From positions 1-64,000 of the forward strand of contig NZ_ATZI01000004.1 of assembly GCF_000428125.1 (NCBI RefSeq): a stretch of DNA of 64,000 nt, read 5' to 3'. The position numbers and the translations under genes were made by a program. A model generated the notes under the pieces. That model did no database searches, was not told the origin of the DNA, and saw only the letters and a program-made list of their open reading frames with translations. Source of the DNA: Bacteroides graminisolvens DSM 19988 = JCM 15093 (GTDB lineage: Bacteria > Bacteroidota > Bacteroidia > Bacteroidales > Bacteroidaceae). Shown here piece by piece: positions 1 through 64,000 of the stretch (positions are counted from its first letter, which is position 1; the number at the start of each line of letters is the position of its first letter).

Positions 1-232
1 AGGATAAAATACTTGTTGCTGCACTTATAGACAGAATTACGCAAAAAGCTTATCTGGTAAATATGAACGGGGATTCTTACAGACTGAAGCAGACGAAATT
101 ATTAAACAAAAAATAAATGATTTATTATGTGTATAGAAGTTTATCTAAACAGAAAACGGGAAAAGGGAAAATATCCTTTGCCACGTTCCAACATTTTAAT
201 ATTTTTGCAAGTGGCAGTGGTCCATTTTTTAA
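1..232 (+). mobile_element. 3' end of an IS21-like insertion sequence
   Basis: The window opens inside an insertion sequence. It holds the last codons of an IstB-like gene followed by about 110 bp of non-coding DNA. Around 209-230 there is a motif, GGCAGTGGTCCATTTTTT, of the kind repeated at IS21-family ends in Bacteroides (recalled family knowledge, not checked). The exact outer end and any target duplication cannot be fixed because the left end is outside the window. Confidence 0.5.
3..116 (+). CDS. istB: IstB-like IS21 transposition helper ATPase, C-terminal fragment
   Basis: Only the last 37 codons are present, because the gene is cut by the window edge. The tail DRITQKAYLVNMNGDSYRLK resembles the C-terminus of IstB-type AAA+ proteins, which assist the IstA transposase of IS21 elements. 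The Walker motifs would lie outside the window. The call therefore rests on the tail and the IS21-like terminal motif that follows. Start and total length are unknown. Confidence 0.5.
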   Translation, partial: DKILVAALIDRITQKAYLVNMNGDSYRLKQTKLLNKK

Positions 233-310
233 TTATTATATGGTACCTTTTCTGATTATTATTTACATCCGGTCTTGCGGATGATTTTTTGCAATACATT
301 CTCTGCCATC

Positions 311-1471
311 TTACCGCTTCTTAGAATATAACTCCGGGTGTTGTTCACGCCACATCTCAATGATATACTCACGTCCGGCCTGCGTCCATCGTTTGACCGA
401 ACCTGTCGGGTAAATCTTGCCATCCTGTTTTTCCCACATATAGGGAACATCACATTGAAGAGCCTGATAGGGAGTGTGAACGACCCAGCGATAACCCTCA
501 AACTTGATGATGTTATTCTCCGCCAAGAACCGATGTAGTTGTACGGTGCTGATTTCTAGTTCGTCCGCTATCCGGGAACTCTTGAAATGATCGCGTTCTT
601 CGACATACTCTTCGTAAAAAGTGACTTTGGGTTCATCTTCCCGTATCTTCCGGGCTTGGTCGGCAGCCAGCATCAACGCCTCTTCAAAGTTTTGAGGGAC
701 AGGAAAATTACCAACGGCTTCGCTGAATGAGTTCCGATGTTCCCGTTTGGCAGGAACAAGTGTTACATATCCCTTTGTACCAAGTTCCTTAATGCGCTCG
801 TTGCACCAATCGGAAAACTCAGGAGAGAGCCAACGGGCAAACTCCATCGCTAAAGGTTCTTCAATCCATGTTGCACCGTAATGACCGCGAGTAGTCATTA
901 CCTGGCTTTCCATCGAGAGCGATTTGCCGTCCCGGACCAGGGCAGATCTGAACTCTGTCGTGGAAGACTGCGTAAGCCATGTCGAAGGTAATTTATCAAA
1001 TCCTTTGGCCATCTGAGTGGCATTGACATATATTCGTCCACTGTCGGCCTTGAACGTGTTGGGAAATTTATCCTGATAGGTAAACACCACGGGCTCTCCA
1101 GTCGGGATTGACAAGGATTTCCGTTTACTCTGTACCATTGAGGTAGGCAGGTCATTGACCCATTGTTGCATCCGTTCGCATAACTTCCCGACAATCGCAT
1201 TTTCTGGTTGCACCACACGCAACAAGTTATGTACATCGTGGGGCTTTACACCCCAGCGGTTCCGCCCTCCATCTTTGAAGGGGATTCGAAAGGAAGTACG
1301 ACAAAGTTTCATTGCCGTACCATTGTCCATCATACAAGTGCGGTCAAGAACCTTAAGTAAGTCATTTAGGCAAAGCCACTCGACCGCTTCTTGTGAACTG
1401 TATATCACTCTGATCGGCGCATCCTCAAAACGGATAACACCCATACTACTATTTGTTTTCATCCGCGTCAT
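311..1471 (-). CDS. Phage antirepressor (BRO-N-like, KilA-N, KilAC-like)
   Basis: 386 aa. The first ~110 residues resemble a BRO-N domain. Residues ~135-240 are KilA-N-like (YVNATQMAKGF, then TWIEEPLAMEFARWLSPEF). The last ~110 residues look like a KilAC winged-helix DNA-binding domain (a SRIADELEISTVQLHRFL helix-turn-helix). Proteins of this type are phage or mobile-element antirepressors and regulators. The start overlaps the end of the upstream gene by about 23 bp. In-frame ATGs at 1462 and 1444 are alternatives that would shorten or remove the overlap. It is the last gene of a three-gene minus-strand operon that diverges from the head block. Confidence 0.8.
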   Translation of the reverse strand: MTRMKTNSSMGVIRFEDAPIRVIYSSQEAVEWLCLNDLLKVLDRTCMMDNGTAMKLCRTSFRIPFKDGGRNRWGVKPHDVHNLLRVVQPENAIVGKLCERMQQWVNDLPTSMVQSKRKSLSIPTGEPVVFTYQDKFPNTFKADSGRIYVNATQMAKGFDKLPSTWLTQSSTTEFRSALVRDGKSLSMESQVMTTRGHYGATWIEEPLAMEFARWLSPEFSDWCNERIKELGTKGYVTLVPAKREHRNSFSEAVGNFPVPQNFEEALMLAADQARKIREDEPKVTFYEEYVEERDHFKSSRIADELEISTVQLHRFLAENNIIKFEGYRWVVHTPYQALQCDVPYMWEKQDGKIYPTGSVKRWTQAGREYIIEMWREQHPELYSKKR

Positions 1472-1808
1472 CGTTTAAATTGTTTTTTCTTTTATCATCT
1501 GCTATTTTCCTGCGTCGGGCCATTTCCCGCACAGAATGGTATCGCCGCTCTACATTACACATTTTATCGTATTCCTGTAACTTGAGCGTATCCAAATCCG
1601 TAATCTCTATTTCGATGTCGGGATGGATATGGCGATAATAAAAATTACCCGCAGAAATGGCTCGCCCCGTGCAGGCGAACGAGATGGCTTGCGGGTTGCC
1701 TCCGGAAATCTCGGAGGCACTACGAATGGAGCGCGTTATGCCTACCAGAACATAGGCTCCATTAAAAATTAAAACCGGCTTCGGTTTGTGAAATGGACTT
1801 CGTTTCAT
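1449..1808 (-). CDS. Hypothetical protein, antirepressor operon
   Basis: 119 aa, not recognised. The N-terminal half (YVLVGITRSIRSASEISGG) is hydrophobic and basic, and the C-terminal 40 residues are very rich in K, R, D and E (MARRRKIADDKRKNN). It overlaps its upstream neighbour by 4 bp and its downstream neighbour by ~23 bp, so the three genes are probably translationally coupled. The mention of family members in phage-derived Bacteroides loci is an inference from context only. Confidence 0.6.
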   Translation of the reverse strand: MKRSPFHKPKPVLIFNGAYVLVGITRSIRSASEISGGNPQAISFACTGRAISAGNFYYRHIHPDIEIEITDLDTLKLQEYDKMCNVERRYHSVREMARRRKIADDKRKNNLNDDADENK

Positions 1809-2239
1809 AAATCTTCAATTAAATTAGATAATGTTTCTTTCGTTAATCTATCTCTGATCATTTGCATGATTCGGGTGTCCGAAAGTGCTACACCATCCAG
1901 AAGCATCTCTGAAACTCGTTCAAGCATATATACCCCGAAAGCAGGGTCAATATATGCCACAAAGAGTAAAGCCAGCGACTCATCAATTAATACGTGTCCG
2001 GTTGCCTCATCCGTTATCACAACCTCATTGTCAGGTATCTCATAAGCCGCTTTTACACTTTCAAACCAGTGTGTAAACTTGCGAATGAAATCTACTGGTG
2101 AATGCTTCTGTGAATCTCCTTTCTGAAGAACATAAAGGGTGGCATCAAAATATACAGTGCCACTTTCGGACTTCCCAAACAGCAATTCCGGGAATTCCCT
2201 ATACTTCAAAGTAAAGGAAGTCACGGTTTTAAGTTTCAT
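1805..2239 (-). CDS. Hypothetical protein, first gene of antirepressor operon
   Basis: 144 aa, no recognised domain. It is soluble and acidic, with no membrane segment. Its ATG lies about 40 bp downstream of a minus-strand TATCTTTG box, which supports its place as the first gene. It overlaps the next gene by 4 bp (ATGA type). Confidence 0.6.
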   Translation of the reverse strand: MKLKTVTSFTLKYREFPELLFGKSESGTVYFDATLYVLQKGDSQKHSPVDFIRKFTHWFESVKAAYEIPDNEVVITDEATGHVLIDESLALLFVAYIDPAFGVYMLERVSEMLLDGVALSDTRIMQMIRDRLTKETLSNLIEDL

Positions 2240-2278
2240 TCATACTCATTTTTGTTTTTACAGTTAATAATTACGCTG

Positions 2279-2286
2279 CAAAGATA
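2279..2286 (-). promoter_or_regulatory. Candidate -7 box of the antirepressor operon
   Basis: On the minus strand this reads TATCTTTG, a perfect Bacteroides -7 box (TAnnTTTG). It lies 40 bp ahead of the 2239 start. A good -33 TTTG at 19-20 bp is not visible, so the call rests on the -7 box and position. Confidence 0.5.
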
Positions 2287-2424
2287 GATAATTCACTCAA
2301 AAAAAACGCTTTTTTATTTAGCTAAATACCTATTGTACAGCGTGTTAGATGCAAGAAAGTAGCTATTTTTGATATACTTTAATGTCGTATAAATCACTGA
2401 CTAAGTAACTGTTTATGATATAAT

Positions 2425-2432
2425 TACATTTG
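2425..2432 (+). promoter_or_regulatory. Candidate -7 box ahead of the head-gene block
   Basis: TACATTTG matches TAnnTTTG and lies 75 bp upstream of the portal gene. A second match, TATTTTTG, is at 2364-2371. Neither has a clear -33 box. The 267-bp gap between the divergent operons must hold promoters for both sides. Confidence 0.35.
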
Positions 2433-2506
2433 CATTGTTTAGATACTCTGATTTTACTTTCAACTTTTTTATGTGCGTAAGGCTATTCTGCTAGAAAATC
2501 AGATAC

Positions 2507-3829
2507 ATGCAGGTAGTTACAGCCCAAAATTCTTTCAATGGTGAGTTACTTGAGAGTATATTTCGCACCTCTAAAAAGACCATCACGGAATACGTTCGAG
2601 AGATTGAACGTAATAACCGATATAAATCCGTCCGGCAGGATATAACACTCGGAACCATACTTGATGACCGTTCAAGACTTGTAGATTTATACGAAGCTTG
2701 TCTGGAGCAGGATGCCCATATCCGGGCCGTTATTGAAACACTTGAAAGCCAGATTCTCGGTGACAGGTATATGCTTGCCCGGATGAATGACAAGGGTAAG
2801 TATGTTAAGGATATCCAATATACACAGAGGGTTCAAGGTTCCCAATTTGATAAAATCATAAAAGGAATCGTAGAGTCAAAGCTCTATGGTTTTTCCTTGA
2901 TTGAGATAATGCCACACATTGACCCCAAGACCGGAAAACTGGCAGAGGTCAATCTCATCGAAAGACGTAACGTTCTGCCAGACCAGCACACAGTAGTGAA
3001 GCGGCAGGGCATTTGGCTTCCGAATTGGAATGTCAGTTCCAAAGCCTATCGTTCCAACTATGTATTGGTAAACTCCGGCGGCATCGGCCTTTTCTCCGCC
3101 ACAACCCCTTTGATTCTGGCTAAGAAATTTACGGTTGCGAACTACGTGAACTTTAGCCATACTTATGGACAACCTATCATTCATGGGAAGACTGTCAGTG
3201 AGAGCAACGCTGACCGCAAACGTCTTGCCAATGAAATCGCAAATGCCGCTCAAAACAAAGTGGTGATCACGGGCATAGAAGATGAGGTGGATATCAAGAC
3301 TTTCACCATGTCCAATTCGGAGAAGATATACACCAGCTTAATCGAGTTCGTCAATCGTGAAGTTTCCAATTTGATTTTGGGCTCTGAGTCAATGGCGGGT
3401 GCAACCCAGTCTTATGTAGGTTCCACCAAAGCACATCAAGATATTTTCAGGGAACGTATTGAGGTCTATCGTCGATACATCGAAAACATTATGAATGAGG
3501 AGGTGATGCCTCGTCTGGTCGCAATGGGTTACATCCCGGAAGGATTAGAGTTCAAATACTCTAACCGCATTGAGATGAACAACGAAGACCGGATCAAACT
3601 CTACCAACTTATCACTGATAAATACGAGGTCTCAGCCGATGAGATCGAGAAAGAGTTCGGTATCAACGTGGGTAAACAGCTAAACGCTGTCCCGATGACA
3701 AGTGGTGGAGTCAGCTCCGGTATTGGATCAAAGTCAAACAATGACCGTCGAGTGATGAGTGACGAAGAATATTATAAACGCTACGGCCATTCCAGAAGCA
3801 GCCAAATTGCCAACTTCCTAAAACAGTAA
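2507..3829 (+). CDS. Mu gp29-like phage portal protein (DUF935)
   Basis: 440 aa, close to the usual length of DUF935 portals. This family forms the ring through which DNA enters the phage head. Supporting features are the N-terminal region with LVDLYEACLEQDAHIRAVIE, the central KIIKGIVESKLYGFSLIEI, and the C-terminal NLILGSESMAGATQSYVGST segment, all typical of Mu gp29-like portals. It is followed 3 bp later by a gpF-like gene, as in Mu-like phages. No terminase, protease or major capsid gene is seen on either side, so this is a partial structural block or one split by rearrangement. Confidence 0.85.
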   Translation: MQVVTAQNSFNGELLESIFRTSKKTITEYVREIERNNRYKSVRQDITLGTILDDRSRLVDLYEACLEQDAHIRAVIETLESQILGDRYMLARMNDKGKYVKDIQYTQRVQGSQFDKIIKGIVESKLYGFSLIEIMPHIDPKTGKLAEVNLIERRNVLPDQHTVVKRQGIWLPNWNVSSKAYRSNYVLVNSGGIGLFSATTPLILAKKFTVANYVNFSHTYGQPIIHGKTVSESNADRKRLANEIANAAQNKVVITGIEDEVDIKTFTMSNSEKIYTSLIEFVNREVSNLILGSESMAGATQSYVGSTKAHQDIFRERIEVYRRYIENIMNEEVMPRLVAMGYIPEGLEFKYSNRIEMNNEDRIKLYQLITDKYEVSADEIEKEFGINVGKQLNAVPMTSGGVSSGIGSKSNNDRRVMSDEEYYKRYGHSRSSQIANFLKQ

Positions 3830-3832
3830 CAA

Positions 3833-4642
3833 ATGGCAGAGAGAGTTGAAATAAAATCAGGCGACAAAGCGCATCAAGAATACCTGCTGATTCTGGATGC
3901 CTTTCGCCGTATGGTGTATAACTACGAAAACAGTGCCCAGCGGCTTGAAGTATTCGATGACATCATATCTCTTCGAGCTTCGTTCTTGATAGGCCGGGCA
4001 CTTACCGGACTACGCATTGACTTTGACAGGGCATTGGAGATTCTGCAAAGCAAGAACATTCACCTCACCGAGCGGGAGGAACTGGAACGCGATACATTGG
4101 TTGCAGCCATCGACAACTTGGTCGATTTCGCAGCAGTCGAAGAGGTCGCTATGATGCAAGAACTACCTGACACGTTAAGCCTTGCTGAGATGGAAACATA
4201 CGAGTTGGTGTGCCAGAAGTATAACGAAACTTATGCGGAAACTGAAAATGCTCAGGTACTACATTCGGCAACCATAGCAGCATGGTGGATGGGCATATCG
4301 ATGGACAGCATAGTTACTTTCAACACCCAGAACGATGAGCGGGTTCGGGCATGGCACCAGTCGTTTGATGGCATATCATACCTCAAGAGTGAATTTCCGC
4401 CGGAACTGATACCACCGATTGAATGGGCGTGCCGCTGTTATCTGACCTCGGATGGTTACGGTTCTGTTTTTGGCTCTATCTTAAAACCCGATTTTAAAGG
4501 AAAGGTAAATCCGGTGTTCTCGGAAAGTCTTGCCACTGGTGGCCGGATATTCTCAAAGGCGCATGTGTACTTTGCCATCTCTGTCCCCGTTGAAGTTGAA
4601 GCAATAAAATTGCGTATCAAACGTAAATTCGGTATCGCATGA
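3833..4642 (+). CDS. Mu gpF-like minor head protein
   Basis: 269 aa. The C-terminal part carries the head-morphogenesis signature of the Mu gpF / SPP1 gp7 family: DERVRAWHQSFDGISY, then IEWACRCYLTS, where the paired cysteines (WACRC) are characteristic. In Mu-like phages this minor protein acts in head assembly next to the portal. It starts 3 bp after the portal stop and overlaps the next gene by 4 bp. The N-terminal half (~1-130) is a helical region of unknown role. Confidence 0.75.
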   Translation: MAERVEIKSGDKAHQEYLLILDAFRRMVYNYENSAQRLEVFDDIISLRASFLIGRALTGLRIDFDRALEILQSKNIHLTEREELERDTLVAAIDNLVDFAAVEEVAMMQELPDTLSLAEMETYELVCQKYNETYAETENAQVLHSATIAAWWMGISMDSIVTFNTQNDERVRAWHQSFDGISYLKSEFPPELIPPIEWACRCYLTSDGYGSVFGSILKPDFKGKVNPVFSESLATGGRIFSKAHVYFAISVPVEVEAIKLRIKRKFGIA

Positions 4643-5211
4643 GCAAGTTAACCTTAGAACAGTTCTGTAATCTCTGGGCCAAGGATATAAGATCAAAGCA
4701 GTGGCACAGCATACTGGCTAAGAATGCTGAGGACTTTGCGACAGAGGCGGGTGAATATGCTTTAAGTTGTTTTAGAGAATCATTTACCCAAGGTGGCTTC
4801 TACGGCAGTGGGACAAAATGGGCTCCTCGTGAGTCGAAATGGGGAAAGAAATTCACTCATCCGGTTCTAATTGATCAGGAAGAACTGAAAAGTAAGATTA
4901 AAGGAGAAAAAGGGCAGTACGGTTCATACAGTGCTTTCGGGAAACGGGATTACCGTCGTCGTTATAGTTATGACATTTGGACGAGTGAAGAGAGCAAGGC
5001 CATTAAAGGTAAACGAGGCAAGAAACGGGGACGCAATCAAAGTTATGCAGCAGTACACAACACCGACCCCAAATTTGGACTATATACCGTGAACCAATAC
5101 TCATCACGCCGTCCCGTACAGAGGCAGTTTATCGGTCATAGCCTCAAAGTCTTAGAACATATAAATTCAGTATTAACACCAATAATTTTTAAAGGATTCC
5201 CACATACATGA
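4639..5211 (+). CDS. Mu gpG-like virion morphogenesis protein
   Basis: 190 aa, strongly basic. It resembles phage virion-morphogenesis / tail-completion proteins: an N-terminal helical region, then FYGSGTKWAPRESKWG, and a C-terminal RRPVQRQFIGHS. The latter matches the '(R)PxRxFlG' tail seen in this family. Gene order portal-gpF-gpG is as in Mu-like phages, and it overlaps both neighbours by 4 bp. Confidence 0.65.
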   Translation: MSKLTLEQFCNLWAKDIRSKQWHSILAKNAEDFATEAGEYALSCFRESFTQGGFYGSGTKWAPRESKWGKKFTHPVLIDQEELKSKIKGEKGQYGSYSAFGKRDYRRRYSYDIWTSEESKAIKGKRGKKRGRNQSYAAVHNTDPKFGLYTVNQYSSRRPVQRQFIGHSLKVLEHINSVLTPIIFKGFPHT

Positions 5212-5954
5212 TAAAAGATAAGCAACAAGCCATCACAGCAACACCTCCGGTTAGCACTGAGAATAGGAAAGTTACCACACCAGAGGAAGTGGTAAAGAAC
5301 CCGTTTGCTGAAATGTATTATGCCGTCAAACGGGCACTGCTCACCATTCGCGAGAATCCTGAAGTTCCGACTTCACCACCGTTCTTCAAAACTATTGCTA
5401 TTGATAACGGACAGTACCTGCGCATCATTCGTGACACAAACATGGAGATGGAGGTCGCTTTCCCGGCTATTTTTATCCATTTTGTCAACGTCCGCTATCT
5501 GGTGCAGCAGCAACGCATCGGCGAAGGTCGGGCCACCATGCGGGTACGATTCATTCTGAACAACCTGAACAATAGCGATCCGGACAAGGAGTGTGAACCC
5601 TTCGAGGTCTTCCAGCGCATCAATGTTGCCATTCAGAATGCAAAAGGTAAGGAACCGGCACTTAACGAACGCTGCAACCTGACCTACTTCGATATGCCGC
5701 AAACCACCAATATGCTACAAGCTTACTGGATAGACTATGAAGTATGGTTCCGGGAAATCTCCGCATGGAAGTACAAAGACTGGATAGAGCGTTATCTCGT
5801 CATGCCACCGTTCACAAATCATAGCGATGCACCCCTGCACGACACAGAGAATCACGGGAACCATCCTCGCCCTATTTACAAAGAAGCAACAGGGCTGGTT
5901 CCTTCAGTTGAGGAACCGGGAACTCCCGAAGAACCGGAACAACCTGATGAGTAA
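5208..5954 (+). CDS. Phage-associated protein, possibly tail-terminator-like
   Basis: 248 aa, not firmly recognised. Residues ~30-190 (AEMYYAVKRALLTIRENP ... YWIDYEVWFREI) have the length and layout of phage tail-terminator or neck proteins. The last ~60 residues are a P/E-rich linear tail (EEPGTPEEPEQPDE). It is the last gene of the head block, overlaps the previous gene by 4 bp and is followed by a strong terminator. The assignment is by position and general character only. Confidence 0.5.
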   Translation: MIKDKQQAITATPPVSTENRKVTTPEEVVKNPFAEMYYAVKRALLTIRENPEVPTSPPFFKTIAIDNGQYLRIIRDTNMEMEVAFPAIFIHFVNVRYLVQQQRIGEGRATMRVRFILNNLNNSDPDKECEPFEVFQRINVAIQNAKGKEPALNERCNLTYFDMPQTTNMLQAYWIDYEVWFREISAWKYKDWIERYLVMPPFTNHSDAPLHDTENHGNHPRPIYKEATGLVPSVEEPGTPEEPEQPDE

Positions 5955-5960
5955 AAACAG

Positions 5961-5995
5961 AAAAGCGAAGTGAGATTTTCCCGCTTCGCTTTTTT
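5961..5995 (+). terminator. Terminator of the head block
   Basis: A 10-bp stem (AAAAGCGAAG / CTTCGCTTTT) with an 11-nt loop runs into a T tract, seven bases after the stop of the last head gene. Confidence 0.85.
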
Positions 5996-7402
5996 CATTG
6001 TAAAAATATCAAATAAGTAGCGGAAATCAACCAGGCGAAAAAACGTCAATTGTAATATATACACCTCGACAATAAAGATTCCCTATCCAACATATACAGT
6101 TGATGAAATAAATTGGGCTGGCTATTAAGCTCTTGTGTATTCCATTGTTACTTACCTCATGCTTATTCATATATACATAGAAGCAAAGCATCCTATTCTC
6201 TGTATAAGTCAAAACCCATCATTAAGGAGCTGAGAACGGTGTCTTTGGAACTCCGTTTACTTACTTACGATAAGTAAGTAAATCCTAAAACGAGACTTGA
6301 AAAATTACCCCCATCTCACGTATACACCTCGCACCGGCAGGCACACCCTCCCTCATCTTTTTATTTTTATCACACCATTGTATTTCAATTAGTTAGACGG
6401 TTTACTTTGTACAAAAGTAAACCTCTTTTCTCTGTATATTCAAAATTTGAAAGTAAAAAATAATTTTCTTATTCAATTGTCGTTTCTTAACAATTCTAAT
6501 ACATTGATAATCAGATAGTTGAATAATCTTTCATTTTTTCATACACTCATAATCATACCCAAAACCAAAAAACAGAAAGAAAAATATTTTTTCAAAAATC
6601 AATCTTTTTCTTTTTAAGTTGATATTCAACTACTTACAGCCTCCCCCTCGCGTGCGTGTGTGTTCAAGTCTATTTTTGACGTATGCAAAGAGCCACACCG
6701 AAAAAAAAATATTCAAAAAGTTTGGAGATTGAAAAAACGGTGTTATACTTAATCATGTCGAACGGCAAACGAAACAAGCCGAACGGCAAACAAAAAACAA
6801 TATCAAAAAACGAATTAAAAAATAGTTTTAGGAAAAAAAGAAAAACAGACCGCAAAAGCGAGAAACAAAAGAGTTTTTTTATTGGAAACATTTTTTTGCA
6901 CTCTGGAAAAGCAAAAAACGTCCGTTCGCTTTGGAGCGATTAAAGAGGGTGTTAAACAACCACACCGCACGGAACTACAAACCAATGTAGCAAGTAGGAA
7001 CGGCAAAGTACGTGTACTTTGACCGCATACACAAAACGCAATAATTTGGGAGCGTGAGTTGTATGGAAACAAGGTAGTGAAAAAATAGTGCCATAAGTCT
7101 GCCCAGTTGCAGCCGGAGTAAAGTTCACAATGCGGGAAAAACAATCCGCACGGAGCTTGAGAAAGAGTGTATGCCAATGTTATGCACTGAAATCACCAGC
7201 CGCCCACCGCCTTGCTGTTAGCTGCCGCACTGGAAAAGGTGCGGGACGTGCCAAAGAAACACCTTTGCGAAATTGGAGTACCAAAGGGTTTGCCACGATG
7301 CAGAATAGTATCTATTTGCTGTCTGAACACTGCAAATATAACGCTTTATTCTTGTGGAGCAAACTATGTGGCACGTTTTTGAGTGAGGCATATTGAAAAA
7401 AT
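5996..7402. other. Long non-coding stretch between head block and accessory region
   Basis: No convincing gene is visible here. Open frames are lysine-rich low-complexity stretches. It holds the motif TATACACCTCG twice (about 6058 and 6321), a perfect 12-bp inverted repeat (6256-6282), very A/T-rich DNA from 6360 to 6640, and a candidate -7 box TATTTTTG at 6671-6678. Its change in base composition suggests a junction between modules. I do not see an origin or oriT I could name. Confidence 0.6.
6256..6282. repeat. Perfect 12-bp inverted repeat
   Basis: TTTACTTACTTA and TAAGTAAGTAAA are separated by three bases (CGA). No T tract follows, so a protein-binding site is more likely than a terminator. 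Confidence 0.7.
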
Positions 7403-7440
7403 TGCACGCATTTCAGGTGAATGAATTGCGTGCATTTTTT
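7403..7440 (+). terminator. Rho-independent terminator
   Basis: An 8-bp stem (TGCACGCA / TGCGTGCA) with a 16-nt loop is followed directly by six T. No real gene is recognised upstream, so it may end a small RNA or read-through transcript from 6.7-7.4 kb. Confidence 0.7.
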
Positions 7441-7572
7441 ATGGGCTGACGGTAAGGTTGCCGTGTTTTGCTATACTCTGGCAAAATGTGGGGTTCGAGT
7501 CCCTGCCTGCCCTCAATATGCACTATTGCATAGGTTCAAACAATTCATTAACAATCTAAAAATTAAAAGATT
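7441..7572 (+). other. tRNA-like 3' half (T-arm motif), not a complete tRNA
   Basis: At about 7488-7519 the motif GGGGTTCGAGTCCCTG looks like a tRNA T-arm followed by an acceptor-like CCTGCCC. The upstream bases do not give a matching 5' acceptor strand or a 5-bp/7-nt anticodon arm. It may be a tRNA fragment left by integration, or chance. Confidence 0.25.
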
Positions 7573-8136
7573 ATGGCAACTTGTAAGTTAAATGCAGAAC
7601 AATTGGCAAATTTGGCAACAAACTTTGCAGGTGTGGTATTGGTGTACAAATCAACCAACAAAGATGGAGTAGAAACACGTACCGCACAACATTTTTTCGG
7701 GGCTGAATATGAACCTGCCGACAAATCGCAGGACGAAGTATTCCGTGTATGGAAAAATGTAGTGGCTACTTTCTGGGCTGTAAAACAGAAAGAAACAGAC
7801 CTACGTGCCGACAATGACGGTATCCGGTCAAAACTTCGTGCCTCAACTCCGACTGAAATCATTTTCCAGACAAAAAATGGCGAACGTATTAAACGCTATG
7901 AACTGGAGGAATCCGTGTGGCAAAAAATCGGTCTTGTTCCTACTAAAAAGGATTTAGAACGTACCGCAAGGGACTACAAAAAAGCAATTCACGCCGCAAC
8001 AAAGGCAAGTTTCGACGCACTCGGTTTCCGTGTGGAATTGCCGAAAGAAGCTGAAAAGCCTATTGAAAAAGTTACTGAAACAGAAGCGAAAAAACCAGCG
8101 ACCAAGCACCAGCAAGCAACTCAAGCCGCTGCGTAA
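7573..8136 (+). CDS. Hypothetical protein
   Basis: 187 aa, no recognised family. The first ~140 residues look folded (MATCKLNAEQLANLATNF ... YELEESVWQKIGLVPTKKD). The C-terminal ~30 are a charged A/K/E/Q tail (KPATKHQQATQAAA). An A-rich leader ending AAAAGATTATGG is typical of Bacteroides starts. A terminator follows 36 bp after the stop, so it is probably transcribed alone. Confidence 0.7.
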   Translation: MATCKLNAEQLANLATNFAGVVLVYKSTNKDGVETRTAQHFFGAEYEPADKSQDEVFRVWKNVVATFWAVKQKETDLRADNDGIRSKLRASTPTEIIFQTKNGERIKRYELEESVWQKIGLVPTKKDLERTARDYKKAIHAATKASFDALGFRVELPKEAEKPIEKVTETEAKKPATKHQQATQAAA

Positions 8137-8171
8137 CTGCGTGGTAACAGTTAGTTTGGTTTGGGGAGTAT

Positions 8172-8214
8172 GCAGATAGCGGGTTGAAATAGACCTGCTG
8201 TCTGCTACTTTTTT
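8172..8214 (+). terminator. Terminator after the 187-aa gene
   Basis: A 13-bp stem with two G-U pairs (8172-8184 with 8193-8205) and an 8-nt loop, followed by CTACTTTTTT. Confidence 0.75.
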
Positions 8215-8297
8215 ATGTATGCCGTACCTATGTGGTAACGTGTAATCCATTCAGATTTTTCCACGAGTTTAGTGGGAAAGTTCTGCCCGAATTATCT

Positions 8298-8552
8298 ATG
8301 ACTATGTACAGACTAATAGCTTTTAACGAAGTATCTGCCAACTTTACGGCTCATTTTGAAGTAAGTATATCGCCGTATTTTAACAGGCAAGCAAGTAACA
8401 GGTCAGGCAAATTAGAGTTTATTACCCACAAATTTGTCCGATACCTAATGAACCGATACGGATATGCAGGAAGCAAAGGAGAATCTTTGCGGTCTTTTAT
8501 ATGCCGGAAATTCGGTGAATCTGCGTGGAATCTCCTTAAACGATTGATGTAA
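8298..8552 (+). CDS. Hypothetical protein
   Basis: 84 aa from the ATG at 8298 (MTMYRLIAF). A longer frame opens at 8232, but its first 22 residues look like translated intergenic DNA. It is basic, with FVRYLMNRYGYAGSKGESLRS near the C-terminus. Family unknown. Confidence 0.5.
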   Translation: MTMYRLIAFNEVSANFTAHFEVSISPYFNRQASNRSGKLEFITHKFVRYLMNRYGYAGSKGESLRSFICRKFGESAWNLLKRLM

Positions 8553-8597
8553 GGATATGGAAACGTCTCTATAAATGCTCAATGCCCAGTATCAAAT

Positions 8598-8879
8598 GTG
8601 GTGCAAAGAGTGGACTACGTGAAGAAAGTAACAACAAATAAATATGCCGGTAATATGATAGAATTACACGATGTTAAGGGAACCAAAAGTTTTGGCTGCT
8701 TTAAGAACTTCAAAGCGTGCAAGAGTACGCTCCAGCGACTGAAAGAGAGTGGCGAATTGCAAGAGAATCGCGACACGGTAACTGTGTGTAGCTTCAAAAA
8801 CGAGGTATTGCAACGGGTGTATAATGTGCGGTTTCTCCGAAATAAGTGGAGACCATTGCCACCAACACCAGCCGCGTAA
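8598..8879 (+). CDS. Hypothetical basic protein
   Basis: 93 aa, basic. It has a K/R- and C-containing core (TKSFGCFKNFKACKSTLQRL) and a W-R-P-L-P-P-T-P-A-A tail. I recognise no domain. The first codons (MVQRVDYVKKVTTNKYAG) could start later at an internal ATG (8655, MIELHDV). Confidence 0.5.
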   Translation: MVQRVDYVKKVTTNKYAGNMIELHDVKGTKSFGCFKNFKACKSTLQRLKESGELQENRDTVTVCSFKNEVLQRVYNVRFLRNKWRPLPPTPAA

Positions 8880-8931
8880 CGCTTCACACGTCTGGTAATT
8901 TGCCGGACTTTTCAGAAACAATTTTGTCTCG

Positions 8932-8966
8932 AAAGAGCATAGAACCAGCGTCTTATGCTCTTTTTT
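8932..8966 (+). terminator. Terminator
   Basis: A 10-bp stem (AAAGAGCATA / TATGCTCTTT) with a T tract, about 50 bp after the stop of the 93-aa gene. Confidence 0.8.
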
Positions 8967-8995
8967 GTTTTTACCAGCCTCTAAATAAACTCAAT

Positions 8996-9133
8996 ATGAA
9001 AAAAATATATTCCCTGATCCAGAAGCACGAAGATCTGATTGCCAATACTGTATTTATTACCGGTTTGGTACTGATGGGAATTATAGCCTATGCTGTATTG
9101 TCTTGTCCCCGTGTCCCATGCTTCGGGTTCTAA
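8996..9133 (+). CDS. Small single-pass membrane protein
   Basis: 45 aa from the ATG at 8996: a short charged N-terminus (MKKIYSLIQKHEDLIAN), one hydrophobic segment (~17-37, TVFITGLVLMGIIAYAVL) and a Cys-containing tail (SCPRVPCFGF). It sits alone between two terminators. A longer frame from 8846 overlaps the upstream gene and terminator and is not used. Confidence 0.5.
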   Translation: MKKIYSLIQKHEDLIANTVFITGLVLMGIIAYAVLSCPRVPCFGF

Positions 9134-9158
9134 CACCTAAAGCGACTCAATATTTCCC

Positions 9159-9190
9159 GCCGGAATCCTGCAAAGTGTTCCGGCTTTTTT
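9159..9190 (+). terminator. Terminator
   Basis: A 7-bp GC-rich stem (GCCGGAA / TTCCGGC) with a 12-nt loop, then six T. Confidence 0.85.
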
Positions 9191-9225
9191 GTGCCCTACA
9201 AAAAAATGTTGCCGATAAAATAACC

Positions 9226-9268
9226 AAAAAAGTAATCGGGCAACTACTCTGAATGAAACCAATAAAAT
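9226..9268 (+). repeat. Duplicated 43-nt leader, copy 1
   Basis: It shares AAAAAAGTAAT, CTACTCTGAAT and AAACCAATAAAAT, in the same order and spacing, with 15309-15351 ahead of the reverse transcriptase gene. Here it ends 8 nt before the ATG at 9277, and there 7 nt before the ATG at 15359. Confidence 0.75.
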
Positions 9269-9276
9269 CATAAGAT

Positions 9277-9672
9277 ATGAAGCAAAGAACCTTTCACGGT
9301 GGCGACCTCAACAAAGCCACCAGCCTGTTTGAATATGGTCTGCTTGTCAGATATGTGCCCAACGTAAAAAGCTGGCAATGTGTCTATAAATCCGGCACGA
9401 ACAGATACAGCTATGGTTGGATTAGCGAAATTGCTCTCAACGAAATCTTCACGAAAGACTGGGGCAAAAAACATCTCAAAGTCTTTATGGAAAACTGTTG
9501 CAGCTATTGGGACGAATGGGTATTGTTCCCGATGCAGCACAAGATAGATGATTTCATCGCCTATTTCGGTAGCCTTGAATTGTTCGGCGAGGATTATAGC
9601 GGAGGATATACCGCAAAAGAGATTTGCCGGAAGTTACACCTCAAATTCGACATCGACTATGAGCAGGCTTAA
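9277..9672 (+). CDS. Hypothetical protein, first gene of a long operon
   Basis: 131 aa, rich in aromatic residues (W, Y, F). No domain is recognised, although its size and aromatic content fit accessory genes of Bacteroides mobile elements. It follows a terminator and a leader duplicated ahead of the RT gene. It overlaps the next gene by 14 bp. It appears to start a run of plus-strand genes with very short gaps that continues to 16.6 kb. Confidence 0.65.
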   Translation: MKQRTFHGGDLNKATSLFEYGLLVRYVPNVKSWQCVYKSGTNRYSYGWISEIALNEIFTKDWGKKHLKVFMENCCSYWDEWVLFPMQHKIDDFIAYFGSLELFGEDYSGGYTAKEICRKLHLKFDIDYEQA

Positions 9673-9940
9673 TTACTACTACCTCGACTACTTGCATAAG
9701 GAAGTCGGGCTGACTCGGAAAGATGTTGATTCAGTCCCCGAATCCGGTAGAGCTGATGATGCGTGTTCTGTTATTGCCGACAAAAAGTATGTGCAAAAAC
9801 AACTGGCAGAAGTTTCTGACGAGCAGTTATTCAAGGCTGTAAAAAGCCTCTGTGATGATCCGGAATTACCAACTCGAAAAGATGCTATCATGTACATTGT
9901 CTGGATGGTAGCTCTATCAATTAAGGAGGAAATAATATGA
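9659..9940 (+). CDS. Hypothetical protein
   Basis: 93 aa from the ATG at 9659 (MSRLNYYYLDYLHKEVG), chosen because the longer frame from 9548 lies inside the upstream gene. Helical and acidic; family unknown. It overlaps both neighbours (14 bp and 4 bp). Confidence 0.6.
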   Translation: MSRLNYYYLDYLHKEVGLTRKDVDSVPESGRADDACSVIADKKYVQKQLAEVSDEQLFKAVKSLCDDPELPTRKDAIMYIVWMVALSIKEEII

Positions 9941-10257
9941 AAACACGGAAATTCTGCCCTAAATGCGGACAAGCATTAACCAAGTCTTCCACTGAAGGCT
10001 ATGCCTTTCAATGCCTTACATGCGACGAAGATTTCTATGAGATTGAAGCTATATGTAAAGAAGAAAAACTGACACTTGATGATGTGAAAGAGGAATATCA
10101 CAAAAGTGATGTCTGTATGGGCGAAACACTCGCTTTGATTCCCGCCGATTCACTTTCATTGGAAGAAGCCTTTCAACTTTACATTGAAGCGATGAAATGG
10201 GCTGAAGGTGACCGATTTTATAAATCAGAGAACGACGAACCCCCACAGGAGATTTAA
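9937..10257 (+). CDS. Zinc-ribbon protein
   Basis: 106 aa. An N-terminal four-cysteine zinc ribbon is visible: CPKC (residues ~7-10) and CLTC (~27-30). The rest is acidic and helical. Its role is unknown. It is one of several small zinc-ribbon proteins in this region (11459, 19611, 20550, 31478). Confidence 0.65.
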   Translation: MKTRKFCPKCGQALTKSSTEGYAFQCLTCDEDFYEIEAICKEEKLTLDDVKEEYHKSDVCMGETLALIPADSLSLEEAFQLYIEAMKWAEGDRFYKSENDEPPQEI

Positions 10258-10303
10258 CATACTCCAATCAACTAAATATTAACTGACAAATAGATTAAAG
10301 ATT

Positions 10304-10456
10304 ATGCAAGGAAAATATGCAACCCTGATAACCCCATACAAAGGCTATCGAAACATTCTAATCCTCAGCCAAGAAGGTAACCGCTGGACTGTAGAAATCT
10401 GTGGTAGCGGTGCGATTATCGAAGTCTATGAGGATGAATTTATTATTGATTCTTAA
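10304..10456 (+). CDS. Small beta-rich hypothetical protein
   Basis: 50 aa, ATG at 10304. The sequence alternates hydrophobic and polar residues (YRNILILSQEGNRWTVEIC), suggesting a small beta-barrel. It has an A-rich leader and fits the gap between neighbours. Function unknown. Confidence 0.5.
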   Translation: MQGKYATLITPYKGYRNILILSQEGNRWTVEICGSGAIIEVYEDEFIIDS

Positions 10457-10468
10457 AATGTTACGAAT

Positions 10469-10675
10469 ATGAGCGAAGAAAAATTACTGGAACTTGCCGA
10501 GAGTGGCGAGTGGAAAGATAGAGCGATTGAATTACTCCAGCAGAAAACAAATGCCTGCTTGGATGTGATTCAATCGTTTGTTTGTGACCATTGGCAAAAC
10601 CTTGCCAGTGACGAAGAGAACCTATATAATTTCGAGATATATGAATCGGAATATCAAGAAGTCTATGCGTACTAA
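10469..10675 (+). CDS. Hypothetical acidic protein
   Basis: 68 aa, acidic and helical (MSEEKLLELAESGEWKDRA), ending EYQEVYAY. Family not recognised. It overlaps the next gene by 11 bp. Confidence 0.55.
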   Translation: MSEEKLLELAESGEWKDRAIELLQQKTNACLDVIQSFVCDHWQNLASDEENLYNFEIYESEYQEVYAY

Positions 10676-10877
10676 CGATGAGGCTGAGACTGCAACAGTC
10701 CGCCAGCTCAAAAAGGGTGATTTTTTCCGACTGAATGACTCTGAAACTGCTCCTGTGTGGGTTCGGGATGAGTATATCCCATCAGCAAAAAAGTTTAGCA
10801 CCCATCTGTACGACGATGTGAACCATGAACGGCTCCGCAAAGGTGAAACTACGGTTTATGTGGAATTTACCTTTTAA
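10665..10877 (+). CDS. Hypothetical small protein
   Basis: 70 aa from the ATG at 10665. The core VRQLKKGDFFRLNDSETAPVW and a terminal YVEFTF suggest a small beta-rich fold of the kind common in Bacteroides mobile elements (recalled, not checked). The ATG at 10641 is an alternative. Confidence 0.6.
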   Translation: MRTNDEAETATVRQLKKGDFFRLNDSETAPVWVRDEYIPSAKKFSTHLYDDVNHERLRKGETTVYVEFTF

Positions 10878-10887
10878 GAATCCGATT

Positions 10888-11130
10888 ATGGCATATCCTA
10901 TTATATACCTTCTCCCTGTTTATTGGGCTTGTGCCCTTGTCAACGATGACTATACAGGTCTTAGTGAGGAGGAGCAAAAGCAAATAAAGGACTTTCTGGA
11001 AACATCAGAAGGTCACCCGGTTGATGTAGATTTTGAAACTGAAGGGTTTTATCGGCATAATGATGCCGGTACTTTGCCTGGAAACTGTGCAAAATTCATC
11101 TTCCTAATAGATGAACCGATACAAAATTAA
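10888..11130 (+). CDS. Hypothetical small protein
   Basis: 80 aa from the ATG at 10888 (MAYPIIYLLPVYWACALVND). It has a hydrophobic first 20 residues, then an acidic domain with FYRHNDAGTLPGNCAKFIFL. I have seen similar small proteins in Bacteroides elements but cannot name the family with certainty. Confidence 0.6.
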   Translation: MAYPIIYLLPVYWACALVNDDYTGLSEEEQKQIKDFLETSEGHPVDVDFETEGFYRHNDAGTLPGNCAKFIFLIDEPIQN

Positions 11131-11160
11131 CATAGTGAATAATCCATAAAAAATAAAACG

Positions 11161-11454
11161 ATGAAAATATTCTGCCAAGAGCGGTATGACGAAGCAATGA
11201 AACATGCCGCAGAAACAAACGACCCGACATTGCAACAATGTTTGGATAGATTAAAAAGTTGGGAAACCAGCAATCCTGACCGCCCGTGTGAAATCGAACT
11301 GCATTATGACTTCGCTCCGCTCTCATTCCTTTTCGTACAACGCTACCCGGACGGACGTGAAGGTCTTGTGGGTGGCTTGGTATATCATGGTTCACCCGAC
11401 CAGTCAATGTGTGTACAATTAGTACCGACAAAAGGCTGGCAAACACACACCTAA
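11161..11454 (+). CDS. DUF4120-like protein
   Basis: 97 aa. The pattern (LQQCLDRLKSWE, CEIELHYDFAPLSFLF, GLVGGLVYHG, GWQTHT at the end) matches what I recall of DUF4120 proteins of Bacteroides mobile elements. Function unknown. Confidence 0.6.
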   Translation: MKIFCQERYDEAMKHAAETNDPTLQQCLDRLKSWETSNPDRPCEIELHYDFAPLSFLFVQRYPDGREGLVGGLVYHGSPDQSMCVQLVPTKGWQTHT

Positions 11455-11458
11455 TAAT

Positions 11459-11656
11459 ATGGAGCGAGACTATTTGTGTAAATGCAATAATTGCGATACG
11501 ATTCTAATAGACAGGAATCCGCAATTTGATGCTCCAGAACTGCCACTACAAGGCAATGAGGAGCAAATGGAATGGCTGGAAGATGAAGATGGTCAGTTCT
11601 GGGGGTGTCCTCATTGTAAAACGGATGACTACCTGGTGGATTTACCAACATTATAA
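11459..11656 (+). CDS. Small zinc-ribbon protein
   Basis: 65 aa with two cysteine pairs (CKCNNC at ~7-12 and CPHC at ~50-53) and an acidic linker (PLQGNEEQMEWLEDEDG). A structural zinc site is likely. Its role is unknown. Confidence 0.6.
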   Translation: MERDYLCKCNNCDTILIDRNPQFDAPELPLQGNEEQMEWLEDEDGQFWGCPHCKTDDYLVDLPTL

Positions 11657-11660
11657 AAAC

Positions 11661-11867
11661 GTGCGAGGCTTAGTTTTCGGTGCCAACCCTTTGAGAATGT
11701 GCCATCCGATAAAGGAGAATCTGAAAGAGGTTATGGAGGTTCGACGGACCTTAATCGCCGCAAGACAGCGATATGTCTGGGTTCAGTATGGTTTTGAAAC
11801 AAGAATCTATCTGCGAAAGAGTACTGAATCACTAACAACCAATAAAAATATAAACTTATGGGAATAA
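11661..11867 (+). CDS. Possible small gene with GTG start
   Basis: If GTG at 11661 is used, this gives 68 aa (VRGLVFGANPLRMC ... YVWVQYGFETRIYLRK). The composition looks protein-like, and it fills an otherwise empty 200-bp gap in a gapless operon. It overlaps the next ATG by 10 bp. An ATG at 11697 would give a shorter product. Support is compositional only. Confidence 0.35.
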   Translation: MRGLVFGANPLRMCHPIKENLKEVMEVRRTLIAARQRYVWVQYGFETRIYLRKSTESLTTNKNINLWE

Positions 11868-12058
11868 TAGACAGGATCTGTAACACATGCAGTTGCGACA
11901 AGAAACAAGCGGAAGAATATCTGGAAGACGAACTGCGTCATCTCAGAGATATGCAAAATTTAGGCGACCTAAGAGACCGAGACTTTGAGGATGCTTGCTC
12001 TAACTTGGGGCTTGAATCCGATTATATTATGTATTTCGTCACTCAGCTTGCCTGCTAA
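11858..12058 (+). CDS. Hypothetical acidic helical protein
   Basis: 66 aa, helical and acidic, with two cysteines near the N-terminus (CNTCSC) and one at the C-terminus. Family unknown. Confidence 0.55.
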   Translation: MGIIDRICNTCSCDKKQAEEYLEDELRHLRDMQNLGDLRDRDFEDACSNLGLESDYIMYFVTQLAC

Positions 12059-12082
12059 GTATAAACTCTAATAACTAAAACG

Positions 12083-13729
12083 ATGATTGAACAAATAAAA
12101 GCCGGTGACAAGCTCACCGTGATAAAAGTAAACTCACTTGCTGCAACCTCCATCAACGAGATAACAATCGATTCAATACAGGAGGGCAAAGCCATATTTG
12201 CAGCAAAACGCAAAAGGTATTATCTCTCTATTGACAATAGTGTACTGGTACTCAAAGGTCACAACCTCGGCATCACACAGGGTAGTTGGAACAATGGTGC
12301 CACCTGCTTTCTAATGAGCGGTAACTGCAATTTAGGAGGACTGGACAGAGAGTCAATGATTGCGTTACTCAAAACCAACATCAATCCAGAGTTTAACCAG
12401 TGGCATAAAATCTACTGGTTTGATGGAACAAGCGATAAAGGCGATCCTATATTCGTTCCACGCCCTGTATCTGAGAACTATCTTCGCTATCAAGAACAAG
12501 CAGAAGCAAACAATGCCAAAACCGCCGGAGAAATCAATATTGGCGATTTCATATATAGCTATCAGAAAGGTTCAAAATTTAACGACCTGACGGATATGCT
12601 AAAATACCACTTGAGTACTCACAAAAGCTTCAGCGAAAAACTCGAACTGGGTAAAATCGTGGATATTGTCGAAATGAGCGAAGACAATTTTACAGCACTT
12701 GATTATCAGAACAGAGGTCATATTGTAAAAGATAATGGAGGAAGTGCCTCTGATGATATAGAAGAAGGACGGGATTCTGACAATCTCTCAGAGTTTGAAC
12801 GTGAAACTATATATTTTCTCTTTACACTTATCCGTACCCCATCTGGTCGGGCAATTACAGTTGATGCTCAGGGTTTCGATTATATGAGATATACTGGATT
12901 GTTGTCACACTACAAAACCTCTATGGTTACTGATTGTGAAAAAGTTCAGAAACTCCTACAAAAAGATAGTGAGGAGATTCTACAAGAAGAGCAGGCAAAG
13001 AACGCAGAATTAGAGCAGGAAAAAATACGCATCGAAAAAGAATATGGCTTTCTCACCATTGTAACAAAGAACGATGGACAAAAAACCGCAGCCAATAATC
13101 TTCGTAGTCTTCTCAAGCATAAGTTCCCAGCTACAAAGTTTTCTGTCAGAAAGCATTATTATGACTCTTACATTGTTGAGTGGAATGAGGGACCATCAGA
13201 GCCACAAGTCAAAGAAATCACCCGATTGTTTGTAGATAAGGGATTCGATGGAATGACAGATTCTTCATTCTCTATTACCAGCCCTTTTATCAAACGCTAC
13301 GGAGGCATTGGTCATATCTCAATCGACAGAAATATAAGCGATGAGAGAAGGAACGAAGAACTTGTCTCGCTAAATTCAGAGCTCGGTAAGTCATACGAAA
13401 TGGAAGATTATGTAGCAGAAAGATGTGAGATAGCCAGAACGCTGATTCACCAACGTATTTACGAGAAAGATTTTTCACCTGTTATTGAATCAAGTCCGAA
13501 GGATAAATCAACCGCTACAAAACCAGACTCCAAATCCATGAACGTGCAAGGTGTCGAGATTATTGACTACTCCGAAAAATCCTTCGCCGTTATTGGAGAC
13601 ACCAAGCCCATCAAAGGGCTATTGAGTGATTTAGGTGGCAGTTTTAATGCCCGTCTCAAATGTGGAGCAGGCTGGATCTTCTCTAAAACCAAGCTAAACA
13701 CCGTGAAGCAAACCCTTTCAATCACTTAA
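12083..13729 (+). CDS. Large LPD29-like mobile-element protein
   Basis: 548 aa. Residues ~290-325 form a coiled coil rich in E, Q and K. It is followed by a segment (~330-400) resembling LPD29, a 'large polyvalent protein' associated domain found in phage and conjugative-element proteins: LRSLLKHKFPATKFSVRKH, then YIVEWNEGPSEPQVKEI. The C-terminal ~50 residues (AVIGDTKPIKGLL, LGGSFNARLKCGAGWIF) are a separate small domain frequent in Bacteroides element proteins. The N-terminal ~280 residues are unrecognised. By family analogy such proteins are often delivered or protective factors; that role is inferred. Confidence 0.65.
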   Translation: MIEQIKAGDKLTVIKVNSLAATSINEITIDSIQEGKAIFAAKRKRYYLSIDNSVLVLKGHNLGITQGSWNNGATCFLMSGNCNLGGLDRESMIALLKTNINPEFNQWHKIYWFDGTSDKGDPIFVPRPVSENYLRYQEQAEANNAKTAGEINIGDFIYSYQKGSKFNDLTDMLKYHLSTHKSFSEKLELGKIVDIVEMSEDNFTALDYQNRGHIVKDNGGSASDDIEEGRDSDNLSEFERETIYFLFTLIRTPSGRAITVDAQGFDYMRYTGLLSHYKTSMVTDCEKVQKLLQKDSEEILQEEQAKNAELEQEKIRIEKEYGFLTIVTKNDGQKTAANNLRSLLKHKFPATKFSVRKHYYDSYIVEWNEGPSEPQVKEITRLFVDKGFDGMTDSSFSITSPFIKRYGGIGHISIDRNISDERRNEELVSLNSELGKSYEMEDYVAERCEIARTLIHQRIYEKDFSPVIESSPKDKSTATKPDSKSMNVQGVEIIDYSEKSFAVIGDTKPIKGLLSDLGGSFNARLKCGAGWIFSKTKLNTVKQTLSIT

Positions 13730-13731
13730 AC

Positions 13732-13953
13732 ATGAGCAATCTGGACAACATACTCTCATTTGCTACCCAAGTTGCGGAAGAATCCGACAGGCAGATGCAG
13801 AGGTTAGAACTTTGGGAAACACACATGACCCCAATGCTTCAACAGAAATTTGGTGTGAAGTATGATATTTCACTTGACGGGATGTATCGCAAAGACACAC
13901 AGGAATTTATAAACAAACAGCGTGTAGAATTCAATAAACAAAATCCATTATGA
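13732..13953 (+). CDS. Hypothetical small protein
   Basis: 73 aa, helical with a basic C-terminus (EFINKQRVEFNKQNPL). It starts 2 bp after the LPD29-like gene and overlaps the next by 4 bp, so it is translationally coupled to both. Family unknown. Confidence 0.55.
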   Translation: MSNLDNILSFATQVAEESDRQMQRLELWETHMTPMLQQKFGVKYDISLDGMYRKDTQEFINKQRVEFNKQNPL

Positions 13954-14927
13954 ATGCACAAATTCAAACATACTTACCAAGCTACGTGAATCTATACTTT
14001 GTGGATTACCGAGACAACTTATGTGAGAGTAAAGACCTACTTCAAAAATCCGTCAGTTCGAACTCACTGGATTCAATACATGAAAAGGTGTTGGAATGGT
14101 GGGATTATCCGGAAGGCGAATACCTCAAAGAGATACGTCAAAAGATGGAGCAAGATGGAACCGAAGAGCTATACGAAGAAACTGAGGAAGAGATTCGGGA
14201 CTGGCTCTGTGAAAATGATAAATCGACACCTGTTGAAGAATTGTTACGTAACACCGGCAATATCTCCATGTTCTATTCACTCGGACTTGAAATTGACGGC
14301 TGGCACTCCGCTTTCATGTGTAATCCGTGGAGAGATGGAAGCTATGCAATGGACGCATATAAAATCAGACAAAAGTTAGGTGTCAAAAAAGGAACTCCCG
14401 AAGCTGAGAAAATTGACTCCATTGTAAGAAACGCATCGGGAGGCGGCGAACTAAGGCTCTATTTCGGTAATGAACTTACAGCCGTTCTTTCTTCTGACTC
14501 AGAAAACGATTTTAAACAGATTCACTTTAAGGGAGAGATTGCTGTCGCACTGTATAACGCTGGAGAAGGTTCCGGGGATTTCGAGTATTTAAAAATCGAC
14601 AAGTCATTCCCATTTGTCAGAGAAAACCTTTACACATCAGAGTCAGACAAATATAGCCTTGAGAACTGCTTTGGAATGTGCAGCGATTGGTTGGATAAAT
14701 CAGACTCCCCTGTATTCTCTATGGATAAGCCACGAAAGCCTCAAACTATTGCCAAATCAAAAAATGCCGACCAAATTGCTCGTGAAGCAGAACTGAATCG
14801 GGTATTCAAAGCCGGAGGATGCACTTTTGGCGATATGGACTACAACCGACACCGAGGGGTGTACTATGATAACAACGTTCCCTGTGGAAGCCACTGCCCA
14901 CACTGCGGAACTTTCTGGATTGATTAG
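13950..14927 (+). CDS. Hypothetical protein with C-terminal zinc site
   Basis: 325 aa, acidic, unrecognised. The last 20 residues carry a probable zinc knuckle (CGSHCPHCGTFW). The middle (SGGGELRLYFGNELTAVL, IHFKGEIAVALYNAGEGSG) is beta-rich. It overlaps the previous gene by 4 bp. Confidence 0.55.
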   Translation: MNAQIQTYLPSYVNLYFVDYRDNLCESKDLLQKSVSSNSLDSIHEKVLEWWDYPEGEYLKEIRQKMEQDGTEELYEETEEEIRDWLCENDKSTPVEELLRNTGNISMFYSLGLEIDGWHSAFMCNPWRDGSYAMDAYKIRQKLGVKKGTPEAEKIDSIVRNASGGGELRLYFGNELTAVLSSDSENDFKQIHFKGEIAVALYNAGEGSGDFEYLKIDKSFPFVRENLYTSESDKYSLENCFGMCSDWLDKSDSPVFSMDKPRKPQTIAKSKNADQIAREAELNRVFKAGGCTFGDMDYNRHRGVYYDNNVPCGSHCPHCGTFWID

Positions 14928-14956
14928 CTCAAAATCAAATTAATAAATACCAGAAA

Positions 14957-15292
14957 ATGACAAGAAAACAAATTGAAGAGGCTAAAAATTCATTGCCTCG
15001 TTTTAACAACAGAACATACGAAGAGAAACATATTGCTGACGAACTAAGTTGCCGAGAGATGATTAACAGTTGCTTAATCTATTGTAATCCAACTGCATTT
15101 TACGATGAAACAACGCATGAGTTTCAATATTATGCTCTGAGATATGTAAAGGACTTGGGTGAAGAAACCGTCAAAAGATTGTGGGACGAACAACTTACAG
15201 ACTTCGGCAAAGCAACTGTGCAATTTGGTGTTCACACGGATAGTGAGGGGTGCTGCTATAATAATTGTATCTGGGCTGACGAAAGAAATTAA
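14957..15292 (+). CDS. Hypothetical protein upstream of RT
   Basis: 111 aa, acidic, helical N-terminal half, with CCYNNC near the end. Family unknown. It directly precedes the RT leader; a link to the RT is not shown. Confidence 0.55.
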   Translation: MTRKQIEEAKNSLPRFNNRTYEEKHIADELSCREMINSCLIYCNPTAFYDETTHEFQYYALRYVKDLGEETVKRLWDEQLTDFGKATVQFGVHTDSEGCCYNNCIWADERN

Positions 15293-15308
15293 TCACCCTG
15301 AAATAAAC

Positions 15309-15351
15309 AAAAAAGTAATTCACTAGCTACTCTGAATAAAACCAATAAAAT
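15309..15351 (+). repeat. Duplicated 43-nt leader, copy 2 (RT leader)
   Basis: Second copy of the leader at 9226-9268, matching at about 35 of 43 positions with the same length and layout. In copy 1 the start codon falls 9 bases beyond the end of the repeat. The equivalent here is the ATG at 15359, not the one at 15350 that lies inside the repeat. Confidence 0.75.
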
Positions 15352-15358
15352 GAAGATT

Positions 15359-16624
15359 ATGGCAGATAAAATTTTGCATATGTTTTTCGACATCGACAGA
15401 TGGACGAAAGCAATTGAGAAAGGAGTGTTCAAAGACATTCGCAAAGACCAACTCATACGGCTGACTGATGAGCATACCAGACTGGCGATTGCCGATGCAA
15501 TGCTGAAAGGCAAGTATGAAATCTCTCCACCCCATACTGCACTGATACCAAAAGATAATGGCGAGTTCCGCACGGTTTACGTCAATGAACCTATGGATCG
15601 TGTAATACTGAGTATCGCCAACGATTTGCTGTTCGACCTGATGCCAGAAATGCTTCATAAGTCTTGTAAATCATATCAAACAGGTATTGGATGCGGCAAG
15701 GTTGTAAAAGAGGTAAGTCTTCAAATCACGAATGCTCCCAGTGGTGACTGTCTGGGTTGGAAGTCCGACCTGAGCAAATACTTCGACAGTGTGCCGCTTC
15801 GATATATCGACGAGGCATTTGACAATGTGGAAACAAAATATGGCCATTCAGCCCTGATTGACGTATTGAGAAAATATTACCACTGCGACTTATACTTCGA
15901 TGAAGAGAACAATTTCAAAAGTAAGTTCCAGTCGCTGAAACAAGGTTGCGCCGTGGCAAGTTGGCTGGCAGATGTTCTCTTATACGACCTCGATGATGAG
16001 TTGTCTCAACTGAATGGCTTCTATGTACGCTACTCAGACGATATGCTTTTTATCGGAGATGATTACGAGAAAGCAATGACCGTACTTCAACAACGACTTA
16101 GTGAGATGTCAATGGCTCTCAACCCTAAAAAAGTGGAATATCTAACGGCTGACAAGTGGTTCAAATTTCTGGGGTTTAGCATCAAAGGCAATATGATTTC
16201 TCTATCGTCCAGCCGCATCAAAACATTCCAGAAAGAAATTGAGTCACGAACTATCCGTAAGCCTGGTATCACTCTGGCAAAAGCTATTAACTCCGTGAAT
16301 CGGTATCTCTATAAAGGTAACGGTGAATTTAGCTGGGCAACACAAATACTACCTGTATGCAACGTCAGAAAAGATATAGATGAACTAAACAAGTTTGTGA
16401 TGGATTGCCTAAGAGCCATCGAGACAAGAAAACGCAAGATAGGCGGTCTGGGATATATCAAGACAAAGGGCGATGGCTGTATTGTCCGAGGTTTGGGGCG
16501 GAATGTAAAAGCAAACCGCAATAAGACCAACAATAACATATCAGGCTATCTGACAATTGGTTGTATGCAGAATGCCATACTTACAAGCCATACTGTGTAT
16601 AACACATTGGTTTCATCATTATAG
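15359..16624 (+). CDS. Stand-alone reverse transcriptase beside a structured-RNA array
   Basis: 421 aa from the ATG at 15359, chosen by alignment of its leader with the duplicated copy (a longer form could start at 15350). RT-fold motifs in order: motif A at ~D137 (WKSDLSKYFDSV), motif B QGCAVAS (195-201), catalytic YSDD (225-228), LNPKKVEYL (254-262), FLGF (270-273). A C-terminal region of ~150 residues could be a thumb. There is no endonuclease, primase, protease or maturase zinc domain. The motif-B form (QGxxxAS) and YSDD box do not let me place it in group II introns, retrons or DGRs with certainty. Five structured units start nine bases after its stop, so they are probably co-transcribed and may be its templates or cofactors. 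Confidence 0.9.
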   Translation: MADKILHMFFDIDRWTKAIEKGVFKDIRKDQLIRLTDEHTRLAIADAMLKGKYEISPPHTALIPKDNGEFRTVYVNEPMDRVILSIANDLLFDLMPEMLHKSCKSYQTGIGCGKVVKEVSLQITNAPSGDCLGWKSDLSKYFDSVPLRYIDEAFDNVETKYGHSALIDVLRKYYHCDLYFDEENNFKSKFQSLKQGCAVASWLADVLLYDLDDELSQLNGFYVRYSDDMLFIGDDYEKAMTVLQQRLSEMSMALNPKKVEYLTADKWFKFLGFSIKGNMISLSSSRIKTFQKEIESRTIRKPGITLAKAINSVNRYLYKGNGEFSWATQILPVCNVRKDIDELNKFVMDCLRAIETRKRKIGGLGYIKTKGDGCIVRGLGRNVKANRNKTNNNISGYLTIGCMQNAILTSHTVYNTLVSSL

Positions 16625-16632
16625 GAATGCCG

Positions 16633-16791
16633 AGCACACGGTTAATGAATGAAGAGCGAGAATTTAATGTTACAGGTATGTATACCAGAACCCATATTAC
16701 GATTCACCGGTCTAGCAACCGGTGAATCCCATCTTGGTTCTGGAATTACCTGTAAATATCAAGAGATTAAAGAGATGTGTCGCTTGCTTGA
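16633..16791 (+). ncRNA. Structured array unit 1
   Basis: Box GCACA (16634-16638), AATTTA (16661-16666), then a long hairpin 16670-16755. Its stems are 9 bp (TTACAGGTA/TACCTGTAA), 8 bp (CCAGAACC/GGTTCTGG) and 11 bp (GATTCACCGGT/ACCGGTGAATC, loop CTAGCA). The 3' block follows: ATCAA (16758), TAAAG (16768), ATGTGTC (16775), TTGA (16788). GCACA pairs with TGTGT (16776-16780) with one G-U. Begins nine bases after the RT stop. Confidence 0.8.
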
Positions 16792-16811
16792 CATTCACAC
16801 AGAGATACTGA

Positions 16812-16969
16812 AACACATCAGTGAAGTTCAAGGAACAACAATTTACCAACCCGCGTACGGAACCAGCTCCTACAGAGTCTTGAAGGCCGTTCATAAACCG
16901 CCTTCAGACTCTTCTGAGCTGGAAACGCGGGTAACATCAAGAGTATAAAGCAATGTGTCGTTGTTATGA
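16812..16969 (+). ncRNA. Structured array unit 2
   Basis: Box ACACA (16813-16817), AAGGA (16830), AATTTA (16840-16845), hairpin 16849-16932. Stems: ACCCGCGT/ACGCGGGT, CCAGCTC/GAGCTGG, and AGAGTCT(T)GAAGGC paired with GCCTTCAGACTCT. 3' block: ATCAA (16936), TAAAG (16946), ATGTGTC (16953), ATGA (16966). ACACA pairs perfectly with TGTGT (16954-16958). Confidence 0.8.
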
Positions 16970-16985
16970 GAACTTTCTTATTCTT

Positions 16986-17140
16986 AGCACAAAACGTGAT
17001 TCAAGGGAATAATATTTAGTGTATCGTGCTCAATAAGCCTCCGCTGCGGCGTCGTGATCCCTACCGTTATACGACGCCGCTGCTTAGGCTTCCAGCCACG
17101 CTAAACATCAAATTCATAGAGGAATGTGCCAATATTCTGA
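16986..17140 (+). ncRNA. Structured array unit 3
   Basis: Box GCACA (16987-16991), AAGGG (17003), ATTTA (17014), then a hairpin whose outer parts are TTTAG/CTAAA and CGTG/CACG. The inner stems are AAGCCT/AGGCTT and the 10-bp GCGGCGTCGT/ACGACGCCGC. 3' block: ATCAA (17107), TAGAG (17117), ATGTGCC (17124), CTGA (17137). GCACA pairs with TGTGC (17125-17129), a compensatory change relative to unit 2. Confidence 0.8.
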
Positions 17141-17161
17141 GAATCACAACAAAAAGAACTT

Positions 17162-17319
17162 AGCACAAAGTGAAAGCCCAGATTAGGAAATTTAATGGTG
17201 CAGCTCTGCAACTGCTGGAACCATACGTCATCTCCGTATATCTTCCGATATGACGTGATGGGGCCAGCAGAATAGCTGCTCATATCAAAAACAGTAAAGT
17301 TATGTGCCATCCTAATTGA
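17162..17319 (+). ncRNA. Structured array unit 4
   Basis: Box GCACA (17163-17167), TAGGA (17184), AATTTA (17189-17194), hairpin 17200-17279. Stems: GCAGCT/AGCTGC, CTGCTGG/CCAGCAG and ACGTCAT/ATGACGT. 3' block: ATCAA (17284), TAAAG (17295), ATGTGCC (17302), TTGA (17316). GCACA pairs with TGTGC (17303-17307). Confidence 0.8.
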
Positions 17320-17344
17320 GACTTTCTTTTAAAAGAGAAATGGT

Positions 17345-17483
17345 AACGCAACCGATTAATGCACAAGGAGTCGAATTTAACATACAGTATTATACCTGGT
17401 CCCTGAACCTGGTTATAACCGAGGTTCAGGACCAGGAGAAACTGTATTTATCAGAATGATAAAGTAATGCGTCAGCGATTTGA
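17345..17483 (+). ncRNA. Structured array unit 5
   Basis: Box ACGCA (17346-17350), AAGGA (17365), AATTTA (17374-17379), hairpin 17382-17447. Stems: ATACAGT/ACTGTAT and a 15-bp stem CCTGGTCC(C)TGAACCT with AGGTTCAGGACCAGG. 3' block: ATCAG (17450), TAAAG (17460), ATGCGTC (17467), TTGA (17480). ACGCA pairs with TGCGT (17468-17472): both sides differ from the other units and still pair. Confidence 0.8.
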
Positions 17484-17510
17484 ATGCATCTAATTTATAA
17501 TTGAGGAAAC

Positions 17511-17969
17511 ATGAATAATATCTATCAAGCATCTATCCAAGCTGTCGAGGACGGTGCAAACTTCAGAATTGATTTCCAGTCCCGAAGTCTAAAACTGAAC
17601 GGCAAGTTTATCATACAAGACGGCAGATATGAAGGTGAATTGGGGGTGACGGATTGCAACGAAGATGAGTTTTTCGCAAATGTGGAAGAACTGTATTCTC
17701 GGTATAAAAACTCAGTTCCATCAGAGCGCAGCGAAAGCAAGCCGCACCAATATTTCATGGCAGTGCCCGAAAGGAGTTTAAGTGATGATGCTATGTTGTA
17801 TGGTGAACGTCGGGATAAAGCACAAATTGAACTCGAATTATATGTTCTCTGCCAGATTATCAACGGGTTTAAATGGAACCCAGAAAAGATGGGCAAATGG
17901 TTCTGGAAAAGTAAGGTCGATAAAGATTTGGTGATACTCAAAAACTGGATAGAGACTAACTGTAATTAA
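17511..17969 (+). CDS. Hypothetical protein directly after the RNA array
   Basis: 152 aa, no recognised family. Acidic N-terminal half (DCNEDEFFANVEELYSRYKN) and a W-rich C-terminal segment (FKWNPEKMGKWFWKSKVD) that looks like a globular end. It begins 28 nt after the last conserved base of unit 5 and is followed 22 bp later by the 357-aa gene. Position alone makes it a candidate partner of the RT system. Confidence 0.6.
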   Translation: MNNIYQASIQAVEDGANFRIDFQSRSLKLNGKFIIQDGRYEGELGVTDCNEDEFFANVEELYSRYKNSVPSERSESKPHQYFMAVPERSLSDDAMLYGERRDKAQIELELYVLCQIINGFKWNPEKMGKWFWKSKVDKDLVILKNWIETNCN

Positions 17970-17991
17970 TCACAATAATAAAAAGAAGAAA

Positions 17992-19065
17992 ATGAAAAAA
18001 GAGACAAAAATGTTGTGTCCCAAGTGCGGCGCAAAGCCCGAAATTGCAAAGGGCGACTTTACTGCTGTAATCGCAATTGTAGGCAAGGGTTTAGGTTTGG
18101 AGGTAACAGCAACGGAACATAGCCCCTCAACGAAACTGCCCAAAACAGCACAGGAACGTATTGATGCACTTCGCAGTGCCGGCGTGGATGTAAATAATCT
18201 ATTTGCCATGAAGGGGGCCAACGGTGGCGAGTATATCGGTTCAAACAAGGATGGTGTACTTTCCATGCTTGATGACAACGATCCTATTTTCAGTCACATC
18301 ATTGAACAAGGAACAGTCCCTAACCGCCGTCTGTTCAGACGCTGGGTTATGGCTCAAATGTTTCACATGATGTCTTATACACCTCATCGTTCAAAAGAAC
18401 CGGTAGGTGTGACGAACATGATTCATCGTTTGGGTTATGATTATCAGTGGAAAATGTTAATGGATGAGTTATACGCTCAGATGAAAATGTCGGAAAGGGA
18501 TGCCGTAAATTTCACAGATCGTAATCGTTGGTTTAACACTGACGTTGTTATGGCTATGGCGAATGATTATATTGTACAGCTAAAAGAGCGTGTGAATAAC
18601 CTGAATGTGAAAAAATGTAAGGGAGTACCTTACAAGCGCATTAATAGCCAGAATATTTTCGTGTCAGATTTGCAAAGTAAATTGTATAACCCGTTATACG
18701 CAGCAATAACACATATCAAACAAGCAAAGAACGCTTCCCAACTATACACTGCGGCTAAAAAGTTTAATGAAATGCGTATCAATATGCGATGTGACACACC
18801 CCAGAGCAAAGCATGGGTAGATGCCTACAAAGGTTCTGGTGCATTCTTTACAATGCAGAACCTCGTTCGTTTCCATAACTGTGTTGCCATTGATGATGCA
18901 GGAAATCGTCTGGACAAATTTCAGTCTCTTGCATTTCTATCACCCAAAGCAGAAATGTACAAGAATGGTGAAGGATGGCGACTGTTTGCTGTCTTGAAAA
19001 AGATGCTGGCGGACAACAATATTGATATCAAGAAAAAGGTCTCAGAGTGGCGTAAGAGAAAGTAA
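17992..19065 (+). CDS. Hypothetical protein between array and unit 6
   Basis: 357 aa, not recognised. It opens with a single CPKCGAKP knuckle followed by a low-complexity linker, then a segment KTAQERIDALRSAGVDVNN and a large basic, helical domain (~90-350) with R/K-rich patches such as RRLFRRWVMAQMFHMM and KVSEWRKRK at the end. The basic character would fit nucleic-acid binding (inference). It lies between the five-unit array and the solo sixth unit, which starts 13 nt after its stop. Confidence 0.6.
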   Translation: MKKETKMLCPKCGAKPEIAKGDFTAVIAIVGKGLGLEVTATEHSPSTKLPKTAQERIDALRSAGVDVNNLFAMKGANGGEYIGSNKDGVLSMLDDNDPIFSHIIEQGTVPNRRLFRRWVMAQMFHMMSYTPHRSKEPVGVTNMIHRLGYDYQWKMLMDELYAQMKMSERDAVNFTDRNRWFNTDVVMAMANDYIVQLKERVNNLNVKKCKGVPYKRINSQNIFVSDLQSKLYNPLYAAITHIKQAKNASQLYTAAKKFNEMRINMRCDTPQSKAWVDAYKGSGAFFTMQNLVRFHNCVAIDDAGNRLDKFQSLAFLSPKAEMYKNGEGWRLFAVLKKMLADNNIDIKKKVSEWRKRK

Positions 19066-19078
19066 ACAATTTAATTGC

Positions 19079-19216
19079 TTGGCAGGCACGATGTGGTGGA
19101 TCAGTAAATTTAGTTGTCGCCCCTACATTGATGAGGAGCCCACTGCAAATGCCAGGGCTCCTCTATCAAGTAGGTGGCCTCACATCAAACAAGTAAAGAA
19201 ATGCCCCTATTGGTAA
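19079..19216 (+). ncRNA. Structured unit 6, dispersed copy
   Basis: Box GGCA (19081-19084), GTGGA (19096), AATTTA (19107-19112), then a hairpin with stems CCTAC/GTAGG, TTGAT/ATCAA and a 9-bp GAGGAGCCC/GGGCTCCTC. 3' block: ATCAA (19184), TAAAG (19194), ATGCCCC (19201). GGCA pairs with TGCC (19202-19205), and the distance from the 5' box to AATTTA (23 nt) is as in the tandem units. It fills the gap between the 357-aa and 115-aa genes. Confidence 0.7.
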
Positions 19217-19244
19217 TCACATCATTATTAAACAGAATCAATAC

Positions 19245-19592
19245 ATGAGTATCAATTTACATATAGCAAAAAAATATCAAGTGCAGTACACTTCCACAGT
19301 TATATGTGGCTACCAATCACAAGAGGTGTTGGACTTAATCTTTATGGAGTTCGAAATCACCACTAACAAGGGAGATGAGTATGATAACGAATACGACCTG
19401 CCGAGAAGTGAACTGGTACGGTTAAAAGACGAAATTATCAATCAAACTGACTACTTCAAGGAACGAGAGGGGTTCCTTACTAAGGAGTTGGCAAAAATCG
19501 GATTGACCATTGACGAATTTGTGTCAGCTCTCGACAATTTAATCACAACCAGCGACCAGAACAATGATGACGTTCTGCTGAGTTGGTACTAA
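19245..19592 (+). CDS. Hypothetical protein
   Basis: 115 aa, acidic, helical C-terminal half (EREGFLTKELAKIGLTIDEF). Family unknown. First gene after unit 6. Confidence 0.55.
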   Translation: MSINLHIAKKYQVQYTSTVICGYQSQEVLDLIFMEFEITTNKGDEYDNEYDLPRSELVRLKDEIINQTDYFKEREGFLTKELAKIGLTIDEFVSALDNLITTSDQNNDDVLLSWY

Positions 19593-19610
19593 GCGGCTAA
19601 ATCAAATAAT

Positions 19611-20537
19611 ATGTCAAAAATAGTATGTTCGGTTTGTGGGTCTGATGACGTGCAGGCCAAAGTTTGGGTGAAACTAAACGAGAATTACGAAACCACCACT
19701 GAATTTATCGATGAGATGATTCGAGAGCCTGCCGACTGTTGGTGCTGCAACTGCGAGGAAAATCAAAAGCTGATTATTATCGAGGAAGAGAAAAAACAAC
19801 CTAACAATACATCAAAAAATAATATACACATGTTCATAGACGAAAAAACTCAAAATACTATCCACGCCACACTTGACAAAAGCGTGTCGCATGGGACGAT
19901 GCGATATCAGGAACTTATTCCTGCTTTTATGAATGTCATTCGCGATACCCCTGAGTATGTGCAACTGATGGATCAACTTCCCGCTTATGCACAAGAAGAT
20001 AAAACCTCTAATTGGTGGGAAAGCGAGGATGCCTCATGGCTATTTACAGAGCTGTTGGAAACGCTTGAGCAATACGCACCGGAAGGCTATACATTTGGAA
20101 CCCACCCCGGAGATGGTTCAGATTATGGCTATTGGAAAGTCGATAGTTCAGAAGAGGATAACGGAGACACCCTTGAATCCATACTTGAAGACACGGATAA
20201 GTGCGAAAGGTTTGCCGAAGTTGTATTAGACGAAATTAATAGTGACGAAGAACAGCCGCATCACATTGGCTCCAATATTATCAAAGCATATCAGAATGGC
20301 GATTGTGATGCACTTCTGATAGCTCTGTGTGGTTGGTCTATGGATTCTCTGCTCGGCAAATTCAACGACAATAAGCCCAATGAGCCTAAAATTTGTCCTG
20401 ATTGTCAGGAAGAAGCATTGAAATATGCAATGATTGACGTAGATGACACCAACCTCGAAGAGGGGTACTCTTGCTCAGAGTGTGGGGCAAATTTTATCGG
20501 ACTCGATAATGAACAGGTAATCAAAGCAAACACCTAA
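19611..20537 (+). CDS. Hypothetical protein with two zinc sites
   Basis: 308 aa, very acidic. It has an N-terminal zinc ribbon (CSVCG at ~5, CWCCNC at ~45) and a C-terminal one (CPDC ~264, CSECG ~291). An internal ATG at 19830 (MFIDEKTQ) would remove the first ribbon, so two proteins or an alternative start are possible. Family unknown; the middle domain (~73-250) is predicted helical. Confidence 0.55.
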   Translation: MSKIVCSVCGSDDVQAKVWVKLNENYETTTEFIDEMIREPADCWCCNCEENQKLIIIEEEKKQPNNTSKNNIHMFIDEKTQNTIHATLDKSVSHGTMRYQELIPAFMNVIRDTPEYVQLMDQLPAYAQEDKTSNWWESEDASWLFTELLETLEQYAPEGYTFGTHPGDGSDYGYWKVDSSEEDNGDTLESILEDTDKCERFAEVVLDEINSDEEQPHHIGSNIIKAYQNGDCDALLIALCGWSMDSLLGKFNDNKPNEPKICPDCQEEALKYAMIDVDDTNLEEGYSCSECGANFIGLDNEQVIKANT

Positions 20538-20549
20538 ATAGTAAATTAT

Positions 20550-21257
20550 ATGAATCGAAAATTAGTAGAAGATCTCCACCAATACTTCGAGAAAAAAGAT
20601 AATAAGAATGCCTCAGAGGTGAGTTTTCTCAATCAGCTCACCGAAGAGTTGCCATACTTTCAGATTACCGCAATAAGCCGAGAAGATTTAACACACCGAG
20701 GTTTTGATGTCGATGATGTCGATGATGAAGATATGCGAGAGCTTGCACAAAAGATGGAAAGTGATTACTGCGAACAACTATTCTGGCAGAGCATGGAAAT
20801 CATTGCCAGTGAAGGTTTAGAAATCCCTAAATTTATTTGTCCTAAGTGCGGTAAAGGTGCCAGCACATTTGATTCTCAAAGTGAAATGTACGATTGTCAC
20901 TCTTGCGATCACAGTTGGAAGTTTACAGAACCGACCGGACGATATGTGTTGGTCAAATATCCTGAAGATAGCAAGTTTTTCTCTGACTGTGAAGTTGGGT
21001 ACGACAGTTACAACTCGGAGGACAACGGAGCGATGTATGTGCCAGAACACTTCTATACAGCCCACACCGGCACTGAGCCAGATGCTAACAAACTCTTTAT
21101 TCCGGTTACATGGCCTGAATCCCAGGAATATTTCGAACTGCAATACGAAAAGAAGTCCATCTTTGAACTGTGCGAATCTATTGAGTACGGCAAGGCATTC
21201 GATGATTTCAGTTCTCAGGCCATTTGGGTTCCATTATCAGTGATTAATAAGCAATAA
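20550..21257 (+). CDS. Hypothetical protein with central zinc ribbon
   Basis: 235 aa, acidic. A zinc ribbon (CPKCGKG ~96, CHSCDHSW ~115) sits between a helical N-terminal domain and a C-terminal domain that is rich in aromatics. It starts 12 bp after the 308-aa gene and ends one base before the next ATG. Function unknown. Confidence 0.55.
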   Translation: MNRKLVEDLHQYFEKKDNKNASEVSFLNQLTEELPYFQITAISREDLTHRGFDVDDVDDEDMRELAQKMESDYCEQLFWQSMEIIASEGLEIPKFICPKCGKGASTFDSQSEMYDCHSCDHSWKFTEPTGRYVLVKYPEDSKFFSDCEVGYDSYNSEDNGAMYVPEHFYTAHTGTEPDANKLFIPVTWPESQEYFELQYEKKSIFELCESIEYGKAFDDFSSQAIWVPLSVINKQ

Positions 21258-21258
21258 T

Positions 21259-21531
21259 ATGGATGAGTTAAATCAAAACTATCTTGCCAGAGTTTGCCTA
21301 TGGGTCAATAACTACGGTGATGGCGAAGGACTCACCCGCGAACTTTTTGCCGAAACGTACGGCAAGGTTATGGGCGATCATTACGCTATCAAATGGGAGA
21401 GCGAGTATCGTCACAATATTATGGCAATGGTTAACTACTTCGGTCTCGGCAGTGAAGATGGTCAAAAGTTCTGTGATATGATTATGAAGCAAATGGCAAA
21501 GTACGAACAACGAGTAGGTCACAAAAGATGA
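21259..21531 (+). CDS. Hypothetical small protein
   Basis: 90 aa, helical (LARVCLWVNNYGDGEGLTRE). It starts one base after the upstream stop and overlaps the next by 4 bp. Family unknown. Confidence 0.5.
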   Translation: MDELNQNYLARVCLWVNNYGDGEGLTRELFAETYGKVMGDHYAIKWESEYRHNIMAMVNYFGLGSEDGQKFCDMIMKQMAKYEQRVGHKR

Positions 21532-21899
21532 AACTGAGTGAATACATAGATAAAACCAACAAAGCCCCTATGGAAGGAGGCTTGAGTTTTTCGAGTGTCC
21601 CATCGAAGCGGCAGTTGATTACGACAAAAAGAGGACGTGAATCACTACCATATTGGTATGGCATAAAACCAATAAGGTTTATCTGGAGAGGTAGTTGGTC
21701 AGATCCTGAAATATGTTACAATCGGATGGTAGTGAACTCTCATTCCGTTGAAGATGCCATGTTTGAGCGGTATCACGAGTATTGTAAAGAAGAGGGCTTG
21801 GAATCTACTGACGATGGATTTGCTGAATTTATGAGAAACAACAAAGCTGAAATTGTGGAGCTAATCTATTTGGTTCACAATGCTGAAAAGAATAATTAA
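21528..21899 (+). CDS. Hypothetical protein
   Basis: 123 aa with a basic central part (PFRFIWR-like, here IKPIRFIWRGSWSDPEICYN) and a helical acidic C-terminus. Coupled to the preceding gene by a 4-bp overlap. Not recognised. Confidence 0.5.
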   Translation: MKLSEYIDKTNKAPMEGGLSFSSVPSKRQLITTKRGRESLPYWYGIKPIRFIWRGSWSDPEICYNRMVVNSHSVEDAMFERYHEYCKEEGLESTDDGFAEFMRNNKAEIVELIYLVHNAEKNN

Positions 21900-21911
21900 A
21901 AATGTAATATA

Positions 21912-22196
21912 ATGGATGACGAACTTAGAATAACTGAAGACGAGGGCGATGTGGTTGATATTTACCTATCCCCAGACAAAACACCGGTAGCATATCAACG
22001 AAAGAAAAAGGAATTGATGGAGCATTGCGGAATGACGGAGGACGAAGCCGAAAACTGTTTGCTCAGGCCAATTCCGATAGAGATATTTTATAGTTATGAC
22101 CAAGGGTTATGGGGGATTGAATCCGAATGTCTTTCGTCTTGTGAGGTTTATGACCCTTACACCGGAAAAGAGATCCCAAACGACAATTTACCGTAA
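21912..22196 (+). CDS. Hypothetical acidic protein
   Basis: 94 aa, acidic, with a helix (MEHCGMTEDEAENCLLRP) that resembles a UBA-like small fold only loosely. Family unknown. It lies 6 bp ahead of the recombinase gene. Confidence 0.5.
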   Translation: MDDELRITEDEGDVVDIYLSPDKTPVAYQRKKKELMEHCGMTEDEAENCLLRPIPIEIFYSYDQGLWGIESECLSSCEVYDPYTGKEIPNDNLP

Positions 22197-22202
22197 AAAA
22201 CC

Positions 22203-22793
22203 ATGAGCAGAGACAAAGGAAAACTAACAACAGCAGACTACTTGTCGATAGAAGACTTCAATCGATTGGTAGATGGACTGCATAATGATGGACTATATAT
22301 GTGGGAGCTCTATTGCAGGTTATCCTTTTGTACTGCTTTACGAGCCTCAGATGTATTAACCCTCACATGGCAGGATATACTTAACCGAGAATTTCTCGAT
22401 AAGACTGAGAAGAAAACCCAGAAAGGAAGACGGATCACATTTAACTCCTCCGTCCAACAAAAGATCAAAGAGCTATACACTCTACAAGGCGAACCCGATA
22501 AAAAAGGTTCGCCTTTTTTAAACCCAAAAACTCAAACAGTCTATTCTTTGGAGCATATCAACCGATTGCTCAAAAAGTTTAGGGTGAGATACAGATTACC
22601 GATCAAGGCATTCTCCACACACACTTTTCGAAAGACTTTCGGACGATATGTATACGAAAGCAATGGTCGAAGTGCCGAGTCTCTAATATTGCTCAACTCA
22701 ATATTCAGGCACTCAAGCATAGATATTACAAAGGTCTACATCGGACTTCGACAGGCTGAGATAGACAAAGTTTTTAACTCAATCAAATTTTAG
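22203..22793 (+). CDS. Compact tyrosine recombinase (catalytic domain only)
   Basis: 196 aa. The catalytic set of tyrosine recombinases is visible: R47 (ALRAS), K74 or nearby, H140-x-x-R143 (HTFRKTFG), H170 (FRHSS) and Y179 (VYIGL). The usual N-terminal core-binding (SAM-like) domain of integrases is missing, since intact family members have about 300-400 aa. It could be a resolvase-type or cassette-type enzyme, or a truncated integrase. It is embedded in a collinear gene string rather than at an obvious element end. I see no core site next to it. Confidence 0.8.
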   Translation: MSRDKGKLTTADYLSIEDFNRLVDGLHNDGLYMWELYCRLSFCTALRASDVLTLTWQDILNREFLDKTEKKTQKGRRITFNSSVQQKIKELYTLQGEPDKKGSPFLNPKTQTVYSLEHINRLLKKFRVRYRLPIKAFSTHTFRKTFGRYVYESNGRSAESLILLNSIFRHSSIDITKVYIGLRQAEIDKVFNSIKF

Positions 22794-22796
22794 AAT

Positions 22797-23093
22797 ATGA
22801 GACGAGTACAAACCTTAGAAGGTATAGCTCGCATACTTGGAGCCGAGGGCTTTAAGAAGTATGCAAAAGATTATGGCAATAGTCGTGTGAACCTTGATGG
22901 TGATGTGGTCGATGCTATCAATATTCTCGACATCTATCAGGGTAGTGACATGCTTATAGAGCACTTTAACTACTTCAAGCGCGAGATGACAGAGAAATAC
23001 GCATCGAACACAGTGCCTTTTTATAAAACAGATGCTTTCAAAGAGCAGTGTGAGCAGGAACGCAGAGAGTTCGGCTATTTAGTATCAATGTAA
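22797..23093 (+). CDS. Hypothetical protein
   Basis: 98 aa, basic N-terminus and helical C-terminal half (AFKEQCEQERREFGYLV). It starts 3 bp after the recombinase stop. Family unknown. Confidence 0.5.
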   Translation: MRRVQTLEGIARILGAEGFKKYAKDYGNSRVNLDGDVVDAINILDIYQGSDMLIEHFNYFKREMTEKYASNTVPFYKTDAFKEQCEQERREFGYLVSM

Positions 23094-23107
23094 TAAACCA
23101 GAAGATA

Positions 23108-26101
23108 ATGTATCAAATAACTCCACAACAAATATCACAGAGTGCCAGAAAAACGCTCAACGCAAAAATACTTTCAACAATAGGGACTGGCAACTCCATG
23201 TCTGCCGAAGAAATCTATAACGGATACACCGGTATCGGAGGTCTACACGAACTAAAACAAGCGGATTTCTCATCGTATCACGACTTTGCTCAAGCAAAAC
23301 GAGAGGCCGAAATGGGACAGTTTTTTACTCCGCATGAAATATGCCGCAAGATGGTTGAGGCAATTCAACCACAGCCGAATGAGATGGTACTGGATATGTG
23401 TTGTGGGATGGGCAACTTCTTTAACTTCCTACCAAATGAGCACAATGCCTATGGGTTCGACATTGACCCGGATGCCATAAAAGTAGCCAAACACCTATAT
23501 CCCAACGCAAACATAGAACTAGCCAATATATGTACTCACAATCCGGAGGAACGTTTCGATATAGTGATTGGTAACCCGCCGTTCAATCTTGACTTCGATG
23601 GTGTTCAATCGCAGTATTACTATTGCAATAAGGCGTACTGGATGCTCAAACCGTCGGGATTGATGATGATGGTCGTCCCAGTGTCATTTCTGCAAAACGA
23701 GTTCTGGGAACGCTCCAAGGTCAATGCGATAAACCGGGACTTCTCATTCATCGGACAGACCAAACTCTCCGCTGATGCTTTCAAAAGCGTGGGTGTTGAC
23801 AAGTTCGATACCAAGATTATGGTCTTTATGCGGGAGTCGAAAAACATTGATATGAAACCGTACAACGCCGAGGAGTTTGTCTCAATGGAGGAGCTGGCCG
23901 AACGAATTGCGGAAGCTAAAGGCATCACGGCAGAATCGAAATTGCAGATCCAACAGGAAGCCAAAGAGGAGGTGTCGGCAGAAAATCGGGAGTTTGAGTA
24001 TAAGCTAAAAAAATATCTTTACGAAATCAAGACTCACAAATCACTTCAAAAACACTATGATAAATCAATAGCTTTAGTCGCTAAGTTTCGCAATCAACGA
24101 CCGCCAGAAGGCTGTTCAGTTGATGAGCGCAAGGAATGGGACAAACGCAAACTAACCTACAAAAAGGTGCTCGCCGTACTGAAACGGTATATTAAAAACC
24201 AGAATGTAGTACCACGAAAAGAGGTCGCATTGGTCAAAACAAACTATGGTTTTAAATTGAAAGGATATGCGCCTCGCCTGCTGGACAAGGTTGAGGTAAC
24301 AGCAGTCTCACTCAAAGGTATTCTGGCTTTTGGAAAAACACTGCCACACCCCGAAAAAATGACCGCCAAGCTAAGGCGACAATATGCAGCAGCCGAGAAA
24401 TATATCGAACGTAAACGAAAAGAGTATGAACTGCAATCGAGCATTTTTCCGACAATGAAGCGGGACGAGGCGTTGGATAAAGATATTAATACCCTGACAT
24501 TCTTTAATAAGGAGATGCAGGCTTGCTCGTTCACGGAGTTGCAAAAACACGACATGGGATTGGTCTTTCAAAAAAGATATGCCCTGCTTAATTGGCAACA
24601 AGGATCTGGTAAAACGGCAGTGGCCTACTATTATAGCAAGCACAGGAGGATAAATGTTAAAAACACGGTTATCCTTGCTCCTGCAATCGCCATCCATCTG
24701 ACATGGGAGCCATTCTTGAAACGCCACAGTGAAAAATATATCATAGCCAGCAAGCCGGAACATCTGGTAAATATTCCCAAGGGCTATTATGTTCTTCTTT
24801 CTCTCACGATGATTGGTGAGTTAGTTGCACCGCTCAAGGAGTTTATGAAAGTACGTTCAAATAAAGTCTGCCTGCTCTTCGATGAATCGGATGAGATTAC
24901 GAATCCGTCAGCACAGCGCACAAGGCAATCGCTCAACATCTTCCGTCGTGCCAAGTATAAGTTGTTGGCAACTGGAACAACTACACGAAACAATATTGGA
25001 GAATTATACTCTCAATTCGAACTGCTGTATAACAACTCTGTCAATATGATGTGTGATGCCTATTACGTCTACTTCCAAAACAAAGACGGAGAGATTGAGA
25101 TGAAACGGAATGACCGCTACCTCGAACCATTTCCGGCTCGTGGTGGTTCGACACTCTTTAAGGCTTGCTTTTGTCCGGGCAAAGCTTCGGTGTTTGGTAT
25201 CGAAAAGCAAAACCAAGACGTATATAACCAAGAACATCTGGCTGCTCTTATCGAAAAGACCATCATCACCCGTAAGTTCAAAGAGTTTGCAGGTGAGAAG
25301 TACGAAATTATTAATTACACCGTAACGCCGAGCGATGGCGAACGAGCAGTTTATCGAACTATCCTTGAAAAGTTCCACGAGATTCTGCATCTCTATTATA
25401 ATCCCATTAAGGATAAGAAAAAGGAGTCTCAGTTGAATCTTGTACGTCAGATACAACTTCTTATCAAAGCATGTTCTGTTCCGCACCAAATGAGCGGCTA
25501 CTTTGGAGAGCCATACCCACAAAAGGCAATTACCATCGAAAACAAACTTAGGTATGAACTCAAAGGGAAAGTGGCAATTGGATGTACTTCAATTGACGCG
25601 GTGGAGTTATACACCAATTTTTTGAGTGAACGTTTCCCTGAACGTCCTTTGTTTGTTGTTCGTGGCAATGTCGATTTTAAGAAGAGGCAGAAGATACTCG
25701 ATAAATTCGAGAAAACAGAGAACGGTCTATTGGTCTGTACCCAGCAAAGTTTGAAAAGTTCAGCAAACGTACCAAGTTGTGAAGACATTATAATCGAGTC
25801 TCTCCAGTGGAACATCCCTCGAATGGAGCAGTTTTATTTTCGCTTTATACGCCTGGACTCAGTTGGGATGCGCCGTGTTCACTATCTGACCTACGAGGAG
25901 TCTATTGAGCAGAATCTAATGGCGTTGATACTCACCAAAGAGCGACTGAACGAGTTTATCAAAAGCGGCGAAGTCAAAGAGGAGTCCGAAATTTTTGAGG
26001 AGTTCGACATTTCACCGGACATCATCGAAACCCTCTTCCGTCGTGAACAGGACGATCAAGGTAAGTTCCACATTCGCTGGGGAGCACAAAAAGTAAGTTA
26101 A
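23108..26101 (+). CDS. N6-adenine methyltransferase fused to SNF2-like helicase
   Basis: 997 aa. N-terminal adenine methyltransferase: motif I VLDMCCGMGNFF (~96-107) and motif IV NPPF (~156-159, preceded by DIVIG). A middle basic, coiled part of ~200 residues links it to a helicase: Walker A QQGSGKTA (~497-504), DEXX-type FDESD (~591-595) and a motif-VI-like QFYFRFIRLD (~916). Such fusions occur in phage and conjugative-element genomes as self-modification or anti-restriction proteins. Here the substitution of DEAD/H by DESD and the weak motif VI are unusual. It is the largest gene of the element and runs in the same direction as its neighbours. Confidence 0.85.
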   Translation: MYQITPQQISQSARKTLNAKILSTIGTGNSMSAEEIYNGYTGIGGLHELKQADFSSYHDFAQAKREAEMGQFFTPHEICRKMVEAIQPQPNEMVLDMCCGMGNFFNFLPNEHNAYGFDIDPDAIKVAKHLYPNANIELANICTHNPEERFDIVIGNPPFNLDFDGVQSQYYYCNKAYWMLKPSGLMMMVVPVSFLQNEFWERSKVNAINRDFSFIGQTKLSADAFKSVGVDKFDTKIMVFMRESKNIDMKPYNAEEFVSMEELAERIAEAKGITAESKLQIQQEAKEEVSAENREFEYKLKKYLYEIKTHKSLQKHYDKSIALVAKFRNQRPPEGCSVDERKEWDKRKLTYKKVLAVLKRYIKNQNVVPRKEVALVKTNYGFKLKGYAPRLLDKVEVTAVSLKGILAFGKTLPHPEKMTAKLRRQYAAAEKYIERKRKEYELQSSIFPTMKRDEALDKDINTLTFFNKEMQACSFTELQKHDMGLVFQKRYALLNWQQGSGKTAVAYYYSKHRRINVKNTVILAPAIAIHLTWEPFLKRHSEKYIIASKPEHLVNIPKGYYVLLSLTMIGELVAPLKEFMKVRSNKVCLLFDESDEITNPSAQRTRQSLNIFRRAKYKLLATGTTTRNNIGELYSQFELLYNNSVNMMCDAYYVYFQNKDGEIEMKRNDRYLEPFPARGGSTLFKACFCPGKASVFGIEKQNQDVYNQEHLAALIEKTIITRKFKEFAGEKYEIINYTVTPSDGERAVYRTILEKFHEILHLYYNPIKDKKKESQLNLVRQIQLLIKACSVPHQMSGYFGEPYPQKAITIENKLRYELKGKVAIGCTSIDAVELYTNFLSERFPERPLFVVRGNVDFKKRQKILDKFEKTENGLLVCTQQSLKSSANVPSCEDIIIESLQWNIPRMEQFYFRFIRLDSVGMRRVHYLTYEESIEQNLMALILTKERLNEFIKSGEVKEESEIFEEFDISPDIIETLFRREQDDQGKFHIRWGAQKVS

Positions 26102-26122
26102 ACAATCAAAATCAATAAAATT

Positions 26123-26707
26123 ATGAGCTTGTATATTGGCAAACAACAAGAAAGCGAAGTTATCAAATACACTTCGGTCTCGTGGACTCCGTTTTACAAT
26201 GGAGTGGCTTCCAAATTAAAAAATTTCTATCCAACCCCAAAACGTGTCGAGGCACTACTTGAACTTGGCAACCTTGTTGGGCTTGGAGCTACGCCTTATG
26301 GCAAATATAGCTGGGACGAAGGTTATGACTGCATCCATTGCAGAGCTGAGATTCGAGATGACAAAGAAAAAAAGGGAAAACATCTGCCCCGATATAGCAG
26401 TGAAGCTGAATTTCTGAAACTTGATGGACATCTATTTCTTTTTAAGGATGATAATTGGCACTATCGTTATTCCGATGGGCTTTCTACTTATCTGCCGGAA
26501 ACGGAATTACCCAACTTGTCGGAAAATTCATTGGAAGGACTGGAATTCATGCAGCTAAACGATAAAGGAGAGCTCTCAGTCCTATATGCCAGGGAACTCA
26601 AATATTGGAATGACATCGTAGCCAAATCCAACGAAGAGCAAATACCAATATTCGTCTTTCGTAAGGGCAGGCTTATCACAACAATCAATCACCCTCTAAA
26701 TCAATAA
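26123..26707 (+). CDS. Hypothetical protein
   Basis: 194 aa, not recognised. It has aromatic-rich segments (SWTPFYNGVASKLKNFYP, FKDDNWHYRYSDG) and no membrane part. 21 bp after the methyltransferase-helicase, same operon. Confidence 0.55.
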   Translation: MSLYIGKQQESEVIKYTSVSWTPFYNGVASKLKNFYPTPKRVEALLELGNLVGLGATPYGKYSWDEGYDCIHCRAEIRDDKEKKGKHLPRYSSEAEFLKLDGHLFLFKDDNWHYRYSDGLSTYLPETELPNLSENSLEGLEFMQLNDKGELSVLYARELKYWNDIVAKSNEEQIPIFVFRKGRLITTINHPLNQ

Positions 26708-26711
26708 TAAA

Positions 26712-28514
26712 ATGGGAAAAAGAATCTATGAAGCGGTAGCAAACCTCCCCGAAGAACTAATAACTCCCGAAATAGCAGCTGCTGCTATTGAAGAGGGAAA
26801 TATTCAATTATTAGACTGCCTTCCTCATAAATACCTGACAGGAGAGGTTGTTGTTAGCGTTATTGAGAAAAATAGCAATTCATACAGCTACTATGGGTTT
26901 AAATTATCCAGTTTACCAGAAGAGATTCGCACCAAAGAGATATGCGAATTTGCCGTACAAAAAGATATATCCAACATTATCAACGTACCTGTTGAGTTTA
27001 GAAGTAAAACAATGCTGAAAGCAATGCTGAGTCGAACAAAGCAAAACTTAAAGTATCTACATTTGTTCGCACCGGAAGTTTGGTCGGTAGAACTTGCCAT
27101 TGAAGGAGTAAAAAGCATCTATTCTGAAACCGTATCAAATTATGGACGTAGGGGTGGCTATCACAGTTCTTCAACCAAAACGGATATTAAACCGGTACAG
27201 ATATTTCTCTCGTATGTCCCAATCAAGATAAAAGCCAAAGAGTTTTTTTCTAAGTTGGCTACTACGAATCTTAAACAAGAGGATGTGGTGTTTATCACTC
27301 CGGATAAGTATAAAGCGAAAACGTACTATTTGAATGTTGCCGCTAAAGATTTCAGTCTTGTACCTAAACAATTCTATGATTATGATGTATTTATGGCTGC
27401 TATCGAAAATCAAAAAATATCGTTTCACGAGCCATCTTCATACTCATATAACGGAATCCAAACTGCTGAACAAAAAGCTGAAAAGGAGAAACACCAAGAA
27501 CTTATGGCGGCTATTTTCTCTGTCATTGATGATGCGATGGCTGACAAGATCATTGAGGTAGTGCCATACGCTTTCAAGAAACTGCCAGATGTATTTCAGA
27601 CACCACAACGATTAATAGCTGCCATCAGCAAGCCTAATAGCGAGGTTGTGGTGATTGATAGCGACACTCTCTCTCATCTACTCACCAAAGAGGTGTGCGA
27701 GGCTTACATTAAGAAAAATAGTAACCTGCCGGCACTTCCACATACGATATGGACACCGGACTTCGTAGAATACTGTATGAAATATGGAACAAATTTTCGT
27801 TGGTTTAAGCAGTTACCTAAAGAGTTACAGACCCGTGAGATTGTGCACAATGTATTAGAGTACAGCGCCCAATATGTTGAATACGTTCGTATTGAGTTGA
27901 TCTCATTGGAGAAAGCATATGAGATTTATAGAAATCACAACTATTGTCGCCAATATATCCCAGCGATGCTTATCAAAGACTTTGAGGACGAGACAGGACT
28001 GAACAGCGATTTTGTCGGAGGGGAGTTGAGTTACACAAAGTTCCGAGAACAACGAAAAATGAATACTTACTGCAAAGTGGGCAATTCATTCTTATCAATC
28101 AGTGACGGGGGATATCGAGCATCTGCCGTAATAACCATGACGCGCCGCACTCCTCAATCCTTCCGCCCGGTAGTCATATTCTCGAAGTCTATCGACACTT
28201 TCCATACTACGTGGCTCGAAAAGGTGATTGCCGACTATGATGCTTCGTTTGTAAAGCCAACTGTGAGCAAAGCTCTGAAACCTTATCAAATCAATGGCTA
28301 TTTTGCTATTAAAAAGGTAGGCTCCGAATATGGTATTGATATCTACGCAAACGTACTGCTCGGAGAACAGATATCTTTCGCCACACTGATTGGCGGAGAG
28401 GTGGTTCGCAATGAGTCATTAGACAAACTCAAAGAGGAACTAAAAGAGTTCCATACAGAAAGTATAGATTTCGGAACTTTGGTACTTCCGACCGGATTGC
28501 AGGTTGCCATCTGA
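26712..28514 (+). CDS. Repeat-containing protein with DUF4116-like repeats
   Basis: 600 aa. The first ~400 residues hold repeated units of about 40-50 residues with the pattern 'LPEE-(I/L)-(R)T-x-E-I-xxxAI' (VANLPEELITPEIAAAAI, SLPEEIRTKEICEFAV, QLPKELQTREIVHNVL). They resemble alpha-helical repeats of the DUF4116 kind. The last ~150 residues are a beta-rich domain (NSFLSISDGGYRASAVITM) that may be a peptidase- or binding-like fold I cannot name. Ends the operon, with a terminator 25 bp on. Role unknown; helical repeats often bind proteins. Confidence 0.55.
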   Translation: MGKRIYEAVANLPEELITPEIAAAAIEEGNIQLLDCLPHKYLTGEVVVSVIEKNSNSYSYYGFKLSSLPEEIRTKEICEFAVQKDISNIINVPVEFRSKTMLKAMLSRTKQNLKYLHLFAPEVWSVELAIEGVKSIYSETVSNYGRRGGYHSSSTKTDIKPVQIFLSYVPIKIKAKEFFSKLATTNLKQEDVVFITPDKYKAKTYYLNVAAKDFSLVPKQFYDYDVFMAAIENQKISFHEPSSYSYNGIQTAEQKAEKEKHQELMAAIFSVIDDAMADKIIEVVPYAFKKLPDVFQTPQRLIAAISKPNSEVVVIDSDTLSHLLTKEVCEAYIKKNSNLPALPHTIWTPDFVEYCMKYGTNFRWFKQLPKELQTREIVHNVLEYSAQYVEYVRIELISLEKAYEIYRNHNYCRQYIPAMLIKDFEDETGLNSDFVGGELSYTKFREQRKMNTYCKVGNSFLSISDGGYRASAVITMTRRTPQSFRPVVIFSKSIDTFHTTWLEKVIADYDASFVKPTVSKALKPYQINGYFAIKKVGSEYGIDIYANVLLGEQISFATLIGGEVVRNESLDKLKEELKEFHTESIDFGTLVLPTGLQVAI

Positions 28515-28539
28515 ACTGATAATCAATAATAATTGAATT

Positions 28540-28570
28540 GGGGTGAATTTCTTCACCCCTTTGTTTTTTC
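28540..28570 (+). terminator. Terminator after the 600-aa gene
   Basis: An 8-bp stem (GGGGTGAA / TTCACCCC) with a 4-nt loop, followed by TTTGTTTTTTC. Confidence 0.85.
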
Positions 28571-28606
28571 AATCACTATTCTAAAATCGAACAAATAAGT
28601 ATAACG

Positions 28607-29278
28607 ATGAATATAAACGCAAAACACATCGAGGCATTGGGTGGGCTAATGTCTCTCGAAATGGAGTTAAACACTCCCGACCTCCCTGAATTTGACGAGA
28701 AAAAGGTAACAGCCTATCTGTTTGATGCCTTTGGCGTTGCTATGTATGAGGACAAATACCTATTTTTAGAATATCCCGGACTTGGCAATGCTATGGAAGA
28801 TGAACAATTACGCCGTACCATCAATCAAGATCGCTTTGGGAATCGCTTACCGGATGACTTCAAAGTTACTATTGACGACTTGGCAATGTGCTTTGCCGAA
28901 GTCGAAGAAATAAACCATGAAGAGTACGTCAGACAACTGATGAAGGGCATTTTTACAAACTCAAAATCCCTGTTCAGAGGAACCGGAATGACAGCAGAGA
29001 AGTTCCGGGAACATAATCTGAGAATCATTATGGCTCCTTGTAAGCATCTCTACATCTACAAAGACGATAGGGAGTTTCTCAAAGATTTGGACGGTAAGAT
29101 TTACGCCATCTCAAACCTTAACGGAGATATTATTTGTGATATTTTGGAGGAAGATATGATAATGCTTGAAGACCAAGGTCTCATTTCTAATAACCAAATC
29201 ATTTCCGCTGATTCTATCGAATATATACGTTCTCAACGAGTAGAGATCATTTTCCTAACCAAACCAATCAAACGATGA
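28607..29278 (+). CDS. Hypothetical protein
   Basis: 223 aa, acidic, no membrane segment. Family not recognised. First gene after a terminator, so a promoter may lie in 28571-28606, although no clear -7 box is seen. Overlaps the next gene by 4 bp. Confidence 0.55.
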   Translation: MNINAKHIEALGGLMSLEMELNTPDLPEFDEKKVTAYLFDAFGVAMYEDKYLFLEYPGLGNAMEDEQLRRTINQDRFGNRLPDDFKVTIDDLAMCFAEVEEINHEEYVRQLMKGIFTNSKSLFRGTGMTAEKFREHNLRIIMAPCKHLYIYKDDREFLKDLDGKIYAISNLNGDIICDILEEDMIMLEDQGLISNNQIISADSIEYIRSQRVEIIFLTKPIKR

Positions 29279-29526
29279 GACATTCAGATAATGTAATCAT
29301 GCTATACAGCACAGATGCCTGGCATACTCATAACAGCCGTGAACTGGTCGGAGTATTTTCAAATCAAGATGAACTGAACAAGTATTTATCGAAAATGAAA
29401 CGAGCAGGCAAATTGTCTGATGAGGATATGGCAATGCTTATCAATTATAACCAGACACAAGGTCGAGATATAAATTACTTAGTAGAAACCGAAAAAATTA
29501 ATCCAAAATATGAACGAAAAAATTAA
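29275..29526 (+). CDS. Hypothetical small protein
   Basis: 83 aa. The pattern GVFSNQDELNKYLSKMKRAG resembles small proteins from Bacteroides elements. Overlaps both neighbours (4 bp and 17 bp). Function unknown. Confidence 0.5.
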   Translation: MRHSDNVIMLYSTDAWHTHNSRELVGVFSNQDELNKYLSKMKRAGKLSDEDMAMLINYNQTQGRDINYLVETEKINPKYERKN

Positions 29527-30049
29527 TTCATTTCAAGAACGTGCCAAATTATTACGCTGTGAAGTCACTGATGCCATTATTGGTATACTCAAAGAAAACA
29601 ATCTATCCGAGCTTCAACTATCACAAAACCCAGATGAGGTACCTTGGGTTGTATGGTTCAACGACGAAATGTACGGCTATGATTCCCGTGTAAAAGTGGT
29701 ATCAATCGAGGGCAACGGCATTGCAGTTGAGGTCTATGATGAAGATTGTTGCAGTTCTGCAACCCTTACCAGTGATAATCTCGACTTAGCTTGCACAAAC
29801 ATCGATTGGCTATGTATAATCCTTAATAGTATTACCTACACTCTAAGTCTTCCTAAATCAACAGGAATAACTGAGATCGCAGGCCATATCATTGAATGGT
29901 CCTATGACGAACCGGGACTGTCCGAGATTCCTGAACGTGAACAAGAGGAGATTGAGGGATTAATCCAAGCTGGGAATAGTAATGGTGCTTTGTTCTACAA
30001 CGATAATGATATGGAATTTGAAGGAACATGGAAAATAAAATCTATTTAA
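29510..30049 (+). CDS. Hypothetical protein
   Basis: 179 aa, acidic; the first 25 residues are amphipathic. No family recognised. It starts 17 bp before the end of the previous frame. Confidence 0.5.
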   Translation: MNEKINSFQERAKLLRCEVTDAIIGILKENNLSELQLSQNPDEVPWVVWFNDEMYGYDSRVKVVSIEGNGIAVEVYDEDCCSSATLTSDNLDLACTNIDWLCIILNSITYTLSLPKSTGITEIAGHIIEWSYDEPGLSEIPEREQEEIEGLIQAGNSNGALFYNDNDMEFEGTWKIKSI

Positions 30050-30052
30050 GTT

Positions 30053-30220
30053 ATGGCTACAAGAACAGTATATATCACAGTACGTCTTGATATTACCAAT
30101 GACAAGACAAATCAAATCACCGATGAGGATATGGAAAACATCATCAGCGAAACAGACTACAACTTTGGAAATGTCGGTGATTTTGAACTTGAAACGGAAA
30201 TCTGTGGACAAAATGAATAA
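30053..30220 (+). CDS. Small beta-rich hypothetical protein
   Basis: 55 aa. MATRTVYITVRLDITNDKTN shows alternating hydrophobic residues typical of a beta strand, then an acidic helix-like stretch. It starts 3 bp after the previous stop. Function unknown. Confidence 0.55.
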   Translation: MATRTVYITVRLDITNDKTNQITDEDMENIISETDYNFGNVGDFELETEICGQNE

Positions 30221-30237
30221 CTCTAAAAATTAGAACA

Positions 30238-30549
30238 ATGAAAGACCTGAATGATTACAAACCCGAAGAGTTCGGGGTGAATAAAGATGAAATCAACTCG
30301 CTCATCATGGAGCAAGCCAGCGACTGTGCCATTGAAAAAATGGTAAAAGCTAACGGTCTGCCTTTTGAAGCATTTGTTGAACCAGACATCGAAGAAGGCG
30401 AAGAAGCTGATGATGCCACACCAACCCGCTACAAAGAAGAATATCAAGAGCAATACAACCAACTCTATGATGAAGAGTATGACCGCATCGCAGCAGAACT
30501 CGGCTTTGATTTTTGTAAAGAGGATGGTATTCTCATTTTGGAATCATAA
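30238..30549 (+). CDS. Hypothetical acidic protein
   Basis: 103 aa, strongly acidic (PDIEEGEEADDATPTR), helical. Could be a DNA-mimic-like protein by charge alone, which is speculation. Family unknown. Confidence 0.5.
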   Translation: MKDLNDYKPEEFGVNKDEINSLIMEQASDCAIEKMVKANGLPFEAFVEPDIEEGEEADDATPTRYKEEYQEQYNQLYDEEYDRIAAELGFDFCKEDGILILES

Positions 30550-30562
30550 TGGTAAGAGCAAC

Positions 30563-30820
30563 ATGAAAGTAATCTTCCGCAAATTCAAGCAAGGCGGTGA
30601 TATCATCGCCTTATTTCCTGAACAAGGCAATAAGAAAAATCTGATGGTTGGCTCCTATATGCGCGTTGGACAACACTCTGATGCCGATTATATCGGAGTA
30701 ATCGCGGCAACCACTCCCGCCAAAGAAAGTGAGTATGCAGAACTTCTGGCCGAACTGAAAAGTATTGGATATGATGATTTACAAATAACAAGGCGATGTA
30801 AGCCCAAATACAACAATTAA
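30563..30820 (+). CDS. Conserved small Bacteroides-element protein
   Basis: 85 aa from the ATG at 30563. The sequence MKVIFRKFKQGGDIIALFPE ... SEYAELLAELKSIGYDDLQI is similar to a small protein I recall from many Bacteroides mobile elements (no firm family name). The longer frame starting at 30365 lies within the previous gene and is ignored. It is 3 bp upstream of the next gene. Confidence 0.65.
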   Translation: MKVIFRKFKQGGDIIALFPEQGNKKNLMVGSYMRVGQHSDADYIGVIAATTPAKESEYAELLAELKSIGYDDLQITRRCKPKYNN

Positions 30821-30823
30821 ATT

Positions 30824-31399
30824 ATGGACATAATAGAAGAACTTACCAAGTGCAAAAGCACTATCACTCAGGCACGGGAAACAATAGGAAAGTTGATGCT
30901 CTCTCTGGCCAAAATATATGGTGGAGAGATAGAGTCTCCCGCAGGAAGAACATACAGTGGCGTAGAAGCAGCAACAGGAATTCCTTGCCAGATCAAATCA
31001 TTTTCTGAAAATGAATCATTGATGGTAAATGCCTCCTTTGATGGAGATGACTACGAACTACCAATCTCTAATTTCTACGCTGAGGAGTTGGTCGAAGTTA
31101 TGCAATCGATGATAAAGGAGCGAAAAGATGCTCTTCTCGCCAAAGCCAACAAAGCATACGCTGACTATAAAAACAGAACAAAGCAGGAACCGCACTATTT
31201 GAAATGTCAGATTACCTACAAAGACGATGGTTCACAACTGGATGTAATTATCAAACTCTCGTTGGATGTAGTTGAGAGCGAAGATGACAAAATTTTCTTC
31301 AACTTCAATAGCTACGATGACCTTAAATATTTTGTAGATATTGGGAAGGAAGATTTTATTGTCACCAAATTCTACCATCTTGAAGAATATCTGGACTAA
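30824..31399 (+). CDS. Hypothetical protein
   Basis: 191 aa. A helical N-terminal part (TQARETIGKLMLSLAKIYGG) is followed by a beta-rich middle and a K/E-rich helix (ERKDALLAKANKAYADYK). Family unknown. Ends the transcription unit: a terminator follows after 26 bp. Confidence 0.55.
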   Translation: MDIIEELTKCKSTITQARETIGKLMLSLAKIYGGEIESPAGRTYSGVEAATGIPCQIKSFSENESLMVNASFDGDDYELPISNFYAEELVEVMQSMIKERKDALLAKANKAYADYKNRTKQEPHYLKCQITYKDDGSQLDVIIKLSLDVVESEDDKIFFNFNSYDDLKYFVDIGKEDFIVTKFYHLEEYLD

Positions 31400-31425
31400 C
31401 TAAATACCCAAACTATCACTTGACC

Positions 31426-31457
31426 GACCGAGATTAATATCACTCTCGGTCTTTTTT
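31426..31457 (+). terminator. Terminator after the 191-aa gene
   Basis: An 8-bp stem (GACCGAGA / TCTCGGTC) with a 10-nt loop, then six T. Confidence 0.85.
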
Positions 31458-31477
31458 CACCTTAAAAATAAAGTAAC

Positions 31478-32152
31478 ATGATATCGATTATAGTAATATT
31501 TGGACAAGATGCTGTAAAATACCACGAATGGACAGGTCAGGTTCCATTAGATAAGTTTCTTTCTCTAAATGGAGGAGTGGTCTCAGAGGTTAAATTCAAC
31601 ACGCAAGAGGAGTACTCAGCCTACTTACAAGCTCTTGCAGATTATGATTCTTGGCCATCTTATGCAACCATTGAAAAAGAGATCGTAATTGAGAAGTGCC
31701 CTCATTGCGAAGATTGGGAATCTTTCTTCGCCGACCGTGACAGCAAAGTCTATTGCCCTGATTGTGGCTCCCTCATTATTCCGGCAAAACAAAGAAATGA
31801 TAAAATCGCTCCTGTAAAGCTACAATTCCAAACGACTGGCAACACTGAATGGCGGAATTTTCCAGAAGTCCCTACAGTGGAAAACTATACAACTGATTTT
31901 CCTTCTGAATTCATGCACGGCTACCATTCCAGTGATTACGTGGCGTGGGAGGATGATATGCGGAGATTTGTGGACGGAGAAATAACTCTGGAAGAGTTCA
32001 AAGAATATGGCCATGAATTCAACACCCAATGGCAGGCAGAAGAGGAAATGAAACGGCTTAGACAAATCATTCTCAACGAGACAATGGAAGACTTCTTTGT
32101 CGATTTTGTCGCTGTGAAAATTAAGTTCAGACAAGTACAAACAACCCTATAA
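31478..32152 (+). CDS. Hypothetical zinc-ribbon protein
   Basis: 224 aa with a central zinc ribbon (CPHC ~72-75, CPDCG ~93-97). The C-terminal half is acidic. Function unknown; it is one of several zinc-ribbon proteins in this region. Confidence 0.55.
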   Translation: MISIIVIFGQDAVKYHEWTGQVPLDKFLSLNGGVVSEVKFNTQEEYSAYLQALADYDSWPSYATIEKEIVIEKCPHCEDWESFFADRDSKVYCPDCGSLIIPAKQRNDKIAPVKLQFQTTGNTEWRNFPEVPTVENYTTDFPSEFMHGYHSSDYVAWEDDMRRFVDGEITLEEFKEYGHEFNTQWQAEEEMKRLRQIILNETMEDFFVDFVAVKIKFRQVQTTL

Positions 32153-32162
32153 AATTACGACT

Positions 32163-32810
32163 ATGACATTCACAACAAGATTCAATCAGTTACAAACAGA
32201 TATTATCGCTAACATCACGGCAATAACTAATCGTCCCGATGGTTGGTTACCACACACTGTCTTTGTCGAAGAAGAGGATGAAGACAGAAGTGGAGCCGGA
32301 ACACCAGTCTATAAAAAATATCAGCTTATTGATTTCAAGCCAGATGGTAGTTGTACTCTTCGAGATACGAAAACCGGCGAGGATGAAACAGATCGTCATC
32401 TCTCAGAAATCAATATTGATTGGCTGATGACTCTCTATGGATATTACCAAGATTTATCCGAAGAGCGTGAAGCTTTAAACACAGATCCATACAACAATCC
32501 GCTCGAACACTCACTCAGGCTGCTACTTGATGTGGCGTGTCTCGAAATCACTCGTTTTGAAGAAAGTGAGACTTACAACCAGTGTGTTAAGGCTCTCGCA
32601 TCTTCCGAAGAAAAGGAGTTATCAGTCTTTCTATATCCATTGGATTGTTTTGAGCGCAACGCAACAAATAAAGAAATTATCTATGACTGGGAGAGTGAGG
32701 TAGAATATGAGATTCCCACCAGAAAACTTACTCCTGATGAATTCGCCGCAGAATGTAACGACGAAATGTTTGCCGACCAAGTTTATTGGGTGCGTTTCAT
32801 TAAATATTAA
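32163..32810 (+). CDS. Hypothetical protein
   Basis: 215 aa, acidic. Family unknown. A strand-like segment (KYQLIDFKPDGSCTLRDTKT) suggests a beta-rich N-terminal half. Confidence 0.5.
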   Translation: MTFTTRFNQLQTDIIANITAITNRPDGWLPHTVFVEEEDEDRSGAGTPVYKKYQLIDFKPDGSCTLRDTKTGEDETDRHLSEINIDWLMTLYGYYQDLSEEREALNTDPYNNPLEHSLRLLLDVACLEITRFEESETYNQCVKALASSEEKELSVFLYPLDCFERNATNKEIIYDWESEVEYEIPTRKLTPDEFAAECNDEMFADQVYWVRFIKY

Positions 32811-32816
32811 ACAAGT

Positions 32817-33068
32817 ATGGCAAAGAAAAAGGAAAACAAACCGCCCACATTGAATGAGCGGATCGAAAATGCGGTAAACTTGGGGCCTCTGACACCATTA
32901 TATTTCGTTGTGGCAATTGATATGCTCAAAAATCATATCGACAGTTCGGAAGACGAGTCGATAGAACAATTATTTGAACGCTTATTCTCGGCTGATCGAG
33001 TAAGAAGTAACATCAAAGAAATTCACAAAGTAATTAATAATCTTCCTAATGAACAAACAACAACATGA
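32817..33068 (+). CDS. Hypothetical small protein
   Basis: 83 aa, K-rich start (MAKKKENKPPTLNERIENAV), helical. It is followed within 10 bp by a terminator-like hairpin. Family unknown. Confidence 0.5.
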   Translation: MAKKKENKPPTLNERIENAVNLGPLTPLYFVVAIDMLKNHIDSSEDESIEQLFERLFSADRVRSNIKEIHKVINNLPNEQTTT

Positions 33069-33077
33069 ACAACTGCG

Positions 33078-33107
33078 AAAATACCAGCGGGACAAGCTGG
33101 TATTTTT
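33078..33107 (+). terminator. Terminator
   Basis: An 11-bp stem (AAAATACCAGC / GCTGGTATTTT) with a 7-nt loop and a further T. Confidence 0.75.
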
Positions 33108-33138
33108 GCAAATGGGTTTGGAGTAAAACATCAAGGGA

Positions 33139-33267
33139 TTGATACATCAGATTGAGAAATACCCAATCACCGATGTTACAATCCCTTCTTCATTGCTTAT
33201 CGAACTTGAGCCATTACAGCAGCGAATAAATTCACTTGTACAACAACTTAATAATATCAAACAATGA
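33139..33267 (+). CDS. Possible small gene with TTG start
   Basis: A 42-codon frame (IHQIEKYPITDVTIPSSLLI ... QQLNNIKQ). A stop lies four codons upstream, so only the TTG at 33139 could start it. It overlaps the next ATG by 4 bp (ATGA), as many genes here do. The peptide has normal composition, but support is weak and it may be a gene remnant. Confidence 0.3.
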   Translation: MIHQIEKYPITDVTIPSSLLIELEPLQQRINSLVQQLNNIKQ

Positions 33268-33677
33268 ACTTTCAAGAATTAACTGACGCATATAAAAAGA
33301 GAATTGATGAATTTCTCCTCCAAATTGAAGAGAAGTGTGCTAATCGAAATGGATCGACAATATTGCCTCAGACTCCATCTTATTTGGAAGAAGTCATTAT
33401 TCCAATTTTCAAAAGTCTGGCAGAAATCATACGCAAAAAAGGCGTGAAAATTCCTACCACACAAACTTATCGCCCTATAAAAGGCTATTATAGAATAAAG
33501 ATTGGACTAACAACGGTCGGAGGATTTTCTGTTCCTGGCAATGGCGACTATGCAATATATTTCACCCCGATGAAAAATGCAAATCCCATAGGAGACAGAC
33601 AATTAGTATCCGATACTGAGGAATTACTACAACTAATTAATAATCAATTAAAAGCAAAACAGCAGTTAATTACGTAA
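33264..33677 (+). CDS. Hypothetical protein
   Basis: 137 aa, helical N-terminus then a beta-rich middle (GYYRIKIGLTTVGGFSVPGNG). Family unknown. Confidence 0.5.
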   Translation: MNFQELTDAYKKRIDEFLLQIEEKCANRNGSTILPQTPSYLEEVIIPIFKSLAEIIRKKGVKIPTTQTYRPIKGYYRIKIGLTTVGGFSVPGNGDYAIYFTPMKNANPIGDRQLVSDTEELLQLINNQLKAKQQLIT

Positions 33678-33685
33678 AAAACGAA

Positions 33686-33693
33686 TATCTTTG
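33686..33693 (+). promoter_or_regulatory. Candidate -7 box (TATCTTTG)
   Basis: A perfect TATCTTTG. Transcription would start near 33700, which argues for the ATG at 33771 rather than the one at 33705 as start of the next gene. No -33 TTTG is visible at 19-20 bp. Confidence 0.45.
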
Positions 33694-33770
33694 TTTTCCT
33701 GTAAATGTCGTATAAGTATAATGCTCTTGCGAACAAAGGGATAGACTGCTGTTTTTCGTATATAGTAGCA

Positions 33771-34190
33771 ATGAAGCAAAAGCTAACAAAAGAAGAGCTG
33801 TTTATGCTTGCACGACTGAAAAAGATAGACTTAGCACTACTTTCCCGTATGCAAGATTGTCTCGATCCCCAAAAGGTTCGTAGTAAACTTATCCAATATG
33901 AGTTTACTTGCTTGGCAAAAGAGAAAAGATTCAGGAAAGGACATATAATCAAGGCATTGATGGACAAGTATGATGTATCAAAAAGCTATATCGAACTTAT
34001 CATCTACAGTAATAAACAAAGCAAAGGGAAACAGTGTGTACGATGTGGCAGACTCGTTACCGCATACAAATGGGGGCGGAATAACGGAGTCTGTGATAGC
34101 TGTATTACAAAAGCCATTAAAAATTATGAATATGAAACAGGCAGCGAAAATGAAAATGCTCAAAGAAATGAAGAGCCGCCGGGGAACTAA
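33771..34190 (+). CDS. Hypothetical protein with zinc motif
   Basis: 139 aa from the ATG at 33771; the frame is open to 33705. K/R-rich helices, including KAIMDKYDVSKSY-like MDKYDVSKSYIELIIY (helix-turn-helix-like), then a CVRCGRL...CDSC zinc motif near residue ~105-125. It could bind nucleic acid. Overlaps the next gene by 65 bp. Confidence 0.5.
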   Translation: MKQKLTKEELFMLARLKKIDLALLSRMQDCLDPQKVRSKLIQYEFTCLAKEKRFRKGHIIKALMDKYDVSKSYIELIIYSNKQSKGKQCVRCGRLVTAYKWGRNNGVCDSCITKAIKNYEYETGSENENAQRNEEPPGN

Positions 34191-34458
34191 CACGTTAATC
34201 CTCTTCCGTAATGGAGATTATTATGAGGCGTATGATAAAGACGCAGAAATTATCGGCAAAGTCTTCACTTTAGAAACTTTTATAGAAGATGAGTTAAAAA
34301 CGGTCAGGTTTCAAGCGTCAGACATAGAAGAATATTCAAATAGATTGTTGGATGCCGGACATGCCGTTTGCATCTCTGAGATGCGTGATGAATCCGGCAG
34401 TTTCGTTATTAATATAGCACAGGAAGAGAATGGGCAAGATAGTACGGATAATCAATGA
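34126..34458 (+). CDS. Small protein like the MutS mismatch-recognition N-domain
   Basis: 110 aa from the ATG at 34126. LILFRNGDYYEAYDKDAEII is close to the 'F-R-x-G-D-F-Y-E-x-(Y/F)-x-x-D-A' stretch of MutS domain I, and the following IGKVFTLETF ... VRFQASDIEEYSNRLLDAGH follows the same domain. Only that domain is present, without the clamp or ATPase. Similar orphan domains occur in phages and elements (recalled). It overlaps the flanking genes by 65 and 29 bp. Confidence 0.5.
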   Translation: MNMKQAAKMKMLKEMKSRRGTNTLILFRNGDYYEAYDKDAEIIGKVFTLETFIEDELKTVRFQASDIEEYSNRLLDAGHAVCISEMRDESGSFVINIAQEENGQDSTDNQ

Positions 34459-35125
34459 CGGCTGTTTTCTGGTCGGTTTGATTGGTGGTACCACTTCTCT
34501 TATAATTCTTATTGTTATCATTGGATTATTCAAAAGCTGTTTTGGAGAAAAGATCGACCCGATGGACGATACTTATATGAAGCAGCGGGAAATGTATGAC
34601 CGGCACGCTGTTTATGACAGCACCAGAGTCGGCTTTGATTTCTTATGGTACACCACCAACGCAGTGTCTAAGAAAAGGGCAGAGGAAATTAGTTCACGAA
34701 AACACATCCGAGAAGCCCAAAAAGAATTTGTAGAAACCGTCGCCGATCATTTCAATCACAATTTCTTTAACACCGACATTTATGAGGTAGCCGAATACGC
34801 TAAAAAGTTCGACGTAGACCCTGATGTTCGTCTGGTAAATATTTTTGTGATTGGACAACGGCTGGAAGACCAGTATTTACGTCCTAATCCTGATTTGCCT
34901 GGCGGCGGATGCACAGAACCCTACTATGGAACCGACCAAGGAGTTATGTATATAAAAGAAATTGATATATATCCTCCATCGCCCGATTCTTTACGGACAT
35001 ACCGCTACTGGGATTGTTGGCGAACCTCCTCAACAGATGAACGTTATACGCATTTTACCGAGACAGAACGCAAACAAGGTAAATATGGTACTGTACTGTA
35101 TATTCCGAATTATAACCATCAGTAA
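34430..35125 (+). CDS. Membrane-anchored hypothetical protein
   Basis: 231 aa. One strong transmembrane segment near the N-terminus (~12-34, LVGLIGGTTSLIILIVIIGLF) with a short cytoplasmic side. The rest would be outside the membrane or in the periplasm by the positive-inside rule, which is not certain. It has a conserved-looking C-rich part (GGGCTEPYYG). It is the only clear membrane protein of this segment. Function unknown. Confidence 0.6.
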   Translation: MGKIVRIINDGCFLVGLIGGTTSLIILIVIIGLFKSCFGEKIDPMDDTYMKQREMYDRHAVYDSTRVGFDFLWYTTNAVSKKRAEEISSRKHIREAQKEFVETVADHFNHNFFNTDIYEVAEYAKKFDVDPDVRLVNIFVIGQRLEDQYLRPNPDLPGGGCTEPYYGTDQGVMYIKEIDIYPPSPDSLRTYRYWDCWRTSSTDERYTHFTETERKQGKYGTVLYIPNYNHQ

Positions 35126-35140
35126 ATTAAGAATATAAAG

Positions 35141-35172
35141 TTTGGAGGAGTGAGAAAAATCCTATAACTTTG
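35141..35172 (+). promoter_or_regulatory. Bacteroides-type promoter
   Basis: TTTG (35141-35144), a 20-bp spacer, then TAACTTTG (35165-35172): matches TTTG-N19/20-TAnnTTTG. It would drive the 35248 gene and the RNase H-like gene. Confidence 0.75.
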
Positions 35173-35247
35173 GTCTCCTCAAAGAGAATACTGACTGAAA
35201 AATAGATTGTAAATTGATCGAAAAAAGTTGAAAATGATGAATTAAAA

Positions 35248-35766
35248 ATGATCGTAGAAAAAACGCAGATTAAGTTTGCGCAATCGGAGCAGACGGGTGA
35301 ACTGATTGGATTTGTGTCCCGCCACTCCAAAACACAGAAGTTAATGGGAGTTCGTGAAGACTCCCGTTTTGGTAAGAAGATATGTGTACTTTCAGAAGAA
35401 CTGAAAGGAACTATCCAGCCAAACAAGTTGTACGCTGTCGAACTGAAACCTATGCACAACGGCAGTGGATATGTGGTGGTCAAAGCATCACCCATGTTGT
35501 TTCAAGCGCAGGTGGACACGCTAATCGTCCCCAAGAGTATTTATCAGGTTACGGTAACCTTCGGCAACAAAACCGTATTCTTCGACCCGAAGGATGGCAA
35601 GAGTGCATCAAGTCGCACGCTGGCCGGAGTCATAAAACTCCTTCGTGAACGAGAAGATATTGAAAATCCAGAGTTCGTCATCGAAGACTTGACAAAACAA
35701 GCCAAACAGGTTGTTAAGCGTATGCAGAACGACGGATTCATTATTCCGGACTACACACTCAAATGA
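35248..35766 (+). CDS. Conserved hypothetical protein (DUF6140-like)
   Basis: 172 aa, soluble. The segment KLYAVELKPMHNGSGYVV and FGNKTVFFDPKDGKSASSRT are reminiscent of DUF6140 proteins; the name is recalled, not verified. First gene of the short operon behind the 35141 promoter, overlapping the RNase H-like gene by 4 bp. Confidence 0.55.
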   Translation: MIVEKTQIKFAQSEQTGELIGFVSRHSKTQKLMGVREDSRFGKKICVLSEELKGTIQPNKLYAVELKPMHNGSGYVVVKASPMLFQAQVDTLIVPKSIYQVTVTFGNKTVFFDPKDGKSASSRTLAGVIKLLREREDIENPEFVIEDLTKQAKQVVKRMQNDGFIIPDYTLK

Positions 35767-36161
35767 TGCGCCCTCAGTGTGGCATAGCCACCGATGGCGC
35801 TCATTCCGTTAAAAACAGGCTGACGCGCTTTCGGGCAGTAGACATTGCAACAGGCGAAGAACTATTCAGCGGGAGCATAGGAAATCAAACCATCAACATC
35901 GGAGAATTTCTGGGTGTCGTAGAGGCGGTGAAATATATCATCGCCAATCACTACACACCCAGAATCATCTATACGGATAGTATGACGGCTATCGCTTGGT
36001 TTCAGGCTAAACGAACAGCGTCCAAAAAGGCGCATCCCGCACTGAAACGGGCTGAGATATTCCTGAAAGCCTTTGCTGCTGAAATCGAATCCATCGAAGT
36101 CAGACACTGGGATAATGACGGTTGGGGTGAGACTCCAGCCGACTTTGGAGAGAAAAGTTAA
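35763..36161 (+). CDS. RNase H-like protein
   Basis: 132 aa. The RNase H fold pattern is visible: D10 in TDGA, E47/E52 region in IGEFLGVVEAV, D71 in YTDSMTAIAW, and a late D in HWDNDGWGETPADFG. RNase H cleaves RNA in RNA-DNA hybrids. It may act on replication intermediates of the element or, by position only, on RNA-DNA hybrids made by the RT. It is ~19 kb away, so the latter is speculative. Confidence 0.65.
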   Translation: MMRPQCGIATDGAHSVKNRLTRFRAVDIATGEELFSGSIGNQTINIGEFLGVVEAVKYIIANHYTPRIIYTDSMTAIAWFQAKRTASKKAHPALKRAEIFLKAFAAEIESIEVRHWDNDGWGETPADFGEKS

Positions 36162-36190
36162 TTGATTGATTTTAGATTGTTATGAACCCA

Positions 36191-36229
36191 GCTTCTCCCT
36201 GCCGGGAGGCCCGGAGAAGCATTTTTTTT
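36191..36229 (+). terminator. Terminator after the RNase H-like gene
   Basis: An 8-bp stem (GCTTCTCC / GGAGAAGC) with a GC-rich loop, then A and eight T. Confidence 0.85.
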
Positions 36230-36238
36230 AATTATAAC

Positions 36239-36445
36239 ATGGCGAAGATAAAATCGGAATCAACAAAATATATAACCATTAAGGAGAGCGAGTATCTCCA
36301 GATGGTTGAGAACACAATGCTAGTTGAGGCACTTAAGATAGCGGGGATAGAAAAACTCCCCATGTATCAGGCCGCACAGCGCATATTAACAGACAAGCGG
36401 GTAGAGATACACATCAAACCGCTTTGTTCCCGTTATTCATTCTAA
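36239..36445 (+). CDS. Small basic protein
   Basis: 68 aa from the ATG at 36239; the longer frame from 36182 crosses the terminator and is rejected. Helical, with IKESEYLQMVENTMLVEALK. Likely regulatory or structural; family unknown. Confidence 0.55.
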   Translation: MAKIKSESTKYITIKESEYLQMVENTMLVEALKIAGIEKLPMYQAAQRILTDKRVEIHIKPLCSRYSF

Positions 36446-36460
36446 AACACATAATTAGGC

Positions 36461-36754
36461 ATGAATAAACAGGAAATCATAGACAGGTTATTCGATAAGT
36501 TGAGAAATAGCGGCTGTCGTTATCCAAAATGGGAGCTTATACAAATTATCGATCCTTTTTTAGAGGTTCTTAAAGAGTCTTTGGAAGAGGGGAACGAGAT
36601 TCGCTTGACGAACTTTGGTAAGTTTGTTGTAAAGGCTAAGAAAGGGCGTAAATACTATAATATCCAAACTGGAGCCATAGGTTACACCCCAGATAAAAGA
36701 GTGATTGTTTTTGTTCAACACAAAAGCCTTGATTCCATGAGTAAAATCAAGTAA
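36461..36754 (+). CDS. HU/IHF-family DNA-binding protein
   Basis: 97 aa, a normal length for HU. Helical N-terminus (KQEIIDRLFDKLRNSG), LTNFGKFVVKAKKGRKYYNI as the beta-arm region, and a C-terminal helix. It bends DNA and would help recombination or replication complexes. Last gene of the element before a long gap. Confidence 0.8.
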   Translation: MNKQEIIDRLFDKLRNSGCRYPKWELIQIIDPFLEVLKESLEEGNEIRLTNFGKFVVKAKKGRKYYNIQTGAIGYTPDKRVIVFVQHKSLDSMSKIK

Positions 36755-36800
36755 GGTACATTCCACCTTATAATATAGCTCATATACCTATTAATACATA

Positions 36801-36847
36801 ACACCGGAACTATCCAATCAACAGAGATAGTTCCGGTGTAGTTTTTT
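36801..36847 (+). terminator. Strong terminator after HU
   Basis: A 14-bp stem (ACACCGGAACTATC / GATAGTTCCGGTGT) with an 11-nt loop, then AGTTTTTT. It marks the end of the plus-strand element. Confidence 0.85.
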
Positions 36848-37424
36848 AAGGGGGCTACATACACACTCTTAATCTTCAGATACTTGAAATCTTTAATAAT
36901 TGGACTATATAGTCTCAAAAGTATCCAACTTATTGCGTACCTTTGCCAGACAAATAATTCAAGGTTCTACCATCTATATGTAGTCTCCTATGTAGGATTT
37001 GAGTTCTTTGCCAAAATACAAGCATTGATTAACAATGTGTTATAGCCCAAGAGGGTGCATCAACTAAATAGCACACCCTTTTAATGTTTCTACTCTCCAG
37101 TCTATAGAAAATGAACTTTTCTGTCAATGGTTTAATTATTTACTTCGCGCATAACAAGTCTGGGAAAGCGTAATATTCAAGCCTGGTTTTTCTTCTGAAT
37201 ATTTTTTATCACTAATTTGGCAATAGAGGTTGTTTATTGCCAAATTAGTGATATATCTATTCGCATTCAAATAAATTCATGAATCAACGATCGCTCTTAT
37301 GAAATGATGCTTAGCGCTTTTTTAAAGATATCATTCTCCATCTCAATATTATGTATGTATTTTTTTTATCTCAGAGCGTTTCTTTTCTTCAGGAATCTGT
37401 TTGATGATGCCATTGCCTTGGAAA
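36848..37424. other. Non-coding junction between element and defence island
   Basis: No gene is seen. It contains a perfect 19-bp inverted repeat (37207-37253). The right end of the mobile element may lie here, but no att site or duplicated end could be identified. Confidence 0.5.
37207..37253. repeat. Perfect 19-bp inverted repeat
   Basis: TATCACTAATTTGGCAATA (37207-37225) is the exact reverse complement of 37235-37253, with a 9-nt spacer. No T tract follows on the plus strand. It could be a recombination, MITE-like or protein-binding site. Confidence 0.75.
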
Positions 37425-38348
37425 CTACCTTTGCTGTATTGGCATATTTATAGTTTTCCAAAGGATCTCATTCTCCCATTCTGCAGGAAATCCCATTGCC
37501 TTTATATCTACCATAGGATAACGGTTCAGAAGCTCCTTGAATCTCGGAATAAAAGAATGATTCGGGTTGACTGTGTTAAGCAGATAATTAATCATGCTTA
37601 ATATAAAATACACTTGTTGTGTTCCACTTGCAGGAATTGGGATAAAGGTATTATGAGGAGAACGAGGCATTAGCGGCCGCACTCCTAACACTTTATTCCA
37701 TAATCTGCTATGATGAGCACATATATTTCTGATGTATACAATGCTGTGAAGCCATGAGGAAAAGACACTGTCAGCCAGTCCGAAGTAGGCAGCAATCTTA
37801 CGTTTGGCCTGTCCGGGCAACAGATTACTGTATAGGATAGACAATGTGCCGAATGAGGCAATTTCCATGATCATCCAGCTTGGCGGATAGTGGTCGGAAT
37901 ACTTTGCACGGAAAGCTGTTATGAACACTTCATCACTTCTCTGATGTTCTTCATCTATCTTTACCAATATCTTGGCATGGCGTACTGGATTTGAAAACAA
38001 TGAAGCATCCTCAAACCAGTTGGCACTGTATATGGAAGAGAGAATATATGCTGTCTGCGTGCGCACGGCTACCTCTATCTTTTCAAGTTCGGCGATGATA
38101 AGCTTCCGAAGTTCACTGTCAAACTTGTAAAGTGAATATGCCGTTTCAAAGGTACTTTTCGGACGGAATATATGATTCTGCTTATCTATCAGCAGAGGAT
38201 ACCAATAACCGCTCAATCGGTAATAGCTGATGTTCTTTAAAAGATGAAGAGCCTTCGTCTCATCTGCAAAGGCCAATCCACGCTGTTTTAGCAACTCAAT
38301 CTGATCAGTAAAGGATGTAAGCTGCTTGGGGTATGGAATTTTTGTCAT
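37425..38348 (-). CDS. Abi_2-family abortive infection protein
   Basis: 307 aa, near the usual length for Abi_2 (AbiD/AbiF) proteins of phage abortive infection. The N-terminal part (KPLTSFTDQIELLKQRGL-like, here KQLTSFTDQIELLKQRGL) and NISYYRLSGYWYPLL are family marks. A HEPN-like RNICAH...HSRLWN (R-x4-H) in the C-terminal third suggests an RNase. The gene is first in its minus-strand unit, and its own promoter and a long leader hairpin lie just upstream. Confidence 0.85.
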   Translation of the reverse strand: MTKIPYPKQLTSFTDQIELLKQRGLAFADETKALHLLKNISYYRLSGYWYPLLIDKQNHIFRPKSTFETAYSLYKFDSELRKLIIAELEKIEVAVRTQTAYILSSIYSANWFEDASLFSNPVRHAKILVKIDEEHQRSDEVFITAFRAKYSDHYPPSWMIMEIASFGTLSILYSNLLPGQAKRKIAAYFGLADSVFSSWLHSIVYIRNICAHHSRLWNKVLGVRPLMPRSPHNTFIPIPASGTQQVYFILSMINYLLNTVNPNHSFIPRFKELLNRYPMVDIKAMGFPAEWENEILWKTINMPIQQR

Positions 38349-38365
38349 AGCTATAAAAATAAAAA

Positions 38366-38407
38366 GCTTACCCTGAGCGCGCTGTTCTTACGGGAAGCGG
38401 GGTAAGC
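38366..38407 (-). promoter_or_regulatory. Leader hairpin of the Abi gene (attenuator-like)
   Basis: On the minus strand GCTTACCC...GGGTAAGC (38400-38407 with 38366-38373) forms a stem. It is followed by an A/T-rich TTTTTATTTTT tract and then the ATG at 38348. The hairpin starts right at the predicted transcription start. It looks like a terminator placed ahead of the gene. Confidence 0.6.
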
Positions 38408-38416
38408 ATGTTGATG

Positions 38417-38447
38417 CAAAGATAAAACAAATATTTCTCTCTGCAAA
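38417..38447 (-). promoter_or_regulatory. Promoter of the Abi gene
   Basis: On the minus strand TTTG (38444-38447), a 19-bp spacer, then TATCTTTG (38417-38424): a full match to the Bacteroides consensus. Confidence 0.8.
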
Positions 38448-38810
38448 ATTTTTATTCTTTCTTACAGCTTATTCTTTTATAATCAGGTTTTCTTTTCTAT
38501 CCATCCCTTTTGTAGTTGCTGTTCTGTTCTCCGCCCTGCGATCTCAAGAGATTGTACTTTTCGGCAAAGGTAACCGCCGGTTTTCATTCCGGTCAATGCC
38601 GGTATTCTGCTTGTGGAATCTCAGGAAAATCTTCCTCTCCGGCTATTGAGCATGTTTTTCCTTACTGCCCATGGCTGATAGCTACTGCCACCTTTCAATG
38701 CAGAATAATGATTTTAGAGGGGGCAAAATAACCATATTTGTACGATATAACACATAACTATTTGATTTACAGGTGTGGTTGTTTTAGAGGAAGTGAAGTA
38801 AGGTGAATAA
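38448..38810. other. Intergenic region between Abi and recombinase units
   Basis: No supported gene. A 71-aa open frame at 38516-38731 has the composition of translated non-coding DNA. Confidence 0.5.
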
Positions 38811-38835
38811 CTAGAAATAGATAAATACCTATCAA
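38811..38835 (+). repeat. Direct repeat flanking the restriction island, left copy
   Basis: A 25-nt sequence, CTAGAAATAGATAAATACCT then ATCAA, is identical to 52714-52738 in the same orientation. The upstream GTGAATAA is shared too, apart from a 2-nt gap. Each copy is followed by a different hairpin. Confidence 0.75.
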
Positions 38836-38842
38836 CTAAATA

Positions 38843-38880
38843 GAATGGAGATGTATCTTCATTTTGAGACATCTCCATTC
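38843..38880 (-). terminator. Terminator of the recombinase gene
   Basis: A 12-bp stem (GAATGGAGATGT / ACATCTCCATTC) with a 14-nt loop, 7 bp beyond the recombinase stop. The T tract on the minus strand is short. Confidence 0.6.
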
Positions 38881-38887
38881 TTATTTA

Positions 38888-39691
38888 TTACCATGTTATG
38901 ACCTTATTCACTATTGCTTGTTGCTCGCTGGCAGTTCGGCGCAGATATATTCGGGTTGTTTCTATGCTTTCATGCCCCATGAGATCGGCGAGAAGAGATA
39001 TATCATTGAATTTTTCGAGAAAGTTCTTGGCGTATCTGTGGCGGAAGGAATGCGGATAAACAACTCTCGGATTGAGACCATACTTCACGGCAAAGCTCTT
39101 CAACTGTTGTGCAATGCCTCTTGTCGTTATCCGTTCCCCGAAGCGATTGAGAAATAGATAACCACTATCCCTATTGTTTTTGTTAAGCCATTCCTGAGCT
39201 TCTTCTTGCAATTTTTTGGGGATGAAAAGCCGGCGTATCTTGCCACCTTTGGTGTAAATGTCATAATGACCCACGTTTACGTGTTCCACTTTCAGTTGCA
39301 CCAATTCGCTAACTCTTGCACCCGTAGCGGCAAGGAAGCGAACAACAAAATACCATTCCAGATTATTTTCTTTCTTTAGCTTGTTCTTCAGGAATGTGTA
39401 ATCAGCGTTACTGATGACATTTTCCAGATAGGTGCGTTGCTGCACCTTTACCGATTTCAGACACAATTGTGGTTTGCGCATGAAATCCAGATACTTGTTC
39501 AATGCCTGGATGCGTAAGTTTACGGTTTTAGGCTTGAATGTTTCAATGAGATACGCTTTGTAAAGCACCAAGTTTGCCTTAGTTAGCTCTTTGTACTGAG
39601 ATTTGAAATCGTTCACTGCATAGATGTAGGCAGTGATAGTATTCTCGGCCATATTCGATAGCACGAGAAAATCTTTGAATTTTTCAACCAT
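38888..39691 (-). CDS. Tyrosine recombinase, likely invertase of the adjacent R-M locus
   Basis: 267 aa from the ATG at 39691 (MVEKFKDFLVLSNMAE), a normal start for this family; the frame is open to 39742. N-terminal core-binding domain (~1-85), then catalytic residues R (ARVSEL), K (TKGGKIR), H-x-x-R (HSFRHRYAK), H (GHESI) and the nucleophile Y (RIYLR). The gene lies 85 bp outside the left 36-bp inverted repeat, the usual place for shufflon-type recombinases in Bacteroides. Confidence 0.9.
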   Translation of the reverse strand: MVEKFKDFLVLSNMAENTITAYIYAVNDFKSQYKELTKANLVLYKAYLIETFKPKTVNLRIQALNKYLDFMRKPQLCLKSVKVQQRTYLENVISNADYTFLKNKLKKENNLEWYFVVRFLAATGARVSELVQLKVEHVNVGHYDIYTKGGKIRRLFIPKKLQEEAQEWLNKNNRDSGYLFLNRFGERITTRGIAQQLKSFAVKYGLNPRVVYPHSFRHRYAKNFLEKFNDISLLADLMGHESIETTRIYLRRTASEQQAIVNKVITW

Positions 39692-39776
39692 GATGTTGCG
39701 TTTGTTATAAAGTTGTCTATCATATATAATAATCATGGTCATAAGCTATATGTTTTGCAGTCCTACCTTCTCGTAT

Positions 39777-39812
39777 TAAGTATTATAAGAACTTAATCGA
39801 AAACATAACCCA
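39777..39812 (+). repeat. 36-bp inverted repeat, left copy
   Basis: Identical over 36 nt to the reverse complement of 43006-43041. Its coding reading is KYYKNLIENIT, as in the expressed gene. It is the likely crossover site for inversion. Confidence 0.9.
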
Positions 39813-40857
39813 AAAATCAGCCGTTGTAGTAAACTGCTTTAAGGACGGCAAGCGTTTTTGGAGAATCAATCAAAGCGACAATATGACCATAGATGCTATT
39901 ATAGGAAATCCACCATATCAGGTAATGGATGGAGGAGGAATTGGCAGTAGTGCTATCCCCGTGTACCACAAGTTTGTTGATATTGCTAAGAAAATGAAGC
40001 CTACATATATTTCCATGGTTATGCCAGCGAAGTGGTACACTGGAGGAAAAGGGCTTGATGATTTTAGAAATGAGATGCTCAATGATAATAGGATTGCATT
40101 TATTGCTGACTTTGACGATTCAAGATTATTGTTCCCTACGGCTGACATAGCAGGTGGAGTATGCTATTTCAATTGGTCTTCTCAGTATCAAGGGCAATGT
40201 ACTTTTGTAAGTTATAAAGATAAGTCAAGAATATCAAATACAAGGCGTCTTTCAGAGGGTAATGTATTTATAAGAGATATGATTGCTTATGAAATCATCA
40301 ACAAGGTTAAAGCATTGAATGAAGGAACAATGGACTCTACGGTGTATAGTCGTAATCCGTTTGGATTTGCAAGCAATAGTAATTTTTCAACCAAATATTT
40401 TAAAGAATCAGTACGCATATTTACAAGTAAAGGTTGGGGGTATGTAAAAAGGGAGGATATTCGTTCAAATGTGAATCAGGTTGGCAAGTGGAAAACAATT
40501 ATGTCAAAAGCTGGATCTGAACATGCTGGACAGTCAGATATTAATGGTATGAAGCGAGTAATTTCACGCATTATAATAATTGCACCAGATGAGATTTGCT
40601 CTGAATCCTACCTACTATTGTCATGTTTTGACCACAAAGAAGAAGCAGAAAACCAAGTTAGGTATATGAAAACACGATTTGTACGTTTCTTACTCGCAGC
40701 AATTCTTCTTACCCAAAATATTGCAAAGGATAAATTCCAGTTAATCCCTTTACAAAATTTCTCTCGCCAATGGACGGACACTGAACTATACAAAAAATAT
40801 AGCCTTACATCAGATGAAATTGCTTATATCGAAAGTGTAATTAAGCCAATGGAATAA
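39778..40857 (+). pseudogene. Silent specificity cassette 1 of the R-M protein
   Basis: About 359 codons without their own start. The reading frame matches the C-terminal third of the 1305-aa protein from KYYKNLIENIT through NPPYQ (motif IV) and a different target-recognition region to the end SLTSDEIAYIESVIKPME. An ORF-like ATG at 39883 is internal. After inversion at the 36-bp repeats, it would be joined in frame to the expressed N-terminal part. The variable middle (residues after NPPYQVMDGG) is different from the expressed one, consistent with another DNA specificity. Confidence 0.85.
39893..39921 (+). repeat. 29-bp inverted repeat, left copy
   Basis: Identical over 29 nt to the reverse complement of 41919-41947, around the codons for the NPPY motif (GGAAATCCACCATATCAG). 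Links silent cassettes 1 and 2. Confidence 0.85.
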
Positions 40858-40897
40858 AGTATATCTCTATCGTACTATAAACGATAGAAATATACTT
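40857..40897. terminator. Bidirectional terminator between convergent cassettes
   Basis: An interrupted stem (AAGTATAT, TATCGT / ACGATA, ATATACTT) lies between the stops of the two convergent cassettes. Confidence 0.55.
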
Positions 40898-40898
40898 G

Positions 40899-41947
40899 TT
40901 ACTCCGCTTTCTTTGAAAGTATTTCTCGTATGTGTTTTTGTGTATCAGATTCTATCTGGAATAGTTTATAAAGTTGTTTACTGACATCAGATGTAAAATC
41001 AATATAGGGATTAGTGTCTGAATAATCCTGTATATCTGGCACTTGCTTTGCCAATGAAGTTAAGGATTCGTCAGTCATTAAGAATGCAAACCTAATAAGT
41101 TCACTCTTGACGTACTTGTAAAAATTTCGGGCTTCAGCTTCTGTATCGAAGATTTTGAGCGCTACACGTGAACGGCCAAAAGCACTATGATTGTCTAGGA
41201 CCGTTAACTGATTATTACGCTTTTGTCCTCCAGCATTAGCACTTGATACAACCACTTTCCACTTGTCGAGATATTGTTTGCCTGAGAGTATATTATCCTT
41301 GCTGGTAACAAACCAACAAGCTCTTCCACTCTTACCTGCTTTGTCGTTGGTAAATAGCTTAATTTCTTTGTTGAAATTTACAGATGAATCCGATTTATAT
41401 TCATATACAAGCGAAGGATTTTTTTCCACAAAATTACTTTCTATTCCGAAGAGTGTTCTGGGAAAAATAGAATCATGCAGATATGCAAGATTATTGGATA
41501 TTACAAATGAGTTTATCTTCCCGACGACATCAACATCCAATGGATTAAGTGGCATTAAATCTTCACCTGGATTTAGAGCTTCCACTTCAATTCTCCTTCC
41601 ATCAATAGAATAGACATAGGTAAAACCTGTCGTTTTCTTTCTTGAATCCTTCATCACTATAGAGATCCCATCTGGTATGCCTTGTTGGCTAAACAACTCA
41701 TTTGCATTTGGATAAAATATTATTTTCCGTAAATGGGGGTCGTTGATTTGTTCTAAACCAAAGTTCCCTAAGCCCTTTCCTGAGCGATGAATCCATCGAC
41801 CACCAGGATATATTAATGACGTATATCTTGCTATATTATCACTAATGATTTGGAAATGATGAAAGATGTTTGTTACAGCTCTTTGTCCGTTTTCTGTATC
41901 CTTCTTTGCTACAGTTAGCTGATATGGTGGATTTCCTATAATAGCAT
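40899..41947 (-). pseudogene. Silent specificity cassette 2
   Basis: About 349 codons on the minus strand, beginning AIIGNPPYQLTVAKKD within the 29-bp repeat and ending ...IREILSKKAE. A stop codon (TAA) lies two codons before the NPPY region, so it has no start of its own. Its target-recognition part is different from both cassette 1 and the expressed gene. It sits 17 bp downstream of the stop of the 1305-aa gene, on the same strand. Confidence 0.8.
41919..41947 (-). repeat. 29-bp inverted repeat, right copy
   Basis: Reverse complement of 39893-39921; at the start of cassette 2. Crossover would exchange cassettes 1 and 2 behind the left 36-bp repeat. Confidence 0.85.
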
Positions 41948-41963
41948 TTTAAGGAAGTCCCTA

Positions 41964-44900
41964 TCAGCCTAAAGGCTTGATGATGGACTCGATATATTCA
42001 CGCTCGTTTCGTGTAAGGGCATATAAATTATATAGTTCCTCGTCAGTCCAATCTTTTGCAAAATCTTGAAGTGGGACAAAGCGAAAAACATCCTTGCTAA
42101 TCATAATGGACGTCATAGATTGTAGCATCAAGAAACGAACAAATTTAGTGGAAAGATAATGCATTAGATGCTCAGCTTTCTCTTCTTTCTCAAATTGTCC
42201 AATACAAATATAGGTTTCAGCGCAAATTTCTCCAGCCCGCATAACCTTCATTGTAGCTGGAATGATCTGATAACTGCCATCAACATTAGGCTTGTTTCCA
42301 CCAGACATCGCCCTCGTTGTAATAACATTGTACGTGTCTATTGCATCCTTACATCTAGATACCTTTGAACGAGCAACATATCCAACGCCATCACTATGAA
42401 TAAAGCGAATACTGTCCTTGAATGGTTCAGATTCGCCTCTTATATATGTTCGGAAGCCAAAGGGGTTGGACGGAAGAACTAAAGATGAAAGGCTTTTACT
42501 ATTGGATAGGTTAGTTTTGCGGATAATACTAATAGACAAGTTAGACCTCACAAATACTGGATATTCGTTCAACTTTCTTTCCATCTTGTTACGTTGACCT
42601 CTAATAACATTGACGATATGGCACAAGCCCTTGTGCGTATCGCTCCATAGAAAATAGTTAATGCCACCACTTATTATGACCGTTGGAAAACATTCCTTAG
42701 AATCGGCATAATCAATAATTTCCACCATACGATTATCATTCAACATTTCATCACGATATTCGTTAAGACCACGCCCACCAGCGAACCAGCGTGATGGGGT
42801 TATCATTGATATATAATGAGGATTGAGTTTCTTTGATAATGTGACGAAGTGTTGATATACAGGCAACGCACTTGCGCTGTTTCCTCCATCCATTACTTGG
42901 TATGGAGGATTTCCAATAACTGCATCCAGCTTCATGTTGTCAGTTTCTTTTAGATTCCAGAATTTCTTTCCATTGCGGAAGGTGTTTACTACGAGGTCAG
43001 AGTACTGGGTTATGTTTTCGATTAAGTTCTTATAATACTTAGCATTCACAGTTGTGTCACGGAAGCCAGCCAAGGTACGACGTGTGATACAGCGAGCCAT
43101 CGGGGTCTTGCAAATGACAAGAATGTTGTTTTCAATGGTCAAGTCCCAGAGCTGCATGGCAAAGGCATGCCCTATCTCGCCATACTTTGCCTTGACAGTT
43201 TCTACTCTGGAACGATAGATGTTGTATGCCACATACAACGGGTAGAGACCACTCTTTGAGTTGATTTCAAGAATATGACTTTCAGGACGGAATACATTCC
43301 GTGTCACTTCTCCACGATCCACATAGCGTGGAACGTCGAGAACAGTCTTAAACTCTTCGTCATAGAAGCAATATCCACCGAGACAATCACTCATGTGCAT
43401 ATTGACCACACGCCAAGGTGTGAGAACCGTTTCCTTGTCAGGGTTGCGGAAGGTGTTGAAAATTCCGGCTATACGTTCAATCCGTTGCTCAATAGTAAAC
43501 TTGTCAGCAATACGTGCCATGGCACGTATGCGCTTTCCCGCTTCACGAAACACATCCTGCTCGTAGAAACGCTTGAAGTTTTCAAAGATTTCTTTGGTAA
43601 CGCCCCTTGGCATGAACTCATCCCATGACTGATCATCAATGAGCGTAGAGAAGTTGTTGAGTGTTATCTCTTCATCTTCATTAGTAAGATCAGCACCGAA
43701 TATCAGCAATGGCATTCGGATGGATATACCACGAAGTATGCTAATGGCCTCTTTCCGTTGGTCGGTACGCTGGTTTAGTTCGTCAAGACGAGCTTGTTCT
43801 TCAGGAGTGCGTTCACGTTTGAGCTTTTTCTCCAAACGTTCCTTTTCTTCATATTCCTCATTGGTAAATCCCTGCTTGTTTACGTTAATGTCGTCAGAAT
43901 TCGCCATCGCTTTTGTCTTTCCAATCTTCACTTTGAGGTCTTTGAAAGCAGCAAGGTCAATGTCGGTCAACTTCAAAAGTTCATCACTATAGAGTGCTCC
44001 ATCCTCGAAGCCGCATTGTACTACCTTTTCAATCTGAGCTTTCTTTAATTGTCCCATCATTGTCTTCACATCGTATGGCTTCATCTGACTACCCTCAATA
44101 GATATAATCGGACAGAAGTTCAGAAAGTCGCCTAGTGCACGTCTATCTTCGTCAGTAGTCTTTCCTACCTTGGATGATACTTTCGCCACTTCTGCGAGTA
44201 CACGAAGTGTACGATCAGGTGCAAAGTCGAAAGCGTAACACTGTTCCTTTATCCGTCCTTTATGCGTGAATGGTGTCTGTACACGGAATATTGTCTGCAT
44301 GTACTGTGCAGCTGACGTGCTATAAGAACCTGTCATCATAAATACGGCAGTCCACGGTTTGATGCTTACGCCGGTTGTCAAGCGTCCGCAAGACAAAGTA
44401 ATTGTATATGTTTGGTCGGGATCGGGACCGATGGCTTTATTGACCATCTGGAGTGCATCGACGCTTTCCTCATCCTGGTCGCCGTCACCAGCCACATTGA
44501 CGATTTCAAAATTGCCGAAAACAGGATGTGTCTTGAGTTTTGCACTCAACGCTCTTGCAGACTTAACGCCAGGGATTACCCATAATGTATGGCGGAATAT
44601 GCGTCTGTAGTTATCATTGGAATAAGGATAAAGGCTATCCTTGTCGTCCTTGCAGAGCAGAGTAAGGAATTTGTTAATATCCTTTTCGTGGATGAATGTG
44701 TCATCATCCTTTGTGCGGAAAAACTCTCGGAAGTTGAAAGCCTTTTCATCGTCTGAGTAGTCGCTCATCAGCGTACCAAGGTCATAGGTATAGATATTGA
44801 TTGCTGGCAGCGACTCATAGGGATTGGGGTCGCCCATGTGGAGCAAATCCCATTCGATTTTTGCCTTTTGCTCCATTATATAGTCCCATGTAAATATTTC

Positions 44901-45881
44901 ATCTTCTGAATAATCATCAAGAAGATTGAATGGTGTGCCAGACAAGCGTAGTACCTTAGTGTTCTCACCTGTCAATTCAGCGATGACCGTCTTGCCAAGT
45001 TCGGTTAGTGTTCCCTCATGAGCTTCATCTACGATAAGATAATCCCATGTAGTGCAGAATATTTCATTATTCTTATCAAACTTACCACCGATAATTTCAG
45101 AGCCACGCATATCCTGCATGGAGGCGAAATATACATACTTGTCGCCTTTCTCGGCAAGGTGTTCAAGTGATTTAAAATCTTCTCCCTTTGTTCGTGAGCC
45201 ATAATGATAGTCGGGGCGGTCGCAGAATATCTTCCCGAAATCCTCAAACCATCCTTCATCAACCACTGGTCGGTGGGTGACGATGATGGTGCGCTTCATT
45301 GCCATGTCTTTTGCCACACGAAGAGCGCATAATGTTTTACCAAAGCGCATCTTTGCGTTCCAAAGCATCCGGTTATTGTGACGGAATTGCTTCTTTGTCT
45401 TTTCCACGGCAGCATCTTGTTCGGGGCGCAACACGATAGACATTTGTATTTGGCCGATGTCACCTGGATGAAGGCTCGTTTGCCCGTGCTTTACAGCGGT
45501 AATGGCTTTCTTAACCATTTCAAGATTACAGCAATACCATTCATTACTGCCCTTTACTGTCTCGAACACTTTTTTCTTTATCCCAGAACGTTCCAATACG
45601 CTATGTACCTGTTTATCATTGAAGGAGTGAGCTGTACCCCCCTTGATGTACAATGTCAATTCAGTATATAGCAATTGGTATGCAATGCCTGCAGTCTTCG
45701 TATATTGGTCTATACGTTTTCGGGCAGCAACATTTAGTGACTCACTATTAGGAGATGGTAAATCACCATCGTCCTCGTCTAAGGTGGTTTCGCCAATCTT
45801 CAGGCAGTCTTTGTGCCATTCGTCACTGATGGCAAAGACATATATCAACCGAGATTTCAAAGAAGATTCAAATGTTGCCAT
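41964..45881 (-). CDS. GIY-YIG nuclease / helicase / N6-adenine methyltransferase R-M protein
   Basis: 1305 aa. Domains in order: a GIY-YIG (T5orf172-like) nuclease at ~10-130 (LIYVFAISD, LKIGETT, RKRIDQY, SNEWY); a helicase motor (MRFGKT Walker A ~178-183, IVDEAH ~283-288); a linker; and from ~947 a methyltransferase part with motif IV NPPY (~987-990) and a target-recognition region to the end. The AdoMet-binding motif I is not apparent here but is suggested in the 332-aa neighbour. Such single-chain enzymes cut and methylate and move along DNA. Its C-terminal third can be replaced by inversion. The next gene upstream is separated by 3 bp. Confidence 0.85.
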   Translation of the reverse strand: MATFESSLKSRLIYVFAISDEWHKDCLKIGETTLDEDDGDLPSPNSESLNVAARKRIDQYTKTAGIAYQLLYTELTLYIKGGTAHSFNDKQVHSVLERSGIKKKVFETVKGSNEWYCCNLEMVKKAITAVKHGQTSLHPGDIGQIQMSIVLRPEQDAAVEKTKKQFRHNNRMLWNAKMRFGKTLCALRVAKDMAMKRTIIVTHRPVVDEGWFEDFGKIFCDRPDYHYGSRTKGEDFKSLEHLAEKGDKYVYFASMQDMRGSEIIGGKFDKNNEIFCTTWDYLIVDEAHEGTLTELGKTVIAELTGENTKVLRLSGTPFNLLDDYSEDEIFTWDYIMEQKAKIEWDLLHMGDPNPYESLPAINIYTYDLGTLMSDYSDDEKAFNFREFFRTKDDDTFIHEKDINKFLTLLCKDDKDSLYPYSNDNYRRIFRHTLWVIPGVKSARALSAKLKTHPVFGNFEIVNVAGDGDQDEESVDALQMVNKAIGPDPDQTYTITLSCGRLTTGVSIKPWTAVFMMTGSYSTSAAQYMQTIFRVQTPFTHKGRIKEQCYAFDFAPDRTLRVLAEVAKVSSKVGKTTDEDRRALGDFLNFCPIISIEGSQMKPYDVKTMMGQLKKAQIEKVVQCGFEDGALYSDELLKLTDIDLAAFKDLKVKIGKTKAMANSDDINVNKQGFTNEEYEEKERLEKKLKRERTPEEQARLDELNQRTDQRKEAISILRGISIRMPLLIFGADLTNEDEEITLNNFSTLIDDQSWDEFMPRGVTKEIFENFKRFYEQDVFREAGKRIRAMARIADKFTIEQRIERIAGIFNTFRNPDKETVLTPWRVVNMHMSDCLGGYCFYDEEFKTVLDVPRYVDRGEVTRNVFRPESHILEINSKSGLYPLYVAYNIYRSRVETVKAKYGEIGHAFAMQLWDLTIENNILVICKTPMARCITRRTLAGFRDTTVNAKYYKNLIENITQYSDLVVNTFRNGKKFWNLKETDNMKLDAVIGNPPYQVMDGGNSASALPVYQHFVTLSKKLNPHYISMITPSRWFAGGRGLNEYRDEMLNDNRMVEIIDYADSKECFPTVIISGGINYFLWSDTHKGLCHIVNVIRGQRNKMERKLNEYPVFVRSNLSISIIRKTNLSNSKSLSSLVLPSNPFGFRTYIRGESEPFKDSIRFIHSDGVGYVARSKVSRCKDAIDTYNVITTRAMSGGNKPNVDGSYQIIPATMKVMRAGEICAETYICIGQFEKEEKAEHLMHYLSTKFVRFLMLQSMTSIMISKDVFRFVPLQDFAKDWTDEELYNLYALTRNEREYIESIIKPLG
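43006..43041 (-). repeat. 36-bp inverted repeat, right copy (inside the gene)
   Basis: Reverse complement of 39777-39812; encodes the start of the variable third of the protein. Inversion of the ~3.2 kb between the repeats would swap the expressed end for cassette 1. Confidence 0.9.
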
Positions 45882-45884
45882 ATA

Positions 45885-46883
45885 TTACTTTTTGATTAAA
45901 TCAATGAATCTGATTTTCTTATTATTCTCGCCAGTCTTGGGGTCTTTCAGCCCCCAGTCTCTTATTTGGCAGTAGATCCCATTGTGACCTATATAGGTTT
46001 CTTCTTTACAGCCTTTGCAGAAAACAGTGTTTTCCACTTCACCAAACAAATTGTGTTCAACGATTTTGATGCCATTTTTGCAACTGCCGGGTATCACACC
46101 TTTCAAACCATCCATCTGCCACACATTCCATGATATGATATAAGCGATATATAGGATAGACCTAAGTAGTGGTTCTTTACCAAACTTTGCTTGATAGTAT
46201 TCAATGAAGCTTGTGAGCAGAGCTTCACGTGCTAGAAGAAGATTGTCACCTTGCCATTCAAAAGCGTAGATATTCTTGTAGGCCTCCTGTGCCATCTCCA
46301 ACCATTCGCCACTTGTTTCTGTGTTTTCACTGATGACACGCAGTTTCCGATCAAGTAAACCTATTCGCTCTTCCACGGGAATGAAATCACCTGTGGTTGT
46401 ATCGTAGCGGCTTACAAGGTAAGGGCCTTCGCCACACGTGATTTCCATTCTTGTGGCACGGACATACTGTTTCCATGTTTTCCCTTCTGGAAATTGTATT
46501 GGTCCTACCGTTGACTTCCAAGTCTTCGCGTGCGTATCTTCCACATTGAAGGCATCCTTTCTGCCGAACCACGCTTCATCAACAAGATTATTTTGGGCGT
46601 TACATACCCAAGATGGGGTGAACACTTCGGCCATATCCTTTGTACGTCCAATCTGTTCTTCTTTAGATTTGATCGCACGAGGGCGTATCATCATGCCATT
46701 GTTTCCTGTAATTTTGTCAATGGTAATGGTTTCATGATACTGAAAGCCATCACCCTTATCGGTGTAGCTATCAGTAGCCCAAAAGATGTTCTCATGAGTT
46801 GTATGGTCTTCCAATAGCTTCTCCAACGTTTCTGGATAGCGTTGGAAGATGTCATTTTCACTTATATCAACGTTGTTGGACAT
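45885..46883 (-). CDS. Methyltransferase partner subunit of the R-M locus
   Basis: 332 aa. A region FTPSWVCNAQNNLVD (~88-102), close to the 'FTP-x-x-(V/W)' of type I/IIG methyltransferases, and MEITCGEGPYLVSRYD (~146-161), which resembles motif I, the AdoMet site. No NPPY motif: the catalytic motif IV is in the 1305-aa protein. So the methyltransferase appears to be split over two subunits. A C-terminal CKGC and related cysteines may bind zinc. Same operon, 3-bp gap. Confidence 0.7.
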   Translation of the reverse strand: MSNNVDISENDIFQRYPETLEKLLEDHTTHENIFWATDSYTDKGDGFQYHETITIDKITGNNGMMIRPRAIKSKEEQIGRTKDMAEVFTPSWVCNAQNNLVDEAWFGRKDAFNVEDTHAKTWKSTVGPIQFPEGKTWKQYVRATRMEITCGEGPYLVSRYDTTTGDFIPVEERIGLLDRKLRVISENTETSGEWLEMAQEAYKNIYAFEWQGDNLLLAREALLTSFIEYYQAKFGKEPLLRSILYIAYIISWNVWQMDGLKGVIPGSCKNGIKIVEHNLFGEVENTVFCKGCKEETYIGHNGIYCQIRDWGLKDPKTGENNKKIRFIDLIKK

Positions 46884-47563
46884 GATGTGATATTCTTTTA
46901 ATGGGTGCTAAGATACTCTTTTTCCTGCGAAATCCATTCGATTGCCTTAAATTAATAAAAGAAAAACGGCACGATTCTGCGCATTTTTGGTGGTTAATTG
47001 TTCACCTTGCTTCCCTTTTTGATGGTGGTATGGTATTACTTGGTATTCACAAATACATAAATCTCTGCATACCAAAAAAATACCTGTCTTGTTATATATA
47101 AACATTGATACAATAGGGAAACAAAATAACCTTCAGTAATGAATATTGTTAATTGTATTATTGGGCAAATATAACTTCCATGTGATAGCAGGAAATCGAT
47201 TCCGCGGAAAACTGGGGCATATCGCCAATTGAAATGGTTACTAAAAAGACAAGAAACTATTAATATGGATGTGGATAGATGTTCCATTTATAACTTGAAT
47301 ACTGCTCTTTATTCTAAGGCAGAATAATGATCTTTGCATTTAGATAGCTGATGCTTTTATTTGCTATTGCTTAGAATTAGAATATAAAGAAACACGGAAT
47401 AGGTACCTATACACTCTATAAGAAACCTATTCTGTTTTTCTTATCACTTTACAGAAGATTAGGAACTGGTACTATGTGATGTCTACATGATGGGAATGAT
47501 TGTCTGTCTTATTGGCTCTTAGCGTGGTTGATATGAAATGAAAAGGTTAAATCACGCCTTAAA
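46884..47563. other. Intergenic region between R-M and RecQ-UvrD genes
   Basis: No gene is supported. It carries an 11-bp hairpin (47394-47404 with 47425-47435) and A/T-rich DNA near the R-M start, where the promoter must lie. I could not fix a -7/-33 pair. Confidence 0.45.
47394..47439. terminator. Hairpin, possible terminator
   Basis: An 11-bp stem with one G-U pair (ACGGAATAGGT / ACCTATTCTGT) and a T tract on the plus strand. It is downstream of the minus-strand RecQ-UvrD gene, but the better T tract is on the other strand. Confidence 0.4.
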
Positions 47564-50500
47564 TCACAAAGAAAGAACTAAATCTGCTAACAGAACGGCT
47601 GTTTCAGATTCATCTTTTTGTGCGTCTTTGGGTTTCCATGCTACAATGAATCGAACGGATGCGGATTTTACTTTATAACCTTGTTCCTGCCATCCCAACA
47701 ATGTGGTCTGCATGTTTTGTGATAACTTTGCTACAGGTTTATTGGTTAGTGTGTTATACAAGCAGAAATTGTTGTAATTTAAAGCATCGCCACTTCTTAA
47801 AACCAATACTTCTTGTTTAAGTCCTTTGAAAAAACCTAGATTGACATCTTTATGAGAAAGTTGTAGAACAATTTCTTCGGGCATGGTATACTGTTGTTGG
47901 TCGTCAGTATATCGGTCTACACCTAAATGATTAAAGGAAGAACTATTTGTATGCACAAACAGTCTATTTTTTGCACGGGTCATTCCCACATAGTATCGAC
48001 GCATTAGATGGGCGTCCTTCGAATAATTGTCAGATATGAGCATATATACGTCATCAAACTCTCGACCCTTCGCTTTATGAATAGTAGATACCACAACATC
48101 TGTACCTGAAACATCACAGAAATCTTCCAACGATGACTCCAATATAAATTCTTTGAAATCACTAAAATATTTTGCTTTGTTAGTCTGTTCAAACAGTTGT
48201 ACGCAACGTTTTATATACGTCAAACTTTGACTTTTCTCATAAGCGGCAAAGGTGACGCGTTTGGCATCTTCCCATAATGCATCCGGAATTAAGGGTGTCT
48301 TTACACGTTTGTCAATGTACTTCCAAAAATATCTCACTTCAACTAGGTTCCAGAATGGGAAACCCTCCATAGATTGTATTAGTTTACTATTAATGCCTTG
48401 TTTTCGCAGAAGAGCAACTAGAATTACAGCTTCTTCGTTTGTTTGGGTGAGCGCACACGAATTGTTATTATTCATCTGATTGTGAATCAATTCTTCAACT
48501 AGTGGCTGATACATATACTTTGATTGATGGCGTGTCACCGCCACCCAACCATCTTCTTTTTTCATTGAGATAATTGGCGTACTTTTCATTCGTTGACTAA
48601 TACCTTGCACAAATTCGTTGGCGAATTTAACCGGATGGTGAGCACTGCGATAATTCTCAGTCATTTCAATAAATTTGCTTCCGGGTTCTTGCGTCAACTG
48701 ATACATATACCTAGAATCAGATCCACGAAAATCATAGATGTTTTGATCATCGTCACCTACCGCAATTATACGCATCTCCTCGTTTCTAGTCATGAGAGCC
48801 TTAACAAGTGCATGTTCTTCAATACTCATATCCTGAGCTTCATCAATGACTAGTACCGTCTTTCCTATTTTGTTTGGCTCTACTTCTCCTTGATCAATCA
48901 TATCGGCAGCTTTTGACACAACGTTTTTGGCTGCCTCAAGATTTCCTATTCGACCCAAAAGATCAAAACAATAAGAGTGAAATGTCTTTATCTCGACAAA
49001 ATGAGCGGCATTGCCTATCAGTTCCATGAGCCTCTGTTTGAATTCCGTAGCGGCAGCTCTTGAAAATGTTAACATCAGAAGTTGTTCGTGTTTTACATCC
49101 TCGAGCAGTAGAAGTGATGCAAGCTTATGTACCAATACCCGAGTCTTTCCACTACCGGGACCAGCTGCAACGACGATGCAGCGCGAATCTTTATCGGAAA
49201 TAATTTCCATTTGGCGTTGAGATAGCTGGCCAAACAGTTGTTTGTATTTCTGAGGTGTCAAGTTGCGTTGTATTTCACTTACTCTTTCTTCTTTGAAGTA
49301 TTTTGAGACAAACTTTTTGTAGTCCATCTGGAAGTAGTCTTGAACGTACTGTAAAGCTGAATTGTAATCTTTTACCATTAAATTGGCATATTCGCCCACA
49401 ATATGCACTTGCTGGATTTTCTGCTTATAGAATTCATTAAGCATTCGGTAATCATCTTGTTTATATCTTGATTTGCTGTCTTTTATTCTTTGTATATTCA
49501 TCGCATTATATAGAACCAAAAAACCGCCTTCGAGTTTGAGAGCACCGATTTTCGACAGATACAGAAGTGCTTCTTCCACCTCTTCCAACTGCAGATTATT
49601 GAATCCGCTGAAAAGAGATTGAGAGTTTGATTTTATTTGATTTAAAAGTTCTACAACGGAAAATTGAACAGGTTTGTTCTGTGAAGTCCCTTTTGCCGTT
49701 TCAGCAGCTAAACGATATAACCATTCGATAGTAAAATGACTTATTTCCAATCGTCTTTCAAAACGCTTGGTGATTGATTCCATGTCTGTCAGACGATGGA
49801 TTTCCATATTACGGTTTGCATCCTCTTTCTTGCGAATATATCCTTTGACAGTGAGGAAGTAGAGTAGTGTCCGAATATCTTTTTCTGTGGATGTAAGGAT
49901 GCTGTCATTTACAGCATTATCATTCAGTTGTTTGCATGATATCCGCAAAGAATCGTCAGGAATATGATTGAGTATGTATCGTTCCAGTTTCCCAAAACGT
50001 TCGAGTTGTGTCCACGATTTCCGTTCCGAACTACCGACATCCAACAGATAAGCAGATATATCTTTACTGTCCGCTAAAATACCTTCTTGTCTCATTCGTT
50101 CTACAGCTGATATGACTTCATGCTTACTTATTCCCAGTATGTCTGCAAGATAATCAATTCGTGATTCAGCTTCAGAATCTTGAGCCTTAGCAATATGTTT
50201 CTGAGAAATCAGTGATTTGATGATGCGTACAGCTTTATCTATTTCATCAAGGCCAAATAATAGCGAGGCTGATATCCGCTCTCTTGCTTCATCCATGTTT
50301 TTTACTGTAATACCTGTTGCATATACATGGGGCACGTTGTTCCCTCTTACCAAATATCCACTTTGCTCCAAAGCAGCCAAAGCTGTGCGTACGCGGGTTT
50401 CAATATCGAACACTGAATCATCCCAGCCTGCCTGCCGGGCAATCTCTAATGCAGAACAGCTCACTCTCATGCGTTGCCTGGTAAGATCTTTTATAGCTTT

Positions 50501-52441
50501 CCATATCTGTTGAATTTCGCTAATACTTAGTTTTGTTTGGTTCAACAGTATAAAATGTTTGTCAAGATCATTGTCACTATAAAGCACATAGCAACGTGCA
50601 CTGAGGCTGGGATCACGACCAGCCCTGCCTGCTTCTTGAACATAATTCTCTAATGAATTAGATATATCGTAATGTACCACAAGACCGACATCTTTCTTGT
50701 CAATTCCCATACCGAAAGCTGACGTAGCTACGATGATGTGTACTTGATCATTCATGAATGCATCTTGGTTTGCAATCTTTTCATCAGAATCCATTTTGCC
50801 ATTGAAAGGCAATGCTTCATAACCGTCATGGGTTAACTTGGCTGCTAGCTCTTTTGTGTGTTTTGTGCGTGATACGTAAATAATTGTTGGGCAATTATGC
50901 TCACCCATAAGACTCCTAAGTTTTGAGTATTTATCATGATCATTTTCAGCATGTATCACGGAATAGCGCAAATTTGTCCTTGAAGCCTTTGATGCGAACA
51001 ACTCCATATCTAAATTCAACATCTGTTTGAAATAGTCACAAATATCTTGAACGACTTTCTGTTTGGCCGTAGCAGTGAAGCATGATATGGGTATCGGATT
51101 CTTACATCGTTTTTTCTGTTGGTATTTTCGTATGAATTTCCCTATGTAGAGATAATCAACTCTGAAATCCTGTCCCCATGAGGAAAAGCAGTGGGCTTCG
51201 TCTATTACAAATCTCACGACATGGCGTGCCATCAAAATTTTCTCGATGGTTTTTGAACGAAGCATTTCAGGAGATATATATAAAAGTGAAGCTTCTCCAT
51301 CTTGTACTCTTTGTATGGATAGCGCTCTTGTGATAGGGTCTAACAGACCATTAATGGTTACAGCATCAGTAATACCTCTGTCAGCAAGATTATCTACCTG
51401 ATCCTTCATTAGCGATTGTAATGGTGAAATAATGACTGTAAGTCCATGTACTGAACGGCCAGACATGAGTGCCGGTAATTGAAAAGTAAGCGATTTTCCA
51501 CCACCCGTAGGGAATATTGCCAGCAATGACTTACCCTTTACTGCTGCTTCGGCGGCTTGCTCTTGAAGCGGTTCACCTTCATAGGTACGGAAATGTTCAT
51601 ATCCAAAGAAAACTTTTAAGTTATGGAGCACATCCAGTTGGGTATTACAATAAGCGCAATTTTCATTGCAACTGGTATGACGCAGAAGCTTCACGATAAA
51701 TTCAACGTCAGGATAATTGTAAAGTACCCATCCGGGAGTAATGGAGCGATAGTCGGTAGTGTCTATTAGCGCCAATGCGTATGCAAATTCGCATGGATGT
51801 TGCTTGATCAGCATGTCAATATCTGCATGTCGGCAAATTTTTCCCACATAAAGGTCTTTTACGAGTTCAACTAGTCCTTCATTGACGTGTTCAGCACCCA
51901 CCATGCTAAGAAATCCTTCAAACTCTTTCTTATCCTTTAGTATAGATGCAAACAACTTGCGCTTTTTGTCCGACAATGAATTCCATCGGGCTATTTCGTC
52001 CAATAGCAGATCTTTTGCCTTTTCGCAATCGTTCACAGGATTATTTATCTGCTCACTTATCAGTTTGTCATCTTTCAGCAACCTATGATAAGGGCGTTCC
52101 GGAAACAATAAAGGCGAGATATAAAGTGTATCGACTAGAAACCAGTGACATGGTTGATCTATGAACAGGTATTTAGCATCATGATGAATTATATTGTGTC
52201 CGCAGATATAGTCCGTACCATCAAGAAAATTAAATAGTTCCTCTTTAGAAGTTTTATGGTAGGTTGCTCCATCGTGCCGGAGTGCACCTATATCATGAAT
52301 TTTATGATCTTTCAGGCCAATTTCAATATCTATAATGACATAATTGGGGAGGTCATGTGGTGCAGATATAATTTTATGACTGATTACATTGTTTGTGTTC
52401 TCAGTATTTCTGATTCCTAAGAGTCGGTTCCATATTGACAT
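47564..52441 (-). CDS. DEDD exonuclease / RecQ helicase / UvrD-type helicase fusion
   Basis: 1625 aa. N-terminal DEDD 3'-5' exonuclease-like part (YVIIDIEIGLKDH, then ICGHNIIHHD). RecQ-type helicase: Walker A FPTGGGKS (~312), VIDEAHCFSSWG (~414), then motifs through VQEAGRAGRD. Helical linker (~650-1060). UvrD/Rep-type motor: AAGPGSGKTR (~1095), VIDEAQD (~1202), STIHKAKGREFDDV and RRYYVGMTRAKNRLF. This combination of three activities in one chain suggests processing of damaged or foreign DNA, and its place next to an R-M locus suggests defence; the role is inferred. No partner gene is obvious. Possible -7 box TATCTTTG on the minus strand at 52540-52547. Confidence 0.8.
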   Translation of the reverse strand: MSIWNRLLGIRNTENTNNVISHKIISAPHDLPNYVIIDIEIGLKDHKIHDIGALRHDGATYHKTSKEELFNFLDGTDYICGHNIIHHDAKYLFIDQPCHWFLVDTLYISPLLFPERPYHRLLKDDKLISEQINNPVNDCEKAKDLLLDEIARWNSLSDKKRKLFASILKDKKEFEGFLSMVGAEHVNEGLVELVKDLYVGKICRHADIDMLIKQHPCEFAYALALIDTTDYRSITPGWVLYNYPDVEFIVKLLRHTSCNENCAYCNTQLDVLHNLKVFFGYEHFRTYEGEPLQEQAAEAAVKGKSLLAIFPTGGGKSLTFQLPALMSGRSVHGLTVIISPLQSLMKDQVDNLADRGITDAVTINGLLDPITRALSIQRVQDGEASLLYISPEMLRSKTIEKILMARHVVRFVIDEAHCFSSWGQDFRVDYLYIGKFIRKYQQKKRCKNPIPISCFTATAKQKVVQDICDYFKQMLNLDMELFASKASRTNLRYSVIHAENDHDKYSKLRSLMGEHNCPTIIYVSRTKHTKELAAKLTHDGYEALPFNGKMDSDEKIANQDAFMNDQVHIIVATSAFGMGIDKKDVGLVVHYDISNSLENYVQEAGRAGRDPSLSARCYVLYSDNDLDKHFILLNQTKLSISEIQQIWKAIKDLTRQRMRVSCSALEIARQAGWDDSVFDIETRVRTALAALEQSGYLVRGNNVPHVYATGITVKNMDEARERISASLLFGLDEIDKAVRIIKSLISQKHIAKAQDSEAESRIDYLADILGISKHEVISAVERMRQEGILADSKDISAYLLDVGSSERKSWTQLERFGKLERYILNHIPDDSLRISCKQLNDNAVNDSILTSTEKDIRTLLYFLTVKGYIRKKEDANRNMEIHRLTDMESITKRFERRLEISHFTIEWLYRLAAETAKGTSQNKPVQFSVVELLNQIKSNSQSLFSGFNNLQLEEVEEALLYLSKIGALKLEGGFLVLYNAMNIQRIKDSKSRYKQDDYRMLNEFYKQKIQQVHIVGEYANLMVKDYNSALQYVQDYFQMDYKKFVSKYFKEERVSEIQRNLTPQKYKQLFGQLSQRQMEIISDKDSRCIVVAAGPGSGKTRVLVHKLASLLLLEDVKHEQLLMLTFSRAAATEFKQRLMELIGNAAHFVEIKTFHSYCFDLLGRIGNLEAAKNVVSKAADMIDQGEVEPNKIGKTVLVIDEAQDMSIEEHALVKALMTRNEEMRIIAVGDDDQNIYDFRGSDSRYMYQLTQEPGSKFIEMTENYRSAHHPVKFANEFVQGISQRMKSTPIISMKKEDGWVAVTRHQSKYMYQPLVEELIHNQMNNNNSCALTQTNEEAVILVALLRKQGINSKLIQSMEGFPFWNLVEVRYFWKYIDKRVKTPLIPDALWEDAKRVTFAAYEKSQSLTYIKRCVQLFEQTNKAKYFSDFKEFILESSLEDFCDVSGTDVVVSTIHKAKGREFDDVYMLISDNYSKDAHLMRRYYVGMTRAKNRLFVHTNSSSFNHLGVDRYTDDQQQYTMPEEIVLQLSHKDVNLGFFKGLKQEVLVLRSGDALNYNNFCLYNTLTNKPVAKLSQNMQTTLLGWQEQGYKVKSASVRFIVAWKPKDAQKDESETAVLLADLVLSL

Positions 52442-52713
52442 ACTTGTTCAATATAATAAGGTGTTTTATAATTTGAATTTATAATGTATCTGCATGTTTT
52501 TCAACTTGTCGTTTGGATAATACAACCCAACATCATTTACAAAGATATGGATAATATCCAAAAAAATGTGACTTTGAGCCAAATTGATTATGTTGTAGAG
52601 CGAATATGTAGTACTTCTCCGAATGTTTCATCCAAATAAGATGATTGATTGTAACTTTTTTGTTTTTATGCACGAATAATAAATAGTTTTGTTTAGTTTT
52701 AAGTGAATAATGA

Positions 52714-52738
52714 CTAGAAATAGATAAATACCTATCAA
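52714..52738 (+). repeat. Direct repeat flanking the restriction island, right copy
   Basis: 25 nt identical to 38811-38835, same orientation, again directly followed by a terminator-like hairpin. Together the two copies bracket ~13.9 kb with the recombinase, R-M and RecQ-UvrD genes. Confidence 0.75.
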
Positions 52739-52747
52739 AAAATATAA

Positions 52748-52786
52748 GAGGAGCGTAATTCAATGAGTTACGCTCCTCTCTTTTAT
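52748..52786. terminator. Terminator hairpin
   Basis: An 11-bp stem (GAGGAGCGTAA / TTACGCTCCTC) with a 9-nt loop, then a T-rich tract. It could also serve the PIN gene on the minus strand, since it lies 84 bp beyond its stop. Confidence 0.6.
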
Positions 52787-52869
52787 TTCTTGTGTTTAAC
52801 TATCGTTCGTTTCGTAATTTGAGTTATATTCGTACCGGTACTTCTTTGTTAGACGTTGTGATACGTTAA

Positions 52870-53397
52870 TCAGATTATAACTGAACAAGAATACTTTGAT
52901 ATATCAACAATCGGTAATATACTGCCTTTAGCTATAACCTGTTGAATAAATGAATCACATTCCTGTTTTGTCATCTTCTTCCTTATATAGGCGTAATATA
53001 GAAAATCAAGCGTTGTTAAATAGGTGATATCATGTGATTCACAATACTCTTTGATGTCTTTGAGATTGCTACTTCCTAGTACATCGTGATTCTTATAGCA
53101 ATAAATCATGCAAGCACTTTCTCCCTTGCCTAGAGTCTTCAATAACAAAGCGTATTCTTTCATCATGGAACCGTTAGGTTTGAATTCAATTATTTGAATC
53201 TTGGAAGTCATGAACTTAGATATGTTATCAATGAAAGTTTTAGTCTGTGGGTTTCTAGTTAGCTCTGCATAAACAACATCAAGTATCAAATATTGATATT
53301 CTGGAAAAATATCGAACAGGATAGTAAAACAATCACCTTTCATGAAATGAATGACAACATCTGAATCAAGTACAATTTTTGTTTTATTATTTGCCAT
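52870..53397 (-). CDS. PIN-domain protein
   Basis: 175 aa. PIN-type acidic residues: LDSDVVIHF (~9-17), an E in AELTRN, GKGESACM (~88-95) and a late D in TTLDFLYY. PIN proteins are metal-dependent RNases and often toxins. Third gene of the XRE/ImmA/PIN operon, overlapping the ImmA gene by 11 bp. Confidence 0.7.
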   Translation of the reverse strand: MANNKTKIVLDSDVVIHFMKGDCFTILFDIFPEYQYLILDVVYAELTRNPQTKTFIDNISKFMTSKIQIIEFKPNGSMMKEYALLLKTLGKGESACMIYCYKNHDVLGSSNLKDIKEYCESHDITYLTTLDFLYYAYIRKKMTKQECDSFIQQVIAKGSILPIVDISKYSCSVII

Positions 53398-54100
53398 TGT
53401 AATCCAATTTGTTCAAAAGCTCAATATAATGGCCTTCCGATATTTTACCTGCATCAAAGAGAATACGAGCTTTTTCACCAAAATCACCGACAATTAGATT
53501 TTCATTTCCTGGCTGATAAAGGGAGGTGTCATATCCATATTCACGTGCAGACTGAGTAGCCGATATCTTTAGTAATTCTTCTTTTGATGCCTTGTTGATG
53601 AATGACAAATCACTTAATCTGTTTAGAAGGGCTTGGCGTGACACAGAATAGTAGTGTTCTATTCTCAATACAGAAGCCAAAGTCACTTCGCCTTTTTCAA
53701 CTTCATTTTTTGATAATAATTGTAGGATCCCATCTTCTGGCATCAGTAGAATGGAAGCAAACATATTGGCTTGTTGCTCAATTGGATTTTTTGATCCGTT
53801 ACTTAAGGTACATTTATGTGGTTTTGGATTCTCTTCTATAAAAAGGTGGAACAACTCATGGGCAATAGTAAAATGTTGTCTTCCTTTGGAATGATTGGAG
53901 TTGATAAGCATGAAACGATGCGAGGAAGAGTCTTTTAAACTCATTCCACAGAAATCATCCGACAATGGACGGAATATACTAACAACTTTCAGTTTAAGAA
54001 GTAAGCTCTTTAGGTTGATGGCATCTGTATTTCCTAATCCAACATCTTGGCGGAATTTTACAACCATCTGTTCGATCAATCTTATTTGATTTGTTCTCAT
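53387..54100 (-). CDS. ImmA/IrrE-family metallopeptidase
   Basis: 237 aa. Contains the zinc-peptidase motif HELFH within IAHELFHLFIEENP (~80-90), typical of ImmA/IrrE. Such peptidases cleave a partner repressor, here presumably the XRE protein encoded just upstream (overlap 4 bp). Confidence 0.85.
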   Translation of the reverse strand: MRTNQIRLIEQMVVKFRQDVGLGNTDAINLKSLLLKLKVVSIFRPLSDDFCGMSLKDSSSHRFMLINSNHSKGRQHFTIAHELFHLFIEENPKPHKCTLSNGSKNPIEQQANMFASILLMPEDGILQLLSKNEVEKGEVTLASVLRIEHYYSVSRQALLNRLSDLSFINKASKEELLKISATQSAREYGYDTSLYQPGNENLIVGDFGEKARILFDAGKISEGHYIELLNKLDYNGK

Positions 54101-54432
54101 AGAGATGCTACTAATTGGTCCATTTTGATGTAAGATTTAACAATATCTTTAAAATGAATAATCTCTTGTAAATCATTACTATTAAGATCTTCTATTCTGA
54201 AAGCTGTTGCCAAAATCATGTCTTCAGAAACATTTTCTTCAAAGAATACATATAGCTCGCAACCGAATAAATCTGCTGCTTTCTCCAATAAATCCAATGG
54301 CATTTCACGTTCCCCACTTTCGTAATTGCTATAAGCAGAACGGTTGATTCCGAGAGCTAAAGCTATTTCTTCTTGAGTGAAAGCTGAAATAGATCTTATT
54401 TTCTTGAGGTTATTTCCTACGAGCTTATTCAT
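54097..54432 (-). CDS. XRE-family transcriptional repressor
   Basis: 111 aa. Helix-turn-helix at ~10-60 (TQEEIALALGINRSAYSNYESGE) of the Cro/CI type. First gene of the operon. A 10-bp inverted repeat spans its promoter, so autorepression is likely. Confidence 0.85.
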   Translation of the reverse strand: MNKLVGNNLKKIRSISAFTQEEIALALGINRSAYSNYESGEREMPLDLLEKAADLFGCELYVFFEENVSEDMILATAFRIEDLNSNDLQEIIHFKDIVKSYIKMDQLVASL

Positions 54433-54460
54433 GGCTGTTTATTATTTCGTGGTTCTTATT

Positions 54461-54511
54461 TCCGTGGCAAATTTACTGCTTATATTTATATATGTATAAT
54501 CTTGCCACGGA
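54461..54511 (-). promoter_or_regulatory. Operator and promoter of the XRE/ImmA/PIN operon
   Basis: TCCGTGGCAA (54461-54470) and its reverse complement TTGCCACGGA (54502-54511) are 31 bp apart. A minus-strand -7 box TAAATTTG (54468-54475) overlaps the inner arm. This fits an autoregulatory operator. Confidence 0.65.
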
Positions 54512-55488
54512 TTTGTTTTGTGTTTAACACTTTCGTATGTGGTTTTGTTGGTTATTAGAATACTTTTTAATTAGTATCCATTTTAAAAGTCAATTGGGAG
54601 CCAAAGTTATAGAAATGTTCTGTATTTCATTACTCTCACCTTCACTTAAAAACGCCTTTATGTTTTTCAAAAACATAAAGAGCTTTTTTAAAAACATAAA
54701 GAGGTTTTCAGCAGAACCTAATAAAGCTGTAAAATGTTGAATAAGTATATAATTATTATCCTGTTATTGTCTTTAAGCGAACAAATCTTCTACTCAGGCT
54801 GAAAAGAAAATAATCACTTTTATATTCATTATTTATTCATTCCCCTTAGCGTATCTTTCCGTCGCTCCTTTTTGCGCTATTTTTGCTAAAACCCTTTTGT
54901 ATAAGGGTTTTATGCATAATATCCTCTTGTGGTATATTTTTGATGATGCTGGTTGAGATGCTAACAAGGTTCCGGCTCTAATTAATACTTAATGTATTAA
55001 TGTGGAATAATATTGTGTTTATGTTTTACTATTATGTCAGAATGATAAAGTGATGTGGCAAATATTGGTTGATAATGTAAGTGGAGTTACTGTACTCATT
55101 TTTTCGTGTTATTAAACAAACTGCCTTTTTGTGAGGGGGTACCCCCGACGGGAATACTCGCCCCCGAAGATTTGATTATAAAGTGAATATAAATATTTTT
55201 TTTGGCTCTCCTTATTGTATGCTTAATCTACTGATAATCAGTTGATAAAGCTTTTTTTGTTTCGTCTTTCGAAAAATTGGAATGAATAGATAATTTGTTT
55301 GCTTATGCAATTGTTTGATCCTCTTTTTTGTATAGAAAATACCTTACTTATTCGGACGATAATGAAAGATTTCACAGGTGAGCCAATAGAATAAATGGCT
55401 ATCTGCTAAATGCAACTAATATGATTTATACTTGTCTATTTGATATTAAAAAACTACTTTTGCTGTACAATTGTAATACATAGCACGT
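54512..55488. other. Long intergenic region before the chromosomal genes
   Basis: No convincing gene. It has the tandem AAAAACATAAAGAG sequence twice (54670-54710), a 10-bp hairpin at 54887-54912, a GGGGGTACCCCC palindrome (55135-55146), and a 15-nt match to unit 5 of the RT array at 55037-55051. Confidence 0.5.
54887..54912. repeat. 10-bp hairpin
   Basis: TAAAACCCTT and AAGGGTTTTA around TTGTAT. No gene end nearby, so it may be an intergenic repeat of this genome. Confidence 0.5.
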
Positions 55489-56841
55489 ATGGAACGGTTC
55501 GAAGAGTTAACCGCGCAGATTAGTTCGGCTTTATGGGGGTGGCCGATGATTATATTACTTCTGGGAACACATTTGTTTCTTACCATCAGACTGCGCTTTC
55601 CTCAAGCCAAGATTTTCACAGCAATTCGTTTATCAGTCACGAAAGACGATAATGCGAGTGGTGATGTTAGCCAGTTTGGTGCATTGGCTACTTCGCTGGC
55701 TGCTACCATCGGTACAGGCAACATTGTGGGTGTGGCTACCGCGGTTGCGTTTGGCGGTCCCGGGGCGGTGCTTTGGTGCTGGCTGACCGGCGTGTTTGGT
55801 ATTGCAACAAAGTATGCGGAAGGGTTGCTTGCCATCAAATATAGGGTGCAGACAGAAAATGGTGAGATGCTTGGTGGACCGATGTATGCTTTGGAGCGCG
55901 GACTGAAAATGAAATGGCTGGCTGTGCTGTTTTGTGTGTTCACGGCAATTGCGGCGTTTGGCATTGGTAATACCGTTCAGGCAAATTCCATCTCCATGCT
56001 GCTGAATGAGAGCTGGGGCATTTCAACGTATGTTACCGGTGGCATTCTTTGTTTGCTTCTGGCGCTGGTAATCCTTTTCGGATTAAAAGGAATCTCAAAA
56101 GTTTGTTCTACTCTGGTGCCTTTCATGGCTGCCTTTTACATTGTGGGATGTATCATCATTTTGTGGCTGAATGCTGCCTATCTCAAAGATACCGTCGTTC
56201 TTATTTTCAATTCGGCTTTCACTCCCCAAGCAGCCGGAGGAGGTTTTATGGGTACCACGGTAATGATGGCTGCCCGTTTCGGTATCGCTCGCGGACTGTT
56301 TTCAAATGAGTCGGGGCTGGGCTCGGCACCCATTGTGGCTGCAGCGGCACGCACGCGCAATCCAGTACGTCAGGCTTTGGTTTCTTCTACCGGTACGTTT
56401 TGGGATACAGTTGTTATCTGTGCGCTCACCGGACTGGTTTTGGTGAGCAGCATCATTGCTTATCCGGAAATTGACCATACGCAAGGCGGAGCACTCACGA
56501 AAATGGCATTCGGAAAGATTCCTTATGTAGGACCGGCCATTTTATCGGTCGGTATCCTGACTTTTGCCTTTTCTACCATATTGGGATGGTCTTACTACGG
56601 TGAAAAGGCTATGGAGTATTTGGGAGGGAAGAAGTGGATCATTTATTATCGCATTGCCTACATTGCAGCTGCATTCGTGGGATCGGTCATGAATCTCACT
56701 GTGGTGTGGAACATTGCCGATAGCATGAATGCATTAATGGCCATTCCCAACCTGATAGCACTATTGTTATTGTCGGGAGTGGCAGTCAGGGAAACCCGCA
56801 AGTACTTGTGGTCGGGAAGGCTTAATGATGATGAGTTCTGA
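55489..56841 (+). CDS. Alanine/glycine:cation symporter (AGCS family)
   Basis: 450 aa integral membrane protein with about 10-11 hydrophobic segments. Family marks: ATSLAATIGTGNIVGVATA, GIATKYAEGLLAIKYR, GGPMYALERGL and the C-terminal FAFSTILGWSYYGE. It imports alanine or glycine with Na+. It starts at the ATG at 55489 (MERFEELTAQISSALWGWP) and is the first clear chromosomal gene on the right side. Confidence 0.85.
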   Translation: MERFEELTAQISSALWGWPMIILLLGTHLFLTIRLRFPQAKIFTAIRLSVTKDDNASGDVSQFGALATSLAATIGTGNIVGVATAVAFGGPGAVLWCWLTGVFGIATKYAEGLLAIKYRVQTENGEMLGGPMYALERGLKMKWLAVLFCVFTAIAAFGIGNTVQANSISMLLNESWGISTYVTGGILCLLLALVILFGLKGISKVCSTLVPFMAAFYIVGCIIILWLNAAYLKDTVVLIFNSAFTPQAAGGGFMGTTVMMAARFGIARGLFSNESGLGSAPIVAAAARTRNPVRQALVSSTGTFWDTVVICALTGLVLVSSIIAYPEIDHTQGGALTKMAFGKIPYVGPAILSVGILTFAFSTILGWSYYGEKAMEYLGGKKWIIYYRIAYIAAAFVGSVMNLTVVWNIADSMNALMAIPNLIALLLLSGVAVRETRKYLWSGRLNDDEF

Positions 56842-56858
56842 AAAAGGCGAGGGGATAC

Positions 56859-57698
56859 TTACCCTTGACTGATTGCTCTCAACCACGCGATCTCTTTTGC
56901 CCAAAGAGTCTCGTCGGGTGTTTCCAGTATAATAGGTAGGTTGTCGAAACGAGTATCTTTCATCAGTCTTTCAAAAAAGGCATTGCCTATGTATCCTTGA
57001 CCAATGCTGTCGTGGCGGTCCACTCGGCTTCCTACTTCTTTCTTAGAATCATTCAGATGGATTCCCCGTAAGAAAGAAAAACCGACTTCTTGCTCAAAAG
57101 CATTGAACACCTGATCGTAATCTTGCAAGAAATTGTATCCGGCAGTAAAGGTGTGACAGGTATCCAGGCAAACACCAACCCGGCTTTTATCTTCTACTTT
57201 GTCGATAATGTACCTTAGGTGCCAAAATTCATTGCCCAGGTTACTACCCTGACCGGCTGTATTCTCAATAACAGCAGTCACGCCTTTTGTTTTATCGAGC
57301 GCTATGTTGATACTCTCCGCAATGCGACTGAGGCAGGCTTCGGTATCTATCTTATTAAGATGGCTGCCGGGGTGGAAGTTCAACAGTTTAAGTCCAAGTT
57401 GTTCGCAACGTTGCATCTCATCTAAGAAAGCTGCCCGGCTTTTGGTTAAGCCTTCCTCTTCCGGATGGCCTAGGTTGATAAGGTAACTGTCATGCGGTAA
57501 GATGTATTCCGGAAGAAAACCGTATTTCTCACAGTTTTGCTGAAACAAATCAATACTTTCTGCGGTAAGCGGCTTGCTGACCCACTGACGTTGATTCTTT
57601 GTGAAAAGGGCAAAGGCATTGGCCCCTATTTCGTGTGCATTAACCGGTGCGTATTCAACGCCTCCTGATGCACTGACATGTGCTCCTATGTACTTCAT
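56859..57698 (-). CDS. nfo: Endonuclease IV (AP endonuclease)
   Basis: 279 aa from the ATG at 57698 ([13 protein letters not shown]); the frame continues 7 codons upstream. It matches endonuclease [60 protein letters not shown] and ILETPD, which supply the zinc-binding His, Glu and Asp residues. It cuts abasic sites in base-excision repair. Confidence 0.95.
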
Positions 57699-57861
57699 CT
57701 GATTATTTTTTCTATTCAACGCCCGCTATGAGGCTTTTGTTTTCTAAATTTTCAGTGAAGATAAAAAAAAGCGGAATAAAGCGTAGGGTTTTTCTTTGCT
57801 AACCTATCATATTAGTGAACCGGTTATTCAAGTTATGTTTAATGTCTAAAATCATACAATT

Positions 57862-59118
57862 ATGAAAACCTTGCATTTTATTACAGTAGCAATCATCCTT
57901 ACCCTTTTACTTCTGGGCGGAACAGCTGTTACAGCCTCTGCAAAAGACGGATCGGGATACACTGAAATCAGCGGTGTGGTGAAGGATAGACAAACAAAGA
58001 AAAAGCTGGGCTATGTGAATGTATCTGTTCCCGGGACGAGTATAGGTACCATTACTAATGCAGACGGCGGCTTTTCTATTAAAGTAACGGACAGTATCCA
58101 GGCAGAAGCATTGGAGCTTTCTCATGTAGGCTATTTCAATCAACGTTTACCAATAAAGAGACATGACATGCACGATGTAACTGTATTCTTGATGCCCAAT
58201 GCGGTAAATCTTCAGGAAGTGGTTATTCGCGGGGCCAATCCCATTAAACTGGTAACCGAAGCCATTCAAAAAATAAAGGTGAATAATAGTGCCAACCCCA
58301 ATATGTTGACCGGATTTTATCGTGAAACAATTAAGAAAAGAAGGAGTTATATTAATATATCAGAAGCAGTCATCAACATCTATAAAACCCCCTATACAGA
58401 AAATATTAATCTGGATCGGATACAGATTCATAAAGGCAGACAACTATTAAGTCCCAAAGCGGGTGATACACTGGTTGTGAAGCTGGCCGGCGGTCCCAAC
58501 CTGTCTATCTTTCTCGATTTTGTGAAGAACCGTGACATAATGCTGGATATAGAAACGCTTCATTATTACCGTTTTTGGATGGACAAATCGGTCATGATCA
58601 ATGAACGCCCTCACTTTGTAGTAGGCTTTGAACCACAGGTAACTATGCCGTACCCTTTATTTAACGGTAAGCTCTATATTGATCAGGAAAGTCTGGCCTT
58701 TTCACAAGCTGAATTCAGCTTTAGCATGGAAGACCGAAACAAAGTAACACAGGCTGTGTTAAAGAAAAAACCGTTTAACCTGCGCTTTAAACCCGAGGAG
58801 ATAACCTACTTGGTAACGTATAAACAACATAACGGACGAAGTTACCTGAATTACATCCGGTCGGAATTTAATTTCAAGTGTGATTGGAAGCGCCGTTTAT
58901 TCTCTACCAACTATTCGGTTTTGTCAGAGATGGTTGTTACCAATATAAAAGAGAAGGGTGTTGCTGTTATTCCTTACAAATTGGCGTTCCACGAAAGAAA
59001 TTCACTTTCCGATAAAGTCTCTAACTTCTACGATGAGAATTTCTGGGAAGACTATAACATTATAGAACCCACCGAATCATTAGAAAATGCGGTCAATAAA
59101 TTGAAAAAGAAATGGTAG
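57862..59118 (+). CDS. Secreted CarboxypepD_reg-domain outer-membrane protein
   Basis: 418 aa. A signal peptide (MKTLHFITVAIILTLLLLGG, cut near ASA) is followed by a carboxypeptidase-regulatory-like domain (~30-110, ISGVVKDRQTKKKLGYVNV, GTSIGTITNADGGF) as at the N-terminus of many Bacteroides outer-membrane proteins. The rest (~125-418) has no recognised name; it resembles the C-terminal part of the 516-aa protein at 60610. Periplasmic or outer-membrane. Confidence 0.7.
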   Translation: MKTLHFITVAIILTLLLLGGTAVTASAKDGSGYTEISGVVKDRQTKKKLGYVNVSVPGTSIGTITNADGGFSIKVTDSIQAEALELSHVGYFNQRLPIKRHDMHDVTVFLMPNAVNLQEVVIRGANPIKLVTEAIQKIKVNNSANPNMLTGFYRETIKKRRSYINISEAVINIYKTPYTENINLDRIQIHKGRQLLSPKAGDTLVVKLAGGPNLSIFLDFVKNRDIMLDIETLHYYRFWMDKSVMINERPHFVVGFEPQVTMPYPLFNGKLYIDQESLAFSQAEFSFSMEDRNKVTQAVLKKKPFNLRFKPEEITYLVTYKQHNGRSYLNYIRSEFNFKCDWKRRLFSTNYSVLSEMVVTNIKEKGVAVIPYKLAFHERNSLSDKVSNFYDENFWEDYNIIEPTESLENAVNKLKKKW

Positions 59119-59162
59119 CAGATAATTTAATCCTTTTCGAACATACATTGAAAAGTTTTATA

Positions 59163-59170
59163 TATATTTG
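59163..59170 (+). promoter_or_regulatory. Candidate -7 box of the sigma gene
   Basis: TATATTTG matches TAnnTTTG, 23 bp ahead of the ATG. The -33 position reads TTTT, not TTTG. Confidence 0.4.
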
Positions 59171-59192
59171 ATATTCAATTGGTTAACTCATA

Positions 59193-59750
59193 ATGGTTAT
59201 GCTGGAAGATTTACTTATTCTACGAAAAATAAAAGAGGGGGATATCAAGACATTCGAATCTGTCTTTCGACTCTATTATTCCCCTCTTTGTCTGTATGCA
59301 TTCAGCATAACCGGTCGTAAAGATATTGCAGAAGAAATTGTTCAGGAACTGTTTTATGTTCTTTGGAAAGATCGTGATAAATTGCAGATTCTTCATTCGG
59401 TTAAATCTTATCTGTATGGTGCCATCAGGAACCAATCACTTCAGTACTGCGAACACGTCAATGTGCGCGAACGATATAAAGAACACCAGCTGAATGCAGA
59501 AGAACAGGTGCCGGACTCAACCCCCGAAGAAATGTTGGAATACAAAGAACTGGAGGAAGTGATAAACCGCACGTTAAAGAAGTTACCCCAAAGAAGGCAG
59601 GCCATATTCAGGATGCATCGCTTGGAAGGGTTGAAATATAAAGAAATAGCCGACACGCTATCTTTGTCAGTGAAAACCATTGAGGCAGAAATGACAAAGA
59701 CCTATCAGGAATTACGACGTGAAATTGAAAAATATACCTATGTTTTATGA
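59193..59750 (+). CDS. ECF sigma-70 factor (FecI-like)
   Basis: 185 aa. Region 2 (FESVFRLYYSPLCLYAFSITG ... EIVQELFYVLW) and region 4 (LPQRRQAIFRMHRLEGLKYK) of ECF sigma factors of the Bacteroides FecI type. Its activity would be held by the FecR-like anti-sigma that overlaps it by 4 bp. Confidence 0.9.
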   Translation: MVMLEDLLILRKIKEGDIKTFESVFRLYYSPLCLYAFSITGRKDIAEEIVQELFYVLWKDRDKLQILHSVKSYLYGAIRNQSLQYCEHVNVRERYKEHQLNAEEQVPDSTPEEMLEYKELEEVINRTLKKLPQRRQAIFRMHRLEGLKYKEIADTLSLSVKTIEAEMTKTYQELRREIEKYTYVL

Positions 59751-60604
59751 AAAGCAGAGAAGAAAAACAGCAGAAAACAGACAAAGCATGGAATGAGCTC
59801 TATGCACGTTTGGAACAAGACGGTTTGTTGCCACAAGCAGATGCTCCTGTAAAGCAGCATTTTATGCAGTCTGTTCCGTTGCGGTGGGCGGCTTGTATCG
59901 CTTTGCTTTTAGCAGGCACAGTGGCGGCATGGTTTATTAAAACGAATTTCTATGCGGGAGAAGATAAGCTTTTGTTGGCTAACGAGAAAGGAAAACCTAC
60001 GTTGGTTACCACTTTCGAGGACGGATCCATTGCTTATTTAAGTGAGCAGGCCTCTGTGGAATACCCCCGGCATTTTGCTGAAGACAGCAGGGAGATCTAT
60101 CTCAAAGGAGATGCTTTCTTTGAAGTGAGCAGTAATAAGCAAAGGCCGTTTGTTATAGAAACTCAACAAGCACGGATTGAAGTTGTAGGTACTACTTTCA
60201 ATGTGCGAAGCAAAGATAATGAGTCATTTTCTCTGTCTGTGCGTACCGGCAAGGTGAAGGTTACGTCTAAAAAAAGCGGGGAAAGCGTTTTTGTTACGGC
60301 CGGACAAACTGCTTTATTAAGAGATGATCAGCTACGCGCATTGCAAACAAGAGATTTTGACCAGTTCAACCGTTACTTGAAATTCATTCATTTTAAAGAT
60401 CAGCGTTTGTCGAATGTGGTACGTATAATCAATGAGAATACAGATTCTATACAGCTAAAAATATCTCCCGAATTGGGCGACCGGTTGTTAACAGTGACAT
60501 TCCACAATGATTCACCGCAAACCATGGCTCAGCTTATCTGCTTGGCTTTAAATTTGGAACTGACTGTACAACAGAATATTATTAACATCAACCAACCGAA
60601 GTAA
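59747..60604 (+). CDS. FecR-type anti-sigma factor
   Basis: 285 aa. Short cytoplasmic N-terminus (~1-45), one transmembrane segment (WAACIALLLAGTVAAWF, ~45-62), then a periplasmic FecR domain (VTTFEDGSIAYLSEQA, VVGTTFNVRS) and a DUF4974-like end. It senses a periplasmic signal and controls the sigma factor. Confidence 0.9.
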   Translation: MKSREEKQQKTDKAWNELYARLEQDGLLPQADAPVKQHFMQSVPLRWAACIALLLAGTVAAWFIKTNFYAGEDKLLLANEKGKPTLVTTFEDGSIAYLSEQASVEYPRHFAEDSREIYLKGDAFFEVSSNKQRPFVIETQQARIEVVGTTFNVRSKDNESFSLSVRTGKVKVTSKKSGESVFVTAGQTALLRDDQLRALQTRDFDQFNRYLKFIHFKDQRLSNVVRIINENTDSIQLKISPELGDRLLTVTFHNDSPQTMAQLICLALNLELTVQQNIININQPK

Positions 60605-60609
60605 ACATC

Positions 60610-62160
60610 GTGACAAAAGAAAGACGACATATTGTTCATTTGTTCTCCGCGCTGCTTGTGCTACTCTTTGTTTCAGTAGCCATTCAAGCCGGAGGTACAG
60701 AGGATGTACTTAGTCGTCTGGTGAAGATAACGACGACGAAAGGCAGCCGTTATCAGTTGCTTAGGCAGGTGTCAGATCAAACAGGTTATTATTTTATTTA
60801 CGATAGTCAGGTAATCAATAATGATGAAGAGGTCAAAATCCGCAAAGGAGAATATACAGTCAGAAACGCCATACATCTTATAACGGGAAACGAACAAATC
60901 AAAATAGGTATTTTAGGTAATCATATATTATTAAGCCTTCCCGTGCCCGAAAAGGCGCCTGTAACACCACTCACTTCCCCTGAAAAAACACCTTATGTTA
61001 TCAAAGGCATGGCGTATGATCGGGTATCCAAAGAAGTCATATCCTATGCTTCGGTGGGGGTGAGTGGTACTTCTATCGGAACGGTAACAAACCAAAACGG
61101 TCAATTTCAATTGATAGTGCCCGATTCACTGAGTCATTTATCAGTCAAGTTATCACATGTAGGTTATGAAAGTTCCGAATATAAGATTTCCGCTTTGAAT
61201 GGTAAACACATTGATTTTTACCTGGAGCCCAAGGTGATACCGCTTCAGGAAGTCATTGTGCGGGCTGTAAATCCCGTGCAGGTACTTAACCGCATGATTG
61301 AAAACCGCAAGCTGAACTATTCATCCCGTCCGGTTTACCTGACCACTTTTTACCGTGAAGCAATTGAACACAAAAATAAGAAGTTGGATATTACGGAATC
61401 TGTCTTGAAAATCTATAAACAGTCTTACCGGACTACAGTCATGACTGATCAGGTCAAGCTGATTAAAATGCGTAGGGTTTTTAAAAAAGAAGCCACAGAT
61501 ACCATTTTTACCAAGATGAAATCGGGTATCAATACCTGTCTCGTTCTGGATGTTATGCGAAGTATGCCCGATTTCCTTGAGACTCGCGGAGTAGAGTCAA
61601 ACTTCACCTACACCTATACGGATATAACCGAGATAGATGGTAGAAGGGTGTATGTCATCTCTTTCGAGCAGAAAAAAGAGATTAAAGAGCCTCTTTATAA
61701 AGGGCAACTTTATATTGATACCGACAATTATGCGTTGGTGGAGATTCGTTTTGAAATCAATCCCTTGTATGCCGAGAAAGCAACCAATATGTTTCTGGAA
61801 AAGCGAAGCCGTGATTATAAGTTAACCCTTCGTTCGGCCACCTATAAAATTTCGTATAAACCCTCCAGCGATCATATCTATTATTTAAATCACATCAGGG
61901 GGGATTTGGAATTCAAAGTAAAACGCAATAGACATTTCTTCAGCTCACCGTTGCATATTTGGTTTGAGATGGTAAATTGCAGAACAGATACAGAGAATGT
62001 GAACAGCTTTCCACGGGAAGAACGGCTACCAACGCGCAATGTTTTTTCGGAGACGAAACACGAATACGATGCTGACTTTTGGGAGCACTTCAATGTTATA
62101 TTACCTGAAGATGAGTTGAGACAACTCATTATGAACAACTTGAGTGAGGTGAGTGAATAA
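60610..62160 (+). CDS. STN-domain / CarboxypepD_reg outer-membrane protein
   Basis: 516 aa with a GTG start at 60610. Signal peptide, a STN (secretin/TonB N-terminal) domain at ~35-110, a carboxypeptidase-regulatory-like domain (~130-210) and a C-terminal region paralogous to the 57862 protein. STN domains pass a signal from outer-membrane receptors to FecR. Here there is no TonB-dependent barrel, so the protein may be the sensor itself. It follows the FecR gene by 5 bp. Confidence 0.75.
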   Translation: MTKERRHIVHLFSALLVLLFVSVAIQAGGTEDVLSRLVKITTTKGSRYQLLRQVSDQTGYYFIYDSQVINNDEEVKIRKGEYTVRNAIHLITGNEQIKIGILGNHILLSLPVPEKAPVTPLTSPEKTPYVIKGMAYDRVSKEVISYASVGVSGTSIGTVTNQNGQFQLIVPDSLSHLSVKLSHVGYESSEYKISALNGKHIDFYLEPKVIPLQEVIVRAVNPVQVLNRMIENRKLNYSSRPVYLTTFYREAIEHKNKKLDITESVLKIYKQSYRTTVMTDQVKLIKMRRVFKKEATDTIFTKMKSGINTCLVLDVMRSMPDFLETRGVESNFTYTYTDITEIDGRRVYVISFEQKKEIKEPLYKGQLYIDTDNYALVEIRFEINPLYAEKATNMFLEKRSRDYKLTLRSATYKISYKPSSDHIYYLNHIRGDLEFKVKRNRHFFSSPLHIWFEMVNCRTDTENVNSFPREERLPTRNVFSETKHEYDADFWEHFNVILPEDELRQLIMNNLSEVSE

Positions 62161-62165
62161 TACCT

Positions 62166-62211
62166 CCTGCATTTAACTTATCGGCTTTGCACCGGATTAG
62201 ATAAGTGCAGG
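62166..62211. terminator. Hairpin between convergent genes
   Basis: CCTGC/GCAGG and ACTTATC/GATAAGT form a stem between the stops of the 60610 and 62223 genes; it could end both transcripts. Confidence 0.5.
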
Positions 62212-62222
62212 AAGCTGGTAAT

Positions 62223-63590
62223 TTACACTAAATCACCAATTTCATTCAAATTCTTCTCAATGTCCTCATCAGAGAGAGAGAAGTTAGTCAGGTTGCCCGA
62301 CAAATATTGATCGTAAGAAGCCATATCAATCAGTCCGTGACCCGATAAGTTAAACAGGATCACTTTCTCTTCGCCGGTTTCTTTGCATTTATTGGCTTCG
62401 TTGATGGCAGCAGCAATGGCATGACAAGATTCGGGTGCAGGAATGATGCCTTCGGCACGAGCAAACAGACAACCTGCTTCGAATGATTCCAGTTGTTTGA
62501 TGTCAACTGCCTCCATAAGTCCGTCTTTCAGCAACTGCGAAACGATAACACCTGCTCCGTGGTAACGCAAACCACCCGCATGAATGTTGGCCGGTGCAAA
62601 GTTATGACCCAACGTAAACATAGGAAGTAGGGGAGTATAACCTGCTTCATCGCCAAAGTCATATTGGAATTTACCACGGGTAAGTTTAGGGCAAGATGCC
62701 GGCTCAGCGGCTATGTAGCGAGTTTTCTTTCCTTCTAAAATTGTATGCCTCATAAACGGAAACGCAATACCTCCGAAGTTGGAACCGCCTCCGAAACAGC
62801 CAATGATCATGTCGGGGTATTCACCCGCCATCTTCATCTGCTTTTCTGCTTCCAAACCGATAATGGTTTGATGCAAAGTGACGTGACTCAGTACAGAACC
62901 CAATGTATATTTGCAGTTCGGAGTTGTTTGAGCCAACTCAATAGCTTCCGAAATGGCTGTACCCAAAGAACCCTGATAGTTAGGATGAGCCGTCAGAATG
63001 TTTTTGCCGGCTCGGGTCGACATAGACGGAGATGCAGTAACCTGAGCACCGAACGTTTGCATAATGCTTCTGCGATAAGGCTTTTGCTCGTAACTGATCT
63101 TTACCTGATAAACAGCAGCTTCCAACCCGAAGACTTTAGCTGCGTATGCTAGTGCTGCTCCCCATTGGCCTGCGCCGGTTTCAGTGGTAATATTGGTAAC
63201 CCCTTCCTCCTTGCAATAGTAAGCCTGCGCCAAGGCAGAGTTCAGCTTATGAGAACCAATGGGACTTACACTTTCATTCTTGAAATAAATATGAGCGGGA
63301 GTATTCAGTTCCTTTTCCAAACCGTAAGCTCTCACTAGTGGAGTGCTTCGATAGTACTTATACATCTCCCTGACTGCTTCGGGAATTTCAATCCACTGAT
63401 CAGTTTGGTTGAGCTCCTGACGGCTAAGTTCTTCTGCAAAGATCGGATAAAGATCTTCTGCACTTAAAGGTTGTTTGGTGCCCGGATGAAGCGGAGGCAT
63501 GGGCTTGTTTACCATGTCGGCTTGTATGTTGTACCAATAATGTGGAATTTCCTCTTCGGGAAGTATAAATCTCTTTGTTTTATTGCTCAT
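62223..63590 (-). CDS. trpB: TrpB-like PLP-dependent enzyme (TrpB2 type)
   Basis: 455 aa, the length of TrpB2 proteins. Lysine for PLP in SHKLNSALAQAYY (GSHKLN); the glycine-rich phosphate-binding GCFGGGSNFGG. TrpB2 makes tryptophan from indole and serine, often without a TrpA partner beside it. No trp genes adjoin. It is in the opposite direction to the sigma operon. Confidence 0.9.
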   Translation of the reverse strand: MSNKTKRFILPEEEIPHYWYNIQADMVNKPMPPLHPGTKQPLSAEDLYPIFAEELSRQELNQTDQWIEIPEAVREMYKYYRSTPLVRAYGLEKELNTPAHIYFKNESVSPIGSHKLNSALAQAYYCKEEGVTNITTETGAGQWGAALAYAAKVFGLEAAVYQVKISYEQKPYRRSIMQTFGAQVTASPSMSTRAGKNILTAHPNYQGSLGTAISEAIELAQTTPNCKYTLGSVLSHVTLHQTIIGLEAEKQMKMAGEYPDMIIGCFGGGSNFGGIAFPFMRHTILEGKKTRYIAAEPASCPKLTRGKFQYDFGDEAGYTPLLPMFTLGHNFAPANIHAGGLRYHGAGVIVSQLLKDGLMEAVDIKQLESFEAGCLFARAEGIIPAPESCHAIAAAINEANKCKETGEEKVILFNLSGHGLIDMASYDQYLSGNLTNFSLSDEDIEKNLNEIGDLV

Positions 63591-63721
63591 AATATTATAA
63601 ATTAAATGAATGTGAGGTCAAAAATAGCAGTTTTTTTTCTGATAACGACTAAAATGCAGCAGAGAATAGTTTTTCAACCGTATTTTCATTATGTTTGTGT
63701 AGCCTAAAAACTGTTGTACGA

Positions 63722-64000
63722 ATGAAACTTTATCATAAATACTTCTTATACCAGAATAAATTACTGCAACCCTATATCCGTTCTTTTTTGGCGGCAACCG
63801 CAGTGATAACCTACGTTGCGTCCATTGCTTTTTTGTGTGCATTAATTTATCAGTACGGATTTGAACTAACCCCTGAAACCGCCGACAAACTAAATACTTT
63901 GTATAAGGCAGTATGGATTGTGTTTCTTGCAGATATGAGTCTGCATTGGCTATTGGAGTATGCCGATACCCGAAAAAAATACCGTAAACTGGCGTGGGTG
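63722..64000 (+). CDS. TrkH-family potassium uptake protein, N-terminal part
   Basis: 93 codons to the end of the window. MKLYHKYFLYQNKLLQPYIR followed by two hydrophobic segments with an intervening YKAVWIVFLADMSLHWLLEY match the start of Bacteroides TrkH-like K+ transporters (recalled). The gene continues outside the window. Confidence 0.65.
   Translation, partial: MKLYHKYFLYQNKLLQPYIRSFLAATAVITYVASIAFLCALIYQYGFELTPETADKLNTLYKAVWIVFLADMSLHWLLEYADTRKKYRKLAWV

Follow-up and report, generated by a model that had tools for sequence, protein, structure and literature searches.

The window (the whole stretch of DNA analysed, 64,000 nucleotides) carries a gene for a reverse transcriptase (RT), which is followed on the same strand by an array of five RNA units, by the genes of two companion proteins, RTas346 and RTas337, and by a sixth, trailing unit (Table 1). 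The YSDD and QGCAVAS motifs that the original prediction assigned to the enzyme are both present at 15350-16624. The protein covers the PADLOC profile RT_UG27 from end to end (positions 1-420 of 420), the alignment beginning at residue 4 (the second methionine, 15359). That profile is matched by 28 of 28 relatives, and YSDD is found in all 28 when they are aligned. The next-best profiles for the window RT are UG26 (E 3.1e-35), UG17 (E 6.6e-26) and Drt9 (E 2.1e-23), and these three are likewise matched by all of the 28 scanned relatives. UG17 is DRT10 according to PMC12632851. UG26 is closer to the window RT than are UG17 and Drt9 and is, as far as we have seen, uncharacterised, so that by profile score UG17/DRT10 and Drt9 are the nearest characterised enzymes.

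PADLOC files both companions under DRT and, as expected of the UG27 class, RTas337 and RTas346 are adjacent at the window locus, both lying 3' of the RT. No Pfam family was matched at E<=0.01 in 17511-17969 or in 17992-19065. The AF2 model of RTas337 is mostly helical, and many members of its family have an N-terminal CPxCG motif. In three of the 28 aligned relatives (L030, L043 and L060) RTas346 is fused to the RT in one reading frame, the RT protein itself matching the RTas346 profile.

Table 1. Positions and properties of the genes and predicted RNA units of the operon.
Feature	Position	Strand	Properties
UG27-class RT	15350..16624	+	424 aa; catalytic motif YSDD; PADLOC RT_UG27 E 1e-236; Pfam RVT_1 E 1.8e-21
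RNA unit 1	16629..16800	+	R1 66.0 bits, E 2.4e-11; mini-hairpin CCG-AGCACA-CGG; hairpin basal stem TTACAGGTA/TACCTGTAA; pseudoknot GCACA x TGTGT
RNA unit 2	16808..16978	+	R1 77.9 bits, E 5.1e-14; basal stem ACCCGCGT/ACGCGGGT; orthologue fold
RNA unit 3	16982..17149	+	R1 48.9 bits, E 1.7e-7; TAGAG replaces TAAAG
RNA unit 4	17158..17327	+	R1 62.9 bits, E 1.3e-10; basal stem GCAGCT/AGCTGC; pseudoknot GCACA x TGTGC
RNA unit 5	17341..17492	+	R1 64.0 bits, E 7e-11; basal stem ATACAGT/ACTGTAT; pseudoknot ACGCA x TGCGT
RTas346	17511..17969	+	152 aa; PADLOC E 6.6e-71; AF2 pLDDT 91
RTas337	17992..19065	+	357 aa; PADLOC E 9.4e-157; AF2 pLDDT 78
Trailing RNA unit 6	19081..19228	+	After RTas337; R1 31.3 bits, E 0.0016, in training set; mini-hairpin starts 19076; loop TGGCA x TGCCC

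Units 1-5 (16629-17492) are 3-13 nt apart and occupy nearly the whole gap between the RT and RTas346. A covariance model, R1, trained on 20 units from which the variable hairpin had been excised, finds all five units that had been predicted, but at lengths of 152-172 nt rather than the 166-185 nt originally given. The training alignment of R1 (A2) included five of the six window units; unit 3 was held out, and a second model, R2, which had the frame of unit 3 in its training set, gives it 60.4 bits. The array matches no Rfam family at the gathering threshold; at E<=1 its sole matches are to two microRNA models, which we put down to chance. No Rfam intron, group II intron RNA included, reaches the gathering threshold anywhere in the window. 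None of the 14 widest-spread ORF families listed belongs to the array. The proteins are already known by their PADLOC names, in entries that describe the same three proteins and no RNA, while the RNA array is new as far as Rfam and the open-access literature show: we found no description of it in that literature on UG27 and RT-RNA arrays, and an earlier report is possible. The original prediction knew of no described family with this layout, but the RT and its two companions do have named families in PADLOC. Both companions as parts of the system, and the pseudoknot described below, are additions to the original prediction.

Distribution of the operon and its RNA units

Relatives were collected from viral contigs, at first as 42 loci and then as 107 matches of which 80 were kept, and from 17 genome loci that we take, by their record titles, to be Bacteroidales. 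The RTs of two viral contigs, L003 and L004, and that of Bacteroides neonati MS4 (100%) are identical to the window RT. The operon is found in phages and in phage-like elements of gut bacteria. In the partly redundant set L003-L063, tblastn finds the RT, RTas346 and RTas337 together in 60 of 61 loci; the one other locus, L061, is truncated within the RT. The order of parts can vary: in L029 both companion genes lie 5' of the RT, and in L030 and L043 a unit-like sequence stands between the fused RT-RTas346 frame and RTas337. Across 40 loci the gap between RT and RTas346 runs from 177 to 1627 nt and could accommodate 1 to about 9 units. Of the 40 gaps, 26 come to within 0.2 of a whole number of 170-nt periods, where 16 would be expected. 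Because periods of 210 and 220 do almost as well, the count of units rests on model matches and on reading of the sequences and not on periodicity. By eye, a unit-like sequence is also seen after RTas337 in many relatives, in some of them diverged.

When both strands of 72 sources (1.04 Mb) were searched at E<=0.1, R1 gave 194 matches; these sources are partly redundant, with several near-duplicates, and some contained training units. All 194 matches lie 3' of an RT on its own strand (the list was read throughout, and the 125 that form alignment A3 were verified by script): they are on the plus strand except in L066-L068, whose RT is on the minus strand. Another 55 sources, 12 of which belonged to the first set and some of which are duplicates, yielded 74 matches, every one in sense with the RT. 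Seventy of these lie at most 1.5 kb from the RT stop codon and the other four are at 2.1-2.7 kb, the distance at which a trailing unit is expected. The 74 matches are confined to 34 of the sources; R1 found no unit in the remaining 21, and when 18 of those were searched with R2, 12 remained without one. Among 297 Bacteroidales genomes, 116 have matches to the RT profile at E<=0.001 and eight have strong ones (E<1e-200), at nine places. RTas346 is found in the same eight genomes at nine places, and so is RTas337, with one additional fragment. R1 detects units in seven of those eight genomes and nowhere in the remaining 289, and the eighth genome (G203) proved to have two units once its locus, L070, was searched directly. 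As judged from these searches, the association of the units with the UG27 RT is strict.

A conserved frame around variable hairpins

The anatomy of the units was read from A3, in which the 125 matches make 120 distinct rows from 35 loci. A unit begins with a mini-hairpin, P0 (loop AGCACA, for example), continues with P1a, an internal loop (AAGG against UGA), P1b and a UUYA box, and then, after the long hairpin, has AUC-RAA-NNNN-UAAAG, UGUGC and the 3' halves of P1b and P1a; the outer stem is thus an interrupted one. The loop of P0 is predicted to pair with UGUGC in a pseudoknot that lies outside the R1 model. Within A3, 90.1% of cells are paired in P1a, 85.1% in P0, 81.9% in P1b and 75.3% in the first five pairs of the hairpin. 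For the stems as a whole the figure is 85.3%, against 55.4% after shuffling, a level that none of 500 shuffles reaches, and when partners are slid by 1-3 columns pairing falls to 27-48% and the covariation score falls from 0.724 to at most 0.16. Kinship among the sequences inflates the shuffle test, whereas the slid control retains that kinship. The number of stem pairs changed on both sides (26 against 25.1) does not discriminate, as 144 of 500 shuffles are as high, and the number of further pair types (107 against 98.1, with one shuffle in 500 as high) is a weaker measure. In a second set, A9 (57 distinct rows), 86.6% of stem cells are paired, against 45.3% when shuffled and 34-44% when slid.

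Both alignments had been fitted to the stems but not to the pseudoknot. In A3, 97.8% of pseudoknot cells are paired and both sides have changed at all five pairs (92 cells); in A9, 98.5% are paired, with 58 such cells, against 82.9% when shuffled and 1-72% when slid. These data support the view that the units are structured RNAs with a conserved, predicted pseudoknotted frame. The original prediction of a structured-RNA array tied to the RT had named a covariance-model search as its check. The search was run, the unit matches concentrate beside RT homologues and the prediction survived it; co-occurrence in the 297 genomes, covariation and conserved layout all agree with it.

Frame and hairpin differ in the kinds of pairs that they contain. 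We counted pairs that have Watson-Crick neighbours, in 199 units with 156 distinct hairpins from 68 loci. Of these, G.U makes up 5.8% and A.C 1.1% in the frame helices, while in the hairpins the values are 1.6% and 0.7%. The difference in G.U holds in a bootstrap by locus (95% CI 2.5-6.2 points); that in the ratio of G.U to A.C has an interval of -0.2 to 10.0, which includes zero. In the basal half of the hairpins G.U and A.C are equally frequent (13 of each, both 0.93%), and in the apical half they stand at 31 to 7, an RNA-like ratio that counts against copying of the hairpin. The low G.U content of the hairpins somewhat favours pairing with a role in both strands, which would be the case for a copied hairpin; sequence conservation, and not a function in DNA, may also be its source. 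The equality of G.U and A.C in basal stems, together with the long inverted repeats that the hairpins form (nearly perfect ones in L038), would also suit hairpins that are DNA sites for recombination, replication or transposition, their RNA being incidental. We regard this as very improbable given that the stems of the frame tolerate G.U and its pseudoknot covaries, and given that every unit match is in sense with the RT and none was found away from it.

Within a locus the hairpins are, in line with the original prediction, hardly more alike than shuffled ones: their identity is 0.506, against 0.483 when shuffled, and that of the frames is 0.59 (176 pairs). The 120 hairpins fall into 47 sequence clusters, the larger of which, on reading, unite units from the same position in different arrays. 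We paired orthologous hairpins by their frames only (972 reciprocal pairs). At RT identities of 95-100, 85-95 and 78-85%, hairpin identity is 0.88, 0.83 and 0.71, and identity at 4-fold sites is 0.87, 0.59 and 0.43. The two measures have different baselines (about 0.5 for aligned hairpins and about 0.28 for 4-fold sites); once adjusted for these, the hairpins exceed the 4-fold sites about twofold at 78-85% RT identity and not at all at 95-100%. Below 78% RT identity the hairpins are no more alike (0.53-0.50) than unrelated ones (0.495). Unlike hairpins (identity <0.6) make up 5, 14 and 19% of frame-matched pairs in the same three classes, and their presence in some close relatives is a further point against hairpin copying. 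By array position, then, these comparisons indicate that hairpins are kept among close relatives and replaced in distant ones.

Two hairpin families were followed pair by pair. Together with its frame, the unit-4 family (six sequences) has compensatory changes at 17 of 43 pairs, and in the hairpin both sides change in none of 16 basal pairs and in seven of nine apical pairs. The unit-2 family (ten sequences) has compensatory changes at 13 of 43 pairs; here compensation is seen in the second stem and at the tip, while most of the upper stem is fixed. The two families differ, so no single rule describes hairpin conservation. In ten pairs of units the apical part has been swapped over a retained basal stem and a similar frame; three of the seven that were displayed are deletions of the tip. 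On the whole the hairpin appears to act like exchangeable cargo in a constant frame.

Proposed copying of the hairpins and its alternatives

At the level of sequence, then, the locus is an operon with a frame of covarying stems and pseudoknot, an association with one RT and cargo-like hairpins. The reading that we favour, at a probability of roughly 0.45, is of a phage-type operon whose RT recognises the shared frame and copies the hairpin of each unit, so that one enzyme would produce several different DNA hairpins. The units would be transcribed and bound by the RT, and RTas346 is a candidate bound subunit of the RT complex, given the RT-RTas346 fusions of some relatives. Synthesis would begin near the conserved 3' boxes and end at the 5' UUYA box, and priming and template choice are further steps that we infer. 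The DNA hairpins might then bait or decoy proteins that bind DNA, whether these come from rival phages or from the host, and RTas337 is a putative partner or effector. That the nearest characterised RTs, those of DRT10 and DRT9, use cis-encoded RNA templates (PMC12632851) counts for hairpin copying, as do the tie between units and RT, the pairing and covariation of the pseudoknot, the retention of hairpins by array position, their compensatory changes and the RT-RTas346 fusions. A role for the units as templates is plausible. The 21 of 55 sources that lack an R1 match count against it.

DRT10 and DRT9 resemble the window locus in having a related RT beside a cis-encoded structured RNA with a central stem and a stem-loop (PMC12632851, in part), and a conserved structured RNA in cis, as in class 2 UG systems, is found here as covarying predicted units beside the RT. 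The same paper assigns the DRT10 systems that it describes one ncRNA per locus, where the window operon has several units, and describes the DRT10 and DRT9 enzymes as copying a short single-stranded loop that adjoins a stem-loop, not the stem-loop itself, which argues against hairpin copying. In DRT10 the template is a 20-nt loop that follows the stem-loop SL5, the template boundary (PMC12632851, in part). By analogy, the RT encoded here could take as its template the single-stranded linker that separates hairpin from pseudoknot; the cDNA would be short or repeated, and the hairpin just a template boundary. This is the main rival of hairpin copying, and we think it somewhat unlikely. The kinship of the RT profiles favours it, as does the fixed length of the linker: of the 120 units, 94 have one of 18 nt and 26 one of 19 nt. 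The longest repeat in the linker region is slightly above its column-permuted control (mean 3.58 against 3.37 nt; none of 300 permutations reaches it), but the excess of A-B-A'-like units, those with a repeat of at least 4 nt, is small (43% against 36%, which kinship may inflate); a value of 85-95% is given for DRT10 RNAs by another criterion (PMC12632851, in part). The linker is also highly conserved at fixed positions, unlike the template loops of DRT10, which the same source describes as poorly conserved. Its consensus, AUC-RAA-NNNN-UAAAG, contains no U run, whereas the template of DRT9 is a conserved poly-U (PMC12632851, in part), and the companions here have no Pfam match to the SLATT domain of the DRT10 partner. 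Copying of the linker would, moreover, leave unexplained why each unit retains a hairpin sequence of its own. DRT2 likewise has its RT beside a pseudoknotted ncRNA (PMC12039810), and differs in copying a template region of one RNA into a repetitive gene, where the window has several tandem units.

Retrons combine an RT with a cis-encoded ncRNA that is partly copied. Their ncRNA has a long variable hairpin within a conserved frame, and their RTs have the motifs NAxxH and VTG. Window-type operons differ from them in having room for up to about 9 units each, and among the 28 RT relatives NAxxH occurs in none and VTG in two, which speaks against hairpin copying. The motif [ILV]GxxxSQ of diversity-generating retroelement (DGR) RTs is found in none of the 28. 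A more elaborate form of hairpin copying would make the operon a multiplexed retron-like machine, in which one phage RT uses up to about 9 RNAs with a common frame to make a library of DNA-hairpin decoys against several rivals or host factors; we hold this to be possible but doubtful.

The original prediction spoke of templates or guides, and the tie between RNA array and RT on which it rested has held. Covariation of the frame argues for RNA function whichever template is used, and so is also compatible with units that are not templates. In that case the RT would make its DNA without a template or from one supplied by the host, and the units would serve it as scaffolds, as guides or in binding proteins. 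The sequence-constant basal stems of the unit-4 family could bind distinct partners, and an exact match of at least 12 nt to a hairpin occurs elsewhere in its own element for 27 of 120 hairpins, against 11.4 expected. Such matches are of chance size: the longest is 14 nt, and shuffles reached 16 (these were plain shuffles, and related hairpins enter the count more than once). Window unit 1 has no match in phage records better than E 2, the L052 array matched its own system and two other sequences (E 0.8 and 3), and the window array matched nothing among plasmids. Guides are disfavoured, as no long matching target was found and as hairpin turnover among close relatives is slow, unlike that of spacers. 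We consider a non-template role improbable overall.

RT-ncRNA systems have one RNA per enzyme in the accounts considered here. Were hairpin copying to be true, interchangeable RNA units serving a single RT would be for RTs what guide arrays are elsewhere; they would show how a single enzyme makes many defined DNAs and would offer a naturally occurring scaffold with which cells could produce several DNAs in parallel. The array would also be an entry point to a large family (4656 proteins match the window RT at E<=0.001, other RT classes among them, and 519 match the RTas346 profile). The system is experimentally approachable now because an isolated phage, Bacteroides phage BS-TP1 (host B. salyersiae BG8), carries it, with four R1 units; the first 50 kb of that phage also list portal, tape measure, DNA polymerase and SbcCD-like proteins.

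Recurrent words and hairpin variation in the arrays

The word TAACCAG or its complement was found in the arms of five of the 47 sequence clusters into which the 120 hairpins, from many loci, fall, and GAGATGA was found in seven of the 47; in the shuffle control for such words the top word reached ~3. Such recurrence may reflect shared ancestry.

Two units of one relative locus (L038:9234-9852) carry, by eye, nearly perfect inverted repeats of ~28-30 bp that are more regular than the hairpins at other loci. Between units of two further loci (L056:8440-8580 and L017:9946-10118) the frame is identical and the hairpin tip differs by a 32-nt loss, which adjoins GCCGGCGC repeats.

Disrupted RTas337 and a second RT

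The reading frame of RTas337 is disrupted by an early stop at relative locus L016 (10844-11941), where the RT and the array are present, and the gene also has one stop (TAG) in genome G018 (C12). In Bacteroides phage BS-TP1 (L182:26168-28151), annotation places a second RT beside a four-helix-bundle protein, a pair that resembles those of DGRs.

Surroundings of the operon in the window

The tRNA-Ser gene adjoins the Bacteroidales-2 RNA and may mark the edge of an integrated element. The two tyrosine recombinase genes lie 16 kb apart, and several larger genes scanned between them were without a Pfam or PHROG match. The Abi_2 protein and the helicase-methylase are additional defence-like genes of the window.

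Features of the window outside the operon
Feature	Position	Strand	Detail
Bacteroidales-2 RNA	6863-7251	-	Rfam, 391.5 bits
tRNA-Ser	7443-7514	+	anticodon act
Tyrosine recombinase, short	22203-22793	+	196 aa; Phage_integrase
Abi_2 protein	37425-38348	-	
Second tyrosine recombinase	38888-39742	-	Phage_integrase
Eco57I/ResIII helicase-methylase	41964-45881	-
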